The position numbers were made by a program, and so were the translations under genes. DNA of 37,420 nt from the NCBI GenBank assembly GCA_019634275.1, contig JAHQVP010000264.1, positions 1 through 37,420 of the forward strand. The letters are read 5' to 3'. The notes beneath the pieces are model-generated. The model searched no databases. It saw only the letters and a list, made by a program, of their open reading frames with translations, and was not told the DNA's origin. The first letter of the stretch is position 1. The number at the start of each line of letters is the position of its first letter. Positions 1 to 37,420 of this stretch are shown piece by piece. Source of the DNA: Saprospiraceae bacterium. GTDB lineage: Bacteria; Bacteroidota; Bacteroidia; Chitinophagales; Saprospiraceae.

Positions 1-601
1 CGTCCCCTGTCCATCGTAAAACCGTACCAAACAATGCTGGGGAGGTACCAATATGGGCTGCAGTGTATTCCAGGAGTTCCTGTCGATGTACTTTGCTCGC
101 ATCTACATACTCCTCAACGGCATCGATTTCTGCCTGCTGATCTTCTTTTTTAGATGCGGCCGTCATCTTTGCATAAGCAGGTCTTATCAGTCGTTCATTT
201 GACTCTTTGCGAAAAGCATCGTAACCCAGTAGCAGACGTGTTGCTTCTGACCCAGAAACGCTAAAACTCCCGTTTCGCTTTCCCTCTGCTTCTATCTGGA
301 GCTTGTCTTCTGACGGATCCAGTACTATCGTGGCGGTTTGTTTTCCTGGCATCCGCAGCTGGAATAAGTCCGGCTCTGCCAGGGCAAGCTCCATGGTAAA
401 ATGGCCATGCTCATCCAACTTTGCAGTATCGACGGGTGTTCGTGTTTGAGATATAGGATCAAATCGATTCAGGACCACCATTGGAAATTCCGGGTCTGTA
501 TTTTCGATAGTGCCCGTGATCTCAAATTGTCCTGAAGGGGCCTTCTCACATCCTAATAATAGGGCGATCAAGAAAAGCAATTGCAAAGGTCGTCGTACCA
601 T
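1..601 (-). CDS. Lipoprotein with DUF4369-like (TlpA/thioredoxin-family N-terminal) domain, C-terminus cut off by window edge
   Basis: Reverse-strand translation from CAT at 599-601: MVRRPLQLLFLIALLLGCEKAPSGQFEITGTIENTDPEFPMVVLNRFDP...; lipobox LLLGC; open to the window edge, so absent from the ORF track. Confidence 0.75.
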   Translation of the reverse strand, partial: MVRRPLQLLFLIALLLGCEKAPSGQFEITGTIENTDPEFPMVVLNRFDPISQTRTPVDTAKLDEHGHFTMELALAEPDLFQLRMPGKQTATIVLDPSEDKLQIEAEGKRNGSFSVSGSEATRLLLGYDAFRKESNERLIRPAYAKMTAASKKEDQQAEIDAVEEYVDASKVHRQELLEYTAAHIGTSPALFGTVLRWTGD

Positions 602-705
602 TGTGATTTCTTTAGAGACTTTGTAACGACTTCTGAGTGCCCAAGAGTGTGGCAGAGCGTCTGCTTGCGAAAATAAAATCTCGAACGGGCTAAGATACTG
701 AAGCC

Positions 706-2529
706 CTAGCCCGTATACAGCAAGTCGATCTGCCCTGCAAATTTGCTGAGAATAATACGCCGCTTTAGCTTAAGGGTAGGAGTCAGCTCACCTGTACTTC
801 CATCGGCCTTGATGGGTTCCCAAATTTGATCCAATAGCGAGAAACGTTTGATTTGCTCGTGACGCGCTAACGAAGCATTTATGTCGTCTATGACGGCCTG
901 GTACTTTTCCTTTACTGCTGGCAGTTCGATCAGCTCACTAAGTGCAGTTGCACTTACGTTTAACTCTTCTTGGCAAAGCGTACGTACTGCATTTTCAGAC
1001 ACTACGATAAGGGCAGAGACAAACTTTCTGCGGTCGCCGATCAACATGGCATTCTCGATTAGAATGTGCTCCTTCAACTTATTCTCGATTGGTGCGGGAG
1101 CAACATATTTGCCTGCAGACGTTTTAAGCAACTCCTTCTTTCGGTCTGTAATCTTAAGGTATTGCAGACCTCCCGGTCCAGAGACCATTTTGCCGATATC
1201 GCCGGTGCGAAGCCAGGTTTTTCCGTCAATCTCCACCAGGGTTTGCGCGGTTTCTTCAGGCTTATTATAGTATCCGATCATGATGTTGGGTCCACTGGCC
1301 AGTATCTCTCCTTCATCCGCAGCATAATCTCCGTCAGCATCATCAATCCTCACTTCCACACCATCAAGAGTCGGTCCCACGGTACCCAATAGGGCTTGAT
1401 TAGGTTCATAGCGCCCGATGGTGATGCCAGGGGATGATTCCGTCAAACCGTAACCCTCTCGGATGGGAATACCGGCAGCAGAAAAAACCTGTGCAATGCG
1501 ATGCGACAAAGGTGCAGAGCCAGAAAGAATACCCCTTAGGTTCCCTCCCAGGGCCTCTCGCCATTTGCTGAATATGAGTTTATCCGCAATGGAACGCTTG
1601 ATCTGGGCAAGGCCGCCATAGGTTTTATCGAAGGCATAGTCTTCGGTGAGGGCGAGTGCCCAAAAGAACAACTTCTTCTTGGCTCCCGTAAGTGCCATTC
1701 CTTTGGCGTAAATGCTCTCATAGATTTTCTCCAGCAATCGAGGGACACAGGTCATAAAATGGGGCGCGATCTTGCGAAGATCACCGTCTTCACCGCCAAG
1801 GTTATCCAATCCCGCAAAAGTGACCTCGTAGCCGCCATATATATATGACATGGATGCAGAGCGCTCGAAAATATGACAAAGGGGCAGGAAGCTGAGCACT
1901 CGATCTCCGGGTTTTAACGGTGTCACATTGTTGACTGACTTAACGTTTTCGACAATATTGCGATGGCTAAGCATGACGCCTTTGGGATCACCAGTCGTGC
2001 CCGACGTGTAGATAATAGTGGCCAGATCCTCCGGCTGGATCTGGCTGGTGTCCAAGTCATCCGCGGCCTGATCTTTCCAAAGTTCTGTCCATAATGGATG
2101 CGTGCTATCTGCTTCGTCCAATCGATAGCAATGGGCCAGGGCGGGACAGGAAGACCGGGCATGGTTGATCTTTTGTTCTAAATCTCCCGTCCCAAAAAAG
2201 ATCGCTTTTGCCTGACAATCATTTAAGATGTACTCATAGTCTTTGGCACTGATGGTGGGATACATGGGCACGCTTACCAGACCTGCTTTCTGCATGGCCA
2301 GGTCCAGCAAGACAAATTCAGGTCTGTTGCGATACATCACCATAGCTACGCGATCACCCGATGCTAACCCAAGTGCTTGCATGCCGCGGGCAATCTGATT
2401 CGATTGTGCCTCCACCTCGTGTATGGACAGATAGCGGGTCTGTCCTTCTACAATCTCACCAATGCACTTATCCTGAGGGTAGTGGTCAATCTGGTATTTG
2501 ATAAAGTCGAAAAGCCTGGTAGGATCCAC
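706..2529 (-). CDS. fadD: Long-chain acyl-CoA synthetase (AMP-binding family)
   Basis: 607 aa; AMP-binding motif IIYTSGTTGDPKGVMLSH, GYGLTESSPG, WLRTGDIG, ITDRKKELLKTSAGKYVAP. Confidence 0.9.
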   Translation of the reverse strand: MDPTRLFDFIKYQIDHYPQDKCIGEIVEGQTRYLSIHEVEAQSNQIARGMQALGLASGDRVAMVMYRNRPEFVLLDLAMQKAGLVSVPMYPTISAKDYEYILNDCQAKAIFFGTGDLEQKINHARSSCPALAHCYRLDEADSTHPLWTELWKDQAADDLDTSQIQPEDLATIIYTSGTTGDPKGVMLSHRNIVENVKSVNNVTPLKPGDRVLSFLPLCHIFERSASMSYIYGGYEVTFAGLDNLGGEDGDLRKIAPHFMTCVPRLLEKIYESIYAKGMALTGAKKKLFFWALALTEDYAFDKTYGGLAQIKRSIADKLIFSKWREALGGNLRGILSGSAPLSHRIAQVFSAAGIPIREGYGLTESSPGITIGRYEPNQALLGTVGPTLDGVEVRIDDADGDYAADEGEILASGPNIMIGYYNKPEETAQTLVEIDGKTWLRTGDIGKMVSGPGGLQYLKITDRKKELLKTSAGKYVAPAPIENKLKEHILIENAMLIGDRRKFVSALIVVSENAVRTLCQEELNVSATALSELIELPAVKEKYQAVIDDINASLARHEQIKRFSLLDQIWEPIKADGSTGELTPTLKLKRRIILSKFAGQIDLLYTG

Positions 2530-2565
2530 GTTCGTTCTGTTTTAGTATTAGTTGTAGTAGTATTC

Positions 2566-3126
2566 CTAAGGAGATTCATCCCTTAGCTGATAGATGGAAT
2601 CAAGATTCCTGGCCCTGCCATCCAGATCCAAACCATAGCCAATGACGAAGGCGTTTGGGATCTCGAAACCGATGTAGGGTGATTCGAATCGAGTTTCGTG
2701 ACAATCGGGCTTTGACAAAAGGGTGACAAACTCGATGGAGGCGGGATGCTCTTTGCGAAGCAACTCTGCGAAGTACTTCAGGGTCCTACCGGTATCGACA
2801 ATGTCCTCCACGACAATGACATGTCGTCCACGCAGCGGGATCTGGACTCCCAGAATCTGTTGGATCACCCCAGTTGAGGACGTACCTTGATAAGAAGAGA
2901 GCTTGACAAACTGGATATCGCAGTCCAAAGCGCATGCCCTTAAAAGATCGGCAGCGAAAATAAAGGCTCCATTGAGCACAACAATAAACACGGGCTCGAG
3001 ATCGCGGTATTGCTCGGTCAGGTCATCCGCCATTTCGCCTATACGATGATCGATTGCGTCTCTACTGATGAGTTGTTCAAAGGTCCTCCTGCCGATGCGC
3101 ACCATTTGGTCCCCCTCTATGATCAT
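2566..3126 (-). CDS. hpt: Hypoxanthine phosphoribosyltransferase
   Basis: 186 aa; PRPP motif VIVVEDIVDTGRTL, VLNGAFIFAADLLR, FVIGYGLDLDGRARNLDSIYQL. Confidence 0.9.
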   Translation of the reverse strand: MIIEGDQMVRIGRRTFEQLISRDAIDHRIGEMADDLTEQYRDLEPVFIVVLNGAFIFAADLLRACALDCDIQFVKLSSYQGTSSTGVIQQILGVQIPLRGRHVIVVEDIVDTGRTLKYFAELLRKEHPASIEFVTLLSKPDCHETRFESPYIGFEIPNAFVIGYGLDLDGRARNLDSIYQLRDESP

Positions 3127-3267
3127 GGACGTAATTGTACTGTTTACTTTTGTCTGAGTTAAGCTTTACCTTTCGCACAGCTTTTGACGAGGTTTGGAAA
3201 TGTTACTTTAGCCAAGACCTCCCGTCTAAACTGCGAATTGTAAAGTAAGATAACGAATAGGCCTCAG

Positions 3268-3849
3268 TTGAACCCCTCGAAAAACAAAGTTCTGTCGGAC
3301 GATGAGCTTGTGTCTCTGTATTTGGAAACACAACGAGGGTACTATTTTGATCTTCTCTACAATCGATATGCAGGAAAAGTCTACGGAAAGTGCGTATCCC
3401 TTTTGAAAAATGAGTCTGATGCTACTGACGCTACGCAAGAGATTTTTGTAAAGATCCTCTTGAAGATGTCAACCTTCACAGGCAAATCGAAATTTTCAAC
3501 TTGGATCTACTCCGTGACTTATAACTACTGCATCGATACGATCAGGAAACAGAAAAAGGGTCGCCACATTTCAAGTAAGCCTCCTGAAGACATTCCCGAT
3601 CACGAGGTGGAAGAAGTGAGTGATGCTGAAATATTAGAAATCCAAATCAATCAACTAAAAGTTGTATTGGACCAGATAAATGAGAACGACAAAATTATAC
3701 TCTTAATGAAGTACCAAGATGGCATGAGCATTCAAGACATAGCTGCGGCTTTGTCTTTGTCTGAGAGTGCCGTCAAAATGCGCTTGAAAAGGGCCAAGCA
3801 CAAATTTAAGCTGGCTCACCACGAAACTTATAAAAATGCCGTCTTATGA
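3268..3849 (+). CDS. RNA polymerase sigma-70 factor, ECF type (TTG start)
   Basis: 193 aa; region 2 DATQEIFVKILLKMSTFTGKSKFSTWIYSVTYNYCIDTIRKQ and region 4 MSIQDIAAALSLSESAVKMRLKRAKHKFK; in-frame stop at 3241-3243 and no ATG/GTG before TTG 3268. Confidence 0.9.
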   Translation: MNPSKNKVLSDDELVSLYLETQRGYYFDLLYNRYAGKVYGKCVSLLKNESDATDATQEIFVKILLKMSTFTGKSKFSTWIYSVTYNYCIDTIRKQKKGRHISSKPPEDIPDHEVEEVSDAEILEIQINQLKVVLDQINENDKIILLMKYQDGMSIQDIAAALSLSESAVKMRLKRAKHKFKLAHHETYKNAVL

Positions 3850-4085
3850 ATAATTTCCAAAGGTTGAGTGAAGAAGAAGAAAGAGGCCTGGAAGAAGTAC
3901 CGGGTTCCATAAGAGAAGAGATCGAAAGCTCAAGGAACATCTTCTCCTTCATAGGCAGTATTACTGACCTATTTATACCCAAATTACTGATGCTGTTAAC
4001 GGGCATGCTGGGTGGCGGCAAGAACCCCAAGTCGCCCGACGCTGACGAGGACAAGCCCCATCGGTACCCTCATCTGGAAGCTTGA
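3846..4085 (+). CDS. Small conserved-type hypothetical protein (79 aa) coupled to the sigma factor
   Basis: ATGA overlap with the sigma factor stop; acidic N-terminus, one hydrophobic stretch FIPKLLMLLTGMLGGG. Confidence 0.6.
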   Translation: MNNFQRLSEEEERGLEEVPGSIREEIESSRNIFSFIGSITDLFIPKLLMLLTGMLGGGKNPKSPDADEDKPHRYPHLEA

Positions 4086-4104
4086 ATCCCTATAAATAAA
4101 TCAA

Positions 4105-4929
4105 ATGATTGCACTACAAATTAAACTAGACCTCTTGGAGCAATTGCAAGTATTGCTCCAGTCCTTTTTTAGCAAGGTTCCCAATCTGTTAGGAGCGCTC
4201 CTGCTCTTCATTATTGGATGGATCATTGCGAAGCTCATTGCGAGAATTGTAGCCAGATTCTTTAGAAGCATAAAGATTGATCGACTTGCCGATCGCCTCA
4301 ATGAGATCGACCTGATCGAAAAGTCGCGGGTTTCCATTGTGCCGTCTAAGATTCTATCGAAGATCATCTACTATATGGTCTTCCTCATTTTCATTATAGC
4401 TGGTACAGACGTTCTCGGAATGCCGGAGCTTTCTAGCTTAGTTAGCGATATTATTAATTATATCCCTGTTGCCATTACGGCAATGGTACTCTTGGTTATT
4501 GGCTTGTTGCTGGCTGACCTTATCCGAAAAGCAGTACTCACAACATGTCAATCTTTGGGGATTCCTTCCGCCAAAATGATCAGTTCCTTTGTGTTCTATT
4601 TTATACTGATCAATGTGGTCCTGGTGTCCCTCAATCAGGCCGGCATCGACACCGATTTTCTGGCTTCGAACATTTCCATCGTCCTAGGTGGAGTGGTCTT
4701 AGCTTTTGGATTGGGCTATGGACTGGCCTCCAAGAATATTTTTTCGAACATGCTTTCGTCTTTTTATGATAAGGATCGTCTAAAGGTCGGAGAAACGATT
4801 ACAATGGGTTCGCGTACGGGAAAAATCATCGATGTGGATAAGTCCAGTGTAACCTTGAAAACAGAAAAAGGGCGGTTGGTGATTCCTCTGCACAAAATCT
4901 CCGAACAAGAAGTCGAAATACACGAATAA
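4105..4929 (+). CDS. Mechanosensitive ion channel family protein (MscS-like, conserved TM helix repeats)
   Basis: 274 aa; several TM helices, LGGVVLAFGLGYGLASKNIFSNMLSSFYDKDRLKVGETITMG followed by a beta domain. Confidence 0.8.
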   Translation: MIALQIKLDLLEQLQVLLQSFFSKVPNLLGALLLFIIGWIIAKLIARIVARFFRSIKIDRLADRLNEIDLIEKSRVSIVPSKILSKIIYYMVFLIFIIAGTDVLGMPELSSLVSDIINYIPVAITAMVLLVIGLLLADLIRKAVLTTCQSLGIPSAKMISSFVFYFILINVVLVSLNQAGIDTDFLASNISIVLGGVVLAFGLGYGLASKNIFSNMLSSFYDKDRLKVGETITMGSRTGKIIDVDKSSVTLKTEKGRLVIPLHKISEQEVEIHE

Positions 4930-4960
4930 TATCAATACATAAATCAAATTACAACAAGCA

Positions 4961-5884
4961 ATGAAGAGAATTATTCTCAATCTCATATTCCTATGCTCAG
5001 CATCGATGGTCTTCGGCCAGACGCTTGAAGAATTGAAAGCACAGAAAGCGGAAAAAGAGGCGGTCGCAGCAGGAATCAATGAAGAAATAGCAGCAATCGA
5101 CAAGGAAATCAGGTCCTTTCCCGGTTGGACAAAGGGCGCTTCCATCTCCCTGGGAGCCAATCTCAATGGCACCAATAACTGGTTTGCCAACGACGATCCC
5201 ACCACTTCGGCCACAGGATGGCAAGCAGGTTTTCTAGGATTTGCCAATAACAACGCGGAGAAAGCATTTTGGAGAAACTCTTTGGTCATGAACATGGGCC
5301 GTAGCAAGTCCAAGATTACCAATCTGGATGGCAGTGAAGAAGAGTTGAGTGCCAAGAGCAGTTACTTCGAGGCCTCTTCACTAGGTGGATACTACTTTAT
5401 TAAGAATGTAGCCATATCGTCCGAAGCACGTTTTGAAACCACCATCTTTGAGTTTTTCAACCCTGGCATTCTCACATTTAGTGCGGGTTTCACCTGGACT
5501 CCCATCACAGAGCTTGCCGTGGTGGTTCATCCACTGGCGTATCAAATTGTTCTTCCTAGTGGAGACTTTTCTTCTGCTGCTGGAGCGAAGATTGGTGCCA
5601 CCTATACCGGCCAAATCACCGATGGCGTCAAGTGGAATTCTAACCTCAATGCTTTCCTCGCTTATAGTGGAGATGACGAAGCAACGCCTGCGCTCGCCGC
5701 AAGTGACCTCAGCAACTGGACGTGGTTCAATAATTTCATTATCGACAATGTTTGGAAAGGAATAGGGATAAACCTTACCTTAGGTTTGAGAAACAACAAG
5801 CAATTTGCCCTTGCCAAAGGCAGTTCTGAGGACGGATTGCAGACACTCTGGGGTCTAGGCCTCGCATATACCGTAGGATTCTAA
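4961..5884 (+). CDS. DUF3078 domain-containing, probably secreted/outer-membrane protein
   Basis: Signal peptide MKRIILNLIFLCSASMVFGQ; short coiled-coil; GWTKGASISLGANLNGTNNWFAND typical of Bacteroidota DUF3078. Confidence 0.75.
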   Translation: MKRIILNLIFLCSASMVFGQTLEELKAQKAEKEAVAAGINEEIAAIDKEIRSFPGWTKGASISLGANLNGTNNWFANDDPTTSATGWQAGFLGFANNNAEKAFWRNSLVMNMGRSKSKITNLDGSEEELSAKSSYFEASSLGGYYFIKNVAISSEARFETTIFEFFNPGILTFSAGFTWTPITELAVVVHPLAYQIVLPSGDFSSAAGAKIGATYTGQITDGVKWNSNLNAFLAYSGDDEATPALAASDLSNWTWFNNFIIDNVWKGIGINLTLGLRNNKQFALAKGSSEDGLQTLWGLGLAYTVGF

Positions 5885-5913
5885 ATACCGATAAGTCCTA
5901 AACTATTTTTCGA

Positions 5914-5950
5914 GGGCCTTTGCGTATGCTTACGCAGGGGCCTTTTTCTT
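5914..5950 (+). terminator. Rho-independent terminator after the DUF3078 gene
   Basis: Stem GGCCTTTGCGTA-TGCT-TACGCAGGGGCC (with G:U pairs) followed by TTTTTCTTT. Confidence 0.8.
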
Positions 5951-6069
5951 TGTGATGCTCGACGTCTTCCAGCGAATGCGGAGCAGTGTGTTATTTAATG
6001 TAGCGATGATCACGACGATTCCATCCAGGTCGGACTCAAGGGACAGATAGAATTGGCTTATAATTGCAC

Positions 6070-8856
6070 ATGATGAAAAAACTTTTCTTGCTCGATGGAA
6101 ATGCTTTGGTGTATCGAGCACATTTTGCGTTTATCAGCAGGCCCCTTTACAACTCAAATGGCTTAAACACTTCGGCCATCACGGGATTTGTGCGTTCCCT
6201 TTGGGACATCCTCGTGCATCAGCAGCCCTCCCACATTGCCGTTTCGTTTGACGTTACGTCCAAGACTTTTCGAAACGACATGTACCCTGAGTACAAGGCC
6301 AACCGTGATGCTCAGCCGGAAGACATCACCATTGCCATGCCCTATATCCGAAGGATTGTGGAAGGATTCAACATACCCATTGCCACACTTGAAGATTATG
6401 AGGCGGATGATGTCATTGGCACATTGGCAAAGCAAGCAGAAAAGGAAGGCTTTACCGTTTACATGGTTACTCCGGACAAGGACTTTGCTCAACTGGTTTC
6501 AAAAAACATTTACTTGTACAAGCCCTCGCGTCAAGGCAATGGAGTAGACATTTTGGGGGTGAAGGAAATTTTAGAAAAGTGGCAAATTGAGCGTGTAGAT
6601 CAGGTAATCGACATGCTGGGATTACAGGGAGACAGCGTCGACAACATTCCCGGAATTCCAGGCATTGGACCCAAGACTGCCGCCAAACTTTTGAAGCAGT
6701 TTGACACCGTCGAAGGCATTATAGCTTCTTCCGACCAACTCAAGGGTAAGCAGCGGGAGAATGTTGAAACCTTTGCAGAACAGGGACTGCTTTCTAAGAA
6801 GCTGGCCACGATCAATATAGAATCTCCCATTCAATTCGATGAAGAGAGATACCGATTGACTCCTCTAAATCGTCCTGCTCTCTTAGAAGTCTTTAAGGAA
6901 CTGGAATTTAGAACGCTGTCAAAAACCATTTTAGGTTCGGGAGGTGAAGGAGCACAACAAGACCTCTTTGGCGAGTCGCTGCCTGCATCACCAGAAGCAA
7001 AAGCACAGTTTACCGACGATGACATTTCCCTCGTAGATCGAAACCTAAAAAACACGCCACACACCTACCACTTGGTCGACAGCGCTGAAGCCCGCGAGGG
7101 ACTGCTCAACCAGCTTGCGAACAGCGAAGTGTACTGCTTCGACACCGAAACGACTGGAATAGATCCCAATCAGGCCGAGCTCGTGGGCATTGCTTTTTCT
7201 GTAAAGCCGGGAGAGGCATATTACGTCCCCATCCCGCGGGACCAGAAAGCAGCCCAAGAGGAGCTTAACCGGTTTAGACCCATATGGGAGGACAGCAGCA
7301 AAACGGTCGTGGGTCAGAATATCAAGTATGATTCCATCATGTTACGCTGGTATGGCATTGACCTAAAAGGGACCTTTCATGATACCATGCTGGCCCACTA
7401 TCTGCTTGATCCGGAAAAGAAGCACTCGTTGGACTATCTGGCGGAGACTTTCCTAAACTATGAGCCGATGCCCATTGAAGTGCTCATTGGCAAGAAGGGA
7501 ATTAAGCAATTGAGCATGCGCGACATTGACAATGAGAGACTGACCGAGTACGCGGGAGAGGACGCAGACATTACTCTTCAACTCGAAAACGTTTTGTTTG
7601 AACAGTTGCAGCAAGAAAACTTACGGGAGCTTTATGATAAAATTGAAGCACCCTTGATCGAAGTCTTGGGCGATATCGAACACAGTGGTGTCAATCTTGA
7701 TGTTCCTTTCCTCAATGCCTATAGCCAGGAACTGCAGGAGGAGATTCTTGGACAAGAAAGTAAAATCTATAAGGCAGCAGGTGGCCACCGATTTAACATC
7801 GGATCCCCGAAACAAGTGGGCGAAATTTTATTTGACCGCCTTAAAATCCCCTATCGCTGGCGCAGGACAAAGAGCGGTCAGTATTCGACTGACGAAGATA
7901 AAATGAGCGAATTGGCGCGTGATCATGAAATCGTAGCCAACATCATGCGCCATCGCATGCTGTCAAAACTTCGTTCTACTTATGTTGATGCACTTCCGCT
8001 CATGGTCAATCCTCGTAGTGGGCGCATCCACAGCAGCTTCAATCAAGCATTGGCTGCTACAGGACGCCTGAGTTCCAACAACCCTAACCTGCAGAACATC
8101 CCCATCAAGACTCCAGAAGGCCGCAAGATTAGGGAGGCCTTTATTCCACGGGACGACAAACACACTTTCCTCTCTGCAGATTATTCTCAGATCGAATTGC
8201 GTCTGATTGCAGAGATCAGCAAAGACGAAGCCATGCTGGAGGCTTTTCAAAAAGGACAGGACATCCACACTGCCACCGCTGCACGCGTGTATGACACTCC
8301 CTATGAGGACGTCACTGCTGATCAGCGTCGAAATGCAAAAACCGTCAATTTTAGCATTACCTACGGCGCAGGCTCAACAAACCTTTCCCGACAACTGGGC
8401 ATCAAACGCGCTGAGGCAAAGCAACTCATTGAACAATATTTTAAGCAGTATCAGGGACTAAAGCGCTATATGGAAGAAACGGTTGCCTTTGCCCGAGAGC
8501 ATGGTTTCGTAGAAACTTTATTAGGCCGTCGAAGGCAACTGCGCGACATCAATTCCAGAAATGGTATGGCCAGAAGTGGTTCCGAACGCATTGCGGTCAA
8601 TACACCGATTCAGGGAACTGCAGCGGACATGATTAAGCTGGCCATGATCAATATCCATGCTCAAATGAAGGCAAAGCAACTGAAATCCAAAATGATACTG
8701 CAAGTGCATGATGAGTTGGTCTTCGATGCATTGATAGAAGAACTCCCGCTTCTGGAGGAACTTATTGAAACAGAAATGAAAAATGCTCTTCCCAATTTGT
8801 CCGTGCCGATTGTGGTCGGGATGGGACACGGTGCCAACTGGTTGGAAGCGCATTGA
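6070..8856 (+). CDS. polA: DNA polymerase I with 5'-3' exo, 3'-5' exo and polymerase domains
   Basis: FLLDGNALVYR, DTETTGID (Exo I), YAGEDADITL (Exo III), DYSQIELRLIAEIS, QVHDELVFD; ATG at 6070 preferred over the TTG at 6064 in the ORF track. Confidence 0.95.
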   Translation: MMKKLFLLDGNALVYRAHFAFISRPLYNSNGLNTSAITGFVRSLWDILVHQQPSHIAVSFDVTSKTFRNDMYPEYKANRDAQPEDITIAMPYIRRIVEGFNIPIATLEDYEADDVIGTLAKQAEKEGFTVYMVTPDKDFAQLVSKNIYLYKPSRQGNGVDILGVKEILEKWQIERVDQVIDMLGLQGDSVDNIPGIPGIGPKTAAKLLKQFDTVEGIIASSDQLKGKQRENVETFAEQGLLSKKLATINIESPIQFDEERYRLTPLNRPALLEVFKELEFRTLSKTILGSGGEGAQQDLFGESLPASPEAKAQFTDDDISLVDRNLKNTPHTYHLVDSAEAREGLLNQLANSEVYCFDTETTGIDPNQAELVGIAFSVKPGEAYYVPIPRDQKAAQEELNRFRPIWEDSSKTVVGQNIKYDSIMLRWYGIDLKGTFHDTMLAHYLLDPEKKHSLDYLAETFLNYEPMPIEVLIGKKGIKQLSMRDIDNERLTEYAGEDADITLQLENVLFEQLQQENLRELYDKIEAPLIEVLGDIEHSGVNLDVPFLNAYSQELQEEILGQESKIYKAAGGHRFNIGSPKQVGEILFDRLKIPYRWRRTKSGQYSTDEDKMSELARDHEIVANIMRHRMLSKLRSTYVDALPLMVNPRSGRIHSSFNQALAATGRLSSNNPNLQNIPIKTPEGRKIREAFIPRDDKHTFLSADYSQIELRLIAEISKDEAMLEAFQKGQDIHTATAARVYDTPYEDVTADQRRNAKTVNFSITYGAGSTNLSRQLGIKRAEAKQLIEQYFKQYQGLKRYMEETVAFAREHGFVETLLGRRRQLRDINSRNGMARSGSERIAVNTPIQGTAADMIKLAMINIHAQMKAKQLKSKMILQVHDELVFDALIEELPLLEELIETEMKNALPNLSVPIVVGMGHGANWLEAH

Positions 8857-8952
8857 TAAATTATCATCACCTTCAGCCACATCGGATCTGTATAGCACCA
8901 AGGATGTGCTCTATAATCAAACGTTTACAATAGCTACAAACCTGTAGAGCGT

Positions 8953-10638
8953 CTAGCGATCGAGTACCAGTTTCCGATTGAGGGTAAGCCCTGGAACCTG
9001 CAGCCGCACGATGTACATACCGGTTGCAAACTGAGAAGCATCGATGGCAGCGGTTCCCTGACCGGCCGTTATCGGTTGGTTTGCCTGGACCTTGCCTTGC
9101 ATGTCCAATACTAACAGGTGGCCATCTTGGCGGATCTGAGGGAGTTGTACCACTACTCGGCCTATGGCTGGATTAGGGGTTATGAGTAGCTCACTTCGAT
9201 GATCAATCACAATGTCTAAAATCATGGAGTAGTCATAGGAGCCATCCAGATCCATGGCTTTGAGGCGATAGAAATAATGGCCAGCATTTTCCACCTGATC
9301 TAAAAATTGATAGTCCGTTCCTCCGTCTTGATTATTGCCCTTGGCCGTGACGTTGCCCACTTTTTCAAAGGCTGCTCCTGCAGTTCTTCGTTCGATCTCA
9401 AAATGAGATGCGTTGAGTTCGAAGCTGGTTGTCCAGTGCAATCTCACCCGCTCGTCAATGCGCTCTATCCCGGTATTGATCAGTGCTACCGGTAGCGCTG
9501 CATCAGAAAAACGATATATGGTTCCGGTCAGGCTAGCTCCATAGGCATTGCCGGATTCATCAAGGCCAAAGGTGCTTACTCTGGTAATGGTCTCATTTAA
9601 CTCCGTCACACTGGCCGATGTCCCATTGGTCGTCAAGGTCCATATTCGGTCGCTGCCGTAGTCGCCAAAGATGTAGTGCCCATTAAAATTGGGGTAGCGA
9701 CTGGCAGGCAATACCACTCCTCCGGTGACACTTCTGCCAACACTGGGATTGGCATAATCCCAAATAGGATCTCGATAGTCTGCCCCTTCAACACAAGAGC
9801 TCTGCTCAAATTCGATCTTCCCTTCTCTACAATCCCACCCAAAATTTATGGGGGACCCATTCGAGACTAAATTTATTTCTTCACGAGCACTTTGCCCCAC
9901 ATCCGCAATCCATAGGCGGTCTTGCTCATCAATGTGAATCCTCCAGGGATTCCGCACACCTACATGCCAAATCTCAGGAACCGTATCACCACCACTGGTT
10001 GCATACGGATTATTTGTAGGGACTGTATGAGCATTGAAATTGGTCGCAGAAGATGAAGTGCTGGGTGTGATCCTCAGAATCTTACCGAGTGGTGAGGTCA
10101 AATCTTGAGCCAATTCGTCCGGATCTCCTCCGCTGCCTCCATCTCCGGAGGCTATGTATAAGTACTGATTATCCATTGCCAGACCACCTCCATTGTGGTT
10201 ACCAAATGGTTGATCGAACTGCAATATGATGACTTCACTGGAAGCATTAGCCTGATTGACATTGCCACTACTCACCTGAAATCTCGACACCCGTGTGACC
10301 AATTGACCCCCTTGTGTAGTGGTGTAATTCACGAAAAAATACCCATTTGAGGCATAATTAGGGTGAAAGACCAGGCCCAAGAGACCCCGCTCATCTCCAC
10401 CACTTCCAAAAGTTGGGTTGATGTCGAGAAATCTCGTCAAGGTAGTCGTTCCTACAGGGTTGACCCATACATCTCCGTCCCTCTCCGCAAAGAAAAGTCG
10501 ATTGGAATTGTCGCCGGCATTGGCGATGTCGGTCACACTGGACAGGCCCGATGTCAGGTAATCTTCAAGAACAAGTTGAGCCGATAGCTCAGAAAGAACA
10601 CTTAAAGTCAGAAAAAGGCTAAAAACTACTTTGTACAT
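8953..10638 (-). CDS. PQQ-dependent sugar dehydrogenase (glucose/sorbosone dehydrogenase-like) with T9SS type A C-terminal domain
   Basis: Signal peptide; ASGDGGSGGDPDELAQDLTSPLGKILRI, EIWHVGVRNPWRIHID; C-terminal ITPNPAIGRVVVQLP...GMYIVRLQVPGLTLNRKLVLDR. Confidence 0.85.
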   Translation of the reverse strand: MYKVVFSLFLTLSVLSELSAQLVLEDYLTSGLSSVTDIANAGDNSNRLFFAERDGDVWVNPVGTTTLTRFLDINPTFGSGGDERGLLGLVFHPNYASNGYFFVNYTTTQGGQLVTRVSRFQVSSGNVNQANASSEVIILQFDQPFGNHNGGGLAMDNQYLYIASGDGGSGGDPDELAQDLTSPLGKILRITPSTSSSATNFNAHTVPTNNPYATSGGDTVPEIWHVGVRNPWRIHIDEQDRLWIADVGQSAREEINLVSNGSPINFGWDCREGKIEFEQSSCVEGADYRDPIWDYANPSVGRSVTGGVVLPASRYPNFNGHYIFGDYGSDRIWTLTTNGTSASVTELNETITRVSTFGLDESGNAYGASLTGTIYRFSDAALPVALINTGIERIDERVRLHWTTSFELNASHFEIERRTAGAAFEKVGNVTAKGNNQDGGTDYQFLDQVENAGHYFYRLKAMDLDGSYDYSMILDIVIDHRSELLITPNPAIGRVVVQLPQIRQDGHLLVLDMQGKVQANQPITAGQGTAAIDASQFATGMYIVRLQVPGLTLNRKLVLDR

Positions 10639-10796
10639 ATCACACTAGTTAGATCACATTATCGATGTGTTCGATCTGGGTACCAATAAGATTATGAGTG
10701 TGGAAACGCCAGAAAGATAAGAACATCCGGTCACAGATGCTTGTCTGAGCATCACAATAATGTCCAGAGTTTCCAGTCCTCTTTCTGCTTCCTTTC

Positions 10797-10804
10797 TATA
10801 TTTG
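10797..10804 (+). promoter_or_regulatory. Candidate Bacteroidota -7 box TATATTTG upstream of the phosphorylase-like gene
   Basis: Exact TAnnTTTG match 18 nt upstream of ATG 10823; no good -33 TTG seen. Confidence 0.4.
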
Positions 10805-10822
10805 CCGCCTAAATTTTCAAAG

Positions 10823-12469
10823 ATGAGCACAAGAGCTTTTCAGGTACCCTACCAGATAGATCCACAATACTCCAAGAAGGTTGCCTATTTCTGCATGGAA
10901 TTTGGCATAGATCAAGCGCTCAAAACATTCTCAGGGGGTCTGGGGTATTTGGCTGGTAGCCATATGCGCAGTGCATATGAGCTTGGCCAAAATCTGATTG
11001 GTGTGGGCATTCTCTGGAAGTACGGTTACTACGACCAGATTCGTAGCCAGGACTCCTCCATGGAGGTGCTTTTTTTAGAAAGGTTCTACAACTACCTAGA
11101 GGACACTGGGATTGTCTTTGACATTTCCGTCGATAAGCATCCGGTCAAAGTTAAGGCTTGGTATCTCCCACCAGATCGATTTAAGACGGCTCCGATGTTC
11201 TTTCTCTCGACAGACCTTCCGGAAAATGATCACCTGGCACAAACGATTTGCCATCGATTGTATGATTCAGTACCCTCGGCAAAGATCGCCCAGTATATTC
11301 TCCTGGGTCGGGGAGGAGCAGAACTCTTGCGCCAATTGAAGTTTGAACCCGATCGCATTCACCTCAATGAAGCACATGGGCTGCCTGCCATTTTCGACAT
11401 GTATTTTGAACATAAGAGCCTGGCTAAGATTAAGGAACAATTTGTATTCACGACGCATACACCAGTGGAAGCAGGCAATGAAGTGCATGATATCCACTTG
11501 CTCAAGAAGATGGGATTCTTTCATGACAACGACCTCGAGGACGTTCGAAAAATCACCGGTGTCGAAAATGGTCACTTTAATCTGACACTCGGCGCACTTC
11601 GCCTTTCGAAAAAAGCCAACGGGGTGAGCAAAATGCACGGGGAAGTAGCAAGAAAGATGTGGTCTGGATATGATGGCGTTTGCGAAATCGACCATGTGAC
11701 GAACTCTCAAAATTTTTCCTACTGGCATGACTTAGCACTCACAGCAGCACTTCAACAGGACGACGACGAAATGCTGCGTAAGAGAAAGGCGGAAATGAAG
11801 AAATCCCTCTTTCAAGAAGTGGTGGACCAGACCGGAAAGATATTTGACCCTAACACCTTGACGATCGTGTGGGCAAGAAGATTTGCGGGATACAAACGCG
11901 CTGATCTCCTAACACGAGATGTGCAAAGGTTTGAACAACTTCTATCTGATGCCGATCGACCCGTGCAAATCATATGGGCCGGTAAACCCTATCCGATGGA
12001 CTATGGTGCCATTAACACCTTTAATAACCTCGCAAGAATTTGTCGCGATTACGAAAACTGTGCGGTCTTGGTGGGTTACGAGCTTAAGCTCTCTAAACTG
12101 CTAAAGCAAGGTTCTGACATCTGGCTCAATACGCCGGTAGTAACCCGAGAAGCCTCAGGAACCAGTGGCATGACCGCTGCCATGAATGGTTCGATCAATT
12201 TCTCGACTTACGATGGTTGGATACCCGAATTTGCTCAGCACGGTCACAATGCCTTTGTCATACCAACCCCAGGTCCAGAGGTACAGGGGATAGACATCGA
12301 TCTTCATGACCTAGATCATTCCTACCGCATTCTCAATACGGAGATACTGCCGATGTATTACGATCGCCAGGCTGATTGGATGCAGATGTTTAAACAAAGC
12401 ATGCGAGACGTATTACCGTTTTTTGATTCTGCTCGTATGGCGCACGAGTACTATGAAAAAATGTACTGA
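10823..12469 (+). CDS. GT35 alpha-glucan (glycogen) phosphorylase family protein, short form, atypical PLP-site residue
   Basis: YFCMEFGIDQALKTFSGGLGYLAGSHMRSA, HTPVEAGNEVH, RRFAGYKRADLL, EASGTSGMTAAMNGSINFSTYDGW; ATG 10823 preferred over 10760. Confidence 0.8.
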   Translation: MSTRAFQVPYQIDPQYSKKVAYFCMEFGIDQALKTFSGGLGYLAGSHMRSAYELGQNLIGVGILWKYGYYDQIRSQDSSMEVLFLERFYNYLEDTGIVFDISVDKHPVKVKAWYLPPDRFKTAPMFFLSTDLPENDHLAQTICHRLYDSVPSAKIAQYILLGRGGAELLRQLKFEPDRIHLNEAHGLPAIFDMYFEHKSLAKIKEQFVFTTHTPVEAGNEVHDIHLLKKMGFFHDNDLEDVRKITGVENGHFNLTLGALRLSKKANGVSKMHGEVARKMWSGYDGVCEIDHVTNSQNFSYWHDLALTAALQQDDDEMLRKRKAEMKKSLFQEVVDQTGKIFDPNTLTIVWARRFAGYKRADLLTRDVQRFEQLLSDADRPVQIIWAGKPYPMDYGAINTFNNLARICRDYENCAVLVGYELKLSKLLKQGSDIWLNTPVVTREASGTSGMTAAMNGSINFSTYDGWIPEFAQHGHNAFVIPTPGPEVQGIDIDLHDLDHSYRILNTEILPMYYDRQADWMQMFKQSMRDVLPFFDSARMAHEYYEKMY

Positions 12470-12489
12470 TCTTAGCGTCAAAGTAATCT

Positions 12490-13401
12490 ATGCGTCTACC
12501 TAACCCGATGTCGGCGGCTGCCTTGGCTGCCAAGATAGGAGCCTTGGTCCTTGGTGATGAGACCAGAATGATATATGGCGTCAATGAAATACACAAGGTA
12601 GAACCCGGAGATCTGACATTTGTCGATGTCGAAAAGTACTTTAGGACCTCACTAGAGTCTGACGCTTCTGTCATTCTACTCAATAAGGAGGTCCCCTACC
12701 CGGCCAATAAAACCCTGTTGGTAGTGGACGAACCTTTCCGCTGCTACAATGACCTGATCTACCAGCATCGGCCAAACAACCGTATTCATGAAAGGATTGA
12801 CCCAACGGCCATCATTGGCGATCGCACTGTGATTGAGCCGGGCGTAACCATTGGACCTGGGGTCGTCATTGGGGAGGATGGGCACATTCAAGCCAATTGT
12901 TACATATCGGCCCAGACCCAAATCGGTGATCGTGTAATCATCGATGCTGGAACATGCATTGGCACCAATGGATTTTACTTTAAGGATCATGGGACCCATC
13001 GGGAAAAATGGCACTCCGGTGGCAATGTCATGATTGGTGATGACGTATTCATCGGCTCTCTCTGCACCATAAATCGAGGCATATCGGGATCCACGCGGAT
13101 CGGCAAGGGCACCAAACTGGACAGCCAGGTACACTTAGGCCATGGTGTCGAGATTGGAGAACATTGTCTCATTGCCGGTCAGTCCGGGATCGGTGGGAAG
13201 ACCATCATTGGCGATCGAGTGCGTATTATGGGACAAGTGGGGATTACCAATAATTTAGTCATCGAAGATGATGTGACGATCCTTGCTGGAACCGGAGTGA
13301 TGAACAATCTGGAAGCTGGCAAGACCTATTTTGGCGCGCCTGCTGCTGAAGCACGTCAACGGTATCGGGAAATCGTGGCCCTGCGGAATCTGACGAGGTA
13401 A
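12490..13401 (+). CDS. lpxD: UDP-3-O-acylglucosamine N-acyltransferase (LpxD)-like left-handed beta-helix acyltransferase
   Basis: 303 aa; hexapeptide repeats AIIGDRTVIEPGVTIGPGVVIGEDG..., GTNGFYFKDHGTHREKW, VHLGHGVEIGEHCLIAGQSGIGGKTIIGD. Confidence 0.75.
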   Translation: MRLPNPMSAAALAAKIGALVLGDETRMIYGVNEIHKVEPGDLTFVDVEKYFRTSLESDASVILLNKEVPYPANKTLLVVDEPFRCYNDLIYQHRPNNRIHERIDPTAIIGDRTVIEPGVTIGPGVVIGEDGHIQANCYISAQTQIGDRVIIDAGTCIGTNGFYFKDHGTHREKWHSGGNVMIGDDVFIGSLCTINRGISGSTRIGKGTKLDSQVHLGHGVEIGEHCLIAGQSGIGGKTIIGDRVRIMGQVGITNNLVIEDDVTILAGTGVMNNLEAGKTYFGAPAAEARQRYREIVALRNLTR

Positions 13402-13404
13402 GCG

Positions 13405-13680
13405 ATGACGCGGTGCCGAAGAATTCAAGTCAAAGGGAAAGTACAGGGGGTATGGTTCCGTGCAAGTACGAAAATAAAGGCCGAGGAATTGGCCCTTACG
13501 GGTACCGTTCAAAATGAAGAAGATGGATCCGTTCTGATACGAGCCTATGGACCATCTCGCGATCTCGATACACTGGAAGAGTGGTGTCATGAGGGGCCTC
13601 CTCATGCCGTAGTTTTAGAAGTCATTGCTTCCAAATGCGCACCAGGGGAGCATCCCATCGCATTCACAATTGTGCGCTGA
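13405..13680 (+). CDS. acyP: Acylphosphatase
   Basis: 91 aa; IQVKGKVQGVWFRASTKIKAEELALTGTVQNEEDGSV. Confidence 0.88.
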   Translation: MTRCRRIQVKGKVQGVWFRASTKIKAEELALTGTVQNEEDGSVLIRAYGPSRDLDTLEEWCHEGPPHAVVLEVIASKCAPGEHPIAFTIVR

Positions 13681-13689
13681 ACCACCGCT

Positions 13690-14151
13690 TCACTGATCCG
13701 AAGCCCTACGGTATTTTTCTCGACAGGGTTCTATGCAGGTGTAGCTGATGATCAAATCACGCCCGCTAAGTTCGTATCGAATGGGTAATGAGCCAGCACA
13801 ACCGACAGGCTCAATGGTTAAACTACTGCTTGAATAATTGGCTTCGAAGGGTGGGTCAGTCACAGTGCCCCGACAAAACGACACGTCCGATTCGACCACG
13901 TTGTCAACTCGAAAGTTCATCTTGCGATCACTTTGGGCAGGTTGAAAGGTTCCACTGCCGTCGCCTGGATCTGCCAAGACTTCTACCAACTCCCATACAC
14001 CTACCACGCCCACATCCTCAGTGGCTGCTTCTTTCCCGCAACCGGCGATCACAAGATTGAGTACAAGGAGACAGCAGCCCGCCAATCCTGCTTTCGTCTT
14101 GATTCCTGCTTCATAGAAAGAGCGGGGCATTTTACGATTCTTCATTTCCAT
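13690..14151 (-). CDS. Lipocalin-like lipoprotein, hypothetical
   Basis: Lipobox LVIAGC; VVGVWELVEVLADPGDGSGTF, ELSGRDLIISYTCIEPCREKYRR pattern of Bacteroidota lipocalin-like proteins. Confidence 0.6.
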   Translation of the reverse strand: MEMKNRKMPRSFYEAGIKTKAGLAGCCLLVLNLVIAGCGKEAATEDVGVVGVWELVEVLADPGDGSGTFQPAQSDRKMNFRVDNVVESDVSFCRGTVTDPPFEANYSSSSLTIEPVGCAGSLPIRYELSGRDLIISYTCIEPCREKYRRASDQ

Positions 14152-14300
14152 AGCGTTTTTTGTGTGGACGAGTGCATTCGGTTTGTAATAAGTAAAGACG
14201 GGTTAGAGCGCAAAATGGTTGGGCGAGTGTCATGCCAATGACGAACATCCATAAATCTCTCGTCCGATGTTGGCCTTCCCAGCCGATGATCGGGGATCTG

Positions 14301-14319
14301 ATGTACATTTAAAGTACAT
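14301..14319. repeat. Inverted repeat ATGTAC-N7-GTACAT, candidate operator upstream of the hydrolase–OsmC fusion
   Basis: Perfect 6-bp arms around ATTTAAA, 13 nt upstream of ATG 14333. Confidence 0.45.
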
Positions 14320-14332
14320 AACCTTACTATGT

Positions 14333-15559
14333 ATGCCTACAGAGCGAATCTCATTTACCAACCACGAAGGGCACGAACTAGCGGCAAGACTTGAAGTCCC
14401 TGCTGATCAGGACCCACTTGCCTATGCCGTTTTTGCCCATTGCTTTACTTGCAACAAGAACCTCCCAGCTGCCACCAACATCAGTCGCACCTTAGCCTCC
14501 GCAGGCATCGCAGTCCTTCGTTTTGATTTTACCGGACTTGGACAGAGTGAAGGAGAATTTGCCAAGACAAATTTTTCGACCAATATCACAGACATTATCG
14601 CTGCCTACCAGTATCTACAAGAACAACACGAAGCTCCTCAACTCATGGTAGGCCACTCCCTGGGGGGAGCTGCCGTGGTTTTTGCAGCTGCACAACTCCC
14701 CGAAGTCCGCGGGGTCGCCATTGTAGGTTCCCCATCTGAACCTGCCCATGTCACTCATTTGATGGATGAGGCACTGGAGGATATCGGGGCCAGGGGATTT
14801 GCTGAAGTGGTGATTGCGGGACGCAATTTCAGGATTGAATCACACTTCATCGAATCGCTCAAAGGGAAAGACATTGGAGATATTGTTCGGGACTGGCGCA
14901 AGGCTTTTTTGATCATGCACTCCCCTATTGACAATGTCGTGGGGATCGAAAATGCAGCCAACTACTACCGCAAAGCACTGCATCCCAAGAGTTTTGTCTC
15001 TTTAGATGGAGCTGATCATATTCTAACCAAGAAGGAAGATGCCGACTATGTGGGCAATGTTATCGCTTCATGGGCCACGCGCTATCTTGTCAGGCCGCGC
15101 ACAGATCGGCCCCTCAAGAGTGACTTCCAAGTGGTGGCCAGTCTCCATCAAGAAGATGGTTATACTACTAAGATCAAGGCTGGCAAGCACTACTTAACCG
15201 CAGACGAGCCCACATCGGTGGGCGGAGATGACTACGGACCTTCTCCCTACGAATTGCTCAGCTCAGCACTTGGTGCATGTACTGTTATGACTTTACATAT
15301 GTATGCCAGGAGAAAGAAATGGGACCTACAGCAAGTGCAAGTCCACCTCAACTACGGCAAAATCCACCCCGAAGATTGTCAGGAATGTACCGCAGAAGTA
15401 GGCAAGGACGGTAAGATCAATCACATCGAAAGGCAAATAGACTTGGAAGGAGACCTTAGTCCCGAACAACGTAGCCGCCTTTTAGAGATTGCAGATCGTT
15501 GTCCAGTGCATCGCACACTTGAGGCTGGCGTACATGTCACCACCCGATTGAGCCATTAG
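14333..15559 (+). CDS. Bifunctional alpha/beta hydrolase – OsmC family protein
   Basis: VGHSLGGAAVVFAA hydrolase nucleophile elbow; C-terminal OsmC domain with SALGACTVMTLHMYARRKKW and DRCPVHRTLE; ATG 14333 (MPTERISF) preferred over 14267. Confidence 0.9.
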   Translation: MPTERISFTNHEGHELAARLEVPADQDPLAYAVFAHCFTCNKNLPAATNISRTLASAGIAVLRFDFTGLGQSEGEFAKTNFSTNITDIIAAYQYLQEQHEAPQLMVGHSLGGAAVVFAAAQLPEVRGVAIVGSPSEPAHVTHLMDEALEDIGARGFAEVVIAGRNFRIESHFIESLKGKDIGDIVRDWRKAFLIMHSPIDNVVGIENAANYYRKALHPKSFVSLDGADHILTKKEDADYVGNVIASWATRYLVRPRTDRPLKSDFQVVASLHQEDGYTTKIKAGKHYLTADEPTSVGGDDYGPSPYELLSSALGACTVMTLHMYARRKKWDLQQVQVHLNYGKIHPEDCQECTAEVGKDGKINHIERQIDLEGDLSPEQRSRLLEIADRCPVHRTLEAGVHVTTRLSH

Positions 15560-16824
15560 TATAATCGGCCATCTTTATAAACATGGAGAGGAGACCGGAG
15601 GGCATTCAGATCTTCCAGGGGATTTCCATTTACCACCACGATATCTGCCAAAAATCCCTTGCGAAGACGCCCCAGTCGATTGAAGCCCAGGACTTCGGCA
15701 TTGGTGCTGGTGACGGATCGCAATACCTCTATTCGCTCCATCCCATATTCTTCCATCATGAGCAACTCGCGAATGTTGTCGCCATGAGGGAAGACCCCTA
15801 CGTCACCTCCTGCGCATATTCTCACGCCACTTTCGATCGCCAAAGCAAACGACTTCTTTTTGTTAATGATGCGAGGAGGATCCTCTTCGATCCCTTTCTT
15901 CCAGCCCCGATATTGCATAATGGCATCTCCAGCTGCGAGAGTGGGACAGAGCGCGACATTGTATTGCTTCATTAAGGAAAGAACCTCCATGGTCGCCCCA
16001 TCCCCATGTTCGATGGTGCTTACACCCGCGCGAGCCGAAAGCTCCATGCCTACGGGTGTCGAAGCATGTGCCACCACCTTTCTCCCGCTGAGTGCGGCCG
16101 TGTTGACAATGGTCTTAAGCTCCTCTAAGGTGAAGGTGGGCATTGCCGTTCCACCTGGTCCCCAGCGATAGTCTGCGTACACCTTGATCACGTCGGCACC
16201 GTGACCGATTTGTTCGCGAACGACCGACTCAAGGCTTGCTCCATCAGCCACTTGAGCCCCTATGGGTACTGGCACATGAGGGGCATATCCTTTAGGTCCA
16301 TAGCTACCTGTAGCGACGATTGCGCGTCCCGCTACTTGCATTCGGGGACCAGGAACAATCTCCTTTTCAATGGCTGTCTTTATTCCTACGTCGGCATAGC
16401 CGGCCCCCTCACTACCTAGGTCTCTCACGCTTGTAAAACCCGCCTTAAGAGTGGATGCTGCATGATTTACTGCTCGGATGGCACGCTCGCTATGAGATTC
16501 CAACATTACTTGATCGGTCCAAGGAGTCTCGTCATAGGGGTGCAGAAGGAAATGTGAATGACCTTCAATCAGGCCTGGCAAAACTGTTTTGCCAGGCAAG
16601 CTGTGCACTGCATCTTCAGACTCCGCTCTTGGAGCCTGACCCGATGGTCCAGCATACAAAATGCTATCCGCTTCCACCACCACTGTCCATCCTACTCGAC
16701 TGGCATAACCATCAAATACTTGCGCATCCGTCAAGAAAATACGCTGTGCACTAGCCCAGGTAGGGTTAAGCAGGAGGCTAAAGGCCACCATAAGCATAAC
16801 CCCAGTGCGTTCTTTTCTCATCAT
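15556..16824 (-). CDS. Metal-dependent amidohydrolase (imidazolonepropionase-like), secreted
   Basis: Signal peptide; LIEGHSHFLLHP, VIKVYADYRWGPGG, KVVAHASTP, STIEHGDGA, RICAGGDVGVFPHG, GFLADIVVVNGNPLED. Confidence 0.85.
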   Translation of the reverse strand: MMRKERTGVMLMVAFSLLLNPTWASAQRIFLTDAQVFDGYASRVGWTVVVEADSILYAGPSGQAPRAESEDAVHSLPGKTVLPGLIEGHSHFLLHPYDETPWTDQVMLESHSERAIRAVNHAASTLKAGFTSVRDLGSEGAGYADVGIKTAIEKEIVPGPRMQVAGRAIVATGSYGPKGYAPHVPVPIGAQVADGASLESVVREQIGHGADVIKVYADYRWGPGGTAMPTFTLEELKTIVNTAALSGRKVVAHASTPVGMELSARAGVSTIEHGDGATMEVLSLMKQYNVALCPTLAAGDAIMQYRGWKKGIEEDPPRIINKKKSFALAIESGVRICAGGDVGVFPHGDNIRELLMMEEYGMERIEVLRSVTSTNAEVLGFNRLGRLRKGFLADIVVVNGNPLEDLNALRSPLHVYKDGRLY

Positions 16825-16843
16825 TTAGCTACCAATTAATGCC

Positions 16844-17626
16844 TCAGTAAAGGGCCATGTCAAAAAACCTTCGTCGCTCCTTGGTCACCGGATGTTGATT
16901 TCCCAGTATTCGGAAAAGGGCGATGCCTGTCCGCCTGGGGAGATCGTTCATATAGCTCCGATCTGCCTGAACGGCTTCAGTGATGGTCAAGGCAGCTTCT
17001 GAAAATGCCAGCGCTGCCAGCAAATCCCGCACGGTGAGCATAAGGGATTGCACCGGGCCATCGGTAGGGTCATCCAGTTCAACCAACTGCTTCAGGGCAG
17101 TGATGTCTTCCCTTAATGTGTAGTCTGGATGACCTTGTCGAATATCCTCGGTCAAGGCAAAGGCCTGCTCCGGGTCTTGAAATACGATCAAACGTGCGAG
17201 GGTGTGTTTTGCCGTCACATGGTCTGGATGTACCCTTATGAACTCCTGCACCATCTCGATTTGATCACTTGGGTTCCTCGACCCAAGTTCTTGCTCCAGT
17301 TCACTCCAGGACTCCTTTTCTATCGAAGGCAGATTTTCATCCAACCACTTGTTCACCTGGACCGCTGATAACGCACCAGCAAACTCCGCTATGACCGCTC
17401 TCTTGTGAAACAACTTGACATTGGGGATGCTTCTTATCTGGTATGCATTGGCCAAGTCTTGCTCCTCCTCCGTATTGACTTTAATCAATACAAAGTCGGA
17501 TCGTTCTTCTGCCACTGCATTAAGCACCGGGCCCAGTACACGGCATGGTCCACACCAGGGTGCCCAAAAATCCACCAGAATCGGCGTGGATTCGCTGGGC
17601 TCCAATACCTCTTTTTCAAAGTCCAT
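16844..17626 (-). CDS. Thioredoxin-domain protein with C-terminal TPR-like region (CnoX/YbbN-like)
   Basis: DFWAPWCGPCRVLGPVLNAVAEE, RSIPNVKLFHKRAVIAEFAGAL, then helical repeats; start set at MDFEKEVLEPS (CAT 17624-17626), not the ORF-track start 17785. Confidence 0.85.
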   Translation of the reverse strand: MDFEKEVLEPSESTPILVDFWAPWCGPCRVLGPVLNAVAEERSDFVLIKVNTEEEQDLANAYQIRSIPNVKLFHKRAVIAEFAGALSAVQVNKWLDENLPSIEKESWSELEQELGSRNPSDQIEMVQEFIRVHPDHVTAKHTLARLIVFQDPEQAFALTEDIRQGHPDYTLREDITALKQLVELDDPTDGPVQSLMLTVRDLLAALAFSEAALTITEAVQADRSYMNDLPRRTGIALFRILGNQHPVTKERRRFFDMALY

Positions 17627-18011
17627 TTCGTGACTCCGTACTTTCAAAACACGTATTCTTCTTGACTGCCTTTCTAAAATAAAGTGCGTAGGCGATGCCT
17701 GCAAGGAAGAAACCCAAGAACTCTCGTACCAGTTCGATATGGGGAGATTCTGCTTGCATCGACCCTGTGATCGTAGGCATACCACCGGTCAACCAGGAGA
17801 CGAAATCAGGCACTAACAGCACAATCCCAAAAAAAGCAGCAGCAGATCCCGCCAGGGCCAAAGTCATCGATTCTCTACCAGAAAAAGCCCTAATCGCAAC
17901 CAGCGATACCCCCAGATAAATTACGATCCATCCGATGGGGTCTGGATCATTAATTTGCCAATAGGCAAACAGCACAAAGAGAATCGCCACCAACAGATGT
18001 ACAATCTTCAT
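17616..18011 (-). CDS. TMEM220 family membrane protein
   Basis: 131 aa; MKIVHLLVAILFVLFAYWQINDPDPIGWIVIYLGVSLVAIRAF, several TM helices. Confidence 0.7.
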   Translation of the reverse strand: MKIVHLLVAILFVLFAYWQINDPDPIGWIVIYLGVSLVAIRAFSGRESMTLALAGSAAAFFGIVLLVPDFVSWLTGGMPTITGSMQAESPHIELVREFLGFFLAGIAYALYFRKAVKKNTCFESTESRNGL

Positions 18012-20326
18012 CAGAATTCGATTCGATAACTTAGATTAGGAATAAGCCCTAGTTGCTCAACCACATCTCTTTCTTCCAGCATCGGATCCCAAATGTAGTA
18101 TGCTACCGCTTTGGCATTGGTCACATTCAAGAGATCGAGCCCTACAAGACTGCTGTATTTCTTTCGGTTACGCTTGTAGTATACCCTTAGATCTACTTTG
18201 TAAAAAGAGCCTAATTGTTCTGAAAAGGCGGAAGTGACCCTATAGACGGTTCGCAAAGCTTCTTGAGAGAGTTGCTGATCGATTGGTCCTTCCCAAAATC
18301 CACCCCGCACAAAAGCTCGGAGGTTGAGTCCTAAGATCTTGTCATGGTCTCCCAGGGTAAATTCTTTACCTCCAGTCAGATTCATGGCATAGCGTCCATT
18401 CCAACGCGTATCTCTGGACACTCCATCAGAAGCCGTGTACTGTGAATTATAGTACGTAGCGCTGCCTTCAAAAAAGGTAGAACCCTCAAAATACTTGGAG
18501 TATCCAATCTCGAGTCCTGTATTGTATCCCGTGCCTCGATTATCAAAGCGTTGAAAAGGCCGATAAGGCAAATGATTGATGGTCGAGAAAGTACTGCCCG
18601 CATCCGCAATCACCGGAACATCAAATAGGCTCTGATAGTAAAGTTCGACTACAAGTTTTGCGGTGTTGTTAAGCTGGCGCTTCCAAGTAAGCCCCAGATG
18701 ATGCGCCTTAATGAGATCCAGTTCTGCATTGTCCAATCCAGACTCACTCTGATGCAAGAGGATCGCAGCATCAGGTACCTGACTATGCAAACCATAGGCC
18801 AGTCCCAATGTGGTTTGTGCGTCCAGATCATATGTTGCTTTCACTCTCGGTTCGAGATTTCCTGTACCCGTCATTGAAAAACTGGTAGCATGCAATCCCA
18901 CCGAAACCCGGAAATTATCCACAATGGAACTCTCCACATCGGCAAAACCTTGCAACAAAACTCCGTTGTCTTCAGCAGTGAAAGAAAAGTCCTCTCCAAG
19001 ATATCGGGCGGTGAGCAACTCATACGCAATCGCAGAAATGCGGGTTCCCACCATGAGCCGGGTATTCTCAGACAAGGAGAGACCGTAGCTCAAGTAAGTG
19101 CCAAGTCGGCTTTCCTGCATGTGATCATCTTCAAACTCTCGAGAAAAAGCACGCATCGGTGCATATCTACTGGATTGCCGTTTGTGATCGAGGCCACTGT
19201 ATACAACGGAAGCCGTGAAGGACCCCAATTTTAGGGATGCTCCCAGAGCGCCCATTTCCGCCTCAAAGTCAATGTCTTGCTGGTCCTTGAACGTCTCCCA
19301 TAAAGCCACATCTTCTGGACTTCGGAATCGATTGGAACTGGTCCCTCCCATTCCAAATACATTCAAATTTCCCCGCGGTAGAGAAAAATCAAAGTTAAAG
19401 GCAAGGTCCTGAAATCCGATTTCCTCATCACCCAATTCTACCCCCATGGCGGAAAGTATCCCCAGTGTGGAGTATCGGTAGTTTACGACAAAGGAGTGGT
19501 CTTTTCCTGACATCAATGGTCCTTCCAACGCCGCATCTATGCCGATGAGTCCGATTTGACCTTTGAATCCGACGCGCTCTGTATCGCCACTACGAAAGTG
19601 CATATCCATTGCTCCGCCCAATACGTTTCCAAGGGAGGTGGCGAAGGCTCCCTTATGAAACTGAGAATAATCCATTAATTGAGCACTTAAAATATTGACC
19701 CCTCCGCCACTGGCCGCAGATCGATCGCCAAAAGCCCCGGCATTCGCGAGATGGTTGGGATTGACAATTTCCACATCATGCAAAAACCATTTTACAAACG
19801 ACGGATTATTCCCACGCACGGAAACACTATTGGCCTGATCATTTTCACTAATGACTCCTGCATAGTTAGAGACTACTCGGGCGGGATCGTAAAAGGTAGC
19901 CGGAAAACGGAGGACCTCTTCCACAGTAATGGTATGGATCTCTGAAACGGACAATCCATGATATCGAGCGGGGGCCTTCACCAACACTTCATCGAAAGAA
20001 TTAGCAGAACTGGTCAATAAAAAATCGCCCAGACGCTGTCGGCCGTGTCGTACATCTACCCCAGCAATAAGTTGGGTCTGATATCCCACATAGCTTATGG
20101 CAATGCGATAAATGCCCGGTAATAGGTCGTCGATCGCAAATCGTCCATCCTCATCGGTAATCGTCTGTAGCTCAATATCACCCTGGCTGACTTCGATTAC
20201 CGCAGCGATGAGAGGCTGCCGATCCTGGACATCCAATACCCGCCCTGAAACTTTAAGGGGTTGGCCACTCAGTCCCATTGAAAGGCTCAGCAGCACGGCG
20301 GCGAAAATGACCCTAGCCCACACCAA
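18011..20326 (-). CDS. TonB-dependent receptor with N-terminal carboxypeptidase-regulatory-like domain
   Basis: 771 aa; VSGRVLDVQDRQPLIAAVIEVSQGDIELQTITDEDGRFAIDDLLPG; plug VSNYAGVISENDQANSVSVRGNNPSFVKWFLHDVEI; beta-barrel-like C-terminus ending RIEF. Confidence 0.88.
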   Translation of the reverse strand: MVWARVIFAAVLLSLSMGLSGQPLKVSGRVLDVQDRQPLIAAVIEVSQGDIELQTITDEDGRFAIDDLLPGIYRIAISYVGYQTQLIAGVDVRHGRQRLGDFLLTSSANSFDEVLVKAPARYHGLSVSEIHTITVEEVLRFPATFYDPARVVSNYAGVISENDQANSVSVRGNNPSFVKWFLHDVEIVNPNHLANAGAFGDRSAASGGGVNILSAQLMDYSQFHKGAFATSLGNVLGGAMDMHFRSGDTERVGFKGQIGLIGIDAALEGPLMSGKDHSFVVNYRYSTLGILSAMGVELGDEEIGFQDLAFNFDFSLPRGNLNVFGMGGTSSNRFRSPEDVALWETFKDQQDIDFEAEMGALGASLKLGSFTASVVYSGLDHKRQSSRYAPMRAFSREFEDDHMQESRLGTYLSYGLSLSENTRLMVGTRISAIAYELLTARYLGEDFSFTAEDNGVLLQGFADVESSIVDNFRVSVGLHATSFSMTGTGNLEPRVKATYDLDAQTTLGLAYGLHSQVPDAAILLHQSESGLDNAELDLIKAHHLGLTWKRQLNNTAKLVVELYYQSLFDVPVIADAGSTFSTINHLPYRPFQRFDNRGTGYNTGLEIGYSKYFEGSTFFEGSATYYNSQYTASDGVSRDTRWNGRYAMNLTGGKEFTLGDHDKILGLNLRAFVRGGFWEGPIDQQLSQEALRTVYRVTSAFSEQLGSFYKVDLRVYYKRNRKKYSSLVGLDLLNVTNAKAVAYYIWDPMLEERDVVEQLGLIPNLSYRIEF

Positions 20327-21368
20327 TGATGCTCCGGTTTAAGTTCTCGTCAGGATCTCCTCCCGCGAAATCGTCAAAAGCCTTTTCTGTAACGGTAATC
20401 ATGTGGTCTTTAATGAATTGGGCACCCTCCTCTGCTCCCTGATCACCATCCTTGATGCAACACTCCCACTCCAGGACTGCCCATCCATCATAGTCGTATT
20501 GTGCCAACTTACTGAAGATGCCTTTAAAATCTACCTGACCATCTCCCAGTGATCGAAATCGACCAGCACGATCTGCCCAATCTTGGTATCCTCCGTAGAC
20601 GCCAACACGACCAGACGGATTGAACTCGGCATCCTTAACATGGAACATCTTAATAAACTCATGGTAGATGTCGATGAATGCCAAATAGTCCAACTGCTGG
20701 AGGACAAAGTGACTCGGGTCGTATAATATATTGGCACGGCGATGGTTCCCACATGCCTCACGAAACATTTCAAAAGTAATTCCATCGTGCACATCCTCTC
20801 CCGGATGTATTTCATAGCAAAGATCCACTCCGTGCTCTTCATATACATCTAAAATGGGGACCCACCTTTTGGCAAGCTCACCAAAGGCAGATTTGACCAG
20901 GCCTTGTGGTCGCTGAGGCCAAGGGTATACGGTGTGCCAAATGAAAGCACCTGTAAAACTCACGCTGACATCAATGCCCATGTTCCGACTGGCGGCCGCA
21001 GCCCATTCCAATTGTTGCACTGCCCAGGCCGTTCTTGCTGCAGGGTTATTGCGTACGCGCTCAGGAGCGAATCCATCAAACATGACGTCGTAGGCGGGAT
21101 TGACCGCCACCAATTGCCCCTGAAGATGTGTCGACAACTCCGTAATCTGGACTCCACACTCGGCAGCCCTACCTTTGATCTCATCGCAATAGTCCTTACT
21201 GGTTGCGGCCTTTTCCAAGTCGATGAGCCGGGTGTCCCAGGTCGGGACTTGAACTCCTATGTAGCCGTAATTGGCGGCCCACTTGCAGAGCCCCTCGAAG
21301 CTATTGTAGGGAGCTTCGTCTCCGGCAAATTGAGCAAGAAATACAGCCGGTCCTTTGATTGTCTTCAT
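20313..21368 (-). CDS. Sugar phosphate isomerase/epimerase-type TIM barrel protein
   Basis: 351 aa; ANILYDPSHFVLQQLDY, MFHVKDAEFNPSGRVGVYGGYQDWADRAGRFRSLGDGQVDF, WAVLEWECCIKD. Confidence 0.85.
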   Translation of the reverse strand: MKTIKGPAVFLAQFAGDEAPYNSFEGLCKWAANYGYIGVQVPTWDTRLIDLEKAATSKDYCDEIKGRAAECGVQITELSTHLQGQLVAVNPAYDVMFDGFAPERVRNNPAARTAWAVQQLEWAAAASRNMGIDVSVSFTGAFIWHTVYPWPQRPQGLVKSAFGELAKRWVPILDVYEEHGVDLCYEIHPGEDVHDGITFEMFREACGNHRRANILYDPSHFVLQQLDYLAFIDIYHEFIKMFHVKDAEFNPSGRVGVYGGYQDWADRAGRFRSLGDGQVDFKGIFSKLAQYDYDGWAVLEWECCIKDGDQGAEEGAQFIKDHMITVTEKAFDDFAGGDPDENLNRSIIGVG

Positions 21369-21450
21369 ATTGTTGTCTTGTCTTTATATCATTTCCAAAT
21401 GATCAAAAAAATATCGGCAGATCTGTCGAGCAAAACGCCAACTAAGCCCA

Positions 21451-22602
21451 TTACTCAAATGTGGTCCATTTATCATCCGATTGTCCACTCTCCACCACTT
21501 TGTAAATAAATTGCATCCCACGGACTCCGTCTTCTACGGTCGGAAAATCATATACCGGGTCAACCTCCTCTCCACTTAATCGGGCCTGCACATGCTTGGC
21601 AAAGTTTCGATAGATGCTGGCAAATGCCTCCAAATATCCTTCTGGATGTCCTGCTGGCAGTCTCGTATGCGCTTGCGCTGCGGCGGCAAGATCTCCCACG
21701 CCCGTGCGCAACACCTGCATCGGTTGGTCAAGGTGTCGAACTACCAGATCGTTGGGGTCTTGTTGACGCCATTCGACAGCCGCCTTAGTTCCATATATCC
21801 GTATGCGCAAGTTGTTTTCTTCCCCAACGGCGATCTGGCTGCAAAAGAGCAGTCCCTTCGCTCCGTTGTTGAATCGCAGCAGCACATTGCCGTCGTCGTC
21901 TAGTTGTCTGCCGGGCACAAACGTTGAAAGGTCTGCGCAAAGTTCTTTGATTTGAAGGCCCGAAATGTACTCTGCCAGATTTTCGGCATGGGTACCTATA
22001 TCGCCAATACTGCCCGCAATCCCTGATTTGGATGGATCCGTACGCCACGAAGCCTGCTTTTGCTCACTGTCTTCAAGTTTTGTGCTCAGCCATCCTTGAG
22101 GGTACTCCACTACGATCTTTCTCACCTCTCCTAATGTACCATTGGCGATCATTTGTTTGGCGTGTTTGACCATCGGATATCCGGTGTAATTGTGGGTCAA
22201 TGCAAAGATCAAACCCGTGTCCTTGACCAACTGAGCCAGCTCATGAGCCTCCTCCATGTTGAAACAGAGGGGTTTGTCGCAGACCACATGAAAGCCATTT
22301 TCCAAAGCCATTTTAGCAGGCGGAAAATGTACGTGATTTGGCGTTACAATGGAGACAAAGTCCATGCGCTCATTCGCGGGCAACGCTTTTTCTTTTTCGA
22401 TCATTTCCGCATAGCTTCCATACACTCGATCGGCAGGTAAAAACAAGTCTTCGCCGGACAGTCGAGACTTTTCTGCATCGCTACTGAAAGCTCCACAGAC
22501 CAATTCGATCTGTCCATCAATGGCTGCCGCCATTCGGTGGACAGCACCGATGAAAGCACCTCTGCCTCCACCAACCATGCCCATACGTATTTTCCTACTC
22601 AT
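21451..22602 (-). CDS. Gfo/Idh/MocA family oxidoreductase
   Basis: 383 aa; MGMVGGGRGAFIGAVHRMAA nucleotide-binding motif; FVSIVTPNHVHFPPAKMALENGFHVVCDKPLCFN. Confidence 0.9.
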   Translation of the reverse strand: MSRKIRMGMVGGGRGAFIGAVHRMAAAIDGQIELVCGAFSSDAEKSRLSGEDLFLPADRVYGSYAEMIEKEKALPANERMDFVSIVTPNHVHFPPAKMALENGFHVVCDKPLCFNMEEAHELAQLVKDTGLIFALTHNYTGYPMVKHAKQMIANGTLGEVRKIVVEYPQGWLSTKLEDSEQKQASWRTDPSKSGIAGSIGDIGTHAENLAEYISGLQIKELCADLSTFVPGRQLDDDGNVLLRFNNGAKGLLFCSQIAVGEENNLRIRIYGTKAAVEWRQQDPNDLVVRHLDQPMQVLRTGVGDLAAAAQAHTRLPAGHPEGYLEAFASIYRNFAKHVQARLSGEEVDPVYDFPTVEDGVRGMQFIYKVVESGQSDDKWTTFE

Positions 22603-22640
22603 CTTGCTTTCTTGATTGCTTATTAAAGTGAAAACTCAAG

Positions 22641-22727
22641 ATAGCAATTTGGAAGAATCTGCCTTTCTCATTGTCAAATGGTGTGGAAACAAATAGGAGC
22701 GCAGAAGGTCTGCAACCCGATTGCTAT
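22641..22727. promoter_or_regulatory. Divergent regulatory region with mirrored ATAGCAAT/ATTGCTAT octamers
   Basis: ATAGCAAT at 22641-22648 and its reverse complement ATTGCTAT at 22720-22727, between the MocA and xylA starts. Confidence 0.4.
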
Positions 22728-22752
22728 TTTAGCTTCTCAAAGAAATCAGAAC

Positions 22753-24081
22753 ATGAGCATCACAACCGGATCTACTACGTACTTTCCTTCCATTGGAAGA
22801 GTCGAATTTGAAGGAAAGGATTCCGACAATCCACTGGCCTTCAAATTTTACGATCCTACCAAAATGGTGGGGGACAAGACTCTTGCTGAGCACCTCAAAT
22901 TTGCCGTTGCCTACTGGCATAGCTTTTGCGCAGAGCTCAATGATCCCTTTGGTCCGGGCACGCGCACTTTGCCCTGGAACCATCATGAGGACGCAGTACA
23001 AAGGGCCCACGATAAGATGGATGCTGCATTTGAATTTGCGACCAAGATGCAGATTCCATACTACTGCTTCCATGATATCGACTTGGTTGATGAAGGCCCT
23101 TCGATTCAGGAAACAGAAAGACGTCTGCAAGCCATTGTCGAGTATGCTAAAGAAAAACAAGCGGCTTCTGGGCTTAAGTTGCTGTGGGGCACTGCCAATG
23201 TGTTTTCCCATCCGAGGTACATGAATGGCGCCTCCACAAATCCCGATTTTGCGGTGCTCACGTTTGCCGCCACACAAGTAAAGAATGCCATTGATGCGAC
23301 CATCGCTCTGGGCGGTACCAGTTATGTTTTTTGGGGTGGTCGTGAAGGCTACATGTCCTTGCTCAATACCGACATGAAACGAGAACAAGAGCACATGGCC
23401 CGATTTCTCACCATGGCTCGGGACTATGGCAGAAGGCAAGGATTCACAGGCACCTTTCTGATCGAACCCAAACCGATGGAACCCATGAAGCATCAGTACG
23501 ATTTTGACTCTGCTACTGTCATCGGCTTCCTGAGACACCATGGCCTTGCTGATGATTTTAAGATCAACGTAGAAGTAAATCATGCCACCTTGGCCAGTCA
23601 TACCTTTCAGCATGAACTCCAGACTGCTGCAGATGCCGGCATGTTGGGGAGCATAGATGCCAACCGTGGTGACTACCAAAACGGATGGGACACGGACCAA
23701 TTTCCTGTGAATCTGTACGAATTGACCCAGGCCATGTTGGTCCTATTGGAAACAACAGGTCTTGGTGACGGAGGCATAAACTTTGACGCAAAGTTGCGTC
23801 GTAATTCCACGGATGTCGAGGACATCTTTCTCGCCCATATCGGGGGCATGGATACCTTTGCGCGAGCACTGCTGGTGGCCAATCGAATTCTGGAAGAATC
23901 CGATTATACCCGTTTCAGAAAAGAACGCTACCAATCATTTGATTCTGATCAGGGTCAGGAATTTGAAAGAGGAAGTCTCAGTTTGGAAGACTTAAGGACA
24001 TTTGCGCTTGAACATGGTGAGCCAAGACAAACCAGTGGCAAGCAGGAAATGCTCGAGAATCTGATCAACCAATACATGTAA
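22753..24081 (+). CDS. xylA: Xylose isomerase
   Basis: [106 protein letters not shown] 22753 preferred over 22678. Confidence 0.95.
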
Positions 24082-24106
24082 GGAAGAACACTTTAACAAG
24101 AAGAAT

Positions 24107-25813
24107 ATGAAGCTGCGTAGTCAAGATTGGTTTGGAAGGACTGGAAAAGATGGATTCATCTATCGTGCCTGGATGAAGAATCAGGGGATTCCTGATGATC
24201 ATTTCGATGGTAAACCAGTCATCGGCATCTGCAACACGTGGTCGGAATTTGCTCCTTGCAATGCACACTTTCGTGAATTGGCCGAATCGGTCAAACGTGG
24301 TGTGCTTGAGGCCGGTGGAGTGCCTTACGAATTTCCTGTCATGTCCCTGGGCGAATCCGTGATCAAACCTACCGCGATGCTATTTCGCAACTTAATGAGC
24401 ATGGACGTGGAAGAGTCCATTCGGGGCAATCCAATGGATGGAGTCGTACTGCTCACTGGGTGTGACAAGACTACTCCAGCATCGGTAATGGGTGCAGCGA
24501 GCGTAGATTTACCCACCATTGTTGTCAGTGGTGGCCCCATGTTGACTGGTCGCTTCAAGGGGAAAGCCATTGCCACTTCTGATGTTTGGCGTTATGCTGA
24601 TGGCGTCAATACAGGAGAGGTTTCCCAAGAAGAATTTCGCTCAATCGAAGCATGTATGTGCCGCAGCAGAGGACATTGTGCTGTGATGGGTACGGCTTCA
24701 ACCATGGCTTGCATGGTGGAATCTCTTGGGCTTACTCTACCCGGTAATGCAGCCATACCGGCGGCAGACTCCAGACGCAAGGTCCTTGCGCAGATGTCCG
24801 GAAGGCGTATCGTTGACATGGTCAGAGAGGACCTCAAACTGTCTAAGATTCTGACTCGAGAAGCGTTTGAAAACAGCATCAAAGTAAATGCTGCTATTGG
24901 TGGGTCGACCAACTTTGTGCTTCATCTGCTGGCCATTGCAGGCCGAATGGAGGTCCCCGTCTCTTTGGATGACTTTGATCATCTCGGCAGCGATGTGCCT
25001 TTGTTGGTTAACCTGCAGCCATCAGGAGACTACTTTATGGAGGATTTTTACTATGCCGGAGGACTGCCCGCGGTAGTCAATCAGATGCAGCGCGTGTTGC
25101 ATACAGATGTTATTACCGCCAATGGCAAGACCATCGCTGAGAATTGCAGCGGAGTGGAATCATATAGCAAAGAAGTCATCGCCTCATTCGACGATCCTGT
25201 TCAGAAAGAGGCAGGCATTGTTGTCCTGCGAGGCAATCTCTGTGAGCGAGGCGCTATTTTAAAGCCCTCGGCTGCCACAAAAGAGCTCTTGCAGCATCGA
25301 GGGACTGCTGTCGTCTTCAAGGACATTGAAGATTTCCATGCAAGGATTCATTCAGATGCATTAGAGGTCGACCGCAACTCTGTATTGGTACTACAAAATG
25401 TGGGACCAAAAGGATATCCAGGCATGCCCGAAGTAGGCAATATGTCGTTGCCCAAACGTCTCTTGGAGCAGGGAATTACCGATATGGTTCGCATCAGTGA
25501 TGGCAGGATGAGTGGGACCGCCTTCGGAACAGTAGTGCTCCATGTAGCTCCTGAATCGGCTGGTGGAGGCACCCTGGCACTGGTGCGCGATGGCGATACC
25601 ATCGTACTGGATGTACCGGGGCGTTCGCTGCACCTCGAAGTATCTGATGAGGAGTTGGCAGCGCGCAAATCGACCTGGCAGCCGCCAGATCTGGGAATCC
25701 GTCGTGGATATGTAGCACATTATCTAAAACATGTACAGCAAGCGGATTTAGGTGCAGATCTTGACTTTCTCGTGGGATCATCAGGAAGTGAAGTCACTCG
25801 TGACTCCCATTGA
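24107..25813 (+). CDS. IlvD/Edd family dehydratase, probably a sugar-acid dehydratase
   Basis: 568 aa; KLRSQDWFGRTGKDGFIYRAWMKNQG, ICNTWSEFAPCN, TGCDKTTPASVMGAASVDLPTIVVSGGPM, CMCRSRGHCAVMGTASTMACM, SDGRMSGTAFGTVVLHVAPES. Confidence 0.88.
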   Translation: MKLRSQDWFGRTGKDGFIYRAWMKNQGIPDDHFDGKPVIGICNTWSEFAPCNAHFRELAESVKRGVLEAGGVPYEFPVMSLGESVIKPTAMLFRNLMSMDVEESIRGNPMDGVVLLTGCDKTTPASVMGAASVDLPTIVVSGGPMLTGRFKGKAIATSDVWRYADGVNTGEVSQEEFRSIEACMCRSRGHCAVMGTASTMACMVESLGLTLPGNAAIPAADSRRKVLAQMSGRRIVDMVREDLKLSKILTREAFENSIKVNAAIGGSTNFVLHLLAIAGRMEVPVSLDDFDHLGSDVPLLVNLQPSGDYFMEDFYYAGGLPAVVNQMQRVLHTDVITANGKTIAENCSGVESYSKEVIASFDDPVQKEAGIVVLRGNLCERGAILKPSAATKELLQHRGTAVVFKDIEDFHARIHSDALEVDRNSVLVLQNVGPKGYPGMPEVGNMSLPKRLLEQGITDMVRISDGRMSGTAFGTVVLHVAPESAGGGTLALVRDGDTIVLDVPGRSLHLEVSDEELAARKSTWQPPDLGIRRGYVAHYLKHVQQADLGADLDFLVGSSGSEVTRDSH

Positions 25814-25827
25814 TCAAGACAATCAAT

Positions 25828-26721
25828 ATGCATAAGAGCAACCTTGTATCGACCGCCGTCTGTATTTTCGCCTTGTTGATGACCACTTTGGTGTTCGGTC
25901 AGAGCGTGACGGAGCACAACAACCTATCGTACACATCAGATCTCACAGACACCCTACGCCAAATCAATTTAATAGTTGCTGAAGATGTAAGCCAAGCTCC
26001 CCTCCTGATTTGGATCGGAGGGGGTGCATGGTCCTATGTCAACCGGCATATGGAGATGGAGTTATGCCGGAAGATTGCGGCTGAAGGCATTACCGTTGCT
26101 TCCGTTGGCCATCGACTTAGTCCGCAGCTTTTGCGGGAGCCGCACAGGGTAGAGGGCGTTCGTCATCCAGCGCATATAGAAGACCTCGCACAGGCCTTTG
26201 CCTGGCTGCATGCGCATGCCGAAGAATACGGCTACGATACCGCCTCGATTTTTGTTGGCGGGTTTTCTTCCGGAGCTCACCTATCGACCTTGCTGATTAG
26301 TGACTACAAATACCTTGAAGGAGTAGGACATAGTGTAGCCGATGTCGCAGGTATCATTCCCATTGGAGGTGCTTTTGACATCATCCATTATCGGGACATC
26401 CTTACGGCAGCGGTACCTGCCTATTTGGAAAACCACATTCATGCGGTATTTGGAGAAAGTGATGCATCTCAAATGGATGCCTCGCCTTCTCAATTTATAG
26501 CCCATATCAAAACCCCCATGTTGGTGATCTCCGATACCAACACCTATAAATACAACAAGCACTTCGAAGAGCAACTAAAAGAAGCCGAATTTGCGCTTGC
26601 CGATGTACTGCATGTGGGATCCCTCTCTCATGGTGAACTTTGGAAGGACATCGGAGCCGAGAATAGTCGATACAGATCTGTGATAGTCAACTACATTCGC
26701 AGCTTGCAGAATACTCCGTAA
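25828..26721 (+). CDS. Secreted alpha/beta hydrolase / esterase
   Basis: Signal peptide MHKSNLVSTAVCIFALLMTTLVFGQ; IWIGGGAWSYVN; GGFSSGAHLSTLL nucleophile elbow; C-terminal SLSHGELW. Confidence 0.75.
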   Translation: MHKSNLVSTAVCIFALLMTTLVFGQSVTEHNNLSYTSDLTDTLRQINLIVAEDVSQAPLLIWIGGGAWSYVNRHMEMELCRKIAAEGITVASVGHRLSPQLLREPHRVEGVRHPAHIEDLAQAFAWLHAHAEEYGYDTASIFVGGFSSGAHLSTLLISDYKYLEGVGHSVADVAGIIPIGGAFDIIHYRDILTAAVPAYLENHIHAVFGESDASQMDASPSQFIAHIKTPMLVISDTNTYKYNKHFEEQLKEAEFALADVLHVGSLSHGELWKDIGAENSRYRSVIVNYIRSLQNTP

Positions 26722-26792
26722 TTTAATCTGGATTCACCATTCGCCGTCGAGGATTTGTCTAAATTGGGATTGAGGAAAACAGTCTTAGCCTG

Positions 26793-28076
26793 ATGCCGAG
26801 CAACAAATTATCGGAATACGTGCACCCCCGCATCGAACAGCTGGAGTCAGAGCTGTATGATAAGCAGACTCAGCTCAATTTCCTTATGCGCATCACACAA
26901 GCCATCAATGCCAATCTGTCCGCAGAGCCACTCCTGAAGATGTATTCCAATTTCCTTCAGCAAGAACTGGGTGTCAAGCGTCTGGCTATGTTTTTCCGAG
27001 AACAATCTCGTTGGATCTGTACGAAAGCGATTGATTACAATCCCAAGGATCAGTCCGAACTGCTGCTGGAACTGCATAAAAAATACGATGACTTTGCACG
27101 CATTGGCGAGCTAAGTGCTGCGGTACTGAAACAATTTGAACTTGTCATTCCAGTATTGCACAAAGACGATCCCATTGCCTATGTTTTGGTGGGCAAATAC
27201 GAACAGACTGATGATGAGTATGATCGGATCAAGTTCATGATTACCATCACCAACATTGTGGCCGTAGCCATGGAAAACAAGCGATTGTTTAAGCAGCAGG
27301 TTCAACAGGAAGCCTACAAACATGAGCTTGAAGTCGCCCAAAGAGTCCAGGAGATGCTCATTCCGTCCGTGCTGCCCTCTGAAGAGGAGTATGAGTTGTC
27401 TTCCATATACCGTCCCCATAGTAGTATCGGTGGCGACTATTTTGACTATATCAAATTGGAAGACGGGAGTTTCCTTATGTGCTTGGCCGATGTTTCGGGC
27501 AAGGGGATACCCGCTGCTCTTTTGATGGCCAATTTTCAAGCCACCTTACGTTCTGCGATTTTAATACACCGGCGGCTGGATGACTTGGTACAATACCTAA
27601 ATCGCACGATTGTAGCCATTACGCAAAGCGAACGTATCATCACTTTTTTCGTCTTGCGTTTTGACCCCAGCACACGTCGTATTGAGTATCTCAATGCCGG
27701 ACATAACCCCCCCGTCCTGGTGACCAAAAATCAGTCAATCAATCTTGACAAGGGTTGCACGATCCTGGGCGCTCTTGAAGAACTAGAACAGATAGAGGTC
27801 GGTTTTGAGCAACTAAACCAAGACCCTGCCATGATTGTGCTGTACACAGATGGCCTGACTGACTTATTGAACAATGAAGGCATCTATTTTGACGAAGATC
27901 GCATCACCCAGTTTACCCACCAACATCTTGCGCTAAATGCAACCCAGTTTAACGAAAGCTTGTTAGAGGAGTTGGAGTCGTTTAAGGGTAAACAAGAGTA
28001 TCCCGATGACATCGCTATCTTAACATGCAAAATCAAGTCTCCTGCTGCACTGCCTGAGGAGGTATCAGACGTCTAA
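26793..28076 (+). CDS. PP2C/SpoIIE-type (RsbU-like) serine phosphatase with GAF-like sensor region
   Basis: AQRVQEMLIPSVLP, SIGGDYFDYIKLEDGSFLMCLADVSGKGIPAALLMANFQATLR, LYTDGLTDLLN, YPDDIAILTCK. Confidence 0.85.
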   Translation: MPSNKLSEYVHPRIEQLESELYDKQTQLNFLMRITQAINANLSAEPLLKMYSNFLQQELGVKRLAMFFREQSRWICTKAIDYNPKDQSELLLELHKKYDDFARIGELSAAVLKQFELVIPVLHKDDPIAYVLVGKYEQTDDEYDRIKFMITITNIVAVAMENKRLFKQQVQQEAYKHELEVAQRVQEMLIPSVLPSEEEYELSSIYRPHSSIGGDYFDYIKLEDGSFLMCLADVSGKGIPAALLMANFQATLRSAILIHRRLDDLVQYLNRTIVAITQSERIITFFVLRFDPSTRRIEYLNAGHNPPVLVTKNQSINLDKGCTILGALEELEQIEVGFEQLNQDPAMIVLYTDGLTDLLNNEGIYFDEDRITQFTHQHLALNATQFNESLLEELESFKGKQEYPDDIAILTCKIKSPAALPEEVSDV

Positions 28077-28909
28077 TGAAGAATAAAAACACATCGGCAA
28101 TACTGGCATTCTTGCTCGGCGTTTTTGGCATTCACCGATTCTATCTGGGCCAAGTAGGCCTGGGTATTCTGTATGTATTGCTTTCCATGACCACGATTTC
28201 TGTCATTCTTGGCATCCTCGATGGCATCATCTTCCTTACCATGGATGATGATGTTTTTGATGCCAAGTACAACAACAAACGTGAATTTCGACAACCGCGT
28301 CAACGACGGCAGACTCGCCCAGATTTTCGACGGCCACCTCGCACCACTCGTCGCCAGGAGCGAGGAACCGCTCAACAACAATACCGCCGGCAGCGACGAA
28401 CCGCTCCACCCGCTCCTCGCACTACGCGGCAGCGACCCCAAGCCGCAAGACGCGTACCTACACATTCCCCTAAGAAGAATCCCTTCAAAGCTTCCGGCAT
28501 CCGAAAATTCAAGGACTTTGAATATGATGGTGCCATTGAAGACTTTAATCAGGCACTGAAGATTGCCCCGAAGGACGTCTCGATCCATTTTAATATTGCC
28601 TGTGCCTACTCCTTGATGGAGAATACCGAAAAATCGTTCTATCACTTAAGTGAAGCGGTCCAACTGGGATTCAACGATTTTGGGAAGATTGACACCCATG
28701 ATGCGCTAGCATATGTGCGCATACAACCCAATTGGGAAGATTTCAAGCAAAATGGCTATACCCTCCGTAAGCAGTTGGCTGCACCAGAAAAGAACCTTCT
28801 CGATGACGATGTCCTCCTCTTGCAAATCAAGAAACTGAATGAACTGAAAGAGAAGGGACTAATTACGGAGAAAGAATTTTTAGAACAGAAGCAAAAATTG
28901 ATGCGTTAG
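28076..28909 (+). CDS. TM2 domain protein with Arg-rich linker, TPR-like segment and C-terminal SHOCT-like motif
   Basis: SAILAFLLGVFGIHRFYLGQVGLGILYVL (TM2); Arg/Gln/Pro-rich linker; DFNQALKIAPKDVSIHFNIACAYSLM; LKKLNELKEKGLITEKEFLEQKQKLM-type C-terminus. Confidence 0.8.
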   Translation: MKNKNTSAILAFLLGVFGIHRFYLGQVGLGILYVLLSMTTISVILGILDGIIFLTMDDDVFDAKYNNKREFRQPRQRRQTRPDFRRPPRTTRRQERGTAQQQYRRQRRTAPPAPRTTRQRPQAARRVPTHSPKKNPFKASGIRKFKDFEYDGAIEDFNQALKIAPKDVSIHFNIACAYSLMENTEKSFYHLSEAVQLGFNDFGKIDTHDALAYVRIQPNWEDFKQNGYTLRKQLAAPEKNLLDDDVLLLQIKKLNELKEKGLITEKEFLEQKQKLMR

Positions 28910-28926
28910 TTCGTTTTAGGTATATA

Positions 28927-29586
28927 ATGAATGCTTCCTCTCTTATATCCGATGACATAATCCCACTGCGCACCTCCACCTTGGGCTCCGAGGCGTTGGA
29001 GATCATGAGCGAGTTCCACCTTGCCCATTTACCGATTGTCAATGACAAACAGCTGTTGGGTATTCTTAGTGAAGAAGACATCTTAGAACATGATGTAGCG
29101 GAGCCCGTTGGGGCCTATCATTTGTCCCTCTCACGCGTCGAAGCGAAGCAAAATGACCACATTTTTGATGTGATGGGCATGATGACACGTCATAAGCTCA
29201 CCTCACTACCTGTCGTGGATGAAGATGCAACCTATCTGGGCTTGATCAGTGATCGAGACTTATTGCGGTACTTTGGCAATGCCTTTGCTTTTGATGATCT
29301 CGGAGGGATCATTGTGCTGCAAATGAGCAAGCCTGATTACAGCCTTTCCGAGATCGCACGCATCGTCGAATCCGAACAAACCTTCATCATAAGCACGTTT
29401 ATTACATCTGAAGCACTATCCAACCGCATCCAGGTACACTTGCGATTGAATACCACAGACCTGCAACGGGTAGTCGCAGCACTTGAACGCTTTGAATACG
29501 ATGTCCAAGCCTTATACACACTAGACGATTCTGCGGACATATACAAAGACAGGTATGAGTCGTTTATGCACTACTTGGGTATGTAG
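28927..29586 (+). CDS. CBS-domain pair protein
   Basis: 219 aa; MSEFHLAHLPIVNDKQLLGILSEEDIL and MTRHKLTSLPVVDEDATYLGLISDRDLL. Confidence 0.85.
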   Translation: MNASSLISDDIIPLRTSTLGSEALEIMSEFHLAHLPIVNDKQLLGILSEEDILEHDVAEPVGAYHLSLSRVEAKQNDHIFDVMGMMTRHKLTSLPVVDEDATYLGLISDRDLLRYFGNAFAFDDLGGIIVLQMSKPDYSLSEIARIVESEQTFIISTFITSEALSNRIQVHLRLNTTDLQRVVAALERFEYDVQALYTLDDSADIYKDRYESFMHYLGM

Positions 29587-30997
29587 TCTCCTTCCTGCCC
29601 TCTTGCTATCATGGACAGGCTCGGGACTGATGGCTCAAAGCCAGGCCGATGCGGGTCTAGATTCAGTCAAGGTTGATCGCATCCTTATCGAAGGAAACAA
29701 GAAAACCAAAGAAGCCTACATCCTTCGGGAAATGGGCATCAAAGTAGGCGATCGTATTCCCGTCACAGACCTGCAATCTACTTTGGTGCAGAGTCGAAGT
29801 CTTCTGCAAAACACCGGACTGTTTAACGACATCCAAATCAACATTGCAGAATGGGACGAAGTTACCCATGAGGTGACCCTCGTTGTCGAGCTCAGCGAAT
29901 CCTGGTACATCTTTCCGATACCGATCTTGAGTCTGGCAGATCGCAGCTTCAATGTCTGGTGGAAAGTCCATAATCGAGACATCAACCGATTGAACTATGG
30001 CATCAATTTCATTTGGGTAAATTTTTCTGGCGTCAATGATAAGATCAAGTTAAATCTCCAGGGAGGCTACCGAAGAAGAGTGCGACTGCAGTACGATCGT
30101 CCTTACATCAATCGGCAGAAGACGTTGGGATTTTCGGCACGGTACGAGATTGTGCACCAAAGGGAGTTTCAATTCGAAACCAGAGGAAACAAACAACAGT
30201 TTTATCGCGACGAGGAACAACTCATTTTTCGTCGTCAGCGGGCCATTTTTGGCATGAGCTATCGCCCCGGTGTGGTCAGCAGTCATGGCTTCCTCGTCAA
30301 GTACGAGCGCAATCGCATAGATCCTGAGGCGAGTGACCTCAATCCAGGATATTTTTTAAATGGTGCAGACCAACAGCGATATTTCCAATTGTCTTATTCG
30401 TTTGTGCGAGAGCGTCGAGACAATAAATTTTATGCGCTGCGTGGAACGTACCTGGGACTCAGTGCCAGTAAGGAGGGGCTTGGCATCTTCTCCGAACGAA
30501 ACAAGTTTTTGACCGAAGGTACTTTCGCACACTTTTGGCCGATTACCGAAAAGATCAATCTAGAGACCCGTCTCAAAGCACGAAAAGAATGGGTGCAAGA
30601 AGCCCAACCCTATTTTGGCTTGACCGCATTGGGCTACGGAGAGACTTTTGTCCGGGGTTACGAACTTTATATCGTCGATGGAACGGACTATGTCCTATCG
30701 CAAAATTCTCTGCGCTTTCGCATCTTTTCAAAAGTCTTCAACTTTGGAAAGATCATTCCGTTAGAGACTTATCGGAAATTTCCAATCGATGTGTACTTTA
30801 CAGTAAATGGTGATTTCGGCTATGCACGCAATGACTTTTTTAATGAAGAGAACCCCTTAAACAACCGTTGGCTTAGAGGCGGTGGAATTGGACTGGATTT
30901 TGTACTCTATACCAAGTATGCATTCCAGTTTGAATACAGTCGCAATCATTTTTTTAAAGAAGGAGGGATATTTCTAAACTATCGCACCAGGATCTAA
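29555..30997 (+). CDS. Omp85/BamA-like outer membrane protein with a single POTRA-like domain
   Basis: Signal peptide; VDRILIEGNKKTKEAYILREMGIKVGDRI...LLQNTGLFNDIQINI POTRA pattern; FVRGYEL barrel L6-like motif; terminal barrel strands. Confidence 0.8.
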   Translation: MSRLCTTWVCSLLPALLLSWTGSGLMAQSQADAGLDSVKVDRILIEGNKKTKEAYILREMGIKVGDRIPVTDLQSTLVQSRSLLQNTGLFNDIQINIAEWDEVTHEVTLVVELSESWYIFPIPILSLADRSFNVWWKVHNRDINRLNYGINFIWVNFSGVNDKIKLNLQGGYRRRVRLQYDRPYINRQKTLGFSARYEIVHQREFQFETRGNKQQFYRDEEQLIFRRQRAIFGMSYRPGVVSSHGFLVKYERNRIDPEASDLNPGYFLNGADQQRYFQLSYSFVRERRDNKFYALRGTYLGLSASKEGLGIFSERNKFLTEGTFAHFWPITEKINLETRLKARKEWVQEAQPYFGLTALGYGETFVRGYELYIVDGTDYVLSQNSLRFRIFSKVFNFGKIIPLETYRKFPIDVYFTVNGDFGYARNDFFNEENPLNNRWLRGGGIGLDFVLYTKYAFQFEYSRNHFFKEGGIFLNYRTRI

Positions 30998-31884
30998 TGA
31001 AGGTATTCATATTTGGTCGAACCATAAACGACGAGCAGGTTTCAACGATTCGAGGCCTGTTGAAAACCCTTCAAAGGGAAGGCGCCCAGGTGGCTGTATA
31101 TTATCCATATAGCGATCTTTTGGCCGCGAAAGTGGGATTCCTTGATGATTATGATTTGATCCGCAGCACCGACCAGCTCCGCATGTTTGGTCCTGATTTT
31201 GCTTTCACACTGGGTGGTGATGGGACCATGTTGAGCGCGGCATTGATCATAAAGGATACGGGTATCCCCGTGATCGGAATCAACCTTGGACGATTGGGAT
31301 TTCTGGCCAGCATTGAGCAGAAGCATATTGATCGAGCTCTTACTGAGCTCAAGCATAAGCGATACAGTCTTGAAAGCAGATCATTGATCTCACTGGATTC
31401 CAATCTCCCACTCTTCGAGGATGCCAATTTTGCGCTCAATGATTTTACCATTCTGAAGAGAGACAACTCCTCGATGATCATCATACACACCTATCTAAAC
31501 GGGGAGTTTCTCAATTCCTACTGGGCAGATGGCCTCATCGTTTCCACTCCTACGGGTTCTACCGGCTATTCCCTTAGTTGTGGTGGACCCATCGTCTTTC
31601 CGGAATCAAGAAGTCTGGTTATAACTCCCGTAGCACCCCATAATCTCAATGTCCGTCCTATTATCATTCCCGATGACTCCACAATCAGTTTTAAGGTTGA
31701 GGGCCGAACCGACAACTTCCTTTGCACGTTGGATTCGCGATCAGAGATCATCACGGATGCATATGAACTCTCCATCCGCAAGTGTGACTTTCTGTTGAGT
31801 TTGGTGCGGCTAGAAGGCATGTCTTTTTCGCGGACCATGCGCAGCAAACTGTTATGGGGACACGACATGAGAAAATTTTCTTGA
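30997..31884 (+). CDS. nadK: NAD kinase
   Basis: FTLGGDGTMLSAALI, GINLGRLGFLA, NDFTILKRD, ADGLIVSTPTGSTGYSLSCGGPI. Confidence 0.93.
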   Translation: MKVFIFGRTINDEQVSTIRGLLKTLQREGAQVAVYYPYSDLLAAKVGFLDDYDLIRSTDQLRMFGPDFAFTLGGDGTMLSAALIIKDTGIPVIGINLGRLGFLASIEQKHIDRALTELKHKRYSLESRSLISLDSNLPLFEDANFALNDFTILKRDNSSMIIIHTYLNGEFLNSYWADGLIVSTPTGSTGYSLSCGGPIVFPESRSLVITPVAPHNLNVRPIIIPDDSTISFKVEGRTDNFLCTLDSRSEIITDAYELSIRKCDFLLSLVRLEGMSFSRTMRSKLLWGHDMRKFS

Positions 31885-31915
31885 GTGATGGCGATTCTAG
31901 CGAACTTGTTATAAT

Positions 31916-32614
31916 TTGACTGTCCCGATTGTGTCCAGTGTCTTTAGAACATATCAACCAGAAATCTACCAGCAGTTTCATGAGATTGAAGAGACTGCCT
32001 ATCACGACATGGTCAAGTTTTACGAAAAACATGCGCTTCTCATTGATCAACTTGACATCGAGGCATATTTCGAGGTAAAAAGCACGTATGGGATTGCTCT
32101 GTTTGAGATCGGTCGTTATCGAGAGTTTATTGACTTGTCACAAGGTCTTCTGGAAGGAATTATCTATCACAACATCAAGTTGATACATGGAGAGGACCTC
32201 TACGAAAAGCTTTTGCTTAAGAGAGCAGCCGCACATTATCAGCTATTGGCCTATGATGAGGCAGAGTTCATTCTGAGGCAGTTGATCCGTATGAATCCAA
32301 ATAACAATGTGGCCGTGTATCTGCTCAAACGCACCTTAATTCGGAATCAACCCAAATCAATTACTAATGTCAAGGGCGTGAGCATTCTGCTTTTTCTTAC
32401 TGCGGCAGCGCTGATCGCATCAGAGTTGCTGATAGTACGCGCATTCTTTCCGGAATGGAGCGATGCAATGGAGTCCTTACGCAATCTGGTCTTTGGCGCG
32501 GGTTTTCTGGCGCTGGCTGGAGCGGATCTATATCATCGGATGATTTCGATTCGTGTCTCCAATCGCTTGTTGGAAGATGCTCGGGCGGATGAATCTGTAC
32601 AGCAACATGCCTGA
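31916..32614 (+). CDS. Hypothetical TPR-like protein with two predicted C-terminal TM helices
   Basis: 232 aa; helical repeat region DEAEFILRQLIRMNPNNNVAVYLLKRTL; hydrophobic GVSILLFLTAAALIASELLIV and LVFGAGFLALAGADLY; TTG 31916 or GTG 31931 start. Confidence 0.6.
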   Translation: MTVPIVSSVFRTYQPEIYQQFHEIEETAYHDMVKFYEKHALLIDQLDIEAYFEVKSTYGIALFEIGRYREFIDLSQGLLEGIIYHNIKLIHGEDLYEKLLLKRAAAHYQLLAYDEAEFILRQLIRMNPNNNVAVYLLKRTLIRNQPKSITNVKGVSILLFLTAAALIASELLIVRAFFPEWSDAMESLRNLVFGAGFLALAGADLYHRMISIRVSNRLLEDARADESVQQHA

Positions 32615-33737
32615 TTTCACCCCAGAGGAACTGAGTCATTACAATCGCCATCTGATATTACCAGAAATAGGGCTGATTGGTCAAACAAAGCTCAAACAAA
32701 GTGCCGTTTTGGTTATTGGAGCTGGTGGGTTGGGTTGTCCAGCTTTGCAATATCTTGCTGCCGCTGGTGTCGGTCACATTGGCATCGTTGATGGAGATGT
32801 CGTAGACACCAGCAATCTGCATCGGCAAGTCCTATATGGGATGCAGGATGTGGGACGCCCAAAAGTGGAAGCAGCGGCCGAGCGTCTCTCTGCCCTCAAT
32901 CCGCATATAAGGATCAGTTACTGGCAAGAATACTTGACAAGCGAGAATGCACTGTCCATCTTTTCGGGATTTGATCTTGTGCTGGATGGAACAGACAATT
33001 TTCCAACCCGCTATTTAGTCAACGATGCCTGTGTTTTGTCCGATAAGATCAATGTTTATGGGTCGATCTTTCGATTTGAAGGCCAGGTTGCCGTTTTTAA
33101 TGCGCTGCGTGCCGATGGGTCAAGAGGACCAAACTACCGAGACCTCTTCCCTGAGCCGCCAGCTCCGGACACCGTTCCTAATTGTGCCGAAGCAGGAGTA
33201 TTGGGTGTCTTGCCGGGCATAATTGGCAGTCTCCAGGCAAATGAGGCCATTAAGCTGATAACAGCTGCCGGAGATGCTCTTGATGGTAAATTGATGCTTT
33301 TCGACGCCCTTAGCCTGACCTCAAGGATACTAAAGATCCGATCTAAGGTGCCTCGCATCCAAATCAACCAACTGATCGACTATGAGCTATTCTGTGGCAT
33401 TGAGACCAAATCAGAAGCAATACCGCAACTTGCTGTGAAAGACTTTGAGCGACGACGACTCGACGGCAATGCTCCCATGTTATGGGATGTTAGAGAACCG
33501 TACGAGTATGAAATATGCAATCTTGGAGGTCTCCTCATTCCAATCGGAGAAGTAGCACAACGCCTCGCAGAAATACCACGAGATAAGGAAGTCGTGGTAC
33601 ATTGTCGGACTGGAGTTCGGAGTGAAAAAGCAATTCTGATGTTGAAAGAACAACATGGATACCAAAATCTAGTCAACCTGACGGGAGGCATTCTGGCCTA
33701 TGCGAAAGAAGTCGACTCCTCGATGCAACAGTACTAA
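32589..33737 (+). CDS. HesA/MoeB/ThiF (E1-like) adenylyltransferase with C-terminal rhodanese domain
   Basis: VLVIGAGGLGCPALQYLAAAGVGHIGIVDGDVVDTSNLHRQVLY, NCAEAGVLGVLPGIIGSLQANEAIK; rhodanese VVHCRTGVRSEKAI. Confidence 0.9.
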   Translation: MNLYSNMPDFTPEELSHYNRHLILPEIGLIGQTKLKQSAVLVIGAGGLGCPALQYLAAAGVGHIGIVDGDVVDTSNLHRQVLYGMQDVGRPKVEAAAERLSALNPHIRISYWQEYLTSENALSIFSGFDLVLDGTDNFPTRYLVNDACVLSDKINVYGSIFRFEGQVAVFNALRADGSRGPNYRDLFPEPPAPDTVPNCAEAGVLGVLPGIIGSLQANEAIKLITAAGDALDGKLMLFDALSLTSRILKIRSKVPRIQINQLIDYELFCGIETKSEAIPQLAVKDFERRRLDGNAPMLWDVREPYEYEICNLGGLLIPIGEVAQRLAEIPRDKEVVVHCRTGVRSEKAILMLKEQHGYQNLVNLTGGILAYAKEVDSSMQQY

Positions 33738-33755
33738 TACAATCACTACGAGCTC

Positions 33756-35483
33756 CTAGCGGATCAATGTGACAGTCCCGCCTTGCACCCTCTTCTCTGC
33801 TCCCGCTTGCTCGATTTCGATAACATAGGTATAGACTCCTGTTGGCATCAACTCTCCCTTGACTCTTCCATCCCACCCCTGGTTTGGATCATTGGATTCA
33901 AAAAGCTGTACTCCCCAGCGATTAAAGACGAGCATGCGGTAGGCTGAGATTCCCCCAGCAAAAATAAATTCAGGACGAAATTCGCGATTGGTGCCGCTGG
34001 GCGCAAAGGCATTGGGAAGATAGGCTTCCACTTTTTGCTCCAGACACGCTTGATTGCTCAAAGCCGTCAGGGTGTCGGTTCCGCTGGCATTGGTATGAAT
34101 GGCTTTGGTTAGATAACATACCTCTAGTGACGCTTGCATCGGATCTACTGCTTCGACAAACTGCAGTTGATCAATCGGTAGATCAGTCACTTCGCCGGTT
34201 CCCATGTTGGTGATTTTACACAACGAATACGATACCAACTCGCGGCCACTGAGATCGAATGGTGTCCAATTGAGTGTGTTGTTGTTCTGTTCATTAGTGG
34301 ATACTTGCAAGTGCATGGAAGACCCTACAGCAGATCTGACCGTGGTATCGCACTGATCGACCAACGTTATCTGATATTGATGAGACTGCTGATTGACCAT
34401 TGCTGTAGGATCAAATTCGACATTGTCTTGAGTACTTGGGTACATGTCTGCATAGGATTGGATCACCTGAAAGGTGGCTCCATCATCATCACTGCGCTCA
34501 ATGTCCAGCTCATTCAGATCTGCATTGGTATTGTAGGACCAGTCAAGGGCCACGGCCGCACCATCAACACTGATATTATCTAAGGTCAAGAGGGTAATGG
34601 GTGATAACACATCGGGTCGCACACAGATCGTATTGCTTCTGGCCGTTACGCCCGTGTTGGATTCATGTGCCACGACATAAATGCAATATTCGATTTCACT
34701 TGATACGTTGATGATGCCAAGAAAGTCGGTATCTCCACGCACATTGTGTTCGGGATCGGGGACCGTCCCATTTTCGCCGATGTAGACGTCATTTATGCGC
34801 ACCGGATTGTCCCATCCCGTATATAGGTCCCAATAGAGCTCAATCGTTTTGCGACAAAAATCAGCGCTGTCTCGCAGGTGAATGGTCGTATGCGGATTGG
34901 AGGGATACTGGGTGTCATTTCCGCAAAGGTCAAAACCCCACACCCGATAGTACTCGGGATGCAGGTCCGCTTCCGAATCGGTGTCAATGTATTCGTTGGA
35001 ACCCATCACGGTGTCCAATATCTCCGTGATGCCTTGATCGAGCAATGTTTTTTCGATCACGTACCCGACGATGGTCTGAGACGGATGTGGGTACCATCGA
35101 ATATTGACGCTTCCATCCGCATTCACATTCAGTCGTTCAATCCTAACCTCCTGCAGTTGAGGGCTGCCTACCGTATCAGAAGGAGGACTCATGGGCATAG
35201 GACATCCGTACTGAGCGACCAAATAATAAAAACGATCTCCAGGCACATCGTGTACAAATTCCACTACGGTAGGATCCGTGACGGTCTCTATGAGACCAAA
35301 AGGCCCAGTTTCTGTCGAGCTGTAGTACACCTCGAGCGCCGCGAAGGCACCGCAGGACACCGTCGGCAAAGACCATGTCAGTGTATCTCCCTTCAGACAA
35401 TTAAATACGGGAGGGTCTACCTGGCCTGATACGGCAGTGCTGTGAAAAAACAACAAGGCTAGGGCAATGGATCGAATTGTCAA
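33756..35483 (-). CDS. Secreted protein with gliding-motility-associated (T9SS type B) C-terminal domain (TTG start)
   Basis: LPNAFAPSGTNREFRPEFIFAGGISAYRMLVFNRWGVQLFESNDPNQGWDGRVKGELMPTGVYTYVIEIE; signal peptide; fibronectin-like repeats. Confidence 0.85.
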   Translation of the reverse strand: MTIRSIALALLFFHSTAVSGQVDPPVFNCLKGDTLTWSLPTVSCGAFAALEVYYSSTETGPFGLIETVTDPTVVEFVHDVPGDRFYYLVAQYGCPMPMSPPSDTVGSPQLQEVRIERLNVNADGSVNIRWYPHPSQTIVGYVIEKTLLDQGITEILDTVMGSNEYIDTDSEADLHPEYYRVWGFDLCGNDTQYPSNPHTTIHLRDSADFCRKTIELYWDLYTGWDNPVRINDVYIGENGTVPDPEHNVRGDTDFLGIINVSSEIEYCIYVVAHESNTGVTARSNTICVRPDVLSPITLLTLDNISVDGAAVALDWSYNTNADLNELDIERSDDDGATFQVIQSYADMYPSTQDNVEFDPTAMVNQQSHQYQITLVDQCDTTVRSAVGSSMHLQVSTNEQNNNTLNWTPFDLSGRELVSYSLCKITNMGTGEVTDLPIDQLQFVEAVDPMQASLEVCYLTKAIHTNASGTDTLTALSNQACLEQKVEAYLPNAFAPSGTNREFRPEFIFAGGISAYRMLVFNRWGVQLFESNDPNQGWDGRVKGELMPTGVYTYVIEIEQAGAEKRVQGGTVTLIR

Positions 35484-35504
35484 ATCGCAAGGACTTCTGA
35501 TGAA

Positions 35505-35543
35505 TATGACCTATTAACGATGAAAACCTGTCATTATGACCTA
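35505..35543. repeat. Two direct copies of TATGACCTA 30 bp apart upstream of the T9SS cargo gene
   Basis: TATGACCTA at 35505-35513 and 35535-35543; the second overlaps the GTCATTATGAC palindrome. Confidence 0.4.
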
Positions 35544-35621
35544 AATACTCAGATTATTGGCTAATGGTACGATATGTGCGTCATGAGAACTGCATACATC
35601 AACCTGCTTTGATATATGCGT

Positions 35622-35629
35622 TATCTTTG
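35622..35629 (+). promoter_or_regulatory. Candidate Bacteroidota -7 box TATCTTTG for secA
   Basis: Exact TAnnTTTG match 23 nt upstream of the secA ATG; no TTG at the usual spacing. Confidence 0.4.
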
Positions 35630-35652
35630 TGGACTTCTAGAAAAGAGATGGC

Positions 35653-37420
35653 ATGCTAAATGTACTGACCAAGTTATTTGGGACAAAATACGATCGTGAC
35701 GTAAAGAAATATTCTCCGCTGGTGGATCAGACCTTGGAGCACTATGAGGGTTATCGAGGCTTATCCAATGACGAATTGCGTGAAAAGACCAATGAGTTCA
35801 GATCGCGAATCGCCGAGCATCTCGTAGGCATCAACGCCGACATTGCACAGGTAGAGGAAGAAGCACGCAACGAACCCGATTTCGATGCGAAAGAATCTCT
35901 CTTTGATCAGGTAGACGAGCTAAAGAAGGAAAAAGACGGACACCTCGAAGACATCCTCAATGAATTGTTGCCAGAAGCTTTTGCTGTAGTGAAGGAAACT
36001 GCAAGAAGGTTCATGGAGAACGATACCGTTGTGGCCAAAGCTACCGATCATGATCGCGATCTGGCAGCCAAACACAGTCACATCACCATCAAAGGAGACC
36101 AGGTACATTGGGCCAATAGTTGGCTTGCGGCCGGAGGAGAGATTACCTGGAATATGTTGCACTATGATGTGCAATTAATAGGTGGCATGGTACTGCACGA
36201 TGGTAAAATTGCGGAGATGGCCACCGGTGAAGGAAAAACCCTGGTGGCAACGCTGCCTGCTTATTTGAATGGGCTGGCCGGTGAAGGAGTACACATCATC
36301 ACTGTAAATGACTACTTGGCAAGACGTGACTCTGAGTGGGTAGCACCCATCTATCAATTTCTCTTCCTCACTGTTGATTGCATTGACAAATACAAGCCCC
36401 ACTCCGAAGAGCGCAAACGAGCATATCGTTGTGACATTACCTATGGGACCAATAGCGAATTTGGTTTCGATTATCTGCGTGATAATATGGTGCGCTCTAC
36501 CTCAGAGCTCGTGCAACGTAAACACCATTTTTCGATGATTGACGAGGTTGATTCTGTGCTCATTGATGATGCCAGAACACCTCTGATTATTTCTGGTCCG
36601 ATTCCACAGGGCAGTGAAGATCAAGAATACATCTCGCTGAGACCTGCTGTCGAAAAGCTCATTGGTGCTCAACGAAAGATGGCAACGGACTACCTGGCAA
36701 AAGCAAAAAAAGCCATTGCAGAAGGAGCCTTGGGGCATGGAGAAGACGAAGGAGGCATGCATCTATTGCGTGCATATCGTGCATTGCCAAAATACCGCCC
36801 ACTGATCAAATTCTTGAGTGAAGATGGCGTCCGCGTGACGTTGCAAAAGGCCGAGAATTTCTACATGCAAGAGCAGTCAAAAAATATGCACATCGTTGAC
36901 GAGCCCTTGCTGTTTACGATTGACGAGAAAAATCGACAGGTTGACCTGACTGAGCGTGGTACCGAGTTTCTCTCCAAAGGCAGCTCTGATCAGCACTTCT
37001 TCATTATGCCCGATATCGCAACCTCGATTCTGGAAATCGAAGAAGACGAGTCTCTTGACGAAGCACAAGTCAATGAAGCCAAGCAGGAAGTCATTCAGGA
37101 CTACAGCGTGAAGTCCAAACGGCTGCATGCCATTAGTCAACTCCTCAAAGCCTACACACTATTCGAAAAAGACGAAGAGTATGTCGTCCTGGACGGTCAG
37201 GTCAAAATCGTGGATGAGCAAACTGGCCGCATGATGGAGGGACGGCGATATTCTGATGGACTTCACCAGGCCCTTGAGTCCAAGGAAAATGTCAAAGTCG
37301 GCGACCTCACACAGACCTATGCTACGGTGACCTTGCAAAACTACTTTCGGATGTACCACAAGCTGGCAGGCATGACCGGAACAGCAGAAACTGAGGCCAA
37401 CGAGTTTTGGGAGATCTACA
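35653..37420 (+). CDS. secA: Preprotein translocase ATPase SecA, N-terminal part, truncated by window edge
   Basis: [123 protein letters not shown]; not in the ORF track because open to the edge. Confidence 0.95.

Follow-up and report, generated by a model that had tools for sequence, protein, structure and literature searches.

Alignment confirms a clade of GT35 relatives without the canonical PLP lysine, a real property of the group and not local noise. It is represented here by a gene in a 37,420-nucleotide stretch of DNA from a Saprospiraceae bacterium (hereafter the window), whose product has a threonine, T451, in the column of the motif lysine; with that lysine missing, the canonical PLP anchor is gone. 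Members of the clade, with threonine or serine (once alanine) in this column, are called T-type, and relatives with lysine K-type. Since their catalytic residues are conserved, we infer that T-type proteins are active GT-B α-glucan enzymes that work without the canonical PLP Schiff base, and their gene context suggests a role in α-glucan metabolism. Two accounts of the reaction, transfer from a nucleotide sugar and phosphorolysis with re-anchored or non-covalently held PLP, are close rivals.

The window protein and the T-type clade

The window protein (∼550 residues) matches the TIGR02094 profile over its full length (419.1 bits, cut-off 191.7) and PF00343 at 58.8 bits (cut-off 27), both over the curated cut-offs for GT35 phosphorylases, and has no DUF3417 domain over the cut-off of that model. 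An alternative start at 10760 would give a 569-residue form, of which most homologues begin near residue 22–27; residue numbers throughout refer to the 548-residue form (Table 1). The AlphaFold2 model (pLDDT 90.9, pTM 0.91) has the GT-B phosphorylase fold, its best solved match being the Segatella copri phosphorylase 20yr (TM 0.90). With the TIGR02094 phosphorylases (the Thermococcales MalP family NF041129 and S. copri GlgP, 9l6i/20yr) it shares the HMM match, the catalytic residues and the GT-B fold (TM 0.87–0.90), but it differs from them in having T/S for the PLP lysine. Judged by sequence, the protein is homologous to PLP-dependent GT35 phosphorylases and has their fold and catalytic site, but we do not file it among them, because the lysine that defines such enzymes by forming the PLP Schiff base is absent from the aligned T-type clade.

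Table 1. Positions of the T-type gene and its characteristic residues in the window
Feature	Position	Strand	Basis
T-type GT35/TIGR02094 relative, 548 aa	10823..12469	+	intact ORF, translation, profile matches
G45-S46-H47 (GSH) where K-type has GD[HY]	10955..10963	+	column counts
V349-W350, then R352, R353, Y357, K358, R359	11867..11899	+	phosphate-site Arg/Lys kept; V-W clade-specific
GKPYPMD (G387-D393) where K-type has GKAHP	11981..12001	+	column counts
G418-Y419-E420	12074..12082	+	GY as in GlgA (GT5); K-type mostly [ND]Y[DN]
K428 (AAG), clade-specific invariant lysine, helix after Y419	12104..12106	+	column counts; helix 421-430 in model
EASGTSGMTAAMNG block, E443-G456	12149..12190	+	sequence; aligned to EASGTSGEKAEMNG of 9l6i
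T451 (ACC), PLP-lysine column, E443+8	12173..12175	+	alignment, clade counts

The earlier note had read threonine in place of the PLP-binding lysine, and both the alignment and the survey of homologues that it proposed bear this out. In HMMER alignments it is T451, and no lysine of the protein, that falls opposite the motif lysine in 9l6i (EASGTSGEKAEMNG) and in further GT35 chains; the column corresponds to K680 of rabbit GP. Among 118 T-type sequences, collected from whole genomes and named contigs, this column holds threonine in 106, serine in 12 and lysine in none, whereas lysine is found in all 27 GT35 sequences outside the clade, a set made up of short, mid-length and long TIGR02094 sequences and a classical GP. 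In 30 further Campylobacterota loci, at least one of which repeats a genome already counted, the residue is serine in 21, threonine in eight and alanine in one, never lysine; the alanine locus (L184) is the sole T-type relative read with neither threonine nor serine at this position. A sequencing error or pseudogene can be dismissed, because T/S is clade-wide and the catalytic residues are invariant, and misalignment with another lysine in register is ruled out by a motif that is gap-free in every alignment. The central inference of the earlier note, that this subfamily lacks the canonical PLP lysine, is thus well supported.

In a 64-row tree the T-type sequences form a single clade (SH-aLRT 100) on a stem of 1.42 changes per site. 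Their sister (SH-aLRT 98) is a short K-type group drawn mostly from the window's own family, with ∼38% identity to T-type; this short K-type clade (L017–L024, L028, L135) has the same length and architecture but, unlike T-type, retains the lysine and the K-type pocket. Nearly 150 relatives were read, and named T-type members come from Bacteroidota, Verrucomicrobiota, Campylobacterota and one pseudomonadotal genus (Halopseudomonas); the group is old and widespread among bacteria. Three T-type contigs titled Beijerinckiaceae or Sphingomonadales (L054, L068, L075) are probably mislabelled MAGs, because they have the same gene clusters nearby as Chitinophagaceae contigs and T-type sequences highly identical to theirs. 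A search of viral contigs returned zero T-type relatives, and phage records gave matches of 22–30% only. Three records deposited as phages, OR850950.1 (4,267 bp), MT835921.1 and MT836851.1, bear GT35 genes and are probably bacterial DNA. Our literature search found no paper on the T-type clade.

Genome setting

The T-type gene is tied to glycogen metabolism. In the window's genome (89.8% complete) the window protein is the sole PF00343 protein, and GlgB (832 bits), GlgA (450 bits) and GlgC (429 bits) are also encoded. GlgB exceeds its cut-off in 34 of 39 sampled T-type Bacteroidota genomes against 15 of 29 with neither type (Fisher p 0.002), a p-value that is indicative only, as the genomes are related and partly hand-chosen. 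The remaining five have weaker GH13 matches; the one that was read shows the layout of a branching enzyme, CBM48/amylase/amylase-C. Co-occurrence with MalQ (13/38 versus 1/15, p 0.08) was not relied on. As to synthesis, 38 T-type Bacteroidota genomes divide into 24 with GlgA, seven with GT3 only, four with GlgE only and three with none of these. The idea that T-type is itself the missing glycogen synthase is weakened by these routes, present in 35 of the 38, and further by the finding of GlgA further along a seemingly GlgA-less run.

In 60 of 64 T-type genomes, Chryseobacterium and Akkermansia included, there is no PF00343 protein of any other kind, which at first favoured T-type as a simple replacement for the K-type phosphorylase. 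This was then weakened by Campylobacterota, where the two types co-occur above expectation (10 of 38 T-type genomes versus 5 of 260 others; Fisher p 7e-7, indicative only, since the genomes are related) and lie in a common gene run, by which we mean same-strand adjacency of genes, in four genomes. This run comprises the K-type phosphorylase, PGM, PGI, T-type, a nucleotidyltransferase/PMM fusion and GH57, continuing with a GH57 4-α-glucanotransferase, GalT, ROK, GlgA and GlgB. As these four genomes also hold a K-type phosphorylase and GlgA, T-type is not merely a stand-in for either, and its place in one run with both points to a non-redundant role.

More generally, the campylobacterotal T-type gene sits in runs of glycogen and glycolysis genes and adjoins phosphoglucose isomerase, the nucleotidyltransferase/PMM fusion, ROK kinase, PFK or PGM, the commonest immediate same-strand neighbours being phosphoglucose isomerase (23) and the fusion (15); pgm adjoins it directly in four loci. 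In G366 the fusion, at L191:3798-6320, is broken into two ORFs, but in sister genomes it is whole. A campylobacterotal phosphorylase at G383:C1:456693-458225 lies in three fragments and looks like a decaying gene.

Remodelled motifs around the cofactor site

Nine positions, H212, N294, R353, Y357, K358, E443, S445, G446 and T447, are identical in all 118 T-type sequences and correspond to GP H377, N484, R569, Y573, K574, E672, S674, G675 and T676. The catalytic residues among them (GP H377, N484, R569, K574 and E672) are invariant in T-type and K-type, and R353, Y357 and K358 are likewise unchanging in both. S448 is also invariant in T-type, as is T447; in GP the equivalents of these two residues touch the phosphate of PLP. 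That T-type should be catalytically inert and serve in glucan binding or regulation, a view that the earlier note had in part entertained, is therefore disfavoured and seems very improbable. The residue treated as defining is lost, and an inert protein could coexist with GlgA and the K-type phosphorylase, as T-type does in four gene runs, but a pseudoenzyme would have no need to conserve all nine active-site positions.

Around this constant core several motifs have changed. The GSH near the N-terminus and the GKPYPMD noticed by the earlier note in place of GDH and GKAHPAD proved to be clade-wide: S46 is present in 118 of 118 T-type sequences (D in 26/27 K-type), P389 in 118 of 118 (A in 27/27) and Y390 in 116 of 118 (H in 26/27), as is V349 in 118 of 118 (G in 26/27). 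The clade-specific columns (S46, Q296, V349/W350, P389/Y390, G418/E420, S424, K428 and T451) fall mainly in motifs that, we assume, line the cofactor site of GT35/GT-B enzymes. GSH, GKPYP, TN[AS]Q, V-W, G-Y-E and K428 stand where K-type TIGR02094 phosphorylases have other residues.

K428 is lysine in 118 of 118 T-type sequences and in all 30 further Campylobacterota loci, but in none of the 27 K-type sequences, which have T, V or I. All T-type sequences read thus have in common a second candidate lysine that the parent family lacks; as a possible re-sited PLP anchor it would recall the WNK kinases, whose catalytic lysine is displaced. In the AlphaFold2 model it lies on helix 421–430, after the cofactor-contacting tyrosine; its side chain could face the pocket, since it is in helical register with L421 and S424, both also changed in T-type. 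We regard K428 as a candidate for contacting cofactor or nucleotide.

Nucleotide sugar, re-anchored PLP or phosphate alone

Our leading, though tentative, reading is that T-type uses an NDP-glucose donor on α-glucan. T-type would then be a retaining GT-B α-glucan transferase that has given up Schiff-base PLP, the Arg353/Lys358/Thr447/Ser448 site and the G-Y loop holding a nucleoside diphosphate where PLP is absent, and glucose would be moved from NDP-glucose onto the end of an α-1,4-glucan. Such an enzyme would be a phosphorylase that has reverted to using sugar nucleotides, as its GT-B relatives do, with an accessory, chain-starting or chain-extending role beside GlgA, GT3 or GlgE and without replacing them.

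We lean towards this donor because of the GY loop, the E-X7-T/S motif and the GT5 and Glycos_transf_1 matches in part of the clade. Where the loop had [ND]Y it now has GY, the form seen in GlgA, and the PLP-lysine column is E+8 of an E-X7 motif, which in GT4, GT20 and GT3 enzymes bears a ribose-contacting glutamate. The Pfam GT5 model is reached by 25 of 55 T-type relatives and Glycos_transf_1 by nine of 55, against none of nine sister K-type sequences. Also consistent with a change of donor are the strict division of the lysine column between clade and outgroup, the single clade on a long stem, as expected after functional change, the catalytic positions invariant in both types, the phosphoglucose isomerase and nucleotidyltransferase/PMM neighbours in Campylobacterota, and the four runs holding K-type, T-type, GlgA and GlgB, where T-type would do something that the others do not. 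GT5 GlgA shares with T-type the GT-B fold family, the GY loop and, in roles that we assume to be equivalent, the Arg/Lys phosphate site and the glutamate of E-X7. However, E+8 is tyrosine or alanine in the GlgA proteins read, and T-type falls far under the GlgA cut-offs: the best GlgA model gives the window protein 17 bits (cut-off 560), outside the GT5 profile. Sister K-type sequences match GlgA models about equally, TIGR02095 being touched at E up to 0.01, where E-values are indicative only, by 44 of 55 T-type and eight of nine K-type sequences. Moreover, 35 of the 38 Bacteroidota genomes sampled are already equipped with one of the synthesis routes, so that an extra synthase is not obviously needed, the sole-PF00343 pattern would fit a phosphorylase, and K428 could still hold PLP.

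It is possible instead that T-type is a PLP-using maltodextrin/glycogen phosphorylase, with PLP on K428 as a Schiff base or bound non-covalently, a reading suggested by K428, by the phosphate site, whose residues are all kept, and by T-type being the only GT35 kind in most of its genomes whatever their synthesis route. The Schiff base of GP serves only to anchor PLP, and the borohydride-reduced enzyme remains active. The phosphorylase 20yr as best fold match and pgm as immediate neighbour in four campylobacterotal loci agree with this. On the other hand, our literature search found no GT35 with a displaced lysine, and a normal K-type phosphorylase is kept beside T-type in the four gene runs.

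A PLP-free phosphorylase using inorganic phosphate alone appears unlikely. Retaining GT-B phosphorylases free of PLP exist in GT4, Arg353 and Lys358 are kept and the genome context is one of glucan turnover; the GT4 trehalose phosphorylases would, on this reading, share PLP-free chemistry in a GT-B fold but belong to another family and act on another substrate. The invariance of T447 and S448 argues against it, as an enzyme using phosphate alone presumably need not keep these PLP-phosphate contacts. Of the options in the earlier note, the data agree with a PLP-independent glycosyltransferase, use of another lysine has its candidate in K428, and the regulator is disfavoured.

To our knowledge, GT35 is treated as uniformly PLP-dependent. 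It is probable that a clade spanning at least three phyla, with one Pseudomonadota genome in addition, has abandoned the motif-lysine PLP Schiff base, for either NDP-sugar chemistry or K428, and that many genes annotated as α-glucan phosphorylases therefore catalyse another reaction, or one that is built differently. The usual ‘phosphorylase’ annotation of T-type genes is doubtful, and metabolic models resting on it may misstate how such bacteria mobilise or build glycogen. T-type also offers a natural experiment on the role of PLP in phosphorylase, and on how such enzymes came from sugar-nucleotide transferases or revert to them.

Within the window, the T-type gene is divergent from a gene at 8953-10638 (-) whose product resembles glucose/sorbosone dehydrogenases and carries a T9SS type A sorting tail. 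Further along lie a 153-residue ORF at 13690-14151 (-), which has no Pfam or NCBIfam match, and, at 14267-15559 (+), an α/β hydrolase domain fused to an OsmC domain.
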